From: Petrachloros mirabilis ULC683
GTDB lineage: Bacteria > Cyanobacteriota > Cyanobacteriia > Thermosynechococcales > Thermosynechococcaceae
Direction: 5' to 3'
Assembly: GCF_009939295.1 (NCBI RefSeq)
Contig: NZ_WVIC01000033.1
Coordinates: 1-48,412 of the forward strand
Length of the DNA stretch: 48,412 nucleotides
Position numbers and translations under genes: made by a program. Below the pieces are notes generated by a model, which had not been told where the DNA came from, did not search any database, and was given only the letters and a program-made list of their open reading frames with translations. Positions 1 through 48,412 of this stretch are shown here, one piece after another (within the stretch, counting starts at the first letter, position 1; every line of letters begins with the position of its first letter).

Positions 1-110
1 GAATGCCCTACTATACAAGAATCTTAGCCTACCTGTCTAGAATGAAATAACCCTGCCCCATTGGCGATCGCGGGAGAGGAATTTACCCCGCTCTCCGTCT
101 TGAATAGAAT

Positions 111-150
111 GTAAACAAAAATACACACACAGAGGTCTTTTTTGTTATCT
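111..150 (+). promoter_or_regulatory. NtcA-type activator box and possible -10 of urtA
   Basis: GTA at 111-113 and TAC at 122-124 are separated by exactly 8 bases, the GTA-N8-TAC palindrome bound by the nitrogen regulator NtcA. About 20 bases downstream, TTATCT at 145-150 is a possible but poor -10. Urea uptake genes are classical NtcA targets in cyanobacteria, so position and target agree. The transcription start is not visible from sequence. Confidence 0.6.
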
Positions 151-255
151 GAGATACAAAATCTCAGGTTCCCGCGCCTTACCATCCCCAAAAGTAGTTT
201 GACTTCTAACAAATAGAAATCACCTTTAAGCACTTTAAGGGGAGCAACAGAATTC

Positions 256-1542
256 ATGGCAACAGGATTTAGGCGGCGTGAGTTTTTAATTATGGGCTCT
301 GCCGCAGCCGGTAGCCTTCTCCTGAAGGCTTGTGCTGATCCGGGTACCAATGGTGGATCAGCCACTGGCGGCGACGCAGAGACAATCAAAGTGGGTATTT
401 TGCACTCCCTCAGTGGCACCATGGCCATCAGTGAGAGTAGTGTGGTGGATGCTGAGCAGTTAGCAATCGAAGAAATTAACAATGCTGGGGGCGTTCTTGG
501 CAAGCGCATTGAAGCCATCGTTGAAGATGGTGCCTCTGATTGGCCCACCTTTAATGAAAAAGCCCGCAAGCTGATTGAACAAGACCGGGTCGTCACCGTG
601 TTTGGCTGCTGGACTTCAGCCAGTCGCAAAGCCGTACTGCCGACCTTTGAGTCTCGCAACCACATGCTCTGGTACCCAGTGCAGTATGAAGGCCAAGAAT
701 GCTCCAAAAATATTTTCTATTCCGGGGCGGCACCCAATCAGCAAATTGAACCGTCTGTGGATTGGCTGATTGAGAACTACCCCGGCAAACCTTTCTATCT
801 GGTGGGGTCAGACTATGTGTTCCCCCGCACCGCCAACACCATCATCAAAGCCCAGCTTGAAGCCAAAGGGGTTCAGTTTGTGGGCGAAGACTATATCCCT
901 CTTGGCAGCACCGAAGTCACCCCGGTGATCTCTAAGATTCAGGCAGCTCTACCCGATGGCGGTATCATCTACAACAGCCTCAACGGAGACACCAATGTCG
1001 CTTTCTTTACCCAGTTGCAACAGGCTGGCTTAGGGCCTGATCGCTTCCCCTCTATGTCGGTGAGTATTGCTGAAGAAGAAGTTCTAGCCATTGGGCCAGA
1101 ATACCTCAAAGATCACTATGCCGCCTGGAATTACTTCATGTCGGTAAATTCACCTGCTAACACCCAATTTGTCGAAGCGTTTAGAGCCAAGTATGGGGCA
1201 GATCGGGTCACCAATGACCCCATGGAAGCGGCTTACATCATGGTTAATATCTGGAAGCAAGCCGTTGAGCAGGCCGGTACCGCAGATGACCTAGACGCCG
1301 TGCGCACAGCGGCCTACGGCCAGACCTTTGATGCCCCCGAAGGCACCGTCACCATGAACCCGAACCACCATCTGTCAAAGTATGTGCGCATTGGTAAGGT
1401 GCGCGAAGACGGTCAGTTTGAAATTGTCAGCACCACGCCTGCCGTGGTTGAGCCTTTGCCTTGGAACCAGTATGTTGCTGAAACCCGAGGGTATGCCTGC
1501 GACTGGTCAGACCCCGAAAAAGGAGAGCGTTTCCAAATTTGA
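256..1542 (+). CDS. urtA: Urea ABC transporter substrate-binding lipoprotein UrtA
   Basis: Periplasmic urea-binding component of the UrtABCDE importer. The 428-residue product starts with a twin-arginine-like signal (RRREFLIMG, residues 6-14) followed by a lipobox-like LLKAC with Cys26, so it is probably an exported lipoprotein. The rest matches the branched-chain amino acid/amide-binding fold: an early [12 protein letters not shown] segment, then [14 protein letters not shown], typical of UrtA. It is first of five co-directional urt genes and follows an NtcA-type box. A 341-bp gap holding a large inverted repeat separates it from urtB, so urtA may be expressed more strongly than the rest. 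Confidence 0.95.
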
Positions 1543-1642
1543 GGTTCTAGCGCAATTGTGTATTTTGGGGGACTAAATCTATCTCCCCATAGCCCTATGA
1601 TTACCTAATGGTTTTAACCAGAACGTGAATTCGACGACTTAT

Positions 1643-1779
1643 CCGCCCTCACCCCCTAGCCCCCTCTCCCAATCCTGGGCGAGGGGGAACAGAAGAGAAA
1701 TTCAAGGTTTTAGCCCCTCTCCCAACATTACGCCTTGCAGGCACGCTGCGCGAGGGGAGAGGGGTTGGGGTGAGGGCGG
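1643..1779. repeat. Large G+C-rich inverted repeat between urtA and urtB
   Basis: The left arm (CCGCCCTCACCCC...CCCCTCTCCC) is mirrored by the right arm (GGGAGAGGGG...GGGGTGAGGGCGG). It fills most of the 1543-1883 gap, where I see no gene. Such hairpins are common dispersed extragenic repeats in cyanobacteria. Here it could stabilise the urtA message end or attenuate read-through into urtB; that role is inference. Confidence 0.7.
1727..1753 (-). repeat. 27-bp small dispersed repeat nested in a larger repeat
   Basis: Read on the - strand this segment matches 17697-17723 at 25 of 27 positions. It sits inside the right part of the 1643-1779 inverted repeat, as the other copy sits inside an unrelated repeat. 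The two differences are compensatory in a small hairpin (GCCTGCAAGGC here, GCCCGCAGGGC there). This resembles the very small mobile repeats described in filamentous cyanobacteria. Confidence 0.65.
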
Positions 1780-1883
1780 GCAAGAGCTGCCAAACTCACG
1801 TTAACCAGAAGCACCCTAGAACGCTTAGCTATCCTTGATGCTTGCTGATTTAGGGTGCTTTCTAGAACGGAGAATAATCGTGA

Positions 1884-3041
1884 ATGGATGCATTGCTAGA
1901 AGCCTTTTTTAACGGCATCAGTATTGGTGCCGTTCTGTTGCTGGCGGCACTCGGTTTGGCGATTGTCTTTGGCCTCATGGGCGTCATCAACATGGCCCAT
2001 GGGGAATTTATGATGCTGGGTGCCTACACCACCTCTGTGGTGCAAAATACCTTTAAGCCCTTGGGTGAGCCACTCTCTGGACTGTATATTTTCTTCGCGC
2101 TCATTGCCGCCTTTATCGTGACAGCGCTGCTGGGAGTTGTCCTAGAGCGCGGGGTCATTCGCTTTCTCTACGGTCGTCCCCTGGAAACGCTGCTGGCGAC
2201 CTGGGGGGTCAGCCTCATTTTGCAACAGTTTGTCCGCAGCATCAGTTGGGTGATGGTGCTCAATATTGGCCTGTTCTGTTTCTTGTTTTTTGGAGCCCAG
2301 GCAATTCTTTCCCGACGACCCAATTTTGAACGCATTCGGGGCTGGTTTGTGATCATTATGATACCGTTGTCGGCTGCGATCGCACTCATTGTTGGCAACA
2401 TCACTGGGAGCATCTTTCAGCTTGCCGTCACCCGGCCCTGGTTTGGGGCTCAAAACGTCAACGTAGCCGCCCCCATCTGGCTGCGAGGACGCCTCCCCCT
2501 GGGGGGCTATCAGCTCCCCTACGCCCGTCTGTTTATCATTGTGCTCACCATCGTCTGCGTCATTGGCATCTACTGGTTTTTGAACAAATCCGCCTGGGGC
2601 TTACGGATACGCTCAGTCACTCAGAATCGCAGCATGAGCGCCTGCCTAGGCATCCCCACCCAAACCGTGGACATGCTCACCTTTGCCATTGGCTCCGGCT
2701 TAGCTGGCATTGCTGGGTGTGCCGTGGCACTCCTTGGCCCTGTAGGCCCCAATACTGGGCAAAACTTTATCGTAGACACCTTTATGGTGGTCGTCGTCGG
2801 TGGCGTGGGCAAACTGGTCGGCAGCATCGTGGCCGCCATGACAATCGGCATGGCCAACTACATTATTGGCTCCTATGCCCTCAAACCGATTGTGGGTGGC
2901 ATCCCAGCCTTAGACAACTTTTTCAACTTTTTCTCTGACCCCAGCATGGCCAAAGTGCTGGTGTTCATTTTGATTGTCACCTTCTTGCAGTTTAAGCCCG
3001 CCGGGATGTTCCCCCAGAAAGGCCGGACTGTGGATGCTTAG
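1884..3041 (+). CDS. urtB: Urea ABC transporter permease UrtB
   Basis: Inner-membrane permease of the urea importer, 385 residues and strongly hydrophobic, of the LivH type. The N-terminal FGLMGVINMAHGEFMMLGAY and the C-terminal GGVGKLVGSIVAA segments are typical of this permease family. It begins at an ATG after the repeat-filled gap and ends 8 bases before urtC, so urtB-urtE form one unit. UrtB pairs with UrtC to form the channel energised by UrtD and UrtE. Confidence 0.95.
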   Translation: MDALLEAFFNGISIGAVLLLAALGLAIVFGLMGVINMAHGEFMMLGAYTTSVVQNTFKPLGEPLSGLYIFFALIAAFIVTALLGVVLERGVIRFLYGRPLETLLATWGVSLILQQFVRSISWVMVLNIGLFCFLFFGAQAILSRRPNFERIRGWFVIIMIPLSAAIALIVGNITGSIFQLAVTRPWFGAQNVNVAAPIWLRGRLPLGGYQLPYARLFIIVLTIVCVIGIYWFLNKSAWGLRIRSVTQNRSMSACLGIPTQTVDMLTFAIGSGLAGIAGCAVALLGPVGPNTGQNFIVDTFMVVVVGGVGKLVGSIVAAMTIGMANYIIGSYALKPIVGGIPALDNFFNFFSDPSMAKVLVFILIVTFLQFKPAGMFPQKGRTVDA

Positions 3042-3049
3042 GGAAGACT

Positions 3050-4249
3050 ATGACCACGCAAACAAAAGAACTGATCTCCCCCGTTACCCAGCCGACCAAA
3101 CGCAAGTCCTATTGGCTCGAAGTCGCCATCGTCGTTGGGCTAGCCCTGATTGTGTTGCTCATTATCCCACCCGTACTGAACAGTATGGGGTTGGGGTTCC
3201 GCGTCAACATGTTGGGTCGCTTTATGGCACTGGCCATTGTGGCTCTGGGGATTGATTTAATTTGGGGCTACACCGGCCTTCTGAGTCTGGGGCACGGCAT
3301 TTTCTTTGCCTTGGGCGGCTACGCCTTTGCCATGTATCTGGAACTCCAGCTTCCCGATGACCAAATTCCAGCCTTTTTTGGGCTATATGGCGTCACCGAT
3401 CTGCCTTGGCTTTGGCGTCCCTTTTATTCTCTGCCCTTTACCCTCGGGGCCATTGTGCTGGTGCCTAGCATTGTCGCTGCTGTGCTGGGCTATCTGGTCT
3501 TTCGCAACCGCATTCGGGGCGTTTACTTCGCCATTTTGACCCAGGCCGCGTTAATTGTGTTCTTCAACTTCTTTAACGGCCAACAACAGCTGATCAACGG
3601 CACCAACGGCTTAAAAACAGACACCGCCCGCATCTTTGGGGAATTTGTCAGCTCTCCCCAGATTCAGTCCCTCTTTTACAGCTTGACCGCTGTATTTTTG
3701 GTTCTGGGCTACGTCCTCTGTCGCTGGCTCACCAGTGGGCGCTTCGGTCGGTTGCTAGTGGCCATTCGAGATGATGAGAGTCGGGTTAGGTTCTCGGGCT
3801 ATGATCCCACCGGCTTCAAAGTCATGGTTTTTGCCGTTTCAGCAGGCTTAGCTGGCATCGCGGGTGCCCTCTACACCGTCCAATCTGGAATTGTTAGCCC
3901 CCGCACCATGGACATTGCCTTTTCCATTGAAATGGTGATTTGGGTGGCCGTGGGTGGTCGTGCCACCTTAATTGGAGCCATCTTAGGGGCGTTGTTGGTC
4001 AACTTTGCCAAAAGCTTTTTGAGTGAGCAGTTCCCTGATATTTGGCTGTTTTTCCAAGGCGCATTGTTCTTGGTAGTGGTGACGGTGTTGCCGGGTGGCA
4101 TTGTCGGTTGGATCCGCGAAGATGCCCGTGAGCAACTGCGGCAACTCTTTAGGATTCGGCCTCAAATCGCTACCTACCCCAGTTTGGAAGAAGATTTAGA
4201 CATTCGCCATGAGCAACAACATATTAGCCATCAAGAATCTGACGGTTAG
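3050..4249 (+). CDS. urtC: Urea ABC transporter permease UrtC
   Basis: Second permease of the urea importer, LivM type, 399 residues with about ten hydrophobic segments. IDLIWGYTGLLSLGHGIFFA (about residues 68-87) and the cytoplasmic loop LVAIRDDESRVRFSGYD are hallmarks of LivM/UrtC proteins. Its last 41 bases overlap the start of urtD in another frame, which suggests translational coupling. Confidence 0.95.
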   Translation: MTTQTKELISPVTQPTKRKSYWLEVAIVVGLALIVLLIIPPVLNSMGLGFRVNMLGRFMALAIVALGIDLIWGYTGLLSLGHGIFFALGGYAFAMYLELQLPDDQIPAFFGLYGVTDLPWLWRPFYSLPFTLGAIVLVPSIVAAVLGYLVFRNRIRGVYFAILTQAALIVFFNFFNGQQQLINGTNGLKTDTARIFGEFVSSPQIQSLFYSLTAVFLVLGYVLCRWLTSGRFGRLLVAIRDDESRVRFSGYDPTGFKVMVFAVSAGLAGIAGALYTVQSGIVSPRTMDIAFSIEMVIWVAVGGRATLIGAILGALLVNFAKSFLSEQFPDIWLFFQGALFLVVVTVLPGGIVGWIREDAREQLRQLFRIRPQIATYPSLEEDLDIRHEQQHISHQESDG

Positions 4250-4964
4250 CTTTGATGGGTTCAAAGCCCTCAACAACCTCAACTTCACCCTAGAAACCGG
4301 AGAACTGCGGGTGATTATTGGCCCCAATGGTGCGGGCAAAACCACCTTCTTAGACATTATTACTGGCAAAGTGAAGCCCACCCAAGGGCAGGTGCGGTTT
4401 AAGGGCAGAAACTTACGGTCTTTCTCTGAGCATCAAATCTCACGGATGGGCATTGGTCGCAAGTTTCAGACGCCTCGGGTCTACCTCAAGCTTACCCCGC
4501 GCGAAAATCTAGAGCTATCTTGCAATCGCAACAAAGGCGTATTCTCTACCTTCCTGGGTAATCCAGACCCCTCAGAGCGGCGCACCATCGCTGGACTTTT
4601 AGAAACGGTTGGACTGACGGTCAAGGCGGATATTGCGGCTGGGTTGCTGTCCCATGGTGAGAAGCAACGCTTAGAAATTGGCATGTTGGTAGCTCAGTCC
4701 CCCGATTTGCTGTTGGTAGATGAACCCGTCGCGGGGCTCACTGACGAAGAAACAGAAAATGTGGGCAACTTGCTGCTGGCGCTGGCAGCCGACCACTCCA
4801 TTATTGTGATTGAGCATGACATGGAGTTTGTGCGCCAAATTGCTCGCCAGGTCACGGTGCTGCATCAAGGGTCAGTGCTGTGTGAAGGCACCATGGATGA
4901 AGTTCAAAATGATCCCAAAGTGATTGAAGTGTATTTAGGACAGCCTGAGGAACAAGCCGCCTAG
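4209..4964 (+). CDS. urtD: Urea ABC transporter ATP-binding protein UrtD
   Basis: One of two cytoplasmic ATPases of the urea importer, 251 residues, the normal size. Visible motifs are Walker A GPNGAGKTT (about residues 38-46), a signature region LLSHGEKQRLEIGM in place of the usual LSGGQ, Walker B LLLVDEPVAGLT and a switch histidine in IVIEHDMEFV. SHGEKQ is the usual form in UrtD/LivG. The start lies inside urtC (41-base overlap); no later start retains the first beta strand. Confidence 0.95.
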   Translation: MSNNILAIKNLTVSFDGFKALNNLNFTLETGELRVIIGPNGAGKTTFLDIITGKVKPTQGQVRFKGRNLRSFSEHQISRMGIGRKFQTPRVYLKLTPRENLELSCNRNKGVFSTFLGNPDPSERRTIAGLLETVGLTVKADIAAGLLSHGEKQRLEIGMLVAQSPDLLLVDEPVAGLTDEETENVGNLLLALAADHSIIVIEHDMEFVRQIARQVTVLHQGSVLCEGTMDEVQNDPKVIEVYLGQPEEQAA

Positions 4965-4996
4965 GCAGACAGGGTCAATAATAGGGAGATATAGGC

Positions 4997-5755
4997 ATGA
5001 GGCCACAAACGGATACCGCTACGACCGCATCTGTTCAGACGGGTTCTGAACCCTTGCTGGATATCGCCAATCTCAATGTCTACTACGGAGAAAGTCATAT
5101 TCTGCGAGATGTGGATATGGGCGTGGCCTCGGGCAAAATGGTGTGCCTGATTGGCCGCAACGGCGTCGGCAAAACCACGCTGCTGAAAACGATTATGGGG
5201 CTACTGGCTCCTCGTGCCGGGGCAGTCCGCTTGGGTGGGGAGTCAATTACGCGGTTGACACCAGATCGGCGAGCTAAGTTAGGGATTGGCTATGTGCCTC
5301 AAGGTCGAGAAATCATTCCTCGTCTTACAGTGAAAGAAAATCTAATCTTGGGGCTAGAAGCCAGACCCAAGGGAGCTTTGAAAACAACGGAGATTCCCGA
5401 AGAAATTTTTGAGTTGTTTCCTGTCCTCAAGACCATGTTGTCTCGCATGGGCGGCGACCTCAGTGGCGGCCAACAGCAGCAGCTTTCGATTGCCCGTGCT
5501 TTGATGGGCAAACCCCGCCTATTGGTCTTGGATGAACCCACTGAGGGGATTCAGCCCTCGATCATTCTGGAAATCGAGGCGGCAGTGCGCAAGATTGTGA
5601 CGACGACCGGTATGTCTGTCTTGCTGGTGGAGCAACATCTACATTTTGTGCGTCAGGCTGACTGGTACTACGCCATGCAGAAAGGTGGAATTGTTGCCTC
5701 TGGACCTACTCATGAACTCAGCAATGAGGTGATTCAGAAGTTCCTGGCGGTCTAA
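4997..5755 (+). CDS. urtE: Urea ABC transporter ATP-binding protein UrtE
   Basis: Second ATPase of the urea importer, LivF type, 252 residues. Walker A is GRNGVGKTT, the signature is LSGGQQQQLSIAR, Walker B is LLVLDEPTEGIQPS, and the switch region is LLVEQHLHF. The first 20 or so residues (TDTATTASVQ) are a low-complexity extension; the ATPase fold starts at LLDIANLNVYYG. The start follows a GGGAGAT ribosome site. It closes the urt unit and is followed by a palindromic repeat. Confidence 0.95.
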   Translation: MRPQTDTATTASVQTGSEPLLDIANLNVYYGESHILRDVDMGVASGKMVCLIGRNGVGKTTLLKTIMGLLAPRAGAVRLGGESITRLTPDRRAKLGIGYVPQGREIIPRLTVKENLILGLEARPKGALKTTEIPEEIFELFPVLKTMLSRMGGDLSGGQQQQLSIARALMGKPRLLVLDEPTEGIQPSIILEIEAAVRKIVTTTGMSVLLVEQHLHFVRQADWYYAMQKGGIVASGPTHELSNEVIQKFLAV

Positions 5756-5793
5756 AATACACTGAGAGGCCGTCTGAAAAGCCTCATTCATCC

Positions 5794-5890
5794 CTGCATT
5801 AGCCCCCCCGACCCCCCAATTTTGGGGGGAGAAAGCCAAAAAGTCTGCTCATTTCCCCCCAAAACTGGGGGGCTAGGGGGGCAAGTGCAA
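5794..5890. repeat. Palindromic dispersed repeat, possible terminator of urt operon
   Basis: CTGCATTAGCCCCCCCGACC opens a block containing the pairs CCCCCCAATTTTGGGGGG and CCCCCCAAAACTGGGGGG, then GGCTAGGGGGGCAAG. The internal part matches the repeats at 17637-17827 and 40787-40951, but the GTGTACAC ends of those copies are missing. Two strong hairpins just after urtE could end transcription, although no long T-run follows. Confidence 0.7.
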
Positions 5891-5962
5891 GGTCTAAGCA
5901 ACTTCTCAAACAAGCTCTGAGCGTTAACCCTTTGCCAGCTTGTATGCCGATTCTGAATTATC

Positions 5963-6508
5963 ATGGTTGATCTTTTTGTTTCCTGGAGAGATTATCATCG
6001 CTGTATTGAACAGTTGGCAGCCAATCTTTATCAATCTGGTTGGCAGTTCAATCAAATTATCTGTCTGGCCAGGGGCGGCCTCCGGGTCGGAGATCTGCTA
6101 GCTCGTATTTATGATCTACCCCTGGCGATTTTGGCCACCTCATCCTATGGTGGCTCCAACGGGCAAGTGCGTGGGTCGCTGACCTTTGGCCAGGATCTGA
6201 CCATGACCACTCCCAACCTGGGCGATCGCATCCTCCTGGTCGATGACTTGGTTGACTCTGGGATTACCTTGGAAAAAACGCTGATTTGGCTGGATCGCCG
6301 CTATGGATCTTGTATCAGCGAAGTGCGGACGGCGGTGCTGTGGTATAAAGCCTGCTCGGTGATCAAGCCAGATTACTATGTGGACTACCTGCCCAATAAC
6401 CCTTGGATTCATCAGCCCTTTGAGATCTATGAGCAAACCAGTCCGGCTGAGCTAGCAGCCAAGGTGATGGGACAGACGTCTGGCTTAGGTGCCCAGGAGG
6501 GTCATTAG
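5963..6508 (+). CDS. Phosphoribosyltransferase family protein
   Basis: Type I phosphoribosyltransferase fold, 181 residues, cytoplasmic. The PRPP-binding loop ILLVDDLVDSGITL is clear, with two acidic residues followed by the DSGIT turn; the N-terminal part contains ICLARGGLRVGDLLAR, typical of xanthine/hypoxanthine-type enzymes. The substrate cannot be read from sequence; a Gpt-like purine salvage role is most likely. Its last 24 bases overlap the convergent membrane-protein gene at 6485-7006. Confidence 0.8.
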   Translation: MVDLFVSWRDYHRCIEQLAANLYQSGWQFNQIICLARGGLRVGDLLARIYDLPLAILATSSYGGSNGQVRGSLTFGQDLTMTTPNLGDRILLVDDLVDSGITLEKTLIWLDRRYGSCISEVRTAVLWYKACSVIKPDYYVDYLPNNPWIHQPFEIYEQTSPAELAAKVMGQTSGLGAQEGH

Positions 6509-7006
6509 CGGCCACAGAATCAAGCCCAGCAAGCTATACATGGACAGCGCCAGAGCTACGCCCAGACAGAGAAGGGCTTTAAGGCGGCCAAACTGATGCA
6601 CCTGCTCTAAAGAAAGGATGAGCATTACCAGGGTCAGGGCAGTGACGGCGAGGGATAGGAGACTGGCCAAGGAAGCTGACCACTGGGCGGCTGCGATCGC
6701 AGGTCCCGACAATAACAAAGGCCACAAACTCCGAGCCACCGCCATCAGGGTTGCTGCCCCCGAGCCATGCCCACCCAGGACACTGGCCACCAAGTGCAGC
6801 GCGGCGGAGAGCCAAAACCAGCCCAGCAGCCCCCCAATCGCAAACAAGATCGCAAACAGAATGACCCCACCACTGCCGAGGCTAAGTGCCCCCGCCGCAT
6901 TCAAAGCCATCACCAAAATTACTAAGCTGGCGATGATCAGCGCCGATACCAGGGGCGCACGCACCTGTGTGGGACGAAAAAAGCTTGTATACAAGGTATC
7001 CAGCAT
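6485..7006 (-). CDS. Polytopic membrane protein, Yip1-like
   Basis: A 173-residue very hydrophobic protein with about five membrane segments, an N-terminal SFFRPTQVRAPL motif before the first helix, and a glycine-rich second helix. Layout and size resemble bacterial Yip1-domain proteins, whose function is mostly unknown. A GGAGG ribosome site lies 4 bases before the ATG at 7006. It is last in the probable def-TA-dprA unit and overlaps the convergent phosphoribosyltransferase gene. Confidence 0.6.
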   Translation of the reverse strand: MLDTLYTSFFRPTQVRAPLVSALIIASLVILVMALNAAGALSLGSGGVILFAILFAIGGLLGWFWLSAALHLVASVLGGHGSGAATLMAVARSLWPLLLSGPAIAAAQWSASLASLLSLAVTALTLVMLILSLEQVHQFGRLKALLCLGVALALSMYSLLGLILWPLMTLLGT

Positions 7007-7030
7007 TGATCCTCCAGGGTGACTCTCGGG

Positions 7031-8155
7031 CTAGGTCAAACCGTAGCGCATTCCAGGCTGCTGCACGACTAATCCTAACAGCTCCAGTTGCAACAGTGCC
7101 CCCGACAACGTTCCTGGTGCCTGCTGGGTTTGGGCTGCTAACAGATCATAGGGCACCGCAGGCTGTCCCATAGACTGACACAAATCTCTGAGCAACCGAT
7201 ACACCTCGGCCAACTCCGCACTCAACCCTGCTGTCGGGTCAGCTTGGGAGCTAGCACCTGAAATAGGGGCAAGGGGCGGTAGGGCACCCAGCAACTCTAG
7301 CAGATGTCCCTCTCCCAAAATCAACTGTGCCCCACGACTGACCAACCCCAAGCATCCCATTGCTTTGGGATTATCTAAAGATCCGGGTAAAACATAGACA
7401 TCTCGGCTGTAGTCATTGGCCAAATAGGCCGTAATCAGTGCCCCTGACTGTTTGGGTGCTTCCAAGACCAATGTGGCTCGGCTCAGCCCCGCAATGATGC
7501 GATTGCGACGGGGGAAGTGGGCACGATTGGGCTGGGTTCCGGCAGGGTATTCGCTCAACACCAAACCTGTCTCGACGATGCGTTGGTACAGTCCTTGGTT
7601 GCGCGGCGGATAAATTTGATCCACCCCGGTTCCTAGCACTGCAATCGTGCGTCCTCCAGCTTCTAAGCAGCTTTGGTGAGCCTGAGTATCAATGCCCTCA
7701 GCCATGCCTGACACCACCACAAACCCTTTTTGGGTCAGGGTTTTGGCGAGCCTTCGGGTCCACCGCTTGCCGTAATCTGTGGGGTCACGAGTGCCCACCA
7801 TGGCCACCGTTGGGATGCTCCCTTGATTTTCTTCCGGTCGTACCTGTCCCCGGTAATACAACACTGGCGGTGGATCGGCAATTTCAAGTAAGAGGCGCGG
7901 ATAATCAGGATCGGCTGGCGTCCAAAAGTGGGGGTTTTGGCGCAGGTGATGGGTGTAGAGTTGTTCTGGATGAAGCTGCGATCGCTGCCGTAGAATTGAT
8001 GCCTGAGTTTGGCCACCAATCCCGTTTACACCAGAGAGATCCGCTTCGGCCCAGGCCGCTGCCAAGCTACCAAACTCTGCCTGAAGCCGCTGCAACAGGA
8101 CTGGCCCCACCCCAGCAATCTGTGACCAGACTAACCAATAAATGCGTTCATCCAC
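7031..8155 (-). CDS. dprA: DNA-processing protein DprA
   Basis: DprA binds incoming single-stranded DNA and loads RecA during natural transformation. The 374-residue product has the full family plan: an N-terminal helical region with an HhH-like part (SGVNGIGGQTQ), the Rossmann-like core with MVGTRDPTDYGKRW and VVSGMAEGIDTQAH, then FPRRNRIIAGLS, and a C-terminal winged-helix region. The start is GTG at 8155, only 3 bases after the stop of the upstream toxin gene, so it is probably translated from the same message. It is followed closely by the Yip1-like gene. Confidence 0.93.
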   Translation of the reverse strand: MDERIYWLVWSQIAGVGPVLLQRLQAEFGSLAAAWAEADLSGVNGIGGQTQASILRQRSQLHPEQLYTHHLRQNPHFWTPADPDYPRLLLEIADPPPVLYYRGQVRPEENQGSIPTVAMVGTRDPTDYGKRWTRRLAKTLTQKGFVVVSGMAEGIDTQAHQSCLEAGGRTIAVLGTGVDQIYPPRNQGLYQRIVETGLVLSEYPAGTQPNRAHFPRRNRIIAGLSRATLVLEAPKQSGALITAYLANDYSRDVYVLPGSLDNPKAMGCLGLVSRGAQLILGEGHLLELLGALPPLAPISGASSQADPTAGLSAELAEVYRLLRDLCQSMGQPAVPYDLLAAQTQQAPGTLSGALLQLELLGLVVQQPGMRYGLT

Positions 8156-8158
8156 AAT

Positions 8159-8431
8159 TCACAAATTTTTGAGCAGTTTGTCATACTCGCTATGAGGATC
8201 AATCCAAAACCAGACAATTGTATCTGAATCCCGCATCACACCTAGGGCACGCCAGCCAATACCGACTCGGACTGAATAAATCGGCTGCTTCGTTTTCAGC
8301 TTTTTAAACTCCAAACTGGGATGGGACTGATCGTGCTTCCACAATCGGTAGTTTTTCTGTGCTGTTTTTTGGATCCGTTTAGGCAAGTTTGCAAAACATT
8401 CGATAAACTCATCTGTCAATTCTGACCTCAT
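8159..8431 (-). CDS. RelE/ParE-family toxin
   Basis: A 90-residue basic protein of the RelE/ParE fold, predicted to be a ribosome-dependent RNase or gyrase poison held in check by its neighbour. NYRLWKHDQSHPSLEFKKL and the C-terminal YSVRVGIGWRALG with DTIVWFWIDPHSEYDKLL match a common cyanobacterial toxin subgroup. Its start overlaps the antitoxin stop by 4 bases (ATGA). The toxin gene ends 3 bases before dprA, an unusual coupling. Target not determinable. Confidence 0.8.
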   Translation of the reverse strand: MRSELTDEFIECFANLPKRIQKTAQKNYRLWKHDQSHPSLEFKKLKTKQPIYSVRVGIGWRALGVMRDSDTIVWFWIDPHSEYDKLLKNL

Positions 8432-8649
8432 AGCTCATCGAAACCTAGAGGATGCGTTTTACTTTGGCGGGAATCCTCTAATGCTTTGCGCGCCAACTCC
8501 TCTAAAGGGTGCCCTAGAGGTTGAGATAAGCATTGCTGCCACTTGCTCTCGTTCTCAAGATCTTCAATGAGTTGATCAGCAAGTTCATTTTGCAAAGCAT
8601 CCGGTAAAGCGCTTGCTTTTTTGAAGGCTTCCGCCAATCTGTGTGTCAT
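8428..8649 (-). CDS. Antitoxin partner of the RelE/ParE toxin
   Basis: A 73-residue acidic protein directly upstream of the toxin gene with a 4-base stop/start overlap, the standard antitoxin-first order. It has a helical N-terminal part (LAEAFKKASALPDALQNEL) and a tail ending HPLGFDEL, like many antitoxins of this toxin subgroup. No clear DNA-binding motif is visible. The assignment rests mainly on pairing with the toxin. Confidence 0.7.
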   Translation of the reverse strand: MTHRLAEAFKKASALPDALQNELADQLIEDLENESKWQQCLSQPLGHPLEELARKALEDSRQSKTHPLGFDEL

Positions 8650-8668
8650 ACCCTGACCTCAGAATGTT

Positions 8669-8875
8669 TTATTGGCTGGCTTTGGCATCGCGGGCAGCCG
8701 CGATAAAGCTGGCAATGCTTACAGGCACGCTCAAGCCCAAAATAATTGCCGTTGTCCACTGACCCAACTGGGGTACCCCCGATGAGAGTTCAAAGATAGA
8801 GCCAATGGCCGCGATCGCAGCCACACAAGAAACAGCCAGCAGCACACCACTCTTAGGAGTCATAGAGTCTTCCAT
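8669..8875 (-). CDS. Small membrane protein of unknown function
   Basis: A 68-residue protein with two hydrophobic segments (GVLLAVSCVAAIAAIGSIF and TAIILGLSVPVSIASFIAAA) joined by a short polar turn. I do not recognise the family. It sits between def and the TA pair on the same strand with short gaps, so it is probably co-transcribed. The start could be Met1 or Met5. Confidence 0.55.
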   Translation of the reverse strand: MEDSMTPKSGVLLAVSCVAAIAAIGSIFELSSGVPQLGQWTTAIILGLSVPVSIASFIAAARDAKASQ

Positions 8876-8923
8876 CAGGCCAAAGGACTATGAGCCATCA
8901 TACTGAGTTCGAGGAACCGATGC

Positions 8924-9493
8924 TCACACCGCACTCATGGCCTTCACCGCCTGCCGCGAAAAGCCATGCTTGGCCAACTCGCGGTTGAGCAAAAAAGCAT
9001 TTTCCACCCGATCCACAAACAAGACCCCGGAGAGGTGATCAATTTCGTGCTGAATCACACGTGACAGCATCCCAGAGGCCTTCAAGGTTTGGGGACGCCC
9101 CTGTTCATCTTTGTAGGCCACTTCCACAAGGTCAGGGCGCTTCACATCTAAAAAGATATTGGGGATACTGAGACAGCCCTCCTGGCCAATGGTGATGTCT
9201 TTGCCCACCTGGCGAATTTTGGGATTAATGAGCACTAGCGGCCGGTTCGCAGCTTCTTCAGGTTCTATATCTACCACCAGCACTTGTTTATGCACCGCCA
9301 CCTGAGGGGCAGCTAGCCCAATGCCATCTGCACTGTACATCGTACCCAGCATGTCGCGGATCAACTGCCGAATTTCATCATTCACCTGTGCAACCCGTTT
9401 GGCAGGCTGCCGCAGGACACGATCCCCTAGCAGATGGATATCCAGCGGCGGATGCTTCAGCTTGGCTTTGGTTACGGTCAGGTTGGAAGTCAT
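8924..9493 (-). CDS. def: Peptide deformylase
   Basis: Removes the formyl group from nascent N-terminal methionine. All three metalloenzyme motifs are present in order: GIGLAAPQV, EGCLS (metal Cys) and HEIDHL (two metal His and the catalytic Glu). I chose the ATG at 9493, giving 189 residues beginning MTSNLTVTKAK; the longer frame to 9526 adds only a cysteine-rich stretch not usual for the family. It heads the probable - strand unit with the TA pair and dprA. Confidence 0.95.
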   Translation of the reverse strand: MTSNLTVTKAKLKHPPLDIHLLGDRVLRQPAKRVAQVNDEIRQLIRDMLGTMYSADGIGLAAPQVAVHKQVLVVDIEPEEAANRPLVLINPKIRQVGKDITIGQEGCLSIPNIFLDVKRPDLVEVAYKDEQGRPQTLKASGMLSRVIQHEIDHLSGVLFVDRVENAFLLNRELAKHGFSRQAVKAMSAV

Positions 9494-9584
9494 AGGGCAA
9501 CGGAAACAACAACTGAGAAATGACAATCAAAATAATCGCCCGAGTCAGGATCGGCCGTAAGCCTATTGTAAACAATTCTCCAAA

Positions 9585-9732
9585 CCTCAATCGTGGAGTC
9601 TAAAATTTCTGCATGAGACATTCCTGCTGCCAGCCAACCAAGTACGTCATACACAGTAATTTGCATTCGCCCAATACAAGGCTTTCCACCCCGTTTTCCT
9701 GGTTCAATCGTAATAAGGTTTCAATAGCTCAT
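9585..9732 (-). pseudogene. Decayed DUF433 gene (antitoxin-like)
   Basis: Translated from the ATG at 9732, the frame meets TGA at codon 4, then continues LITIEPGKRGGKPCIGRM and VYDVLGWLAAGMSHAEILD, a clear match to the start of DUF433 proteins, small DNA-binding proteins often paired with toxins. After EILD the homology is lost, consistent with a frameshift. No partner toxin remains; a MITE-like element lies 44 bp upstream. Confidence 0.7.
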
Positions 9733-9775
9733 CACAAGGTTGGATTTAGTCTGATTTTTATTCAGCTTAGCCCGT

Positions 9776-9882
9776 TATAGCGGTTTACAGATCAATGGAG
9801 TACATGGGGTGCAGGGGGCAGTGCCCCCTGCGTGGGGGTGGAACCCCCACACCCCGTATCTCACTCAGGTGAAACCGCTATA
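9776..9882. mobile_element. MITE-like element, copy 1 (107 bp)
   Basis: The ends TATAGCGGTTT and AAACCGCTATA are perfect 11-bp inverted repeats. Inside are two hairpins: GCAGGGGGCA/TGCCCCCTGC around a central G (9811-9831) and GTGGGGG/CCCCCAC with loop TGGAA (9832-9850). A second copy lies at 20495-20602. TA at each outer edge fits the TA target duplication made by IS630/Tc1-type transposases (inference). No transposase is encoded. Confidence 0.75.
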
Positions 9883-9915
9883 TCAAGGAAGTATCTCATC
9901 AGCCCATTTAGCCCC

Positions 9916-10009
9916 AGCAGCCCAACACTGCGTTGGTGCGGACGAAACAGAGGTTACCGGTGGGTGTTTGAAGTTATCTGCCGCCGCACAACTCTACCGT
10001 TGGGCTGCT
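9916..10009. repeat. Structured inverted repeat of unknown role
   Basis: AGCAGCCCAAC at 9916-9926 pairs perfectly with GTTGGGCTGCT at 9999-10009, and inside this GTGCGG at 9936-9941 pairs with CCGCAC at 9984-9989. The interior could fold further. It lies between the MITE-like element and the TA cluster. It may be a dispersed repeat or a small structured RNA; no promoter was recognised. Confidence 0.45.
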
Positions 10010-10218
10010 TAGGTTAGCGGTGAGGGCAGCAGTAGACCGAGTATTCTCGGTTGGCACACATCACCCATTTAACGCAAAACCCCTATTCTACGCAAAGCAA
10101 AATAGCCTACAACCCTTGCCGGTTCTCTAGTTTAGACTTAAAATGTAAAAAACGTAAGACGCTATTGACGGTTTCAAAATATTTTGCCATTATGAGGTGT
10201 AGAGAAGGGCAAGTAAAC

Positions 10219-10614
10219 ATGAACAAAAGTTTTAAGCAAATCCCGATGTCTGAATTAAGAGTCAAGCTGCCAAAACTTAGGCGGCAAGTTCAGTCGGGTA
10301 ACTTGCGGATTGTATGTACTCACCATGGTGAAGTTGCAGCCTTTTTGCTTCCACTTCAAGATATTGATGTTCTCAATTCAGAAGAGGGAGAGCCTAGTAT
10401 TCAGAGCAGTGAAGAGATTCCTCTCACTGAGTTTCGTGATCGGCTAACTGAATCCTGGGAGAGGCTTTTGGGTGGAATAGATTGTATCTATCTGACGTTT
10501 CATAAAAGGCGGGTTGTGGCATTTGTATCGCCTCGCTTCACATATTACCTTTCATTACCACTGATTGGTGATGCAGATAAAATTTTGTTTGTTCCTTCTG
10601 AGATTCAAGTCTAG
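10219..10614 (+). CDS. Duplicated Phd/YefM-like protein (putative antitoxin)
   Basis: A 131-residue protein from the ATG at 10219, the better start because upstream residues are not antitoxin-like. It appears to hold two copies of the short Phd/YefM N-terminal unit: IPMSELRVKLPKLRRQVQSG followed by GEVAAFLLPLQD, then IPLTEFRDRLTESWERLLGG followed by RRVVAFVSPR. Each has the helix-then-beta pattern used for DNA binding in Phd antitoxins. A tandem fusion is uncommon. The next gene starts 3 bases later, so an antitoxin-toxin pair is the natural reading, not proven. Confidence 0.55.
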   Translation: MNKSFKQIPMSELRVKLPKLRRQVQSGNLRIVCTHHGEVAAFLLPLQDIDVLNSEEGEPSIQSSEEIPLTEFRDRLTESWERLLGGIDCIYLTFHKRRVVAFVSPRFTYYLSLPLIGDADKILFVPSEIQV

Positions 10615-10617
10615 TTA

Positions 10618-11022
10618 TTGCAGAATGAGAAGTTAATTGAAGTGTTCAAGTTTACGTATTTTGATTCTCAAATTAAGACGATACTTTCTGACAGGAGTAC
10701 ATTCTGTGATCTGGCAGTAGAGCAAGAACTTGCGCCTGTTCTAGAAGTTCTCAAGCAGACTGGCGAAGTTGAAGGGGCTTATTTTGGTGTCAAGCCTGGT
10801 GTATCGGGCTTAGTTTATGAACTCAAGGGAAAAACTTTTCAGCTTACCTATGCTGTTGACGCTCCGAAAAAAGAAATCAGGTTTTATGAACTTCAACAGG
10901 TTTCTCACTTAATTGATTGGAAAACTGCTCTAGATCAAGATCTGCGTAGAGGTGAGCAACAGCCCATTTACATCCCTCAAGTCGGTGATCCACAGAAATA
11001 CATTAAATTTGCACCGAGGTAG
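10618..11022 (+). CDS. Unknown protein coupled to the double Phd-like gene
   Basis: A 134-residue protein read from TTG at 10618, 3 bases after the previous stop; no in-frame ATG is near. I do not recognise the family. A central beta-rich stretch (KTFQLTYAVDAPKKEIRFYE) is reminiscent of the RelE/ParE core, and gene order suggests toxin or toxin-like partner. It is followed 4 bases later by the antitoxin of a Phd/PIN pair, so one transcript may carry all four genes. Confidence 0.5.
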   Translation: MQNEKLIEVFKFTYFDSQIKTILSDRSTFCDLAVEQELAPVLEVLKQTGEVEGAYFGVKPGVSGLVYELKGKTFQLTYAVDAPKKEIRFYELQQVSHLIDWKTALDQDLRRGEQQPIYIPQVGDPQKYIKFAPR

Positions 11023-11026
11023 GCTG

Positions 11027-11263
11027 ATGCTGAATGTAACTATTGATGAAATTCAACGTGATCTCTTGAAGTACCTTCACCAGGTAGAGGCAGGCGAAAC
11101 TCTTGTCATTGTTAGATCTGACAAACCTATTGCCGAACTTAGACCTATTGCCAGTAGTAAGCAATTGCGCCCATTTGGTTTGTGTGCAGGTGAGTTTATT
11201 GTTCCAGATGATTTCGATGCTCCTTTGCCGGAAGACCTTCTCAGCGCATTCGAGGGCAAATGA
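11027..11263 (+). CDS. Phd/YefM-family antitoxin
   Basis: A 78-residue antitoxin from the ATG at 11027. NVTIDEIQRDLLKYLHQVEA followed by GETLVIVRSDKPIAELRPI is the classical Phd/YefM DNA-binding half, and the tail (FDAPLPEDLLSAFEGK) is the usual toxin-wrapping segment. Its stop overlaps the PIN toxin start by 4 bases. A longer frame from 10952 would overlap the previous gene heavily and is less likely. Confidence 0.85.
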   Translation: MLNVTIDEIQRDLLKYLHQVEAGETLVIVRSDKPIAELRPIASSKQLRPFGLCAGEFIVPDDFDAPLPEDLLSAFEGK

Positions 11264-11643
11264 GGATTCTGCTAGATACCCACATATTTCTATGGTTTAT
11301 CAGTGGCGATCCCCAGTTGTCAACAGATGTTCGGGATGCAATTCGTGATCCAGACAATGAGGTTTATCTGAGCGCGATCTCAGTTTGGGAAGCAATTGTC
11401 AAGTACCAGTTGGGCAAGCTACCTTTGCCAGATCATCCCGAAACGTATTTACCCAAACAGCGCGATCTACATCAAATTGCCAGTCTTGCCCTTGATGAAA
11501 TTAGTGTGGTTCAACTGGCTAAACTGCCACTATTACATCGCGATCCATTTGACAGAATGCTTATCTGTCAAGCTTTACAAAATGGTTTGACAATTGCGAC
11601 AGTGGATACAGCAATCGGTGCCTACTCAGTCAATGTCATGTAG
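11260..11643 (+). CDS. PIN-domain toxin (VapC-like)
   Basis: Predicted metal-dependent RNase of 127 residues. PIN acidic positions are visible: LLDTHIFLWF (Asp), ISVWEAIVK (Glu), DPFDRMLICQA (Asp) and TVDTAIG (Asp). The protein belongs to the subgroup common in cyanobacteria whose members start with DTHIFLWF. Directly coupled to the upstream Phd-type antitoxin by ATGA, so it forms a type II pair. Confidence 0.88.
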   Translation: MRILLDTHIFLWFISGDPQLSTDVRDAIRDPDNEVYLSAISVWEAIVKYQLGKLPLPDHPETYLPKQRDLHQIASLALDEISVVQLAKLPLLHRDPFDRMLICQALQNGLTIATVDTAIGAYSVNVM

Positions 11644-11669
11644 CAGCACAGCCCAAAAGAGGAATAGCA

Positions 11670-11888
11670 GTGAGAGATCGCAAAGGTCGAGCCATTATCC
11701 GAACTCGAATTAACCGATTACGACTGGGCTTATTTAGCGATACAAAATCGGTCGATGCAGGTGTGAGGGAACTTCGGATTCGATTTGATCCTGGCTATCG
11801 TGTTTATTTTGGCCTAGACGGCCAGAGGATCATTATTTTGCTCTGCGGTGGGGACAAAAGCACCGGAACAATGAGGCTATCACCATAG
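11670..11888 (+). pseudogene. Truncated HigB/RelE-type toxin
   Basis: The frame from GTG at 11670 encodes 72 residues, including RINRLRLGLFSDTKSV, ELRIRFDPGYRVYF and IIILLCGGDKST. These match the middle of the 'addiction module killer' RelE subfamily. About 20 N-terminal residues are missing, and the C-terminus ends abruptly after GGDKST, where the family has a further helix, so a frameshift is likely. No antitoxin follows; mutS2 is next on the other strand. Confidence 0.6.
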
Positions 11889-11963
11889 ATTTTGCCTTAA
11901 CTAGTCCCGGCTAAATGGGGTTGGAAGTCTGACGATTCCAGCGGGTATCACCTGAGATAGGAA

Positions 11964-14363
11964 CTAGGTTTGGCAGTGAGCAATGGTAACCCCTCGTCCC
12001 CCTTCAGACTGCTCGGCAAACTCAAAGCGGGTGACTTGGGGATGGTTGCTCAGATACTCTTGCACCCCACGACGCAGCTTGCCCGTGCCATGGCCATGGA
12101 TAATCCAGAGTACCCCTTGGGCATTTGCGATCGCATCTCCCAAGGCCATCTCCGCATCAGGAACCCGATAACCCCGCAAGTCCAGGGTATTTTGGGACGT
12201 TCTCAGGGTCGGAACGGTTTGGGGTTGTGACTCTGGCTTGGGTTCCACTTTAGCTTTAGGAGTGGGTTCAGCCTTTTCTCCTGTGAGAGACTCAATCTCA
12301 CTGAGATTCACCGTCATTTTCATCAACCCAAATCGTACAGTCAGCGCTTTTGACTCATCCGGAGCACTGATCACCTCCGCTGTTTGCCCAATGCTGGGAA
12401 CTCTTACCCGAGCACCGATCTGAGGCAAAAACCCAGGGCTAAGGGAGGGGGGAGTAGCCGGGGCTGGTAAGCGCTGCTGGACAATTGCTTCCAACTCTTC
12501 AGTGGCCTTTTGAGCAGCTTGAGCATTCTGAGGTCCCTGCTGGAGCTGACGGATAACCTGGGCAACTTCCTGTTTGGCCCCTTGAATTTCAGCTTGAATG
12601 GCTTGCACCTGCTGCTGCCGCAGATCTTGTTCGCGGAGTTGCAGGGCTTGAGCTTTTGCCGATACTTCCCGATATAGCTTTTCGGTACTGGCTAGGAGTT
12701 GAGCCGCTTGTTGGTGTTTCGCCTCTTGCTGGCGGCGCTGCCCTTCGAGGCCAGCAATCACCTGATTTACATCATCTACTCCCCTGTGGAGTTGGGTCTG
12801 CGCGGCCACAATGATGTCTGGACTCAGCCCCAGGCGCTCGGCAATAATCAGGGCATTGGACCGACCCGGAATTCCCCACAGCAGTCGGTAGGTAGGTGCT
12901 AGGGTCTGATCATCAAATTCTACCGAGGCATTTTCAAAGCGATTGTCTTGGTATTTTAGGGCTTTGAGCTCCCCGAAATGGGTGGTGGCCACAGTGAGCT
13001 GGGCATGATCTGCCAAGTACTGTAGCAGAGCAATAGCTAGGGCGCTGCCCTCAGCCGGATCGGTGCCAGCACCCACCTCATCGAGAAGCACCAAAGATTG
13101 CTCAGTAAGTCCCTCGACAATGGTTTGAATCCGCTTGATATGCCCCGAAAAGGTGGAAAGGCTCTGCTGGAGTGATTGCTCATCTCCAATGTCGGCCAAG
13201 ATCTGATCAAACCAGGGTAACTCTACGGGTTCTTGAGCTGGCACAAATAAGCCCACCTTGGCCATGAGCGCAGCCAACCCCAAAGTTTTGAGCGTTACGG
13301 TTTTGCCCCCGGTGTTTGGACCTGTCATCGCTACCACACGGGTTTGGGGCTGAATCACCACATCTATGGGCACCACGGGCGTGCCTTGCTCATGGTTTTG
13401 CTGCCACATCAACAGAGGATGCCGAAGCTGTCGCAAGGTAATTGGTTCATTCTCATACCGGTCGATGAATCGCGGGCGGTTGCCCCCCAGCCAATTGCTG
13501 TACCGGGCTCGTGCTGTCGCCAAGTCTAGGGTCGTCACCACGTCTACAATATGCCTGAGATCAGGCACCCCTTCGGCCACCTGCTCTGTTAGGCGTCTGC
13601 GAATGGCCTCCATTTCTGTGTCTTCCTGACGGCCAAGCTGCCTGAGACGATTATTCAGTTCGACCGTTATCTGAGGCTCCACATACAGGGTGGCACCGCT
13701 GGTGGAGGTGTCGTGGACAATGCCGGGAATCGCGTCTTTCTGAGGCGCTTTCACGGGAATTACAAATCGATCCCCCCGTTGGGTAATTAGGGATTCTTGG
13801 ATCGCAGTGGCTTTGCGCTGCATGAGGCTCTGAAGGGTTTGCTGAATCTGAGTGCGAACCTGCCGCTGCTGCTGGCGAATGTCAGCCAGTTGGGTGCTGG
13901 CGCGATCGGCCACGTCACCGCGCTCATCGATACAGTGTCGAATGTGCTGCTCAAGTTCTGGGTAGGTTCGCAAATTTGCAACTAGTTGATTGAGCTGCTC
14001 TAGGGTGGGGTGCTTATCAAGGGTGCGGCGTAGGGTACGGGCTCCCGCTAGGGTGGTGGCAATGTGCAGCAGTTCTTCGCCCCAGAGAATGCCTTGATGC
14101 GTGGCACGTTCAAGGGCGGTGCCAATGTCCTCAATGCCGTCAAATCGGAGTTCGGTGAGCAACCGAGTTTCTAAATCATGGACTTCTTGGGTTTGCTGCA
14201 ATAGATGCTCGCTATGGGTGCGATGCCCGAAGGGCGGTCTTCGACCATCGCAGGGCATCTGCAAAGACAGTGCCGCCCTTGTTCCCAGTTTTGTGGCGGC
14301 AAAAGTTGATAGATGCTCACAAAGTCGAGGCCATTCCAACAAATCGAAGGTCTTCTGGGGCAT
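11964..14363 (-). CDS. mutS2: MutS2 ATPase/endonuclease
   Basis: A 799-residue MutS-family protein acting on branched DNA or collided ribosomes. The MutS core has Walker A GPNTGGKT (residues 348-355) and Walker B LVLLDEVGAGTDP, followed by a long Gln-rich coiled coil and a C-terminal Smr nuclease domain (LDLRGYRVPDAE, HGHGTGKLR). The N-terminal mismatch-recognition domain of MutS1 is absent, as expected. Near residues 38-52 a short insert (CDGRRPPFGHRTHSE) looks unusual for the family. It stands alone on its strand. Confidence 0.95.
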   Translation of the reverse strand: MPQKTFDLLEWPRLCEHLSTFAATKLGTRAALSLQMPCDGRRPPFGHRTHSEHLLQQTQEVHDLETRLLTELRFDGIEDIGTALERATHQGILWGEELLHIATTLAGARTLRRTLDKHPTLEQLNQLVANLRTYPELEQHIRHCIDERGDVADRASTQLADIRQQQRQVRTQIQQTLQSLMQRKATAIQESLITQRGDRFVIPVKAPQKDAIPGIVHDTSTSGATLYVEPQITVELNNRLRQLGRQEDTEMEAIRRRLTEQVAEGVPDLRHIVDVVTTLDLATARARYSNWLGGNRPRFIDRYENEPITLRQLRHPLLMWQQNHEQGTPVVPIDVVIQPQTRVVAMTGPNTGGKTVTLKTLGLAALMAKVGLFVPAQEPVELPWFDQILADIGDEQSLQQSLSTFSGHIKRIQTIVEGLTEQSLVLLDEVGAGTDPAEGSALAIALLQYLADHAQLTVATTHFGELKALKYQDNRFENASVEFDDQTLAPTYRLLWGIPGRSNALIIAERLGLSPDIIVAAQTQLHRGVDDVNQVIAGLEGQRRQQEAKHQQAAQLLASTEKLYREVSAKAQALQLREQDLRQQQVQAIQAEIQGAKQEVAQVIRQLQQGPQNAQAAQKATEELEAIVQQRLPAPATPPSLSPGFLPQIGARVRVPSIGQTAEVISAPDESKALTVRFGLMKMTVNLSEIESLTGEKAEPTPKAKVEPKPESQPQTVPTLRTSQNTLDLRGYRVPDAEMALGDAIANAQGVLWIIHGHGTGKLRRGVQEYLSNHPQVTRFEFAEQSEGGRGVTIAHCQT

Positions 14364-14537
14364 TGGCAGTTCATCAAGTCAAGGGCACGATTGCCTATGG
14401 TCATCCTAACAACCCTGAGCCTATTTCTTGCTTTACCCACGCAGATTAATCCCTTGCGGTAGATTAGAGACAGTTGTTCTCCTCCTCTGCTGATTTTGGT
14501 TAAATCGAAGTCCCACGGATCGCTTTCTGACCCATCA

Positions 14538-14861
14538 ATGTGCTCAAATTCAGTCATCTCGGGGCAAGATCCTGTGGGCAGTCATCCTCATGTCCACAGC
14601 GAAGACTCTTTGCGAGCCATTGTGAATCGACTGTCTCGCATTGAGGGACATATTCGGGGCATCAAAACGATGGTGCAAGAAAGTCGTCCTTGCCCAGATG
14701 TTTTAATTCAGGTGGCAGCGGTGCGGGGTGCCCTAGACCGGGTGGCGCGTATGGTGCTAGATGAGCATCTGAGCGAATGCGTGGCGCGGGCTGCTGAGGA
14801 GGGCAATATTCAGGCAGAACTTGAGGAACTGAAAGCGGCACTGGATCGCTTTTTGCCCTGA
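14538..14861 (+). CDS. InrS-like CsoR/RcnR-family nickel-sensing repressor
   Basis: A 107-residue all-helical metal-sensing repressor from the ATG at 14538. The core NRLSRIEGHIRGIKTMV is the family signature. Candidate ligands are Cys52, His77 and Cys81 plus an N-terminal His-containing SHPHVH stretch, the same pattern and nearly the same numbering as cyanobacterial InrS, which represses a nickel exporter. No exporter gene is adjacent. A TTG start at 14496 would add 14 residues. Confidence 0.8.
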   Translation: MCSNSVISGQDPVGSHPHVHSEDSLRAIVNRLSRIEGHIRGIKTMVQESRPCPDVLIQVAAVRGALDRVARMVLDEHLSECVARAAEEGNIQAELEELKAALDRFLP

Positions 14862-14935
14862 GGCTAGATGGCTAACCTCGCCACTCCTTGCCAATCACTG
14901 CCAAAATAGTCTGTCAACTTTGTCTTGAAGGATGG

Positions 14936-15030
14936 CTGAGTACCCGGAAGTTGATGGGGGTTAAATTTTGAGGGTCTGCGACCCCTCAAAATTTTCCTGA
15001 CGGAACACTGAGTACCCGGAAGTTGATGGG
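14936..15030. terminator. Hairpin flanked by a direct repeat, between convergent genes
   Basis: AAATTTTGAGGG and CCCCTCAAAATTT (14963-14994) form a strong hairpin whose arms end in A/T runs on both strands, suitable as a bidirectional terminator for the inrS-like gene and the TPR gene. It is flanked by two copies of CTGAGTACCCGGAAGTTGATG at 14936 and 15008 (21 bp). Related hairpins lie at 37590 and 39022. Confidence 0.6.
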
Positions 15031-15044
15031 AGATAAGACCGAGC

Positions 15045-15326
15045 TTAGATCTGTTTCATATAGCTACAAACGACTTCGTAGTGTGTCATGCAGCCCTCTT
15101 TCAGAAATAGGTTGGCTGCTTGGCGAAAGTCTTCCATGGCTCCCCGACGATCTCCGGTATTGGCTCGAACCAGTCCTCGATCGCCTAGAGCTTGAGCGTG
15201 GGTTGGCTGTAGTAGCAGCACCTGATCGTAGTGCTGAATGGCCTCAATGTAATCGCCCTCCTCTGCCTTGACTTTGGCTTTCCGCATTAGGTCTTGGATG
15301 TTGGCAGGTGTGGTGGCAATGGCCAT
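15045..15326 (-). CDS. Small tetratricopeptide-repeat protein
   Basis: A 93-residue protein from the ATG at 15326. AKVKAEEGDYIEAIQHYDQV and ALGDRGLVRANTGDRRGAME are two consecutive TPR-type helix pairs; TPRs mediate protein contacts. A longer start at 15350 is possible but has no better ribosome site. No partner is evident: neighbours are the inrS-like gene (convergent) and pyk (divergent). Confidence 0.7.
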   Translation of the reverse strand: MAIATTPANIQDLMRKAKVKAEEGDYIEAIQHYDQVLLLQPTHAQALGDRGLVRANTGDRRGAMEDFRQAANLFLKEGCMTHYEVVCSYMKQI

Positions 15327-15576
15327 AGGAACCCCTTCTACTAAGCTCACATAGAGGCAAATTTAGCGCAGGTTGCCCAGGCAAAATGCGTAAAAGACTA
15401 CAAAATCACTTCGGACTTTGGGATGTGTCAGGCATAACTTTGGGGTCAAATAAATCTCGGTATACTGCGGTTACTCATACTAGATTTCAGCAAAAAGCCT
15501 GGTTTTTTGTCCCTGCTGAGCTGCGATCGCAACCAAAAATCGGCAATCCTATTGAATTGCTTTAGAGGGTAACCCC

Positions 15577-17013
15577 ATGCAAGGGCTAAACCACCGCACC
15601 AAAATTGTGGCCACCATTGGGCCAGCCAGTAGTTCTCCAGAGGTTCTCAGAGCCATGGTGACATCTGGAATGAGCGTTGCTCGACTGAACTTTTCCCACG
15701 GCAGCTATGCAGATCACGCTCGCATGGTGACCTTAATTCGTCAGGTATCTAAAGATCTAGCGACACCGATCACCCTGTTGCAAGATCTCCAAGGTCCTAA
15801 AATTCGCATTGGTCAGCTTGTGAATGACCCTATCTTTTTGCAAGAAGGAGATCTGCTGACCTTTATACCAGACACAGTAGAGCTTTCATCCCAGAACAAT
15901 CCCAGCGCTCAAACCGTGACCATTGACTATCCCTATCTGGCCGACGATGCCAAACCCGGGATGCGCGTGCTGTTGGATGACGGCCTGCTGGAGCTAGAAG
16001 TGCACTGTGTCGAAGTCCCCCATGTGACTTGCCGTGTCTTGCAAGGTGGGTTGCTCAGCAGTCGCAAAGGGGTCAACTTGCCCAGTCTGGATCTACGCAT
16101 GCCATCTTTGACCGAAAAAGATCAGCAAGATTTAGTCTTTGGAGTTGCTCAAGGGGTTGATTGGGTCTCCCTTAGCTTTGTCCGCAAAGCCGAGGACTTA
16201 GTTCAATTGCGGCAATTTTTAGCAGAGCAGGGTGCTGCGGATTTGCCCATTATGGCCAAAATTGAAAAGCCCCAAGCCATTACCAACTTGCCAGAAATCT
16301 TAGAGGTTTGTGATGGTGTCATGGTGGCCCGGGGCGACCTGGGAGTGGAGATGAGCCCTGAAAAAGTTCCCATTTTGCAAAAGCATATTATTCGAGAATG
16401 CAATAAACGCAAACTGCCGGTGATTACGGCAACCCAGATGCTCGACAGTATGATCCGCAATCCCCGCCCCACCCGTGCCGAAGCCAGTGATGTGGCCAAT
16501 GCCATTATTGATGGCACTGATGCGGTGATGCTATCAGGAGAATCTGCCGTGGGGGCGTTCCCCGTAAAAGCTGTGCAAATGTTGTCCCGGATTGCCATCG
16601 ATGTGGAGCGGGATTTAGCTTTTGTCAACAACCCACCCCCGAAACAAGATGAAACCCATGCCCTCTGCGAAGCCCTGAACACCCTGGATCGTCTACTCCG
16701 ATTTCAGTGCATTGTGGCCTTTACAACCTCGGGGTACACCGCCATTATTGCCGCAGGGGAGCGCCCCAGGGCTCCCGTCATTGCCATTACAGACGATCGC
16801 AATGTCTATCATCGTCTCAATTTGATCTGGGGCGTCAAGCCAATTTTGGTGGAGCGCCATGCCAGCACCTTTGAAAAGATGTTGCATCAGGCCGAAGTGC
16901 TGTTGTTGCAGGATCAACTGGCCGCTTCAGGCGACAATATTTTACTCATGGGGGGCATTCCCGCTCACACTTCACGGGGAACCAACCTCCTCAAAATTCA
17001 CCGTTTACCCTGA
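15577..17013 (+). CDS. pyk: Pyruvate kinase
   Basis: Converts phosphoenolpyruvate and ADP to pyruvate and ATP. The 478-residue length is that of the short enzyme without the extra C-terminal PEP-utiliser domain found in other cyanobacterial isozymes. Motifs: [13 protein letters not shown] at the N-terminus, [10 protein letters not shown], the active-site [14 protein letters not shown] (catalytic Lys), [11 protein letters not shown] and ATQMLDSMI. The divergent TPR gene lies 250 bp upstream; the intervening stretch includes a HIP1 site near 15522. Confidence 0.97.
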
Positions 17014-17053
17014 TCGAACCTCATCATTGCGGGATATTTTGGGTTTTAATTCC

Positions 17054-17554
17054 TCAACCCACTCGATAGCCACTTTGAGCCGCGATTACGATGCGGGCAC
17101 AGGCTTCGGCATCGGAGAGAGCCTGATGGTGCTGGAGGTCAATCCCCAAAAATGCACAGACATTGGGCAGCTTGGTGGGACGCAGCCGCCAGATTTGACG
17201 GGCGAGCTGGACGGTACACAAAAAAGAATGCTGGGGACGTTGGATTTGATGGGTGTCGCAGCAGGCATAGAGCACACCTTTGTCAAAGGAGGCGTTATGG
17301 GCAGCGATGAATTCAGCATCGTGAATGAATTCGCCAATGCTGGGCCAGAGTTGGCCAAAGGTGGGAGCGTTGACCACATCCCGCCAGCGAATACCGTGGA
17401 TATGGGTAAATTCAAACTGCGATCGCGGCGGTCGAATCAATGCCTGGTGGCGGTGGGTCACCTGAGCGTTTTCTACCCGAACTAGACCAATGGCGCAGGC
17501 ACTATCCCGCCCCCGATCAGCGGTTTCAAAATCTAAGGCAACAAAAACACTCAT
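17054..17554 (-). CDS. DnaQ-like 3'-5' exonuclease
   Basis: DEDDh-type exonuclease domain protein of 166 residues. The first acidic motif is FVALDFETADRG, the second AAHNASFD, and the C-terminal ALSDAEACARI supplies the last acidic residue, with a His a few residues before. Size and sequence fit the stand-alone family resembling the epsilon proofreading subunit. Convergent with pyk (40 bp apart). Confidence 0.85.
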   Translation of the reverse strand: MSVFVALDFETADRGRDSACAIGLVRVENAQVTHRHQALIRPPRSQFEFTHIHGIRWRDVVNAPTFGQLWPSIGEFIHDAEFIAAHNASFDKGVLYACCDTHQIQRPQHSFLCTVQLARQIWRLRPTKLPNVCAFLGIDLQHHQALSDAEACARIVIAAQSGYRVG

Positions 17555-17636
17555 CTACGACAATCTCAACCTACACCTTCGTAGAGTAAAGCAATGGGAC
17601 AGTCAAAGGAAATGCTGATGAATTGCATGGTAAACG

Positions 17637-17827
17637 GTGTACACACATCTCTGGATAAACCCATTCCACTCTGCATTTGCCCCCCCGACCTCCCCCTCGC
17701 GCAGCGTGCCCGCAGGGCGTAATTCCGGGGGGCGATCAACAAAAACTGGGACTATTTCCCCCCAAACTTGGGGGGGTAGGGGGGCGAGCGCAAAGATTTT
17801 GAATCTTTTCAAGATTTGTGTGTACAC
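17637..17827. mobile_element. GTGTACAC-ended dispersed element with nested insertion
   Basis: The 191-bp unit begins GTGTACACACA and ends TGTGTGTACAC, inverted terminal repeats of about 11 bp. The core has the CCCCCCC...GGGGGGG hairpins seen at 5794-5890. It aligns along its whole length with 40787-40951 except for about 26 extra bases at 17697-17723. It fills the 17555-17906 gap, which has no gene. No protein encoded. Confidence 0.75.
17697..17723 (+). repeat. 27-bp small dispersed repeat, nested copy
   Basis: This segment is absent from the otherwise matching element at 40787-40951, which gives the empty-site comparison. It matches the reverse complement of 1727-1753 at 25 of 27 positions. 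The two changes keep a small hairpin (GCCCGCAGGGC) paired. Confidence 0.7.
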
Positions 17828-17906
17828 GGTAGCCCTTAAAGTAGGGGTTAACTCCCATTTGTGCTGAGCATTGAGTTGAACCCCATCGAGGCTGATGCGA
17901 TCGCAG

Positions 17907-18251
17907 TTAAAAGAAGGGTAGAGGCAAGATACCTTTGAGGACTCTGCGAATACGCAGTAGACTAATTTGAGTTTTCAGCCTCGGAGCCAGACGAGCTGGA
18001 ACTTCCTCGGTGGCCGGTCGCAGCTCGTCCTGAAGCAGTGCATAGTCTGCTGCACTCATGGGCTGACCATCTATGGGCGAAACGGCTTCGGTAATAATTT
18101 GGGTGGACAGTACCTCTTCTGGGATGTCTTCGGGCGGGGGCAGCATCTGTGCTTGACTGGGAGAGAGACTCAACGCCCCCGCGCCCCAGGCCAAACTGCT
18201 GAGGCAGATCAGGGATCTTAGATCGATGGAGCGTAGGCAGGTTGCGGTCAT
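17907..18251 (-). CDS. Secreted protein of unknown function
   Basis: From the ATG at 18251 the product has 114 residues, starting with a signal peptide (LICLSSLAWGAGALSLSPSQAQ). The mature part contains IPEEVLSTQIITEAVSPIDG and a basic C-terminus ending ILPLPFF. I do not recognise a domain. The longer frame to 18440 would run through the upstream region of msrA and has no signal. It is divergent from msrA, 127 bp apart. Confidence 0.6.
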   Translation of the reverse strand: MTATCLRSIDLRSLICLSSLAWGAGALSLSPSQAQMLPPPEDIPEEVLSTQIITEAVSPIDGQPMSAADYALLQDELRPATEEVPARLAPRLKTQISLLRIRRVLKGILPLPFF

Positions 18252-18378
18252 GGCCTTAGATGGGTGGTCTGAATCAACGAATGGAGATAGGGTTTGTTGA
18301 TCCCCATTCGCTAGCTCCATGGTACCGTCAAATCTTGGGGATCTAGCTAGAATCAGCAAGGGGATGGGGTCAAACGCG

Positions 18379-19017
18379 ATGAGCATAAAACAAATGTGGA
18401 GCGGTGCGATCGCGCCCATCGGTCGAGGTTTGACCCTCACTCTTCTCTGTTTGGGGATCCTCTTGAGTCACAGTCCCGTCTGGGCGCAGTCTTCGGCCAC
18501 AGCGACCTTTGCGGGGGGGTGTTTCTGGTGTATGGAAAAACCCTTCGATCAACTACCTGGGGTGCAAAATACCATCGTGGGCTACACCGGGGGTCGGGTG
18601 GTAAACCCCACCTATCGCCAAGTCTCTGCCGGAAACACGGGTCATGCAGAAGCGGTGCAGGTAACCTATAACCCTAGCCAAGTGAACTACGAAACCCTAT
18701 TGCAGGTGTTTTGGCACAATGTTGACCCCTTGGATGCAGGGGGACAGTTCTGCGATCGCGGCACCCAGTATCGAGCCAGCATCTTTTACCACAATGATGC
18801 TCAGCGCAAGGCGGCAATTGCCTCCAAGTCTGCTCTAGCAAAACAGTTTTCTCAGCCCATTGCCACTGCCATTGCCCCCAGCCAGACCTTCTACCCCGCT
18901 GAGCACTATCACCAGAACTACTATCAGACTCACCCGGTACGCTATCGCATCTATCGGTTTGGCTGCGGGCGCGATCAGCGCTTGACAGAGCGCTGGGGCA
19001 AGTCAGCCCATCCCTAA
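18379..19017 (+). CDS. msrA: Exported peptide-methionine (S)-S-oxide reductase
   Basis: Repairs methionine-S-sulfoxide. The catalytic motif GGCFWCMEKPFD is present, with GYTGGRVVNPTYRQVSAGNT and a C-terminal YYQTHPVRYR followed by a late Cys (FGCG). From the ATG at 18379 the first 36 residues form a signal peptide (LTLTLLCLGILLSHSPVWAQ), so this copy should act in the periplasm or thylakoid lumen rather than the cytoplasm. 212 residues. Confidence 0.93.
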   Translation: MSIKQMWSGAIAPIGRGLTLTLLCLGILLSHSPVWAQSSATATFAGGCFWCMEKPFDQLPGVQNTIVGYTGGRVVNPTYRQVSAGNTGHAEAVQVTYNPSQVNYETLLQVFWHNVDPLDAGGQFCDRGTQYRASIFYHNDAQRKAAIASKSALAKQFSQPIATAIAPSQTFYPAEHYHQNYYQTHPVRYRIYRFGCGRDQRLTERWGKSAHP

Positions 19018-19099
19018 AAGAGGCATCCTGTCAGCCTCACTAGCCGTAAACCATTAGGATCAAGGAGTATCAACCTCAAAAAGCAAAAGGAGTAACGTC

Positions 19100-19918
19100 T
19101 TGCAAGGACAAAATTGGCGCTTTAACTTGGGACTGGTCTTGGCTGCGATCGCCCTCGTCCTCAGCCTCAGCTCCTTTGTCGTAATCAACCCCGGACAGGC
19201 TGGCGTACTCAGTGTTTTAGGCAAAGCCCGTGATGGTGCCCTCCTAGAAGGACTGCACCTAAAACCCCCACTAATTTCGCGGGTGGATATCTACGATGTC
19301 ACCGTCCAGAAATTTGAAGTCCCCGCTCAAAGCTCCACTAAAGACCTGCAAGAACTCTCAGCCAGCTTTGCCATTAATTTTCGCCTTGACCCCACCCAAG
19401 TGGTGACCATTCGCCGCACCCAGGGCACCTTGCAAAATATTGTGGCCAAAATCATTGCTCCCCAAACCCAAGAATCCTTCAAAATTGCTGCTGCCCTGCG
19501 CACGGTAGAGCAAGCCATTACCCAACGCAATGAGCTGAAGCAAGACTTTGACCTGGCCCTGGGCAACCGTCTGGAAAAATACGGCATCATCGTCTTGGAT
19601 ACCAGCGTCGTCGATCTGACCTTTTCCACCGAGTTTTCTAAAGCAGTCGAAGACAAGCAAATTGCCGAGCAGCGGGCTCAGCGGGCAGTCTACATTGCCC
19701 GTGAAGCCGAGCAAGAAGCTCAGGCCAATATCAACCGCGCCAAGGGTCAAGCTGAAGCCCAACGCCTTCTGCGGGAAACATTATCTTCTGAGGTGCTGCA
19801 AAAGCAAGCCATCGATAAGTGGGATGGCCAATTTCCCCTAGTGATCGGTGGTAACCAAAGCTTGCCCTTCATCAACTTAACCCCTGAGCAAACCCAAGGT
19901 CGCCGCAAATCTGGCTAA
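19100..19918 (+). CDS. SPFH/prohibitin-family membrane protein
   Basis: Read from TTG at 19100 with AAGGAGT 7 bases upstream; no ATG fits. The 272 residues comprise one N-terminal membrane helix (LGLVLAAIALVLSLSSFVVI), the band-7 domain (NPGQAGVLSVLGK onward) and an Ala/Glu/Gln-rich helix (REAEQEAQANINRAKGQAEA), as in prohibitins. These form large ring scaffolds in the membrane. The stop overlaps the convergent neighbour by 4 bases. Confidence 0.88.
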   Translation: MQGQNWRFNLGLVLAAIALVLSLSSFVVINPGQAGVLSVLGKARDGALLEGLHLKPPLISRVDIYDVTVQKFEVPAQSSTKDLQELSASFAINFRLDPTQVVTIRRTQGTLQNIVAKIIAPQTQESFKIAAALRTVEQAITQRNELKQDFDLALGNRLEKYGIIVLDTSVVDLTFSTEFSKAVEDKQIAEQRAQRAVYIAREAEQEAQANINRAKGQAEAQRLLRETLSSEVLQKQAIDKWDGQFPLVIGGNQSLPFINLTPEQTQGRRKSG

Positions 19919-20352
19919 GGACGCCACTCTCCTGATGGAATCCAGATGCCACCCAGCCGTGTTACGGTTGCTGCTGCCATGCGGTAGATCCAGGCAGATC
20001 CCAAGGGCTGGCTCTCTCGATCAAAGACATCGACCCAGGTGCGATCGTAGAGATTCTTAGCTGTAGGGCGTTGCGGATCATAGTCTTCCAGTTCATCCAG
20101 TACCGCCAACTCAGATGCGTCCCTAAAGCTCAGTAAATATCCCTTCACCCACTGATCGCCCTCGGTGATTGCCGGATAGCCCAAGGACAAGTGAAACAGT
20201 TGGCCTCGCACCTGAGCTGGCTGTTCCTCTAACACCCGATCTGCGCAGTAGTGCGGGTAGTAGCAACACCCTGGTTTGAGCGTGCCATAGACAAACACTC
20301 GAACGGGATGTTGCCCGCCATCCCAGCCATCTAAAGATTTGAGGTCTGCCAA
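19915..20352 (-). CDS. Gamma-glutamylcyclotransferase-like (AIG2) protein
   Basis: A 145-residue GGCT-fold protein. The substrate loop VFVYGTLKPGCC near residue 20 and LGYPAITEGDQWVKGYLLSF with candidate catalytic Glu are typical, followed by LAVLDELEDYDP. Family members act on gamma-glutamyl compounds; the exact substrate is unknown. Convergent with the SPFH gene; upstream lies the decayed end of the TA array. Confidence 0.82.
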   Translation of the reverse strand: MADLKSLDGWDGGQHPVRVFVYGTLKPGCCYYPHYCADRVLEEQPAQVRGQLFHLSLGYPAITEGDQWVKGYLLSFRDASELAVLDELEDYDPQRPTAKNLYDRTWVDVFDRESQPLGSAWIYRMAAATVTRLGGIWIPSGEWRP

Positions 20353-20494
20353 ATCAAATTCATCAAGCTCAAAATTAGTGTCTACGTTCGTGTTCAGCGG
20401 CGGCTAATAGCTTTCGCATCACCACCCAGATCTTAATACCGTCCGTTGCAACACGGTTGTTGTGCCGCGATCGCTTACCCAATGTAAGACTTAA

Positions 20495-20602
20495 TATAGC
20501 GGTTTACAGATCAATGGAGTACATGGGGTGCAGGGGGCACTGCCCCCTGCGTGGGGGTTCCACCCCCACACCCCGTACCTCACTCAGGTGAGAACCGCTA
20601 TA
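20495..20602. mobile_element. MITE-like element, copy 2 (108 bp)
   Basis: Same ends as 9776-9882 (TATAGCGG...CCGCTATA) and the same two hairpins, but with both loops in the reverse-complement state: the central base of hairpin 20530-20550 is C instead of G, and the loop of hairpin 20551-20569 is TTCCA instead of TGGAA. Its right edge supplies the stop codon that truncates the HEPN gene at 20598-20657. Confidence 0.8.
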
Positions 20603-20657
20603 ATGTTTGTTGGATAGCTGTAGAAATATCTATTAATGCCTGTTTATCTCGCAGCAT
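20598..20657 (-). pseudogene. HEPN toxin gene truncated by MITE-like element
   Basis: From ATG at 20657 the frame reads MLRDKQALIDISTAIQQTL, then TAG formed by the edge of the element. It aligns with the start of the HEPN protein at 23167-23508 (MSRDRETLIDIVAAIKLIL). Nothing resembling the remaining ~95 residues is found beyond the element, so the rest was deleted. It lies downstream of a decayed nucleotidyltransferase gene, in the same order as the intact pairs. Confidence 0.75.
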
Positions 20658-20984
20658 AGATGACCTCCGCCGAATCTAGAATTGCTTGACGACGGAGGAC
20701 ATTATGGCTATTCATAATGCTTTGACGGGTTAATAGATCAACTGGTCGCTTAAAAAAGGCGGCTAGTTCTTCTCGCATTTGGATAAACTCTAAGCCCCAA
20801 GAGTGATGAGGAAAAAAAGCTGATTAAGATATCCACATCACTGTTAGCAGATAAAGTCATCTCGCAGAACTGACCCGAAGAGGGCGAGTTCGGTCACTTT
20901 CCATCGCTGGCAAAATTCAGCAAGTTGTTCTGGGGTAATTCCTAGTCGGGATTGAAGCCTAGAGTTTAGTTGTAGTGTAGTCAT
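20644..20984 (-). pseudogene. Decayed MNT-type nucleotidyltransferase antitoxin
   Basis: The - strand from 20984 reads MTTLQLNSRLQSRLGITPEQ and ELALFGSVLRDDF, close to the intact gene at 23498-23836. An extra base then breaks the frame before the DXD part (SANSDVDI in the shifted frame), and a second shift precedes WGLEFIQMREELAAFFKR and ILDSAEVIYAAR. Two frameshifts make it non-functional. The high similarity to 23498-23836 suggests a segmental duplication within the array. Confidence 0.8.
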
Positions 20985-21092
20985 TAGTCATCACCTCCTG
21001 AGTCACGTCCCATGCGGTATTTGATGTCGTAGTTGATGAGGTCGTCGAGTTCTTCGGCGGTGAAGCCGTAGTGTTAGGTGAGGATGCGATCA
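20984..21092 (-). repeat. Coupling-leader repeat R1 (decayed restriction-enzyme tail)
   Basis: In frame the - strand reads HDRILT, a stop, then HYGFTAEELDDLINYDIKY, RMGRDSGGDD and TAA, which overlaps the ATG of the decayed nucleotidyltransferase (TAATG). It is the most degenerate of five copies: CAA has become TAA, and one residue change (DL for FI) is seen. It contains AGGAGGTGATGAC, a ribosome site for the next gene. Confidence 0.75.
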
Positions 21093-21317
21093 TGAGATTC
21101 CTGCAAGCCGACCCATTTCGACACTGACAGCATCAAAACGGTTATCGCTAGGATGATAGGATAAAAGCTCCATGCCAATCGGTTCGCCTGTCGTTTCATC
21201 TTTGATGAGAATGACTCCATCTCCTAGTTCTGTTGCAATTTGATTTTTTCGCGGAGGTTGCCAAAAAACGGTTAGCAACTCCATTTCAGGTTCGTAGTAA
21301 ATTTTTACTTGTGCCAT
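21090..21317 (-). CDS. DUF2283-family protein, probable antitoxin
   Basis: A 75-residue protein matching the DUF2283 pattern: VKIYYEPEMELLTVFW at the start, then GVILIKDETTGEPIGMELL. Members are small and often encoded beside a toxin-like gene. It starts 13 bases inside the upstream gene and ends against leader copy R1. An antitoxin role is inferred from pairing. Confidence 0.75.
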   Translation of the reverse strand: MAQVKIYYEPEMELLTVFWQPPRKNQIATELGDGVILIKDETTGEPIGMELLSYHPSDNRFDAVSVEMGRLAGIS

Positions 21318-21610
21318 AGGGTTTCTCCTTCTTTGATTGCATCAGTTTGGTAAGCTGTGATTAGAAATCTATCGCCATTGAGTTTACGAGCAACAGCAGC
21401 CGCCCATCGTTTTTCTTTTAGAACAAGGTAAAACAGCAGCAAATTAGGATCGCGGCTACTACGACGAATTTCATCAGGACTGTTCAGCGCTTGTTTTACT
21501 TCGGTTTCGAGGTCGGCAATGTCTGGATGCTTGACAATTAGTTTTTGCCAATATTCTTCTGAGGTGCGAACGGTGAAGTTGAGGGGAGTGAGGATTTCAA
21601 ATTTACTCAT
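21305..21610 (-). CDS. Small BECR/RelE-like putative toxin
   Basis: A 101-residue protein with SEEYWQKLIVKHPDIADLE, LNSPDEIRRSSRDPNLLLFY and AAAVARKLNGDRFLITAYQT. This layout is common next to DUF2283 genes and resembles phage-type barnase/RelE-like nuclease domains; I am not certain of the family name. The ATG overlaps the stop of leader R2 (TCATGAG), with GGAGG 8 bases upstream inside the leader. Confidence 0.65.
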   Translation of the reverse strand: MSKFEILTPLNFTVRTSEEYWQKLIVKHPDIADLETEVKQALNSPDEIRRSSRDPNLLLFYLVLKEKRWAAAVARKLNGDRFLITAYQTDAIKEGETLWHK

Positions 21611-21726
21611 GAGTCGTCACCTCCATTGTCTCTGCCCATGCGGTATTTGATGTCGTAGTTGATGATGAAGTCGAGTTCTTCGTCGGTGAAGCCGTAGTGT
21701 TGGGCAAAGACGCGATCGCTATTCAT
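21607..21726 (-). CDS. Leader ORF R2, restriction-enzyme tail-like peptide
   Basis: A complete 39-codon frame from ATG at 21726: MNSDRVFAQHYGFTDEE, then the conserved EELDFIINYDIKYRMGR and DNGGDDS. Its start is 3 bases after the HEPN stop and its TGA overlaps the next ATG, so ribosomes finishing one pair could pass through it to the next. The peptide resembles the C-terminus of Eco57I-type enzymes; a function of its own is doubtful. Confidence 0.6.
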   Translation of the reverse strand: MNSDRVFAQHYGFTDEELDFIINYDIKYRMGRDNGGDDS

Positions 21727-21729
21727 AAT

Positions 21730-22068
21730 CTAGTCCTTGCTTGGTAGAAGTGGCGTAATGTATTCCAACAGTTCAGGAATGTTGGTTTTAATTACTTCCC
21801 AAACTAAATCGAGCTTGACCTCATCGTAATCATGAACCAGTCGATCGCGCATTCCAGCGATCTTTCTCCATTCGATATTTGAATGTTGGCTGCGAAACTC
21901 TATTGAAAGTCGCTTAACAGCTTCGCCAAGAATTGTAATCTCATACAAGATGGCTAGTTGTGTTCTTTCGTCATGCTTAAATTCTACTTCAGTCATATTG
22001 GAAGTTAAGCGGAGAATAGTTTGACAAAGCTTAGCAATATCAAGCAGATAAGACTCGTTTTGATTCAT
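21730..22068 (-). CDS. HEPN-domain toxin (DUF86)
   Basis: A 112-residue RNase-type toxin of the HEPN/MNT system. The catalytic RX4HXY motif is complete (Arg74, His79, Tyr81 in MRDRLVHDYDEVKL), and GEAVKRLSIEFR is also typical. The partner MNT enzyme is known in this family to add AMP to the Tyr of this motif. It starts inside the MNT gene (29-base overlap). Confidence 0.9.
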   Translation of the reverse strand: MNQNESYLLDIAKLCQTILRLTSNMTEVEFKHDERTQLAILYEITILGEAVKRLSIEFRSQHSNIEWRKIAGMRDRLVHDYDEVKLDLVWEVIKTNIPELLEYITPLLPSKD

Positions 22069-22393
22069 AGATAATCTGGGTAGTATTCAAAATATTTTTT
22101 CGACGAATCCAGTTATCGCTATCAACAATTGAACGCTTTTCAATGAGGTCAACCTCACGCCCAACCATTTCTTCTAGCTGGTATTCCATGCCAACTAGAT
22201 CCATCAAGCTCAAGTGCGGGTTAGCGCTGTGGTCAAAAACCACCAGCATATCAATATCACTGTCAGCCCTGAAGTCGTCACGTAAAATAGAGCCAAACAG
22301 TGATAGTTCAAGAATATGGTGCTGTTTGCAAAAATCGGCAAGTTGCTCTGGCGTTATCTTCAGGTGGGCATAAATCTTCTCTTCGTCAACCAT
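22040..22393 (-). CDS. MNT-type nucleotidyltransferase antitoxin
   Basis: A 117-residue minimal nucleotidyltransferase, with GSX10DXD complete (Gly34, Ser35, Asp46, Asp48). The remaining parts, including MVGREVDLIEKRSIVDSDNW and IIYESKRVL, fit the family. It neutralises the HEPN toxin encoded just downstream by AMPylation (family knowledge). AAAAGGAGTAAATTAG precedes the ATG, 20 bases after the stop of leader R3. Confidence 0.9.
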   Translation of the reverse strand: MVDEEKIYAHLKITPEQLADFCKQHHILELSLFGSILRDDFRADSDIDMLVVFDHSANPHLSLMDLVGMEYQLEEMVGREVDLIEKRSIVDSDNWIRRKNILNTTQIIYESKRVLSA

Positions 22394-22413
22394 CTAATTT
22401 ACTCCTTTTGCTT

Positions 22414-22536
22414 TTAACTTTCGCTATCGCGACCCATGCGGTATTTGATGGCGTAGTTGACGATGAAGTCGAGTTCTTCGTCGGTGGAGCCTTCAGTTTT
22501 CTTTTGATGTTGGGCAAGGACGCGATCAATAAGCAT
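22414..22536 (-). CDS. Leader ORF R3, restriction-enzyme tail-like peptide
   Basis: A 40-codon frame from ATG at 22536, starting inside the end of the YgiT-type gene: MLIDRVLAQHQKKTEGS, then EELDFIVNYAIKYRMGR and DSES. The middle (QKKTEGS) differs from the YGFT of the other copies. It stops 20 bases before the next gene, so this copy is close to but not overlapping its follower. Confidence 0.55.
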   Translation of the reverse strand: MLIDRVLAQHQKKTEGSTDEELDFIVNYAIKYRMGRDSES

Positions 22537-22753
22537 AAACATCCATAGAAATAGCCCTGATAGGGTGCGATTTACTGTGTAACATAACTCTGATACGTTC
22601 AGTCGTTTGGCGGCTAAAGATAATTTCACCGCATTGAGAGCAAACGGTGGCGGGAATATTTTCTACCAGATAAAACTTGCCATCAATTTGGAAGACTTCA
22701 CTGATATTTTCTGGATGAGATGTCTCTGAACTGCAAACATGACACTTAAACAT
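22526..22753 (-). CDS. YgiT-type zinc-finger protein, probable antitoxin
   Basis: A 75-residue protein with two CXXC pairs (CHVC at the N-terminus, CSQCGEI near residue 39), the zinc-binding half of MqsA/YgiT antitoxins. The C-terminal HTH of full MqsA is absent, as is usual for this short class paired with DUF4258 proteins. Its ATG overlaps the preceding stop (TAATG). Confidence 0.85.
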   Translation of the reverse strand: MFKCHVCSSETSHPENISEVFQIDGKFYLVENIPATVCSQCGEIIFSRQTTERIRVMLHSKSHPIRAISMDVYAY

Positions 22754-23061
22754 TATGACCTCCGAGTTGTGTAGTTAATCCATTCATTGTCGTTTGGTTC
22801 ATAGAGGGTAATAATTTTGAGAGTATCTGATTCCATTCTAGATACTTGCAAGTGTAATGCTCGGGCTGCGATCGTAAATCCCAAAAGTAGACAACTAGAG
22901 GAGTATTTATCAGTTAGATAATTTTCGATGATGATATTTGCTCCTGCCTCTACAATTTCTTGATCGCTAATGTTTCGCTCAATCGCTCGCTTGAAGGCAT
23001 GGCGAGTAAATTCAAACTCTCCTGCCTGTAACTGTTGCTGAATTTTGGGAAGGGTTTTCAT
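22753..23061 (-). CDS. DUF4258-domain putative toxin
   Basis: A 102-residue protein with FEFTRHAFKRAIERNISDQE near the N-terminus, then IIENYLTDKYSSSCLLLGF and IITLYEPNDNEWINY, matching DUF4258. DUF4258 genes are typically followed by a YgiT-type zinc-finger gene, as here, and are regarded as toxin-like RNases. The order is toxin first. The ATG overlaps the stop of leader R4 (GAATGA). Confidence 0.85.
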   Translation of the reverse strand: MKTLPKIQQQLQAGEFEFTRHAFKRAIERNISDQEIVEAGANIIIENYLTDKYSSSCLLLGFTIAARALHLQVSRMESDTLKIITLYEPNDNEWINYTTRRS

Positions 23062-23162
23062 TCATCCCCCCCGGCATCGCGCCTCATGCGGCATTTGATG
23101 TCGTAGTTGATGATGAAGTCAAGTTCTTCGGCGGTGAAGCCGTAGTGTTGGGCAAAGCGCAT
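23058..23162 (-). CDS. Leader ORF R4, restriction-enzyme tail-like peptide
   Basis: A 34-codon frame from ATG at 23162, 4 bases after the HEPN stop: MRFAQHYGFTAEE, then EELDFIINYDIKCRM and RRDAGGDE. Its TGA overlaps the next ATG by four bases, and GGGGGGGATGA gives a G-rich ribosome site. Tyr to Cys and Gly to Arg changes show drift while the frame stays open. Confidence 0.55.
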   Translation of the reverse strand: MRFAQHYGFTAEELDFIINYDIKCRMRRDAGGDE

Positions 23163-23166
23163 ATGT

Positions 23167-23508
23167 TCAAATATCTCCAAGAGCAATGAGTGGTTCAATA
23201 TAATTCAGCAGATCAGGCAGGTTTGTATTAACCACCGTCCAGACTTCATCGAGATCGACTTCATCATAATCATGGGTAATGACATCCCGCATTCCAGAAA
23301 TTTCTTTCCAGGGAATGTTGGGGTGCTGTTCTCTAAAGTCTTTGGAGAGGCGTTTGGTGGCTTCGCCAATAATAGTAATGCGGCGCAAAATTGCGTCTTG
23401 TTTCTCGATGTTTGCTGCTAGGCTATCAAAGTCAACCCCTTCAACATAGTGAAGAATGAGTTTTATGGCTGCTACAATATCGATTAAGGTTTCTCGATCA
23501 CGCGACAT
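23167..23508 (-). CDS. HEPN-domain toxin (DUF86), second copy
   Basis: A 113-residue HEPN protein with Arg74, His79 and Tyr81 of RX4HXY intact (MRDVITHDYDEVDL). It resembles the HEPN at 21730-22068 in overall plan (GEATKRLSKDFREQHPNIPW versus GEAVKRLSIEFRSQHSNIEW), but the two have clearly diverged. It overlaps the MNT gene by 11 bases. Confidence 0.9.
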   Translation of the reverse strand: MSRDRETLIDIVAAIKLILHYVEGVDFDSLAANIEKQDAILRRITIIGEATKRLSKDFREQHPNIPWKEISGMRDVITHDYDEVDLDEVWTVVNTNLPDLLNYIEPLIALGDI

Positions 23509-23836
23509 AGATCACCTCAGCAGAATCTAGAATGTTCTTACGTCTCAGCCAGTTTTGACTTTGTTCGATGGCTTTTTTACTGACCAAATCAACGTCACGA
23601 TGAAGGAGGAATGAAAGCTCTTCTTGCATTCTGATTTTTTCTAAGAGTCCTCGTTTGGCAGTCGGTTGGTATGAGACAAGAACATCAATGTCGCTATCAG
23701 CAGAAAAGTCATCTCGCAAGACTGAGCCAAAAAGGGCAAGTTCATAAACGTGCCATCGCTGGCAAAATTTAGCAAGTTGTTCTGGGGTAATTCCTAATCG
23801 GGATTGAAGTCTAGAGTTAAGCTGAAGTGTAGCCAT
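23498..23836 (-). CDS. MNT-type nucleotidyltransferase antitoxin, second copy
   Basis: A 112-residue minimal nucleotidyltransferase with GSX10DXD intact (Gly37, Ser38, Asp49, Asp51). LLEKIRMQEELSFLLHRDVD and NILDSAEVIYVA complete the fold. It is the intact counterpart of the decayed gene at 20644-20984. Its ATG shares one base with the stop of leader R5 (TGATG), with AGGAGGGG just upstream. Confidence 0.9.
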   Translation of the reverse strand: MATLQLNSRLQSRLGITPEQLAKFCQRWHVYELALFGSVLRDDFSADSDIDVLVSYQPTAKRGLLEKIRMQEELSFLLHRDVDLVSKKAIEQSQNWLRRKNILDSAEVIYVA

Positions 23837-24033
23837 CAGTCATCCCCTCCTGAATTTCGCCCCATGCGGTATTTGATGTCGTAGTTGATGATGAAGTCGA
23901 GTTCTTCGTCGGTGAAGCCGTAGTGTTGGGCGAGGACGCGATCGATTTCGTCAATGATGGGTTTTGACTTTGCTGGAAAAATACATTGAATCGAAAGAGT
24001 ATCGGCTCTCTTGGATCTATGGTGATAAGTCAA
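23836..24033 (-). CDS. Leader ORF R5, longest restriction-enzyme tail copy
   Basis: A 65-codon frame ending KSKPIIDEIDRVLAQHYGF, then EELDFIINYDIKYRMGR and NSGGDD. Its last ~45 residues look like the C-terminus of an Eco57I-type restriction-modification protein (family recognition from memory). The first ~20 residues look unrelated, so this is a tail without its enzyme. Being longest, it is probably nearest to the ancestral copy. Confidence 0.6.
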   Translation of the reverse strand: MTYHHRSKRADTLSIQCIFPAKSKPIIDEIDRVLAQHYGFTDEELDFIINYDIKYRMGRNSGGDD

Positions 24034-24166
24034 GCTTGTAGTTTATGAATCCTTTGTATAGTGAGGCTTTCACTGATACCCTCGCAGTATTATGTATCGC
24101 TGCGAACATTTTCCACCGCATTCCCAAGAGAGCCCACAGATTATGCTGCAGGTGGCCTAACTCTGT

Positions 24167-25039
24167 TTAGGGAGCATGATTTTGTTTGGCAAGATGCCAG
24201 TTATGCATGCTTCGATTGAGATGGGTTTCCAACAGAAGTATGTCTTCACTAAAAAACTCTTGTAAGTAGTGAATTTGTTGAGCGTTTAACTCGGGCTTTT
24301 GAAGAGAGCTGCCTAACCTTTTTTTGGTGGCTACATGTAATGGAGAAGGTACAAAAGATTTAATCTTCTGATACCCTTTGTTCAGAATCGATTTTCTTAA
24401 AAATGTCAATAGTGAATTGGATTTAACATTTTCACTCGATGCATGGAATTTTTGCGTATAAATTTCTGAGTAGAAATTAGGATCAATCTCAAGAAATCTA
24501 AATATTTGTTTAAATATCGAACGAGGATTTTTAGAAAGATCTTCTAAGGTTATCACTAAAATTTGTTCTTGGCTAAAGTAATGTAAGAACTTTTCTAACT
24601 GATAGAAGTACCTGCTATATGTTAAATAGCGAAATGAGTCATTTTTGTCTAATAAAATTCGATCAATACTCCTAGTTTCAAAACCATAAGTATAGTGATG
24701 GAGTACATGTGATCGAAATCGTTCAATTGGATCCCTTAAGATGTAGATAATTTTTGCATTAGGATAAAATTGGTGCAATCGCTCAGGAACCTTTTCAGAT
24801 GCAGGAGACATTGCATAGTTTGGATTGACCTCTCCTTTTTTGAGTGTGTCATCTTGGAAATTTGTTTTATACCAGTCAATTCCTGCATGCCAATTTTTAT
24901 CATTATTAAAAAAATTGACCTCTTTCCTAGGAGAAGATAATGAAAGTTCGGGGTGTTGACTTAGATAGTGATATAGACTGGTTGTACCAGCTTTCATGGC
25001 TCCAATTACCACAAAGTGGAGAAATTCGTTGACAGACAT
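24167..25039 (-). CDS. PAPS-dependent sulfotransferase family protein
   Basis: A 290-residue sulfotransferase. The 5'-phosphosulfate loop is GAMKAGTTSLYHYLSQHP at residues 13-30 and the 3'-phosphate site is ILRDPIERFRSHV. PRKEVNFFNN is also typical. The acceptor is unknown; such genes often modify cell-surface glycans. Codons are notably A+T-rich compared with neighbours, which suggests recent acquisition. It stands alone between the TA array and the broken efflux gene. Confidence 0.85.
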   Translation of the reverse strand: MSVNEFLHFVVIGAMKAGTTSLYHYLSQHPELSLSSPRKEVNFFNNDKNWHAGIDWYKTNFQDDTLKKGEVNPNYAMSPASEKVPERLHQFYPNAKIIYILRDPIERFRSHVLHHYTYGFETRSIDRILLDKNDSFRYLTYSRYFYQLEKFLHYFSQEQILVITLEDLSKNPRSIFKQIFRFLEIDPNFYSEIYTQKFHASSENVKSNSLLTFLRKSILNKGYQKIKSFVPSPLHVATKKRLGSSLQKPELNAQQIHYLQEFFSEDILLLETHLNRSMHNWHLAKQNHAP

Positions 25040-25234
25040 AGGTCGAGGTTCAGAATGCTAGACACAGGTATCGTAAGTGGTTTGCCTTTTTTGTAAGTAC
25101 TACTCAAGTACTGTGAACCAGATTTTCACAAAAGTCAACCTTGGATGGGTGATGATGGTTGACTACCTGGGCAACCTGTGAGGCACAATGTGCCCTGAAT
25201 CCATTAGCCAAGGGAGTCACAATCTCCTAGCTAT

Positions 25235-25683
25235 CTACAAGCGGGAAGTGACAGGAGTGTTCGACTCAATTGCCTCACTGGGATAGAGAATTACGGTATC
25301 TCCCGCATTTAAGCCCGTGGCGATCGCAGCTTCTAAATCACTGCGCTGGCTGACTGTGACTTCTTGGCGATGGGCGCGGCCATTGCTTACCACAAAGGTA
25401 CACCAGCCGGAATTACAGCGAAACAGAGAACTAGCTGGAACCTTGAGCACGTCTTCAGCCTCCCAAACCACAATGCGGGCGTCAACCCGATAGCCATCGC
25501 CGAGGGGTGCGGCTCCGGGCTGAAAGTCAGCAATCACATTGACCCGCTGTTCTTCTACGCCTAGGGCAGACACCTCTGTGAAGGCCGAGGGTTCTACATA
25601 GCGAACTGTTCCCACCAAAGGTTCCTCGCCACCCCAGCGCTCAATCCGAATAGCAGCACCCGGTTGCACCTGTACCGCATCAG
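25235..25683 (-). pseudogene. 3' remnant of an HlyD/RND-type efflux adaptor
   Basis: The - strand frame reads DAVQVQPGAAIRIERWGG, VRYVEPSAFTEVSALGVEEQ and DARIVVWEAEDVLKVPASSL, matching the last third of a periplasmic adaptor for a tripartite efflux pump. The N-terminal two thirds are absent. Coding similarity begins immediately next to the ZnuA-like remnant at 25684, so one deletion or recombination probably joined the two. Confidence 0.75.
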
Positions 25684-25888
25684 GTCAACTGTGCTCCGAG
25701 CAATTTGTTGGGTCACATCGCACAGAAGGGTGGTGGTTGCGACTACGGTGGGTTTTGCCGAATTGAGCCTGAGCCAGAAGGGTGATTTTGAAAACAGCAT
25801 GATTCGCTCCAAGGAGTGCAGCCGTGAAGGCAATCGCCGCAGACCGCCCTGTCCGCTTAGGGTTCACTAAAAGATTGTACGTTTTCAT
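25684..25888 (-). pseudogene. 5' remnant of a ZnuA-like metal-binding protein gene
   Basis: From ATG at 25888 the frame encodes a signal-like N-terminus (SAAIAFTAALLGANHAVF). After one base shift in an A-run near the GGCAAAACC stretch it continues KPTVVATTTLLCDVTQQIA and RSTVDL, the start of a zinc/manganese ABC binding protein. It stops at the join with the efflux remnant. A Zur-type operator lies 31 bp upstream, which fits a lost zinc-uptake gene. Confidence 0.7.
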
Positions 25889-25918
25889 TGGGTTTAGGTT
25901 CACTCTAGATTTTTTATT

Positions 25919-25937
25919 AAAATGATAATCATTATTG
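25919..25937. promoter_or_regulatory. Zur/Fur-type operator 1
   Basis: AAAATGATAATCATTATTG contains TGATAATCATTATTG, 13 of 15 to the 7-1-7 Zur motif TGATAATNATTATCA. It lies between the broken znuA-like gene (-) and folE (+, 230 bp away), so it may once have served the former and might still serve the latter. Confidence 0.65.
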
Positions 25938-26166
25938 TTTTCTGTTAAAATGCACCCACAGAGAATCAGTGGCTCTAAAAGCGTGAACAAATTGTAATGA
26001 GTCTGCTTTATCGACTCAATTCTGATGCTGGTGGATGTTGAAACTTTTACGTCAGAGCATTTTGGCAGTGAAGCCGCTGAAAAACGATCTAACCGTGAGG
26101 GGATTTGAGGCCGCGATCTACTCTTAAGCCCAATTCAATTGCCCTAATTTGAGAACTTGAAATTTC

Positions 26167-26817
26167 ATGACCTTACCGAACCCGACCCAACTGTCCAGCA
26201 CCGAAAGCCTTGAACTATCTTTGAAAGCCCCCGCTCAACCGCCAGTTTCTGAGGCAGAGATGATCCAGGCCGTTCGTACCCTACTGATTGGCCTCGGCGA
26301 AGATCCAGATCGCGAAGGATTGCTAGATACCCCCAAGCGGGTCGTGAAATCGCTGAAGTTTTTGACCTCTGGCTACCAACAATCCCTAGATGAGCTGCTG
26401 AATGGCGCGGTCTTTACCGAAAACGCAGATGAAATGGTTCTGGTGCGCGACATTGATTTGTTTAGCTCCTGTGAGCACCATATTTTACCGATTTTGGGTC
26501 GCGCTCATGTGGCTTACATTCCTAACGGCAGGGTGATTGGACTCTCTAAAATTGCCCGAATTTGCGAAATGTATGGTCGTCGCCTTCAGGTGCAGGAACG
26601 CTTAACAGCCCAAATCGCTGACGCTCTACAAGGGCTGTTGAAGCCTCAGGGAGTTGCCGTTGTGGTGGAAGCCACCCACATGTGTATGGTGATGCGCGGG
26701 GTGCAAAAGCCAGGTTCTTGGACGGCAACTAGTGCCATGCGCGGCGTGTTTGCCGATGATGCCCGTACTCGGCAGGAATTTATGAGCCTCATTCAGCACA
26801 GTCCTGCTTCGCGTTGA
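26167..26817 (+). CDS. folE: GTP cyclohydrolase I
   Basis: Makes dihydroneopterin triphosphate for folate and pterin synthesis. The 216-residue protein has the zinc ligands of the FolE1 class in SSCEHHILP (Cys102, His105) and HMCMVMRG (Cys173), so it is the zinc-using type, not the zinc-free FolE2. A COG0523 GTPase gene starts 14 bases after its stop; COG0523 proteins are proposed to deliver zinc, so the pair could supply metal to this FolE. It is probably one of two folE copies in the genome, which this window cannot show. Confidence 0.93.
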
Positions 26818-26830
26818 GCACAGATGACCC

Positions 26831-27817
26831 ATGTTCGAGCAACCTAAAACCCCTGAAGCCAAACTCCCCGTCACGATTATCACAGGCTTTTTAGGCAGCG
26901 GCAAAACCACGCTGCTCAATCATATTCTGACCCAGGCTGGCAATCGCCGTATTGCGGTCTTAGTGAACGAATTTGGGGATATTAACATCGACAGCCAGTT
27001 CCTCATCGCCCTGGATGAGAACATGATTGAACTCAACAACGGCTGCATCTGCTGCACCATCAACAACAACCTTGCAGAGGCCGTCTGGCGAATTTTGGCA
27101 CGGCGAGAGCAGGTGGACTATCTCGTGATTGAAACGACGGGAGTTGCTGACCCGCTGCCGATTATGCAGACCTTTCTGGCATCTGAACTATGGAGCTTTA
27201 CACGCCTGGATGCGGTACTGGCCGTTGTGGATGCCGAAGCCTTTACCCCAGAGCATTTTGAGAGCACCGCAGCCCTACGCCAAGTGGCCTACGCCGACAT
27301 CGTGTTGCTCAATAAAACGGATTTAGTCAGCGATTTACAGATTCGTACTTTGGAAACATACGTTCAAACTATTCGCCAGAATCCTCGTATTCTGCAGATC
27401 CAGTACGGAAAAGTTCCGCTCTCCCTTGTTTTGGATGTGGCTTTACAAAGTTCGGAAGCCAGTGAAAACAGTCCCAGTCATGCCCATGACCACTCTTATA
27501 CCCATTCCGACCATTTAGAGGCGGATGGGTTCATGGCGGTTTCCTTTGAGAGCGATCGCCCCTTCAAATTCAAGCAATTTCAGGAATTTCTAGACTATCA
27601 TCTGCCCGAGGGCGTATTTCGGGCAAAGGGGGTGCTTTGGCTTGCGGAAAGCCCTGATCGCCATCTGTTTCAGCTCAGCGGCAAGCGCTTTAGTTTGCAA
27701 GACGATCAATGGCGCAGTCAGCCCAAAAACCAAGCCGTTTGGATTGGCCGCAACTTAAACCCGACCCAACTTCGGCAACAGCTTTCCGATTGTTTGCAGG
27801 AGGTGCCCCATGAATGA
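26831..27817 (+). CDS. COG0523 G3E-family GTPase, putative zinc chaperone
   Basis: A 328-residue P-loop GTPase. Walker A is GFLGSGKTT (about residues 19-27), the metal motif CXCC is Cys72-Ile-Cys74-Cys75, and LLNKTDLV is the guanine-specificity motif. A His-rich loop (SHAHDHSYTHSDH) lies before the C-terminal COG0523 domain. Such GTPases act as metal insertases; in Zur loci they serve zinc enzymes. It is probably co-transcribed with folE. A short frame overlapping its stop was not accepted as a gene. Confidence 0.92.
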   Translation: MFEQPKTPEAKLPVTIITGFLGSGKTTLLNHILTQAGNRRIAVLVNEFGDINIDSQFLIALDENMIELNNGCICCTINNNLAEAVWRILARREQVDYLVIETTGVADPLPIMQTFLASELWSFTRLDAVLAVVDAEAFTPEHFESTAALRQVAYADIVLLNKTDLVSDLQIRTLETYVQTIRQNPRILQIQYGKVPLSLVLDVALQSSEASENSPSHAHDHSYTHSDHLEADGFMAVSFESDRPFKFKQFQEFLDYHLPEGVFRAKGVLWLAESPDRHLFQLSGKRFSLQDDQWRSQPKNQAVWIGRNLNPTQLRQQLSDCLQEVPHE

Positions 27818-27875
27818 CGATGCCCAATGGCTCGAACCGCTTCAATTTAATGGGAACCGCATTAATCCTCTTCGC

Positions 27876-29090
27876 CTAAGCAACCGCTCTACTCAACGCT
27901 ACAGTCGGCTTAGTTAAGGCTTCTACAATGCGATCGCTGGCAATTTTTGCACCTCGCAAATTCCGTGAAAATGGTCCGACCTGAAGGGCTGCCAACCCGC
28001 CCATCACAAATAGCTCACAACCGAGCCAGCGCAGATGAGGGTCTAACACAGGTAGTCCATTCACAATCTCTGTGGAGAAATATCTCTGCACTTCTTGCAG
28101 TAAAGGATGACGGGATGCATCTAGTCCACGGCCTGTGGCATACCAAATGCGATCGCACTCAAAATCATCTCCATCCGTGCATTGAACCTGCCAGCGTCCC
28201 GATTGCCAGCGCACCCATTCAATTTGGCAATTTTCTGCCAGTTCAACGGTTTTATCCCGCCGTGCTCGGCGCAACTGCACCATCATCTCTGGCGTGAGCG
28301 AACCGCCATTGCGTGCGGTTTGAATCATCTGCCAACGCTGATGCCAGTCCGGTTCCGCACAGAAGCCCTTAAGGTACTTGGGCCCCATCCACCCTGGATC
28401 AGCATCGAATAGCTTCTCTTGAAATTGTCGCCGCGCCATGAGTTTGACCTTGGCTTCCCGACGCACCGCACCTATCGCAAGATGCCCACTCGTCAGACCG
28501 CCACCCACAATCAAAATTTGCTCGCCCCGAAGCTGGAGCTGACTCAGGTTAACCTGAACCGAATGACAAAGCCGCTCCGCAGGATAGTCTTCCTGAAGCG
28601 ATCGCACCCAGCCAGGCACATTGAGCGCACCATCCCCACCCGCCAGCACAACCCTTCGCACCAATAGACAACGCCCATCCTTCAGCCAGAGTCGAAATCG
28701 ATGACGCTGTTGCTGAATCGGCTCAATCTGAACCACCTCAGCCGCCATTACGCGATCTTGTAGGCTCCACTGCTGAATCACGGTTTGACAAAAATCCTGA
28801 AAGAGCTGGCGACCAGGACGGTCATAGGGCGGAAATAATTCCTGGGGACGCGATTCAGCAAAGGTTCGCAGTGCCACAGGGTTGGGATCGGGATGATGAG
28901 CCGCAGGCGATCGCAAATAGGGAATATCCTGCGCCATAAATTGCTGCTGCCATCGCTGCATCCAGGTGCCGCTAGGGTCAAGCACCACAAACAGCGGCGA
29001 CTTCCGCTGTCCCTTTTGGAGCAGATGGGTGGTCAAGGTTAGCGCCTGTGGCCCTGCGCCAATAATGGCAATATCCGTTTGCAGTTCCAA
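27876..29090 (-). CDS. FAD/NAD(P)-binding oxidoreductase, lysine/ornithine N-monooxygenase-like
   Basis: A 404-residue flavoprotein. The FAD motif is DIAIIGAGPQALTL, a second dinucleotide motif is ILIVGGGLTSGHLAIGA, and IWYATGRGLDASRHP closes the fold. I chose TTG at 29090 with GGAGGG 4-5 bases upstream, because a longer frame reading MIMIIIIF is simply the translated operator. The substrate is unknown; co-location with a Zur-type operator suggests a role in metal limitation. Confidence 0.8.
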   Translation of the reverse strand: MELQTDIAIIGAGPQALTLTTHLLQKGQRKSPLFVVLDPSGTWMQRWQQQFMAQDIPYLRSPAAHHPDPNPVALRTFAESRPQELFPPYDRPGRQLFQDFCQTVIQQWSLQDRVMAAEVVQIEPIQQQRHRFRLWLKDGRCLLVRRVVLAGGDGALNVPGWVRSLQEDYPAERLCHSVQVNLSQLQLRGEQILIVGGGLTSGHLAIGAVRREAKVKLMARRQFQEKLFDADPGWMGPKYLKGFCAEPDWHQRWQMIQTARNGGSLTPEMMVQLRRARRDKTVELAENCQIEWVRWQSGRWQVQCTDGDDFECDRIWYATGRGLDASRHPLLQEVQRYFSTEIVNGLPVLDPHLRWLGCELFVMGGLAALQVGPFSRNLRGAKIASDRIVEALTKPTVALSRAVA

Positions 29091-29114
29091 AACGCCCTCC
29101 CTCAAGTTGTCAAA

Positions 29115-29139
29115 AATAATGATAATCATTATCATTATT
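29115..29139. promoter_or_regulatory. Zur/Fur-type operator 2
   Basis: This near-palindrome contains TGATAATCATTATCA, an exact match to the 7-1-7 Zur motif, and fits the 19-bp E. coli Fur box at 18 of 19. It lies between divergent genes: 24 bp upstream of the oxidoreductase start and 29 bp before the Crp-type regulator. It may control both. Confidence 0.82.
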
Positions 29140-29167
29140 TTATAGCGTTTAGCAACTCCCCAAAAGC

Positions 29168-29806
29168 ATGTCTCCTAACGCCCTCAATTTATTGGAGCCA
29201 ACTGCGGTTAAAGTTTTTGGCCGCGCCGACCAGATTCCTGGACAGCCCGGTGTTTTGTGGGAAATTCAACGGGGAATTGTCAGAACCCAAACCTGGACTG
29301 AAGCGGGTAAAGTGATTAGCCTGGGCTACTGGGGAATTGGCGAGGTTGTGGGCACACCCCTTGCAGCAATAGACCCCTATGAAATGTTCTGCATGACACC
29401 CGTCATGGTTCGCGGGTTAGACCAGCATCATGCAGCAGCGCTGCCGTTTCTGTATCAGCAGGTCAAAACCCAGCAGAAACTGGCATGGATTATGCGACAA
29501 GCCTCCGTCGCTGAGAAGCTTTGGAGTTTGCTGCTCTGGCTTTATGAAAAGTTTGGCTACACCGTTCAAGAGGGATGCCTGATCGATATTCGTCTGACCC
29601 ACCAGGATTTGGCAGATTTAGCCGACACGACTCGCGTCTCGGTAACGCGACTGCTGAATCAGTTTGAAGCCCAACGGCTGCTATGCCGACGAAATAAACA
29701 TTATGTTTTGCTAACGCTAGAGCCTGATTTGCTTAAGCTACGGTCTCTTGCTCCAGGCAAGGAGAGCACAATCCAAAAAATTCTAGGGTGTGATAGAAAA
29801 TCTTGA
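29168..29806 (+). CDS. Crp/Fnr-family transcription regulator
   Basis: A 212-residue regulator: an N-terminal beta-rich sensor-like half (IPGQPGVLWEIQRGIVRTQT) and a C-terminal winged helix with RLTHQDLADLADTTRVSVTR, the Crp recognition helix region. No Fe-S cysteine cluster is visible. It is divergent from the oxidoreductase across a Zur-type operator and overlaps the 3' end of zur by 74 bases. Confidence 0.85.
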   Translation: MSPNALNLLEPTAVKVFGRADQIPGQPGVLWEIQRGIVRTQTWTEAGKVISLGYWGIGEVVGTPLAAIDPYEMFCMTPVMVRGLDQHHAAALPFLYQQVKTQQKLAWIMRQASVAEKLWSLLLWLYEKFGYTVQEGCLIDIRLTHQDLADLADTTRVSVTRLLNQFEAQRLLCRRNKHYVLLTLEPDLLKLRSLAPGKESTIQKILGCDRKS

Positions 29807-30134
29807 ATCGAAGCGATAGCGCCTGGGGCAACACCTGCTCATCAATCGGGCAGTACGCCAAAGGAACCGAGATACCACACTTGACACAGGTGACATAGAG
29901 CTTTTCTTCAGACACCAGACTGTAGACCGCTTCTCCATTGGACAACAATCTAGCCTGCACCGCACCTTGAAGCTGTAGATGTTTGAGCCCACGGTACACC
30001 GTCGCCAAACCCAGACGATGCTTTTGCTGTCGCAGCTCAGCATAGATCATCTGAGCCGATACTTCTGACTCAAGGGTTTTCAACAGATTAAAAATGGTGG
30101 CTTGATGGGGGGTCAAAGGGCTTAAGGCAGACAT
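29733..30134 (-). CDS. zur: Fur-family zinc regulator Zur
   Basis: A 133-residue Fur-family protein with winged helix (SAQMIYAELRQQKHRLGLAT, VYRGLKHL) and two structural CXXC pairs (Cys83/Cys86, Cys123/Cys126). The HHDH-type motif of iron-sensing Fur is replaced by VSEEKLYVTCVKCG, favouring Zur. Genomic context (COG0523, folE, zinc-free HemB, operators) supports Zur rather than Fur. It is convergent and overlapping with the Crp-type gene; its upstream region is occupied by the IsrB element. Confidence 0.85.
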   Translation of the reverse strand: MSALSPLTPHQATIFNLLKTLESEVSAQMIYAELRQQKHRLGLATVYRGLKHLQLQGAVQARLLSNGEAVYSLVSEEKLYVTCVKCGISVPLAYCPIDEQVLPQALSLRFKIFYHTLEFFGLCSPCLEQETVA

Positions 30135-30260
30135 GGCTGTTCATTCACTGAATCAATTTTAAGCTTGATAGAGCTGCTTCAAGAGAAGAATAGGGGATGT
30201 CGGGAATCCCCGACACTTCAGTGCGGGGAGGAACGACGGCTCGTGGGGCTTTAGCCCCCG

Positions 30261-31352
30261 TCATGCTATGCATAGGTTTGTAGCCCTCCGAATTAGATTG
30301 ATTTGATTCAGCCCAAACTGACCTATACGATGCCAGTTCCAGTCATAAACAGAAACTTTTTTGGATTTATTTGTATTGGTATAGCCGCCAACCCAACCCG
30401 TCAGAATTTGCCCCTTGGTCTTGACCTGAACTTTATCGCCAGACCGATACAAAAAAGGAGTAACCGTTCCGCCTTTGCGCTTGCGTTCCCCGCCCTTGAG
30501 CGGATTCTCGAAGTGCAATTGACGGCGGTATAGGTTAGGTCTTGAAACGACCTTGAATGGTGCTGGGGTTATTTCTACTGCACCTAGCCAGCTATGTCCA
30601 TGCTCTTTGCCGTGGCAGAAAGATTCATAGCTTACAAACTGAGTAGCAGCCAATGCAATTCCGTCCACCGCATGAGTTTCAGGAGATTGAATGGACTTAT
30701 CCGCTTTGTTTTTGATTAGCCCCAAGTGATTTCGAGTATTAGAGGTTTCCCATCCAAACTTGGTTACGACGGGTGCCAAGTCACGCAACCAACCTAACAT
30801 CACTTTTTGCCCCACCATGACAGGACTGAAAGACTTAGACCCTCGTGCTTCGATGTACTCATAGACAATCGTTGCAATGGGGAATAATCTCAGCAGTTCT
30901 TTGACAACCCGTAACTCTAATTCACGGTTAGCTCGGATAGATGGAGGGAGCTTTGTTTGTCTACGGTTGCTAAATCGTTTCTGACGATGTGCCCTGAGAC
31001 TAAATGCAAGGTTGCGATTGATTCGTCTACCACGTCTTACTCGTCTTAAAATCCGTCTGCCTGTCATTTTCTTGGTGACAGACTTGAACGGAAGAAGAAG
31101 ATGTGCCAAGAACAAAGTGACCTTTGCGGACTGAACGGCAATCCCTGAGTAGAGTTTGCCAGGGTCTACGCCAATTACAATTTTCTGGGTTTTGCTACCA
31201 GATGGTTTAGCGACAAGCTGAATATAGTAGACCCCAAGGTCTGACCACTTGGCTATAGCTATCCCATCTCGAACCATGCGACGGGCACGACTGGGTTTGG
31301 TTGGCATGGCAGGGGTGCCATCTGGGTTTTGTACTGGGACTCTAGGTTGCAA
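30261..31352 (-). CDS. isrB: IsrB: IscB-family RuvC protein without HNH
   Basis: A 363-residue RNA-guided nuclease relative. The N-terminal PLMP-like part is NPDGTPAMPTKPSRARRMV; RuvC-I is IGVDPGKLYSG (Asp63); an Arg-rich bridge helix is RRILRRVRRGRRINRN; RuvC-II is IVYEYIEA (Glu165/Glu168); RuvC-III is ETHAVDGIALA (His227, Asp230). Only about 60 residues separate RuvC-II and RuvC-III, with no HNH pattern, so it fits IsrB, reported to nick DNA with an omega RNA. The start is TTG at 31352, directly after an in-frame stop. The catalytic residues look intact. Confidence 0.82.
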   Translation of the reverse strand: MQPRVPVQNPDGTPAMPTKPSRARRMVRDGIAIAKWSDLGVYYIQLVAKPSGSKTQKIVIGVDPGKLYSGIAVQSAKVTLFLAHLLLPFKSVTKKMTGRRILRRVRRGRRINRNLAFSLRAHRQKRFSNRRQTKLPPSIRANRELELRVVKELLRLFPIATIVYEYIEARGSKSFSPVMVGQKVMLGWLRDLAPVVTKFGWETSNTRNHLGLIKNKADKSIQSPETHAVDGIALAATQFVSYESFCHGKEHGHSWLGAVEITPAPFKVVSRPNLYRRQLHFENPLKGGERKRKGGTVTPFLYRSGDKVQVKTKGQILTGWVGGYTNTNKSKKVSVYDWNWHRIGQFGLNQINLIRRATNLCIA

Positions 31353-31557
31353 TTAAGATAATTCTCTTTCGAGTTGTATGTTCCTTCGCCCACCACATGA
31401 AGCATGTCCCTTCCGCAGGCACTCTCAGCTAGAGAGTTTGGAGATAGACCAGATTAGGAAAAAGTCTGGCAGTCCGTAACACCATGTGGCTCATGGGCTA
31501 GTCACGCTTACGCTTGAGCCTAGCTACTCAAGCCCCGTCTCTTTAGAGCGGGGTCAG
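31353..31557 (-). ncRNA. Putative omega RNA of the IsrB element
   Basis: The stretch upstream of isrB has no ORF but dense pairing: CCCCG/CGGGG (31533-31553), CTTGAG/CTCAAG (31513-31532), CCAGA/TCTGG (31449-31469), ACTCTC/GAGAGT (31421-31437) and a long-range CCACATG/CATGTGG (31393-31399 with 31483-31489). Position, size and multi-stem layout match the scaffold RNA expected 5' of iscB/isrB genes. The guide would be encoded just outside the element, at about 31558-31577. Confidence 0.65.
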
Positions 31558-31570
31558 TGACAATGATTAA

Positions 31571-31589
31571 GATAATGATTATCATTTTA
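31571..31589. promoter_or_regulatory. Zur/Fur-type operator 3, upstream of hemB
   Basis: AGATAATGATTATCA (from 31570) is 14 of 15 to the 7-1-7 Zur motif. It lies about 46 bp before the hemB start and about 14 bp from the left-end hairpin region of the IsrB element. It should repress hemB when zinc is sufficient. Confidence 0.75.
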
Positions 31590-31634
31590 ACTTATGCGCT
31601 TTGCCTTTGCCAACCTTACTGAGAGATGTGTTGC

Positions 31635-32612
31635 ATGACGTTACGACCCCGCCGTCTTCGGAAATCTGAATCGATCCGTCGCCTGGTGCGCGAAATCCAG
31701 CTTACGGTTGATGATTTGATTTACCCGCTCTTTGTGATGGAGGGAGAACAGCAAAAGGTAGAAGTGCCTTCAATGCCGGGCTGCTACCGTTACTCCCTAG
31801 ATGAGTTGCTCAAGGAAATTGAAGATGCCCAGGCCGTGGGGATTGGGGCGATCGCACTTTTCCCGCTGATTCCAGACCATCAAAAAGATGCCCAAGCCAC
31901 AGAGAGCCTGAATCCAGAAGGACTGATTCCTAAAACTGTAAAGGCCATTAAGCAAGCCTTTCCAGACCTTGTAGTTATCACCGATGTTGCGCTAGACCCT
32001 TACAGCAGCTTAGGTCATGATGGGTTAGTGGATGAGCAAGGCCGCATTCTTAATGACCCTACGGTAGAAATATTGGCAAAAATGGCGCTGATTCAGGCCG
32101 AAGCAGGTGCGGATTGGGTTGCCCCATCTGACATGATGGATGGTCGCGTGGGTGCCATTCGCAAGGTGTTGGATGCTTCAGGCCATTGGAAGGTAAGTAT
32201 TCTGGCTTATTCAGCCAAATATGCTTCGGCTTACTATGGCCCTTTTCGAGATGCGCTAGAGTCTGCACCTCGGTTTGGTGACAAAAAAACCTATCAAATG
32301 GACTCAGCCAATGCCCTTGAAGCACTAAAGGAAGTGAACCTGGATATTGCCGAAGGCGCAGATATTGTCATGGTCAAACCTGCCTTGGCATACATGGATA
32401 TCATTCACCGCATCAGGACTTCAACCCATTTGCCTGTAGCGGCCTACAATGTGAGCGGGGAGTACGCCATGATCAAGGCTGCTGCCCAAAAGGGCTGGAT
32501 TGACGAAAAAGCCATCATGCTGGAAACGCTCACCAGTCTAAAACGGGCTGGGGCAAACCTAATTTTGACCTATTTTGCCAAGGAGGCCGCACTGCTGCTG
32601 CGGAACTCATAG
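31635..32612 (+). CDS. hemB: Delta-aminolevulinic acid dehydratase, zinc-independent type
   Basis: Condenses two 5-aminolevulinate molecules to porphobilinogen for heme and chlorophyll. From ATG at 31635 the product has 325 residues. The metal site reads DVALDPYSSLGHDG (residues 117-130): the three zinc cysteines of the DXCXC...GHCG form are Ala119, Asp121 and Asp129, as in magnesium-type enzymes. Catalytic lysines are in YSAKYASAYY and MVKPALAY. Under a Zur-type operator, this is a zinc-sparing replacement for a zinc enzyme. Confidence 0.95.
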   Translation: MTLRPRRLRKSESIRRLVREIQLTVDDLIYPLFVMEGEQQKVEVPSMPGCYRYSLDELLKEIEDAQAVGIGAIALFPLIPDHQKDAQATESLNPEGLIPKTVKAIKQAFPDLVVITDVALDPYSSLGHDGLVDEQGRILNDPTVEILAKMALIQAEAGADWVAPSDMMDGRVGAIRKVLDASGHWKVSILAYSAKYASAYYGPFRDALESAPRFGDKKTYQMDSANALEALKEVNLDIAEGADIVMVKPALAYMDIIHRIRTSTHLPVAAYNVSGEYAMIKAAAQKGWIDEKAIMLETLTSLKRAGANLILTYFAKEAALLLRNS

Positions 32613-32842
32613 GCGACTTTTTCTATAGGGATCTCAACAAAATCTGGAGAATATTCTGCTCTGATGTATGAAGTTCTTAGTAGAAGTTCTTTGTACAAGT
32701 CTCCGTTGTGGCGATCGCCCATCGTAGTATGACGTACGAACCCTGATGAATTTAGGAATGGCGGTAGAGATCTTGTACAGCGGGTGTCCGTGCCTAGTTT
32801 GGCAGTTGATCGGGGTCATGCCTTGCGATCGCAGTTGGGCAT

Positions 32843-32969
32843 GTTCTAGAGCGGGGTCAACTGGTCAAAATCGTCACCCATGGTCAAAATCGTCACCCAT
32901 ACTGAATTGCTAGCCCAGGCGAGACGGTATGCTCAGCTTTACGAGATGCAATTTGCGGATTCCCAGCAG
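32843..32969 (+). pseudogene. ABC-exporter C-terminal remnant, copy A
   Basis: The + strand encodes [13 protein letters not shown], then TELLAQARRYAQLYEMQFAD after removing a 19-bp tandem duplication (32863-32881 and 32882-32900). This is the last ~35 residues of an ABC exporter ATPase. A related remnant lies at 38785. In the 32613-33191 gap I see nothing else I can support. Confidence 0.7.
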
Positions 32970-33191
32970 AACAAATTCCGCCACTCTTGCCCTCTGTCCA
33001 AGACCCTCTGGTGGGGGCAGGTGTCAATCTGCGACTGACGGCAACCCAACCAACCATCGCTCAATTTTCTCTGGTCTAATCATCGCTATGACATTGGCCT
33101 CGATTCCAGGGGCAATTCTCTGACCACCTGCTGAATGGGGTCGTATCTGGGCAAACCCCGAATATTCTGGAAGCAACCCTGAAACAATTGA

Positions 33192-34085
33192 TCAATCCTG
33201 CAAAGTTTGCAGAAACTGGCAGGCCGTCTGGATTGCTTGCAGGCTGCCAGGATTGATCAAACCATAGTAGTCCGCCTGATGCACCTGACCCGATTGCACC
33301 GCCGACAGTTGTTGCCAGAAGGGCTCAGTCCTGAGGGCATCCAGCATCCCTGGCGCTGCTTCAACCGTAATCAGTATCTCTGGATTGGCTTCTAGCACCT
33401 TTTCGGCGGAGAGAGTTACATAGCCGCTAAAAGGACCGCTGCCTTGCAGGTCAGCGACCACATTTTGGAACTGAAAGCGGGTCAGTAAATCGCCAGCCCA
33501 ACTGTCTTTATTCGGTGCCAGTAGGGGCTGTTGACTGGTCAATACCAGAATGGAGGGCTGAGATCCAAAGTCAGCAGGGGAGCAAGCTTGATACTGTGCC
33601 TGGATGGCCGTAGGTTCTGCCCCCAATTGGGTTGCCAGCGCAAGGGTAAGCTGTTCTAAATTCTGGAGCGATCCCATTTCTGTCCGCAGGGTGGAAATGT
33701 TGAGCTGCTCTAGCTTTTGCAACACCTGATCGTGGAAGCCAACCGCCCCAATCACCAGATCAGGTTCTAGAGCCACAATGGTTTCTAGATTAGGGGGGGT
33801 ACGGCCTTCGCTGACCACCGACATATCCTGAAAGCGAGGGTCATCTTGCAGCAAGCGACTGCCAGGAATGCCCACCAGTTTATCCGCATCTAGACGTTGA
33901 ACCAGATCCGCAGATAGGGAGGTGAGCGCCACCACTCGCTCTACGGAGGGCGGAGGGGATGGGGAGACAGGCGCAGAGGCCTCCGGGGGGGCAGCACAGG
34001 CAAACAGCAAAAGGCTGATACTCCCAATGGCCACCCCTTGCCGCCAGTGGTAGTGAGTAGATCCCCAGATTGTCCACACAGACAT
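33192..34085 (-). CDS. Periplasmic metal/heme-type binding lipoprotein (FecB/BtuF fold)
   Basis: From ATG at 34085 it has 297 residues. A lipobox LLLFAC places the lipid-anchored Cys at residue 30, followed by a Pro-rich linker. The rest follows the helical-backbone binding protein plan: VVALTSLSADLVQRLDADKL, TIVALEPDLVIGAV and ALRTEPFWQQLSAVQSGQVH. It is the last gene of the receptor cluster at 33.2-38.7 kb. The ligand is inferred as heme or iron chelate from the receptor type. Confidence 0.85.
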   Translation of the reverse strand: MSVWTIWGSTHYHWRQGVAIGSISLLLFACAAPPEASAPVSPSPPPSVERVVALTSLSADLVQRLDADKLVGIPGSRLLQDDPRFQDMSVVSEGRTPPNLETIVALEPDLVIGAVGFHDQVLQKLEQLNISTLRTEMGSLQNLEQLTLALATQLGAEPTAIQAQYQACSPADFGSQPSILVLTSQQPLLAPNKDSWAGDLLTRFQFQNVVADLQGSGPFSGYVTLSAEKVLEANPEILITVEAAPGMLDALRTEPFWQQLSAVQSGQVHQADYYGLINPGSLQAIQTACQFLQTLQD

Positions 34086-34115
34086 GGCTAGAATCTCCAC
34101 AAAACAACAGATCAA

Positions 34116-34973
34116 TTAGGGCTGGACAAACAGAGAAGGGGAATCGGCGTTAGAGAGGGCACCCCTAGTCTCAAAATTATCAACCGGAAACGAGGACTCA
34201 ACGGGAGCGACAGGGTAGAGTTGTAAGCCCACCGGGGTCTGGACGCGGGCTGCCTGGAGACCAAAGACAGCGGCGAGATTCTCGTCATTCAGAACCGTCT
34301 CTGGCTCACCCACAGCCCAGAGTTGACCTGTGCGTAGCATTGCCAGACGGTCACTGTAGCGAATGGCCAAATTTAGATCATGGAGAACAGTCAAGATTGT
34401 GAGCCCCTGCTGTTGATTGAGGGACTTTAGCAGCGTCAATAATTCCAGTTGGTGACGTAAATCCAGGTAGGTGGTGGGCTCATCCAATAAGAGCACCTGG
34501 GGGGTCTGAGCCAGCGCTAGAGCCAGGAAAGCCCGCTGCCGCTCTCCTCCTGACAAATGAGCGACCGGGCGATCGCGGTCAGCTTGCAGTTGGGTCAACG
34601 TCAGAGCCTGCTCCACCTGTTGGCGATCTTCGGCAGACAGTTGCCACTGCCACCAGGACTGATAGGGGGTTCGTCCTAAACTCACCAGATCCCAAACCGC
34701 TAGCCCAATAGGAACCTGAGTCTGTTGGGGTAAGAGCGCCATCTGGCGAGCCACAACTTGAGGAGGCTGCTGGTGAATGGCTTTACCATCCAGCAGGACT
34801 CGTCCGGCCTGGAGGGGTAAAATCCGGCTGATCAGCTTCAGCAGCGTGGATTTACCCGATCCATTGGCACCCACCAAACTCAACCACTCCCCTGGTTCTA
34901 AAGTCAGATGAATGCCAGCGACGGTTAAACCGGAGTCATACCCCCCGCTCAGGGCTTCTAGATTGAGGGACAT
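34116..34973 (-). CDS. ABC transporter ATP-binding protein (FecE/FhuC type)
   Basis: A 285-residue ATPase from ATG at 34973. Walker A is GANGSGKSTLLKL, signature LSGGERQRAFLALAL, Walker B VLLLDEPTTYLD, switch TVLHDLNLAIRYSD. It belongs to the siderophore/heme/cobalamin ATPase class. It is the only such ATPase in the window although two FecCD permeases are present, so it may serve both. A longer upstream frame to 35045 lacks family similarity. Confidence 0.92.
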   Translation of the reverse strand: MSLNLEALSGGYDSGLTVAGIHLTLEPGEWLSLVGANGSGKSTLLKLISRILPLQAGRVLLDGKAIHQQPPQVVARQMALLPQQTQVPIGLAVWDLVSLGRTPYQSWWQWQLSAEDRQQVEQALTLTQLQADRDRPVAHLSGGERQRAFLALALAQTPQVLLLDEPTTYLDLRHQLELLTLLKSLNQQQGLTILTVLHDLNLAIRYSDRLAMLRTGQLWAVGEPETVLNDENLAAVFGLQAARVQTPVGLQLYPVAPVESSFPVDNFETRGALSNADSPSLFVQP

Positions 34974-35045
34974 TGGTACTCCTTCATGACAGCAAACCAC
35001 GACTGAGGATTCTGCCATCCCTGGACAGCGAACAGTACGACCCAC

Positions 35046-37508
35046 CTAAAACTCCCACAAAACGCTGACCCCAAAATTAATCCCCGGTTGGGTAATCCGG
35101 GCTCGACGTTGGGCAAAGGTGGGATCATCGACACCGGTAATTTGGGGATTGAGGCGACGGGCATCAGCATAGCGAACATACTCAGTATTGAAGAGATTAA
35201 AGATTCCGGCTTGGAGGGAAAGCCCAGAGGTGGGCCGATAATACCCCAACAAATCCACCAGAGCGTAGGGGCTGGGAATGAAGTCTCCAGGATCGCTGTC
35301 GGTTCTGGCTTTGCCAACAATAGTGGTGGCCAGTTGCACGCCCCATCGATCCTGGGGTGCCTGATAGCCCAGTCCCAACACGGCCTCAATGGGGTTGATG
35401 GTTTCTAGGGGGCGGTCATTTTCATCATCGGTGCCGCGCACCCAGGCTAGCCCCCCAAAGAGGCGGAATCCGTCCGGGCCGGGGCTAAAGCGATATTCGC
35501 CCTGGGCTTCTAGTCCGTAGATACGCACCCGTCCCAGGTTCTGCGATTGAAACAGTTGGATACAGCCGGGGGTAAAGGGCGGGAAACAGCCCGGCGGATC
35601 GGTGCCCACCCTCGATCCTTCAGCGGCTCCAAAAATAAAGTTGTTGTAGAGGCTATAAAACCCGGTGAGGCTAACTCTGGCCTGGGGGAAAGCGCCGCGC
35701 ACCCCGACTTCAAAGGTGTCACTGGTTTCTGGCTTCAGGTTGGGAGCCGAGAGGGTGCGATACCCCCCCAGAGGGTTGGAGAATCCGCTGTTGAGTTCCA
35801 GGTAGGTTGGGGCACGGAAGCCCCGAGCGTAACGTCCCACTACAGCCACCTCGGGGGTGGCCTGATAGACTAGACCCAGGCTAGGAGATAGGGCTGAATC
35901 TTGTAGATTAGAGGCTTCGGCTCCTGGATTGCGCTGGTAGATGTCGTCCAGCTTGGTGGTGAGGCTGTAGTAATCGAACCGCAGCCCTGGAATCAGGGTG
36001 AACTGTCCAATGGCCATTTCATCTTGCAGGTAAACGCCAATGCGCAGGGTGTCGGAGTCGGGGAAGTCTTTGACTGGGAAGTTATCTGGGCCAATGGTGG
36101 TCGTTACTGCGCCAGTGAGCAGGTTGGTGGAGCGGCCATCCCGCACTCGCCGGTTAAAGGTATTGGAAATATCAACCCCATAGGTGAGGCGATGAGTGAC
36201 CGGTCCGGTGCTAAAGTCGCTACGAAATTGGGCTTCACCGCCGTAGATATTTTCCACGAAGCTGTTTTCGAGAACACGAGATCGGGGGGTGGGGGGTGGC
36301 GTGAAGGGCGGGGGGACAAAGGGGTTAAAGATGTCGTCCCGTAGCCGATCTTCGAGAAATTCTGCCCCTTGGTAGTAGCCCTGAATCCGAGCAAATTGGA
36401 TGATACCCCTACGGTCGGGGGGGTCGTATTCATAGGCGAGGCTGATACGCCCCCGACGATTGGCGGTTTCGGTGCGATCGCTCAAGACCTGAGACCCTGG
36501 CCCAGCAAATACCAGGTTGAGGTTGTCTGTGGCAGTGGTGAATTTACCGGAGTCGCGGTAGTATTCTCCGGTTAGGGTCAGGGTGCTGGCATCGTTGAAG
36601 CGATAGACCAGCTTGCCCAGCAGGTTATCGGTGTTTCCAGAAAAGGGATCGGCAAAGCGGCTGTCGGCATTGATTTGGCGGCGACCCCGATTGCGACGAG
36701 TATACTGCACCAGCCCTTCTAGATTGTCCAGGGCGCGAAAGGCAAAGGTGGCGGTTCCGGTGACGCCAGTGTTGACGCTGCGGTACTGCACGCCCACCTC
36801 ACCCGCGTAGTTTCGGTCAGTGCGCTCTAGAAAGTCGGCGGGGACGGGGGTGAAAAAGCTGACTACCCCGCCCAGGGCATCGCTGCCATAGAGGGCAGAA
36901 GCGGAGCCACGCAAGATTTCAATGCGCTGGAAGGCTCCAATATCGAGGTAGTTGCGACCCAGGCGGGAGGCACCAAACTCAAAGTAGGTGGGCTGCCGAA
37001 TGCCATCGACTTGAATGAGAACCCGGTTGCGTTCTAGGCCACGAATGTTGATATCGGTGAGACCGTAGGTGACATCCTCGTTGACGGTGACCCCTGGGGT
37101 ATAGCGCACCAGATCGCGCAGGTCTTGCCCCAGGGCTCGCTTTAATTCCTCAGATGTGGTGATGGTGATGTTGGCGGGCGATTGCAGGGTGGCTCTGGGG
37201 GTGCGGGTGCCGGTGACGCTAATTTCAACTTCTTCCCAGTCAATGTCTGATTCCAGAATCAGAGGGTCTGAAGACACTTCTGGGTCTGACTCGGGAGCGT
37301 CTTCATTCGGTTCTAAATCCACACTGGAATCTTGAGCCAGCAGGGCTTCAGCCTGGGTAATCGGAGTAGGGATCTGGGTGATGTCAGGAATAGAATCTGT
37401 CATCACCTCCCCGTCGGTAGCTAGAGCCGTGGCAGTAAGGGCTGGGCTTTGGCTCAGCAAAAGGGTGGCAATCATCCCTGATAGCAGTTCTAGATAAGAA
37501 TCTTTCAC
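35046..37508 (-). CDS. TonB-dependent receptor, hemoglobin/transferrin type
   Basis: Outer-membrane receptor of 820 residues with a signal peptide at the start, then a Glu/Asp-rich linker, a TonB-box-like EVEISVTGTR near residue 93, and the plug (LVRYTPGVTVNEDVTYGLTD; IQVDGIRQPTYFEFGASRLG; LRGSASALYGSDALGGVV). The GIRQ and IRGLERNRVLIQVDG style fits heme/hemoglobin-type receptors. The barrel ends GVSVLWEF with a terminal Phe, as needed for assembly. Flanked by its ATPase and permease. Confidence 0.9.
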   Translation of the reverse strand: MKDSYLELLSGMIATLLLSQSPALTATALATDGEVMTDSIPDITQIPTPITQAEALLAQDSSVDLEPNEDAPESDPEVSSDPLILESDIDWEEVEISVTGTRTPRATLQSPANITITTSEELKRALGQDLRDLVRYTPGVTVNEDVTYGLTDINIRGLERNRVLIQVDGIRQPTYFEFGASRLGRNYLDIGAFQRIEILRGSASALYGSDALGGVVSFFTPVPADFLERTDRNYAGEVGVQYRSVNTGVTGTATFAFRALDNLEGLVQYTRRNRGRRQINADSRFADPFSGNTDNLLGKLVYRFNDASTLTLTGEYYRDSGKFTTATDNLNLVFAGPGSQVLSDRTETANRRGRISLAYEYDPPDRRGIIQFARIQGYYQGAEFLEDRLRDDIFNPFVPPPFTPPPTPRSRVLENSFVENIYGGEAQFRSDFSTGPVTHRLTYGVDISNTFNRRVRDGRSTNLLTGAVTTTIGPDNFPVKDFPDSDTLRIGVYLQDEMAIGQFTLIPGLRFDYYSLTTKLDDIYQRNPGAEASNLQDSALSPSLGLVYQATPEVAVVGRYARGFRAPTYLELNSGFSNPLGGYRTLSAPNLKPETSDTFEVGVRGAFPQARVSLTGFYSLYNNFIFGAAEGSRVGTDPPGCFPPFTPGCIQLFQSQNLGRVRIYGLEAQGEYRFSPGPDGFRLFGGLAWVRGTDDENDRPLETINPIEAVLGLGYQAPQDRWGVQLATTIVGKARTDSDPGDFIPSPYALVDLLGYYRPTSGLSLQAGIFNLFNTEYVRYADARRLNPQITGVDDPTFAQRRARITQPGINFGVSVLWEF

Positions 37509-37589
37509 AAGAAGCTAATGAACGACAATAATATGAACTGGGCTAGCTTGCCCCTGTGATCAAATCCGTTGGTGAAATCCTCCTGTGGG

Positions 37590-37640
37590 GGTTCTCGGAC
37601 TCCGTCAGGAAAATCTTGATGGGTTGTAGTCCCTAAAAAT
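37590..37640. repeat. Degenerate copy of the TCAGGAAAAT hairpin repeat
   Basis: CTCCGTCAGGAAAATCTTGA, then GGGTTGTAGTCCC, is a degraded relative of the hairpins at 14963 and 39022 (TCAGGAAAATTTTGAGGG). It lies between the permease and receptor genes. Its stem is weaker here. Confidence 0.5.
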
Positions 37641-37650
37641 TGACAAGTCT

Positions 37651-38697
37651 CTAGGGGCTAGACAAAAGGGTGGTTCGACGGTAGAGCAGCCAGATAAAGA
37701 GAGGAGAGCCGAGCAAGGCCATGACGGCACCTACTGGCAGTTCCACTGCCCCCAGCCGAGCCACTAAATCCGCCAGGGTCAGCACCCAGGCTCCGCCTAG
37801 CGCAGACAAAGGAATGATCCAGCGATAGTCTGCACCTACCAACAGGCGAACCCCGTGGGGCACCACCAGCCCCACAAAGCCAATCAGACCGGCAATGCTA
37901 ACGGCTCCGGCTGCTAAGAGGGTGGCGACTCCGCCAATCAGTAGGCGCGATCGCGTCAACGACAGACCGAGGCTGACTGCCAGTTCATCCCCCAGGCTGA
38001 GCAAATTTAGGCGACGGGAGAGGAGGCAGCCTCCTATCAGAGCCAGGACAACATAGGGGGTTGCTAGGCGCAGATCCGACCAGCCCCGGCCGTTCAAGCT
38101 CCCGATCAACCAGTTCAGCGCCATCTGAATCCGGCCATCGTCTGCCAGCAGCAGCAAGGTGGTCTGTACCGCTCCCAGCAGGGAACTAACGGCAACACCG
38201 CCTAAAATCAACCGCTCGACTACAAGGCCATTGGCACCGCGACCCAGGCCGTAGACCAAAGCAGTGGTCAGCAAAGCGCCTGCCCAGGCGGCCAGAGGCA
38301 CCCAGGGCACCAACACCTGCAAGGTTAAAAACGCGATCGCCACCAGCCCCGCCCCGGCAGAAATACCCAAAATAAAGGGATCGGCCAGACCATTGCGGAG
38401 CATCCCCTGCAAGAGTGCCCCCGACATCCCCAGGGCAGCCCCCACGGTCAATGCTGCCGCAATGCGCGGTAGCCGTAAGTCCCAGAGAATGGTCTCGTGG
38501 ATGGGCAGTCCCTGATGACGCAAGGCAGCCCAGAGTTCTGTCAGGGAAATCGACACAGAACCATGTACCAGCGCCAAGACGACCGTCAGCGACAGCAAGA
38601 CTGCTAACAGTCCAGCAGTGAGTTGCGATCGCAACTCCACTGGCAGTGACCCGTCCCGACTGGACTTGGGCAGAAAACATACATTTACAGGAAGCAT
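37651..38697 (-). CDS. FecCD-family ABC permease (heme/siderophore/cobalamin)
   Basis: A 348-residue permease with about nine to ten membrane segments. LWDLRLPRIAAALTVGAALG, GLADPFILGISAGAGLVA and GLIGFVGLVVPHGVRLLVG are classic FecCD motifs. It is first in the - strand cluster followed by receptor, ATPase and binding protein. The chosen ATG at 38697 has no clear ribosome site because a 29-bp palindrome is directly upstream; a GTG 20 codons on is possible. Confidence 0.92.
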   Translation of the reverse strand: MLPVNVCFLPKSSRDGSLPVELRSQLTAGLLAVLLSLTVVLALVHGSVSISLTELWAALRHQGLPIHETILWDLRLPRIAAALTVGAALGMSGALLQGMLRNGLADPFILGISAGAGLVAIAFLTLQVLVPWVPLAAWAGALLTTALVYGLGRGANGLVVERLILGGVAVSSLLGAVQTTLLLLADDGRIQMALNWLIGSLNGRGWSDLRLATPYVVLALIGGCLLSRRLNLLSLGDELAVSLGLSLTRSRLLIGGVATLLAAGAVSIAGLIGFVGLVVPHGVRLLVGADYRWIIPLSALGGAWVLTLADLVARLGAVELPVGAVMALLGSPLFIWLLYRRTTLLSSP

Positions 38698-38700
38698 TTT

Positions 38701-38729
38701 AGTTAGTTGAGAATTAATCTCAACTAACT
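38701..38729. promoter_or_regulatory. Perfect palindrome immediately upstream of permease
   Basis: AGTTAGTTGAGA and TCTCAACTAACT are 12-base perfect arms around ATTAA. The right position for an operator or a leader hairpin covering the ribosome site, three bases before the ATG. It is not the TGATAAT type, so a different regulator would be involved. Not found elsewhere in the window. Confidence 0.5.
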
Positions 38730-38784
38730 ATAGGTAAAACTGGATCATCCTGCAAGTCCTTAGCGGGCAGAAACCTCGTGAGGA

Positions 38785-38985
38785 ATTGCTGGTATCGAAT
38801 TCAAGCCGCACTGCGGCACCTGCTCCAGGGTCGCACCAGTCTAGTAATCGCCCATCGCCTCCCTACCATTCAAGGTGCCGATCAAATTGCAGTTCTAGAG
38901 CGGGGTCAACTGGTCGAAATTGGCACCCATACTGAATTGCTAGCCCAGGGGAACGGTATGCTCAGCTCTATGATTTGCAATTCCC
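38785..38985 (+). pseudogene. ABC-exporter C-terminal remnant, copy B
   Basis: [20 protein letters not shown] and [20 protein letters not shown] are the end of an ABC exporter ATPase domain (D-loop onward, switch His in IAHRL). No Walker A part exists upstream. It is longer than copy A (32843-32969) and shares with it about 85 bases at the 3' end. The two copies flank the permease-receptor-ATPase-binding-protein cluster in the same orientation. The rest of the 38698-39156 gap holds the palindrome at 38701 and the hairpin repeat at 39022. Confidence 0.75.
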
Positions 38986-39021
38986 CATCACATCCTCGTT
39001 AACGAGTGCTCCATCAGGAAA

Positions 39022-39050
39022 ATTTTGAGGGTCTACGACCCGTCAAAAAT
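39022..39050. repeat. Hairpin repeat of the TCAGGAAAATTTTGAGGG family
   Basis: ATTTTGAGGGTC and GACCCGTCAAAAAT form a hairpin with AT-rich ends. It is the reverse orientation of the family member at 14963-14994. It lies after the ABC remnant and ~107 bp before the 3' end of tonB, so it may act as terminator. Confidence 0.55.
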
Positions 39051-39156
39051 CACCCCCACAACTGTCGCTGTTCCCCGCACTTCGTGCCACCGCACAAGAA
39101 CCAAAAGGAACAAAGGGGAGTGTAAGGTCTGCAATTTTACAAATCATTTGTTGCTA

Positions 39157-40545
39157 TCAGTCTGCGAAGGGTGGTTCATAAACCGGTTCCGGAGGTGGCT
39201 CATAAACCGGTTCCGGGGGCGGCACATCCATGGGAGTATCTGGGGGATCCGCTGGCTCAGGCACCGGCATCACGTCAAGGAGTCCGGAGGTTTCATCGGG
39301 GAAGGGTGCCCCTGAAGGTGGAGAGTCAGTCATAGGGGGGGGCTCCTCAACCGCCTGCTGAGCACGTTCTTGCTCTAGACGCTCCTGGTGACGGCGCTCT
39401 GCCTCAACCGCCTGGCGGGTGGCTTCCTGTCGTTCCCGCTCGGCTCGCAATTCTGCTTCCCAGCGGCGGCGTTCTTCTTGCTGACGCTGAAAGTCAGATC
39501 CGTCCAGCTCAGAGGTGACCCGCACCCGAGCCCCTGCATAGCCCGTATCTGTAGATTCAAACCGCATTCTCTGTAAGGCTTCTTTGGCTTTGCGGTCAAG
39601 CGCTGGATCGCCACTGCCTTGGCGCACACGGATATTAACCGGATTGCCCTGGGCATCAATGTCGTACTCAAATCTTGCCGTTCCCTCAGCCCCCAGGTAA
39701 CGCTCCAAGCTACAGTTACGAACACATTGGGGGCGTTGAGGATTGCGACTCGGGGGGACTGGAGGCGGCGGTGGCGGTGAAGCCGCTGCTGTTGGGGCAG
39801 GTGCAGTTGGGGAAGCTGGAGCAGTACCGGGGCTAAGTTGCTGAGTTCCCAGGCGATTGGGAGTAGCACCGCCAATATTTCGAGGCCGAAATCGGGTCTG
39901 GATAGATGGCTCGTTAGTCGAGCCTGAAGCGGTATTCTGGGTGGAAGCTTGAGCTGGAGGCGCAGGGGATTCACTAGCAGTCTCTGCTTCCGATGTCTCG
40001 GGCGCTTCCGATGTCTCAGGCGCTTCCGATTCCTGGTCAGCCTTGGAAGAGTCTGGCTGATCTTCAGTCACTTCTTCGGGTGCTGTTTCAGAAACGGTTT
40101 CAGAAGCTGTGTCTGAGATGGGTTTTGGCTCTGGTTCTGAGATTGCTTCGGATTCGGGCGGAGCCTCTGGTTCTTCCGGTTGGCTATCGGCATCACTTAC
40201 ATCTGGGGCTGGCACTGACGGCTGGATGGGAGACGGTAAAGCTGCGATGGCCGCAGGACGGTCTTTGACCGTCACAGCTAGCATATCTTCGACCACCGCT
40301 TCCTCTGCCTTCGACTCTATCGGCGCATTGGCTTCAGTGACAGGATCTTCTGGTAGTGGCTCGATCTCAGTCAAAAAAATGATTTCATCCTCAAGTTGAG
40401 GTGGGCTATCCACAGACAGTCCGGGAACCAACAAGAGCGCCAAGATGTGCAGCACCAAAGATCCTGGCAGCACCCAGGCCAGAAAAATCCGCAATGCCTG
40501 GGCTTCAGATTCTCGCTGTTGGATGGCTAGGGCAGAAAAACTCAT
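39157..40545 (-). CDS. tonB: TonB-family protein with extra C-terminal region
   Basis: Energises outer-membrane receptors using the proton-motive force. Of 462 residues: one N-terminal membrane helix (residues 22-42), a long Pro/Glu-rich periplasmic spacer (50-275) with ETSEAPETSEA repeats, then a TonB C-terminal domain at about 278-348 (GTARFEYDIDAQGNPVNIRV, ALDRKAKEALQRMRFES). Unusually a 110-residue tail follows: an Arg/Glu-rich probable coiled coil (354-400) and a Pro-rich end with EPVYEPPPEPVYEPP. ExbB/ExbD are not in the window. Confidence 0.85.
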   Translation of the reverse strand: MSFSALAIQQRESEAQALRIFLAWVLPGSLVLHILALLLVPGLSVDSPPQLEDEIIFLTEIEPLPEDPVTEANAPIESKAEEAVVEDMLAVTVKDRPAAIAALPSPIQPSVPAPDVSDADSQPEEPEAPPESEAISEPEPKPISDTASETVSETAPEEVTEDQPDSSKADQESEAPETSEAPETSEAETASESPAPPAQASTQNTASGSTNEPSIQTRFRPRNIGGATPNRLGTQQLSPGTAPASPTAPAPTAAASPPPPPPVPPSRNPQRPQCVRNCSLERYLGAEGTARFEYDIDAQGNPVNIRVRQGSGDPALDRKAKEALQRMRFESTDTGYAGARVRVTSELDGSDFQRQQEERRRWEAELRAERERQEATRQAVEAERRHQERLEQERAQQAVEEPPPMTDSPPSGAPFPDETSGLLDVMPVPEPADPPDTPMDVPPPEPVYEPPPEPVYEPPFAD

Positions 40546-40786
40546 GACTTCCGATCTTAGTCAAAAAAATGGCAGTTGTTCGAGATTCAGTTGAGAAAAT
40601 TTTGTTTCAAATGCAAAACTCTAAGCTGTGGTAAAGCTAATAAAAGCGATAGCATTCCATACATCAGTTGTGATACCAATTCTCAAATTTGAACCTACGC
40701 ATAAATATCTGAATTGAGTCAACCAGCTGTGCATAAAACGCTCTGCATAAACTCCCGGCTGTCGCCGTCCCCCTTGGCAAGTTACG

Positions 40787-40951
40787 GTGTACACACCTCT
40801 CTAGATAAACCCATTCCACCCTGCATTAGCCCCCCCGACCCCCCAATTCTGGGGGGAGATCAACAAAAACTGGGACTATTTCCCCCCAAACTTGGGGGGC
40901 TAGGGGGGCGAGCGCAAAGATTTTGAATTTTTTCAAGACTTGTGTGTACAC
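40787..40951. mobile_element. GTGTACAC-ended dispersed element, uninterrupted copy
   Basis: A 165-bp unit starting GTGTACACACC and ending TTGTGTGTACAC, matching 17637-17827 along its length but without the 27-bp insertion. It has CCCCCCAATTCTGGGGGG and CCCCCCAAACTTGGGGGG hairpins. It occupies the gene-free 40546-41123 gap; a further partial GGGGGG fragment follows at about 40973-41000. Confidence 0.78.
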
Positions 40952-41123
40952 GATAGCTTTACCAAGGGGGGACTACAGGGGGGTAGTGCAAAGTCTGTAA
41001 ATTCACAAGTCATCTAGGCTCGCTACAGTGCCAAAGATAAAAAGAGTTAACCGTTTAGTTTGGCTGGGGTAAATTGATCGGTGCTTAAATGAGAATAACT
41101 TGCATCAAGAACAACCGTCAATA

Positions 41124-42200
41124 TCAGCCACCAGGCGATGGATGCCGCTGTATTTGCAGAATTGCCCAAATCACCACCGGAGCCCCTAACAGAGCAGTCA
41201 TGGCATTGAGGGGCAATACAGTCTGAGGAACCAGCGTCTGGGCAAACCAATCGGCCCATAGCGCCAGCAGTGCCCCGCAGAGCGTGACCCCAGGTAAGAG
41301 CCAACGGAGATCCGCTGTATTGAGCAGGCGACGGCAGATGTGGGGAACCACCACCCCCAGAAAAGCAATGGGGCCACAAAAGGCGGTCACCACCCCCGAC
41401 AACAGCGAGGAACTGAGCAACACCCCCAACCGCACCTGAGCAGTATTTACCCCCAACCCCATGGCCTGCGCCTCTCCCAGCAACAGTGGATTTAACATCG
41501 CGATTAGAAAATAAGCAATGCCCATCCCTAGCCCAATGAAAGCGCTGAGCCAGGGCAACTGTGCCCAGGTGACCCCGCCAAAGCTGCCAAAAGTCCAGAT
41601 CACATACTGCTGCATCTGCTGAGCGGAACTCATTTGCAGCAAGATGCTCACCAAGGCACTAGTGACATAGCCCAGCATCAGCCCCAGCACCAACAGTGCC
41701 GTAGCACTGCGAACCACCTGTGCCGCCAACACCACCAGCAGTGTGACGATGCTGGCTCCCCCCCAAGCAGCCAGGACGGTTCCCAAATTTCCCCAATGGG
41801 CAAGAATGACCCAATGAGCTAGAGACTGATTGGCCAACACCACCAGCGCCACACCCAGGCTGGCACCCGAGCTAATCCCCAGCACAAACGGCCCCGCTAG
41901 GGGATTGCGAAATAGGGTCTGAAGTTGAAGGCCACTGGTGGCGAGGGCACCTCCGGCTAGCATGGCCGTGATCGCCTTGGGCAGGCGAAATTGCAGAATA
42001 ATGTTGCGCCATTCGGGTTGGGTGGGAGTCCCCCCCCAGAGGGTCGTCCAAATGTCCCCTAGGGGAATGGCCACTGGTCCCTGGGACAAGCTCAACCCTA
42101 GGAGCAGGAACACCCCCAGCATGAGCCCCAACAGGATCAGCCCACGGGTGGTTTGGATTTTCCATCTCTGTGTGAGGTGGGGAAAGTGAATGGGGGTCAT
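41124..42200 (-). CDS. FecCD-family ABC permease of cobalamin-type cluster
   Basis: A 358-residue permease with about ten membrane segments. ILQFRLPKAITAMLAGGALA, NPLAGPFVLGISSGASLGVA and GPIAFLGVVVPHICRRLLN are FecCD motifs. Its start overlaps the upstream binding-protein stop by 4 bases (ATGA). Being in the riboswitch-led cluster, BtuC-type transport of cobalamin is the best guess. No ATPase gene follows. Confidence 0.9.
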   Translation of the reverse strand: MTPIHFPHLTQRWKIQTTRGLILLGLMLGVFLLLGLSLSQGPVAIPLGDIWTTLWGGTPTQPEWRNIILQFRLPKAITAMLAGGALATSGLQLQTLFRNPLAGPFVLGISSGASLGVALVVLANQSLAHWVILAHWGNLGTVLAAWGGASIVTLLVVLAAQVVRSATALLVLGLMLGYVTSALVSILLQMSSAQQMQQYVIWTFGSFGGVTWAQLPWLSAFIGLGMGIAYFLIAMLNPLLLGEAQAMGLGVNTAQVRLGVLLSSSLLSGVVTAFCGPIAFLGVVVPHICRRLLNTADLRWLLPGVTLCGALLALWADWFAQTLVPQTVLPLNAMTALLGAPVVIWAILQIQRHPSPGG

Positions 42201-43417
42201 GGCAGTTTTTGGTAGTACACCCAGTCGTGGTTCGGTAGTTGCTCAGGATGGAAAATTTTCACTAGGTCAGCCAGTACCCAGTGGGGATTGGCGGTGCCGC
42301 TTTCCCAGTAGTCATTGCCACCATGCTCGTTGACCCGGGCAATAGGACTGTAAAGATTGCCCAACTGCCAGGCTAAAAAGTCGCCATAGCGCGGATCAGC
42401 AGCAACCACATCCGCTTGGGTCAGCCAGCGCTGGTCGCCATTGAGCCAGTAGGTGGCCTGAGCGGCGCGGGCATAGACCTGTTCAAAACTAAGAGGGCGG
42501 CTACCGGCGGAGGGGTCATCTGACCACAGATAGTCGGCACCGGCGTCGGCGAGAAACTGCGCCACGTAGCTGTCGCCTCCGGGCACATGCCAGGTGCCGT
42601 TGCGGGCAAAGCCCACAAAAACCGTGGGTCGATGGGTCACCGACTCCACCCGCTGCGCCAGATCCCGATACTGTTGGGCGATCCCGTTGAACTGGTTGGT
42701 GGCTCTGGCCTCCTGGTTAAAAAACAAAGCCATAAACTTCAGCCATTCGGCACGACCCAGGGGAGTGGACTCCATATACTCCGCATTGATGGCCACGGGC
42801 AGCCCCGCCTCCATCAGCTTGGGGTGGGCATCGCGCTCAGGATTGCCGGTGCCAAAGGTGGTCACCAGCTCAGGATCCAGAGCCAGAATCCGCTCCATGT
42901 TCAGGGCGGCATTGCGGCTGACTTCGGTGAGCTGCTGGGCTGCAATTTTGACGATCACCGCTGGGGTATTGATGGTCTGGAAATCGCTGACGCCCACCAG
43001 GGTATCCAGGACGCCCAGTTGCTCCAGGGGCACCAGATGGGTGGTGGAGAGCGCCACCACCGAGCGCACGGGCACCGTCACCACCTGGGCATCTGCAAAC
43101 CCTGGGGGCACGGGGGTGCCACACTGAACCAGCACATATTGAAACTGGGTGGTGGCATCCTGCCAGGGTCGCTGCACTGAGACCACTTTGTAGTGGTTGT
43201 GGTAGGTCACCTGAAAGCCCTGGGCTTCTTCCAGCTTCACCTTGTCGGGGAAATAATCCACCTCCGGGTCAAAGCGCTGGACGCATTCAGGGCGCTCTGC
43301 CCCGGCTAGAGAATCTGGGGAGTCCGCAACAGTTGAGACGGTGCAGGCACAGAGAAGAGCGGCGATCGCACCCAGCCAGACCCCCACCTTATACTGACGG
43401 ATCCTTGGGATAGACAT
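42197..43417 (-). CDS. Substrate-binding lipoprotein of cobalamin-type cluster
   Basis: From ATG at 43417 it has 406 residues. The lipobox LLCAC anchors at Cys25. DTLVGVSDFQTINTP, ILALDPELVTTFGTG and VFVGFARNGTWHVPGGDSYV fit large periplasmic binding proteins for chelates or corrinoids, about 100 residues longer than BtuF. Its start overlaps the preceding [2Fe-2S] gene by 29 bases and its stop overlaps the permease start. Confidence 0.85.
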   Translation of the reverse strand: MSIPRIRQYKVGVWLGAIAALLCACTVSTVADSPDSLAGAERPECVQRFDPEVDYFPDKVKLEEAQGFQVTYHNHYKVVSVQRPWQDATTQFQYVLVQCGTPVPPGFADAQVVTVPVRSVVALSTTHLVPLEQLGVLDTLVGVSDFQTINTPAVIVKIAAQQLTEVSRNAALNMERILALDPELVTTFGTGNPERDAHPKLMEAGLPVAINAEYMESTPLGRAEWLKFMALFFNQEARATNQFNGIAQQYRDLAQRVESVTHRPTVFVGFARNGTWHVPGGDSYVAQFLADAGADYLWSDDPSAGSRPLSFEQVYARAAQATYWLNGDQRWLTQADVVAADPRYGDFLAWQLGNLYSPIARVNEHGGNDYWESGTANPHWVLADLVKIFHPEQLPNHDWVYYQKLP

Positions 43418-44267
43418 GAGCTTGGAGCTTTTTGCCCTGAACAACATGGGTTTGCACAATTTCCTCAGCCACCGCTGGGGTCACCCGCGTATACCAGGTG
43501 CGATCGCCAGAATAAAACACCACCGGCCCCAGCTTGCACACCTCCAAACAGCCCGAGTGAATCACCTCCACATCCAAGCCCTGCTCTGCCACTGCTCCCT
43601 GAAGGGCTTCGTAAACGGGCTGCCACTGACGGGAGGGATAACACCGACCCGACCGACAGACGGATAGGTAAGGCCGCTGCAAAGGATTGGTCTCATAGGG
43701 AATATCGGCCTCCCCCAAGACAAAAATTTGCCGCACCTGGTCGTAGAGCCGCAGCTTCTCTAGATTGGGGCGGTGTTCCGGGAGTAGATCTTCTTCTTCC
43801 CCCACAAAGGGATTGGGGAGAAACAAATTCATCATCCGCTCCCCAGCCCCATTCCAAAACTGAATCCCCCAACTCCGGGCTTGCCCCTGGGCATTCAAGC
43901 GGCGATAGAGTGCCGCCCGATGCACCAAGCGCTTCTGGCGCAGATCAGGAGGGGTATTCCCCAAAGGGCCGCCCTGGTTCTCTTCCAGGCACAGGTGCAT
44001 GTGCCAGCCCTCAGTTACTACAGTCAAATAGCCATCGTAGAGACGAATAATCTTGGGGGCTTGGGTAAACTCCAGCTCCAAAACACTGCCATCTACCATA
44101 TGCCCCAGACCAATCGCTGACCAGTGATCGTGAAACAACCAGTACAGCAGCGGCCCCAGCACCTCAATCGTGGCTGGGAACTCCTCATATTCAATCTGCC
44201 CGCCCCGAGCCAAAGGTTCGGACGTCCGACGATTCAGGGGCGTGACCCGTTGTTGAAATGAACTCAT
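43389..44267 (-). CDS. Protein with C-terminal [2Fe-2S] thioredoxin-like ferredoxin domain
   Basis: 292 residues in two parts. Residues about 200-275 hold four cysteines in the C-X4-C...C-X3-C pattern (Cys204, Cys209, Cys240, Cys244), a thioredoxin-like [2Fe-2S] ferredoxin. The first ~190 residues (FPATIEVLGPLLYWLFHDHW; GWHMHLCLEENQGG; GIQFWNGAGERMMNLF) I do not recognise with certainty. It sits between receptor and binding-protein genes, so it may reduce or handle the imported cofactor in the cytoplasm; no signal peptide is visible. Confidence 0.75.
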   Translation of the reverse strand: MSSFQQRVTPLNRRTSEPLARGGQIEYEEFPATIEVLGPLLYWLFHDHWSAIGLGHMVDGSVLELEFTQAPKIIRLYDGYLTVVTEGWHMHLCLEENQGGPLGNTPPDLRQKRLVHRAALYRRLNAQGQARSWGIQFWNGAGERMMNLFLPNPFVGEEEDLLPEHRPNLEKLRLYDQVRQIFVLGEADIPYETNPLQRPYLSVCRSGRCYPSRQWQPVYEALQGAVAEQGLDVEVIHSGCLEVCKLGPVVFYSGDRTWYTRVTPAVAEEIVQTHVVQGKKLQAHVYPKDPSV

Positions 44268-44285
44268 GATTTGATCTCCTTAAGA

Positions 44286-46529
44286 CTAAAATTGCCAATC
44301 AACCCCGACCCGGATCGTCCGACCCGCATCGGGAAAACCGGCAAACAATTGATAGCGCTTGTTAAACAGGTTGTCTAAGGCCAGATTCAAAGTGGTACGG
44401 GGCAAGATCGGTGCCTGGAGCCGTAGATCTACTGTGGTATAGCCAGGTAAGAACTCAGTATTGAGGTTATCGGTTGGATACGACCCCACAAGGGCATTCA
44501 CCAAGATACCTGCATACCAGCCCTGAGCATTTTCGTAGGACAGACCCGCCCCCAGCTTGTCTGCCCCCACAAAGCGCAGTTCTTTGCCCACCTCATCGGG
44601 GTTAGCCGATTTGCGAATTCTGGGGTCATTGAGGGTATAGTTGACAAACCCATAGAGATTGCGAGCAAACCGCAGATTCAGAGAGGCTTCCAGGCCGCGG
44701 GTGCGCACCTGACCCAAATTTACCCAGGTGCCCGAAATGCCATCCACTGGCGGGGCAATCCGCTGGAAGGTAACCACGTTAGAAATGGTATTTTGAAAGG
44801 CAGTCAACCGCAGCAGGGCAAAGTCGCCAATTTTCTGGTCAATGCCCACATCAAAGCTATTCCCCGTCTCTGGTTTGAGGTCAGGGTTGCCGATGTTGGT
44901 CGGGTTAGCCGAAAACAGGGCATTCAGGGGCGGGGTGCGAAAGTTGCGAATATAGTTGGCTCGCAGGGTCGTATCCCCCAAGATCCACTTCAGCCCCACC
45001 GACGAGGAGAAAGCGCCACCCTTGGCCAGACTACTGAAATCCTGGCGCAGCCCCACCGTGGTGCGCAGATTGGGGGTGATATCCAGGATGTACTGGGCAA
45101 ACAGCGCTCCCTGAGAAATCGTATCCGCATAGTTTTCTCGTTCCTCGTCCGTGAGCAGATTGGTGGTGACATTGCGGGCGCGGGTGTTGCGATAGTCGGC
45201 CCCATAGGTGAGGGTTTGATTGTCAGCCAGTTGCCAGGCATGTTGCACCTGTACCCCCACTGAGCGCTGCCAGGTTTCAAACTGCTGGGGCAGTCGCGGG
45301 GTCAGGGCTTTGATCACCTGGCCATCGGCACCTACAGATAGGGTTTCAGCTTCTGTGGTGCGGTTTTCAAACCGGGTATTGATCCAGTCGGCGTAGACTC
45401 TAGCGCTCAGAACAGAGCGGTTCTCAACATCTAGTTGTTGCCTCCAGCTCAGATCGGCAAGCACCTGATCGGTGAACTTGCGGTTGTTGTCAGTGAGGGC
45501 ATTGAAAAAGCCCTGGCCAAAAATGGGATCGGGAATGGGGACGCCCCCCGGCACGCCCTGGCGCTTGGGCAGGTACAACACGTTCAGGCTGAGCTTGGCT
45601 CGGGGATTGATCTCGACATCTACCCGACCGCGCAAATTATTAGACAGGGTGTCATTGTTGCGGCGCTTGTCGGCAAAATTGGCTTCAGGAATCGAAAAGC
45701 GATACTCATTGTTCGCCTGGATGCGGGTGTAGTTGAGCAAAGCCGAGACCCCATCTACCTTGCCCCCTAGGCTGACCCGTTGCTCGTTGTAGCCCAGGTT
45801 GCCCCCACTGACGCCCAGGCTGCCGCCGAAGCGCTCTTGGGGGCCGGTGGTAATGATATTGATGATGCCGCCTAGGGCATCTGAACCGTAGAAGGTTGAC
45901 CCCCCGCCGGGCAAAACTTCCACCTGCTGCACAATGTCAGTAGGGATTTCCGAAAGATCAAATCCCCCTGCCCCCAGGTTGTTGATGGGACGGCCATCCA
46001 GCAAGATCAGCACCTGACCCGTATTGGCTCCACGCATGAATTGACCACTGAGGGCATTGACTTCGGTGCCGACGGTGCCCGCCCCCAAGATGCCGGGCAA
46101 AAAGCGCAGAGCTTCCCGGACATTGCGCGCGCCCTGGGCTTTGATTTCCTCCTGGGTAATTACATAGGCCGGTCGGGTAGCATCCCGGAGCGTACCTTCC
46201 TGACGAAAGGGTGAAAAAATGGGGCGATCTAACACCCGACCGGTGACGGTGAGTTCTTCTTCGGGCTCTTCGGCCAGGCTATCGAGCGGCTCTGTGGTTG
46301 TGCTCTCGCTCTCTTCGCCCGGCTCCGCTTTGGCGTCCAGACCCAATGTATCTAAGGGCGGTTCAGCTTCAAAAGGGGCTTGCGTGTCCAGTGCCTCTGG
46401 CGTGGGTGCTGGCTCTTCTACCAGCGGGACTTGAGCCAGCGCGGAGGCATCCTGGAGAGGCAAGATGCCTCCCAAGAGTAGCCCTGAAAGTAGGCCATGG
46501 CAGGTGCCGTGACCCCAAGGTTTGGTCAT
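44286..46529 (-). CDS. btuB: TonB-dependent receptor, BtuB-like
   Basis: Outer-membrane receptor, 747 residues from the ATG at 46529, chosen because TTGGAGAAC precedes it well; a TTG at 46544 is the alternative. After the signal peptide comes an acidic linker, a TonB-box-like EEELTVTGR, and the plug (ALRFLPGILGAGTVGTEVNA; LILLDGRPINNLGAGG; FYGSDALGGIINI). The barrel ends in Phe (GVDWQF). An upstream cobalamin riboswitch argues for corrinoid uptake; a Zur-type operator in the same leader argues for zinc control as well. Confidence 0.85.
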   Translation of the reverse strand: MTKPWGHGTCHGLLSGLLLGGILPLQDASALAQVPLVEEPAPTPEALDTQAPFEAEPPLDTLGLDAKAEPGEESESTTTEPLDSLAEEPEEELTVTGRVLDRPIFSPFRQEGTLRDATRPAYVITQEEIKAQGARNVREALRFLPGILGAGTVGTEVNALSGQFMRGANTGQVLILLDGRPINNLGAGGFDLSEIPTDIVQQVEVLPGGGSTFYGSDALGGIINIITTGPQERFGGSLGVSGGNLGYNEQRVSLGGKVDGVSALLNYTRIQANNEYRFSIPEANFADKRRNNDTLSNNLRGRVDVEINPRAKLSLNVLYLPKRQGVPGGVPIPDPIFGQGFFNALTDNNRKFTDQVLADLSWRQQLDVENRSVLSARVYADWINTRFENRTTEAETLSVGADGQVIKALTPRLPQQFETWQRSVGVQVQHAWQLADNQTLTYGADYRNTRARNVTTNLLTDEERENYADTISQGALFAQYILDITPNLRTTVGLRQDFSSLAKGGAFSSSVGLKWILGDTTLRANYIRNFRTPPLNALFSANPTNIGNPDLKPETGNSFDVGIDQKIGDFALLRLTAFQNTISNVVTFQRIAPPVDGISGTWVNLGQVRTRGLEASLNLRFARNLYGFVNYTLNDPRIRKSANPDEVGKELRFVGADKLGAGLSYENAQGWYAGILVNALVGSYPTDNLNTEFLPGYTTVDLRLQAPILPRTTLNLALDNLFNKRYQLFAGFPDAGRTIRVGVDWQF

Positions 46530-46611
46530 GCTTGAGTTCTCCAATCCGAATCTGTTCAGCAGAGCAACTAACGTCAGGCGGCTAAAGGCGAGTTGTGTGA
46601 TTAGCTTAACA

Positions 46612-46633
46612 GAGAATGATAATCATTATCACA
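46612..46633. promoter_or_regulatory. Zur/Fur-type operator 4, upstream of BtuB-like receptor
   Basis: GAGAATGATAATCATTATCA contains TGATAATCATTATCA, an exact match to the 7-1-7 Zur motif, and 18 of 19 to the Fur box. It lies about 83 bp before the receptor start and 262 bp downstream of the riboswitch core, so a second promoter here is likely. Confidence 0.8.
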
Positions 46634-46894
46634 AAAATATAAAGCCTAAGGCAGGCTGGCCTGCTGGTCATGCTGCAAAGCGCGATAGCTATCCAACCTG
46701 GAATTCTGGAAGCCAGGGTACTCAAAGAACCACCCTCAGAAGAGGGCTGAATCCGATTAATGGCAGAGTCTAAGCTAGCCTTGGCGCAGCGGGAAAGGCT
46801 TTATCCCCAGTCTGGAGCAGGGAATGGGACTGGGATTGGGTTGAAAAAGGCAAAACTGGTGTTCATCCGTACCTCGCAGACGAAAATAATGGGT

Positions 46895-47050
<156 letters not shown>

Positions 47051-47194
47051 CCTAAGGGAGATAGATAATGGCAAAGACAGCATCTGCCAGGTGATCCATC
47101 CGTAGGCAAAGGCCAGCGTGAGCAGGGTGAGCGTCAGGCCAAACCGCAAGTGGGTTCCAGAGGAATGACTGCCAGATCCCAAACTTGCATTGAG

Positions 47195-48412
47195 TTAGCT
47201 ACGGTTCAGGGTATCTCTATAGCCTCGCCATAGATTTTGTATAGCGGTGCAGGACTGTAGTAGATCCTCAAGGCATCCGATCGCTTCGACTTGACCCTGT
47301 TTAAGGACAACAATTTGGTCGGCCTGACGGAGGATTCCAGGACGATGGGAGACGACGAGGAGAGTGGGAGAGTGGATGGGTAGGCAGGTTGGTGGGGTAA
47401 GGGAATTCGTCACAGCTCTACCTGCCAACAACCGCTGCCACAATTGCTGCTCAGTTTCGACATCTAAAGCACTGGAAAGATCGTCAAAGACGAGTAGTTC
47501 GGGCTGGCGAATGAACATGCGAGCAGCAGCCACCCGCTGAATTTGCCCCCCCGACAGTCGAACACCTTTCGTCCCTACGAGGGTGTGTAGCCCTTTGGCC
47601 ATGGTGGCCAGATCGGGTTCGAGTACAGCCCTTGAAATGGCTTTCTCAAGAGCCGCTTCGTCGAGATCTAACCCTAACAAAATGTTTTCCAGGAGGGAGG
47701 TGCTAAACAGTTGGGGAATCTGTGACGTGTAGGCACTGCGCGGCGGGCTCCAAATCGAGATCGGCTCCCTGACGGGTTGGCCATTCCAGGAAATGGTTCC
47801 GGCTTGCAGGGGCAATAATCCCAGGATGGCTCGCAGTAGGGTCGTTTTACCCGAGCCGATGGGGCCAGTAATGACCGTTAAGCTGCCTTTCACTAGGGTG
47901 ATGTTGATCCCGCTAATGCCTTGATGGGTGTCTGGGTAGTGGTAAGTCAGGTCATGGGCGGTTAACTCACGCAACCTCAAGCCCCCATGCCAAACCGGTT
48001 GGGCCATGGGGGGCAGCGCTGGTGGGCGCACGATAGGATAGCTCAGGTAGAGGGGGTGGTGGGCGACCAAAGTCTGAGCAGGTGTGTCACGGCATAATGC
48101 GGCTAAGCGTTCAAAGGAAACCTCTGTTTGCTTACAAAGCATCATAAAGCGACCGAGGTAATCGAGAAAACCTGTAATGAAGGAGAGGTAATACACAAAT
48201 AGGGCAAAATCACCAATCGTTAGAGAACCCAGCCCAGATTGCCTTGATTGGGCGATCAGCAACAAAATTCCGCCTGTTCCCAAACTGACAATATTCTGCA
48301 AAATAGATTCTAAGATGGCTGTTAGAACCTGATCTTTCAGCATCCATTGCCGACGCTGCTCCTAGTTCCACCCGAATTTGTGTGGAGTAAAATTGAGGTA
48401 GAGCACTCAGGA
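47195..48412 (-). pseudogene. ABC exporter ATPase/permease, frameshifted or window-edge partial
   Basis: The open frame from 48343 encodes the last part of the membrane domain and a full ATPase domain: Walker A GPIGSGKTTLLRA, signature RLSGGQIQRVAAARM, Walker B LLVFDDLSSALD, switch VVSHRPGIL. Upstream, YSTQIRVELGAAS continues the exporter in another frame, and an in-frame TAG lies near 48360, so a frameshift breaks the gene just before QRRQWMLKD, or the sequence has an error. The true start is outside the window. Walker B has Asp-Asp instead of Asp-Glu; substrate unknown. Confidence 0.75.

What the first reader, a model, noticed from the sequence alone, without database searches (positions are those of the whole stretch)
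30190..31589. IsrB element with omega RNA placed against the Zur operator of hemB
Seen: a 363-residue IscB-family protein with all three RuvC motifs and no HNH, a stem-rich 200-base non-coding region 5' of it, and stem-loop ends. The left end falls about 14 bp from the operator TGATAAT-type palindrome at 31571-31589. Established: in IscB/IsrB systems the guide is encoded just outside the left end. Inference: the guide (about 31558-31577) would overlap the operator, so the RNP would be programmed with operator-adjacent sequence. This could bias cleavage or binding to similar operators, reminiscent of TnpB-derived regulators, or be coincidence. The insertion also separates zur from its ancestral promoter region.
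Basis: partly seen in the sequence, partly recalled or inferred. Interest (0 to 1): 0.78.

Follow-up and report, generated by a model that had tools for sequence, protein, structure and literature searches.

The report
RNA-guided IsrB element beside zinc operator
An ordinary mobile element carrying a small RNA-guided DNA-nicking enzyme (IsrB) has landed between a zinc-regulator gene and its operator, so its guide happens to copy part of that operator; the sequence shows no sign that it is aimed at the cell's other operators.

Summary
Two related genomes hold the empty site, which places the element at 30183-31561 (1379 bp, about 1 nt ambiguous). Its first base is also the first base of the omega-RNA scaffold, so the 20-nt guide is 31562-31581 (minus strand), TAATCATTATCTTAATCATT. 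In the empty site this is followed by TTGA, the target-adjacent motif published for DtIsrB. The Zur-type operator lies at 31570-31584, 8 bp from the left end (not 14), and covers guide nucleotides 1-12, the half away from the TAM. The protein is a full-length IsrB with an intact RuvC tetrad. The omega RNA shows strong covariation among 22 relatives. The regulatory reading fails: the guide has no TAM-bearing match in the genome at up to 3 mismatches. The six other near-perfect operators reach at most 16/20 without a TAM. Guides of 41 related elements show no operator bias. Best explanation: a standard OMEGA homing element programmed against its own empty zur-hemB site. Untested consequence: the conserved zur promoter now reads into guide, omega RNA, isrB and zur, which could put IsrB under zinc control. 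Side finding: cyanobacterial IsrB elements often land exactly on host start codons (ATGA).

The parts
30183..31561 (-). Complete IsrB element (1379 bp); left end 31561, right end 30183; about 1 nt ambiguity
   Evidence: Empty orthologous zur-hemB sites in G003 and G013
31562..31581 (-). Encoded 20-nt guide TAATCATTATCTTAATCATT, just outside the left end
   Evidence: Scaffold position 1 = 31561 in HEARO and in model R1; guide length from DtIsrB (PMC9581776)
30179..30182 (-). TTGA target-adjacent motif, in the right flank; abuts the guide sequence in the empty site
   Evidence: NTGA/TTGA TAM of DtIsrB in PMC9581776
31356..31561 (-). Omega RNA scaffold (HEARO-type)
   Evidence: HEARO hit; 36 of 45 consensus pairs with compensatory change in 22 sequences; R1 model hit 170 bits (window is in the training set)
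30261..31352 (-). isrB, 363 aa, RuvC tetrad D63/E165/H227/D230, no HNH, PLMP domain at N-terminus
   Evidence: AlphaFold model best matches 8dmb, Foldseek E 1.9e-29
30208..30228 (-). Right-end hairpin CCCCGCACTGAAGTGTCGGGG, shared in kind by relatives' right ends
   Evidence: Read from sequence; comparison of right ends
31570..31584 (+). Zur-type operator AGATAATGATTATCA between zur and hemB; overlaps guide nt 1-12
   Evidence: conserved in G003 and G013 empty sites
31584..31613 (-). Promoter-like TTGGCA-N18-TAAAAT directed at guide, omega RNA, isrB and zur
   Evidence: number of hits equals chance; hexamers and 18-nt spacing conserved in G003 and G013 by reading the sequences
29733..30134 (-). 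zur-like Fur-family gene, intact, now 48 bp downstream of the element's right end
   Evidence: Pfam FUR; 85% and 78% identical to orthologues at the empty sites
31626..32612 (+). hemB (porphobilinogen synthase), divergent neighbour
   Evidence: Pfam ALAD, NCBIfam PRK09283

Best explanation
A standard IsrB OMEGA element (no transposase of its own) inserted once, in this lineage, at a TTGA target in the leader between the shared zur/hemB operator region and the zur start codon, in the same direction as zur. Because the guide is whatever lies outside the left end, it copied 20 nt that include 12 nt of the operator. The RNP is programmed against the empty zur-hemB site (guide sequence followed by TTGA). 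It should not cut the occupied site, where the guide sequence is followed by GTCA. By analogy with TnpB homing, nicking an empty allele would favour copying the element back. Overlap with the operator is a by-product of where it landed. Shown: element borders, guide, TAM, structured RNA, intact catalytic residues, absence of other close targets. Inferred: nicking activity, homing, and transcription of the guide from the zur promoter.
For: Empty sites give borders to about one nucleotide. The empty site reads guide + TTGA, matching the published DtIsrB NTGA/TTGA TAM (PMC9581776). Multi-copy relatives end at the same structures: left end [GT]TCA, right end followed by ATGA. IsrB by sequence and fold with invariant RuvC residues. 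Covarying omega RNA. No second target at up to 3 mismatches; other operators lack TAM-bearing matches. Single IsrB and omega RNA in the genome. 38 of 47 IsrB elements are co-directional with the next downstream ORF (sign test p 2.5e-5). Homing by TnpB is described in PMC11870625.
Against: No expression or activity data. The G003 empty site lacks one T, so the exact TAM register there is shifted by one; G013 has TTTA, so the ancestral TTGA is inferred. HEARO score is below Rfam's gathering cut-off. Only TnpA fragments exist in this genome, so present mobility is doubtful. The chance of a random insertion hitting a near-perfect Zur operator is low a priori, though the coincidence was noticed after the fact.
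Confidence: 0.88

Rival explanations
1. The element has become a regulator: the RNP uses its operator-like guide to bind or nick several Zur operators and modulate zinc genes.
For: 12 of 20 guide nt are operator sequence; the guide matches other operators up to 16/20 when no TAM is required.
Against: None of those matches has an NTGA TAM; best TAM-bearing match near any operator is 13/20 with at most 4 contiguous TAM-proximal matches. No genome-wide TAM-bearing match at up to 3 mismatches. RuvC residues intact. Two related genomes have the empty site and guides of other elements are unrelated to operators.
Confidence: 0.03
2. The element has captured the zur promoter: guide, omega RNA and isrB are transcribed from the Zur-repressed zur promoter and zur is expressed by read-through, so IsrB activity follows zinc status. 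(This is an add-on to the best explanation, not an exclusive rival.)
For: Conserved TTGGCA-N18-TAAAAT facing the element in the window and both empty-site relatives; operator abuts the -10; isrB and zur co-directional, with the right end 48 bp from the zur start; zur intact.
Against: Promoter hits in the region are no more than chance; the start site would fall about 4 nt inside a 20-nt guide; a weak terminator-like hairpin lies at the right end; no RNA data.
Confidence: 0.3
3. The element is a dead relic: isrB and omega RNA are not expressed or not active.
For: Single copy, no intact TnpA found; TTG start codon.
Against: Full-length ORF, all catalytic residues, paired omega RNA helices and a sharp left border kept.
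Confidence: 0.2

Closest known systems
DtIsrB (Desulfovirgula thermocuniculi IsrB, PDB 8dmb) and its omega RNA
   Same: Size, PLMP-RuvC-TI layout, RuvC tetrad, no HNH, upstream omega RNA, guide at the left end, NTGA/TTGA TAM
   Different: About 35% identity; shorter scaffold (about 206 vs 262 nt); activity not tested
Cyanobacterial IsrB orthologues (CwIsrB and DsIsrB are mentioned in PMC9581776)
   Same: Family of element and HEARO-type RNA; the related elements recovered here are 47-65% identical in protein
   Different: Not compared directly with CwIsrB or DsIsrB; landing sites differ from element to element
Rfam HEARO RNA (RF02033)
   Same: Same position before the ORF, same first nucleotides GUCA and closing stem, matched over 1-211
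   Different: Scores 32.9 bits, below the gathering score of 83
TldR (TnpB-derived RNA-guided repressors)
   Same: Only the idea that a transposon-derived RNP could act on promoter DNA
   Different: Different protein family; nuclease residues here intact; no TAM-bearing guide match in a host promoter

Membership tests
IsrB (OMEGA nickase) | PLMP + RuvC I-III with catalytic D/E/H/D | tested here: met
   D63, E165, H227, D230 invariant; best structure and sequence match 8dmb
IsrB (OMEGA nickase) | No HNH domain between RuvC II and III | tested here: met
   62 residues between E165 and H227; no HNH in Pfam
IsrB (OMEGA nickase) | Structured omega RNA upstream, guide at its 5' end outside the left end | tested here: met
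   border from empty sites
IsrB (OMEGA nickase) | NTGA TAM 3' of target in the empty site | tested here: met
   TTGA at 30182-30179; [AT]TGA at right ends of 47 relatives, of which 15 have ends set by copy comparison
IsrB (OMEGA nickase) | RNA-guided nicking of the non-target strand | not testable with these tools
   Needs RNP assay
HEARO RNA (Rfam RF02033) | Score above gathering threshold | tested here: not met
   32.9 vs 83 bits; related by position and structure only
IS200/IS605-type transposon | Y1 transposase in cis or trans | tested here: not met
   None in the element; two fragments in the genome
TldR-like RNA-guided regulator | Inactivated nuclease | tested here: not met
   Catalytic residues intact
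TldR-like RNA-guided regulator | Guide matching TAM-bearing promoter targets in the host | tested here: not met

The most novel reading that the evidence does not exclude
Zinc-responsive OMEGA element: the Zur-controlled zur promoter transcribes guide, omega RNA, isrB and zur as one unit, so zinc starvation would raise RNP levels and the zur autoregulatory loop now passes through a mobile element.
Probability: 0.3. Interest if true: 0.55.

Novelty: new member of a known kind. Interest (0 to 1): 0.36.

Why it matters
It gives a nearly nucleotide-exact natural example that the guide of an IsrB element is set by its landing site, with the empty site reading target + TTGA as biochemistry predicts. 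It shows that operator sequence in a guide need not mean regulation, because TAM and TAM-proximal matches are missing elsewhere. The wider pattern (elements co-directional with the next gene, often landing on ATG starts) suggests that host promoters supply the guide transcript, which is directly testable.

Tried and rejected
Cross-targeting of other Zur operators: rejected. Standalone omega RNAs in trans in the own genome: none with model R1; two 17-bit HEARO hits not supported by R1. General preference of IsrB elements for palindromes or operators: none in 42 guides. Empty-site check of one start-codon landing (L083) in its genus found no clear orthologue. Early alignments A1 (one row taken from the wrong strand) and A3 (a stray one-residue row) were discarded. 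The original HEARO, IscB/IsrB and homing papers were not held.

Full report
What is there. The window lies in a 4.12-Mb genome (G000, contig C51) whose IsrB and zinc-locus relatives are cyanobacterial (the organism itself is unnamed). ORF 30261-31352(-) is a 363-aa protein whose best solved relative is DtIsrB, 8dmb (E 1.9e-48 over residues 4-359); its AlphaFold model (pLDDT 76.5, pTM 0.69) also finds 8dmb first. D63, E165, H227 and D230 are invariant across 17 proteins and only 62 residues separate E165 from H227, so there is no HNH.

The RNA. Rfam HEARO matches 31374-31561(-) over its full model with 32.9 bits, E 1.3e-4, but below the curated 83 bits. An alignment of 22 sequences gives 45 consensus pairs, 36 with compensatory changes. 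A model built from it finds a single place in the whole genome, this one (the window is part of the training set, so only the absence of other hits is informative). Thermodynamic folding alone would not have been convincing (z -1.9).

Borders. Two same-family genomes have zur and hemB adjacent without the element. Joining the window flanks reproduces these sites with at most one base difference in length. The element is 30183-31561. The left border coincides with the first base of the RNA scaffold, as it does in relatives where copies within one genome define the ends.

TAM. In the empty configuration the guide sequence is followed by TTGA. DtIsrB prefers NTGA, and TTGA at 60 C (PMC9581776). 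Right ends of 48 elements including this one are followed by ATGA (38) or TTGA (10). For 15 elements the border was set by comparing copies; for the rest I picked the NTGA after the right-end hairpin, which is partly circular, and one element left out of the count (L093) seems to have ATGC. The occupied site reads guide + GTCA and so should be immune.

Does the guide aim at operators? The genome has seven near-perfect operators (at most 1 mismatch), one of them this one. The operator half of the guide is TAM-distal; the TAM-proximal 8 nt are outside the operator. Around the other operators the best match is 16/20 with no TAM, and the best TAM-bearing match is 13/20. Genome-wide, guide + NTGA with up to 3 mismatches occurs only at the locus itself, without the TAM. 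Guides of 41 related elements show no palindrome excess. DtIsrB nicks 8-11 nt from the TAM, so a nick in an empty site would fall at about 31569-31573, at the operator edge. The operator would be touched only in alleles that lack the element.

Effect on the neighbours. In the ancestral arrangement the operator lies about 57 bp upstream of the zur start (48 bp to the insertion point plus 8); here the element lies between. A TTGGCA-N18-TAAAAT promoter-like motif faces zur (31613-31584), and both hexamers and their spacing are kept in the two relatives (sequences; the motif count alone equals chance). If real, transcription would start near 31577, inside the encoded guide, and continue through omega RNA and isrB to zur. 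zur is intact. I rate this promoter capture at about 0.3; it needs RNA data. The element's GTGAC also replaces the bases at the -35 position of a possible hemB promoter, effect unknown.

Wider pattern. Elements are co-directional with the next ORF in 38 of 47 cases (p 2.5e-5). Of 38 ATGA elements, 16 have an ORF of at least 150 aa starting exactly at that ATG, against 12% of ATGA sites in the flanks (p 3.5e-6; not corrected for shared ancestry). Pfam domains begin at the first residues of several of these ORFs (epimerase, response regulator, HAD phosphatase, DAHP synthase), so these ATGs are very probably true starts. The element's right end often carries a purine-rich SD-like stretch before the ATG (23 of 38 with a lenient pattern, no control). 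I recall, unverified, that the original HEARO description noted integration next to ATGA/GTGA. The window's element uses TTGA and is not on a start codon.

Verdict. New member of a known kind.

Noticed in passing
L070, L083, L088, L099, L106, L115, L117 and others, right ends: IsrB elements in cyanobacteria often land exactly on the start codon of a co-directional host gene (TAM ATGA = ATG+A): 16 of 38 open a frame of at least 150 aa vs 12% expected. Right ends often carry an SD-like stretch before the ATG.
   Followed up: partly
L085:1-1240, L088:1-1316 (genome G189): Several IsrB copies of one genome have a group II intron (RF00029 match plus reverse transcriptase with a C-terminal HNH-like motif) ending just before the isrB start, between the omega RNA position and the ORF.
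   Followed up: partly
window 26167-37508: A zinc/metal cluster: folE, a COG0523 (CobW-like) gene, FAD enzyme, Crp-family gene, zur, hemB, ABC transporter parts and a TonB-type receptor; perfect operators at 29120 and 46617 and a 2-mismatch one at 25923.
   Followed up: partly
G000:C65:6000-7060 (L111) and G000:C39:42602-43101: The genome has two further hemB-like matches; the C65 one has a perfect Zur-type operator just outside it (7046-7060), suggesting zinc-regulated hemB paralogues.
   Followed up: no
L075 (G195) and L092 (G050): IsrB element at the same start codon (ORF MNTAPAFLSIPDYL) in two genomes of one genus; in G195 the isrB match is split in two frames, suggesting decay in place.
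   Followed up: no
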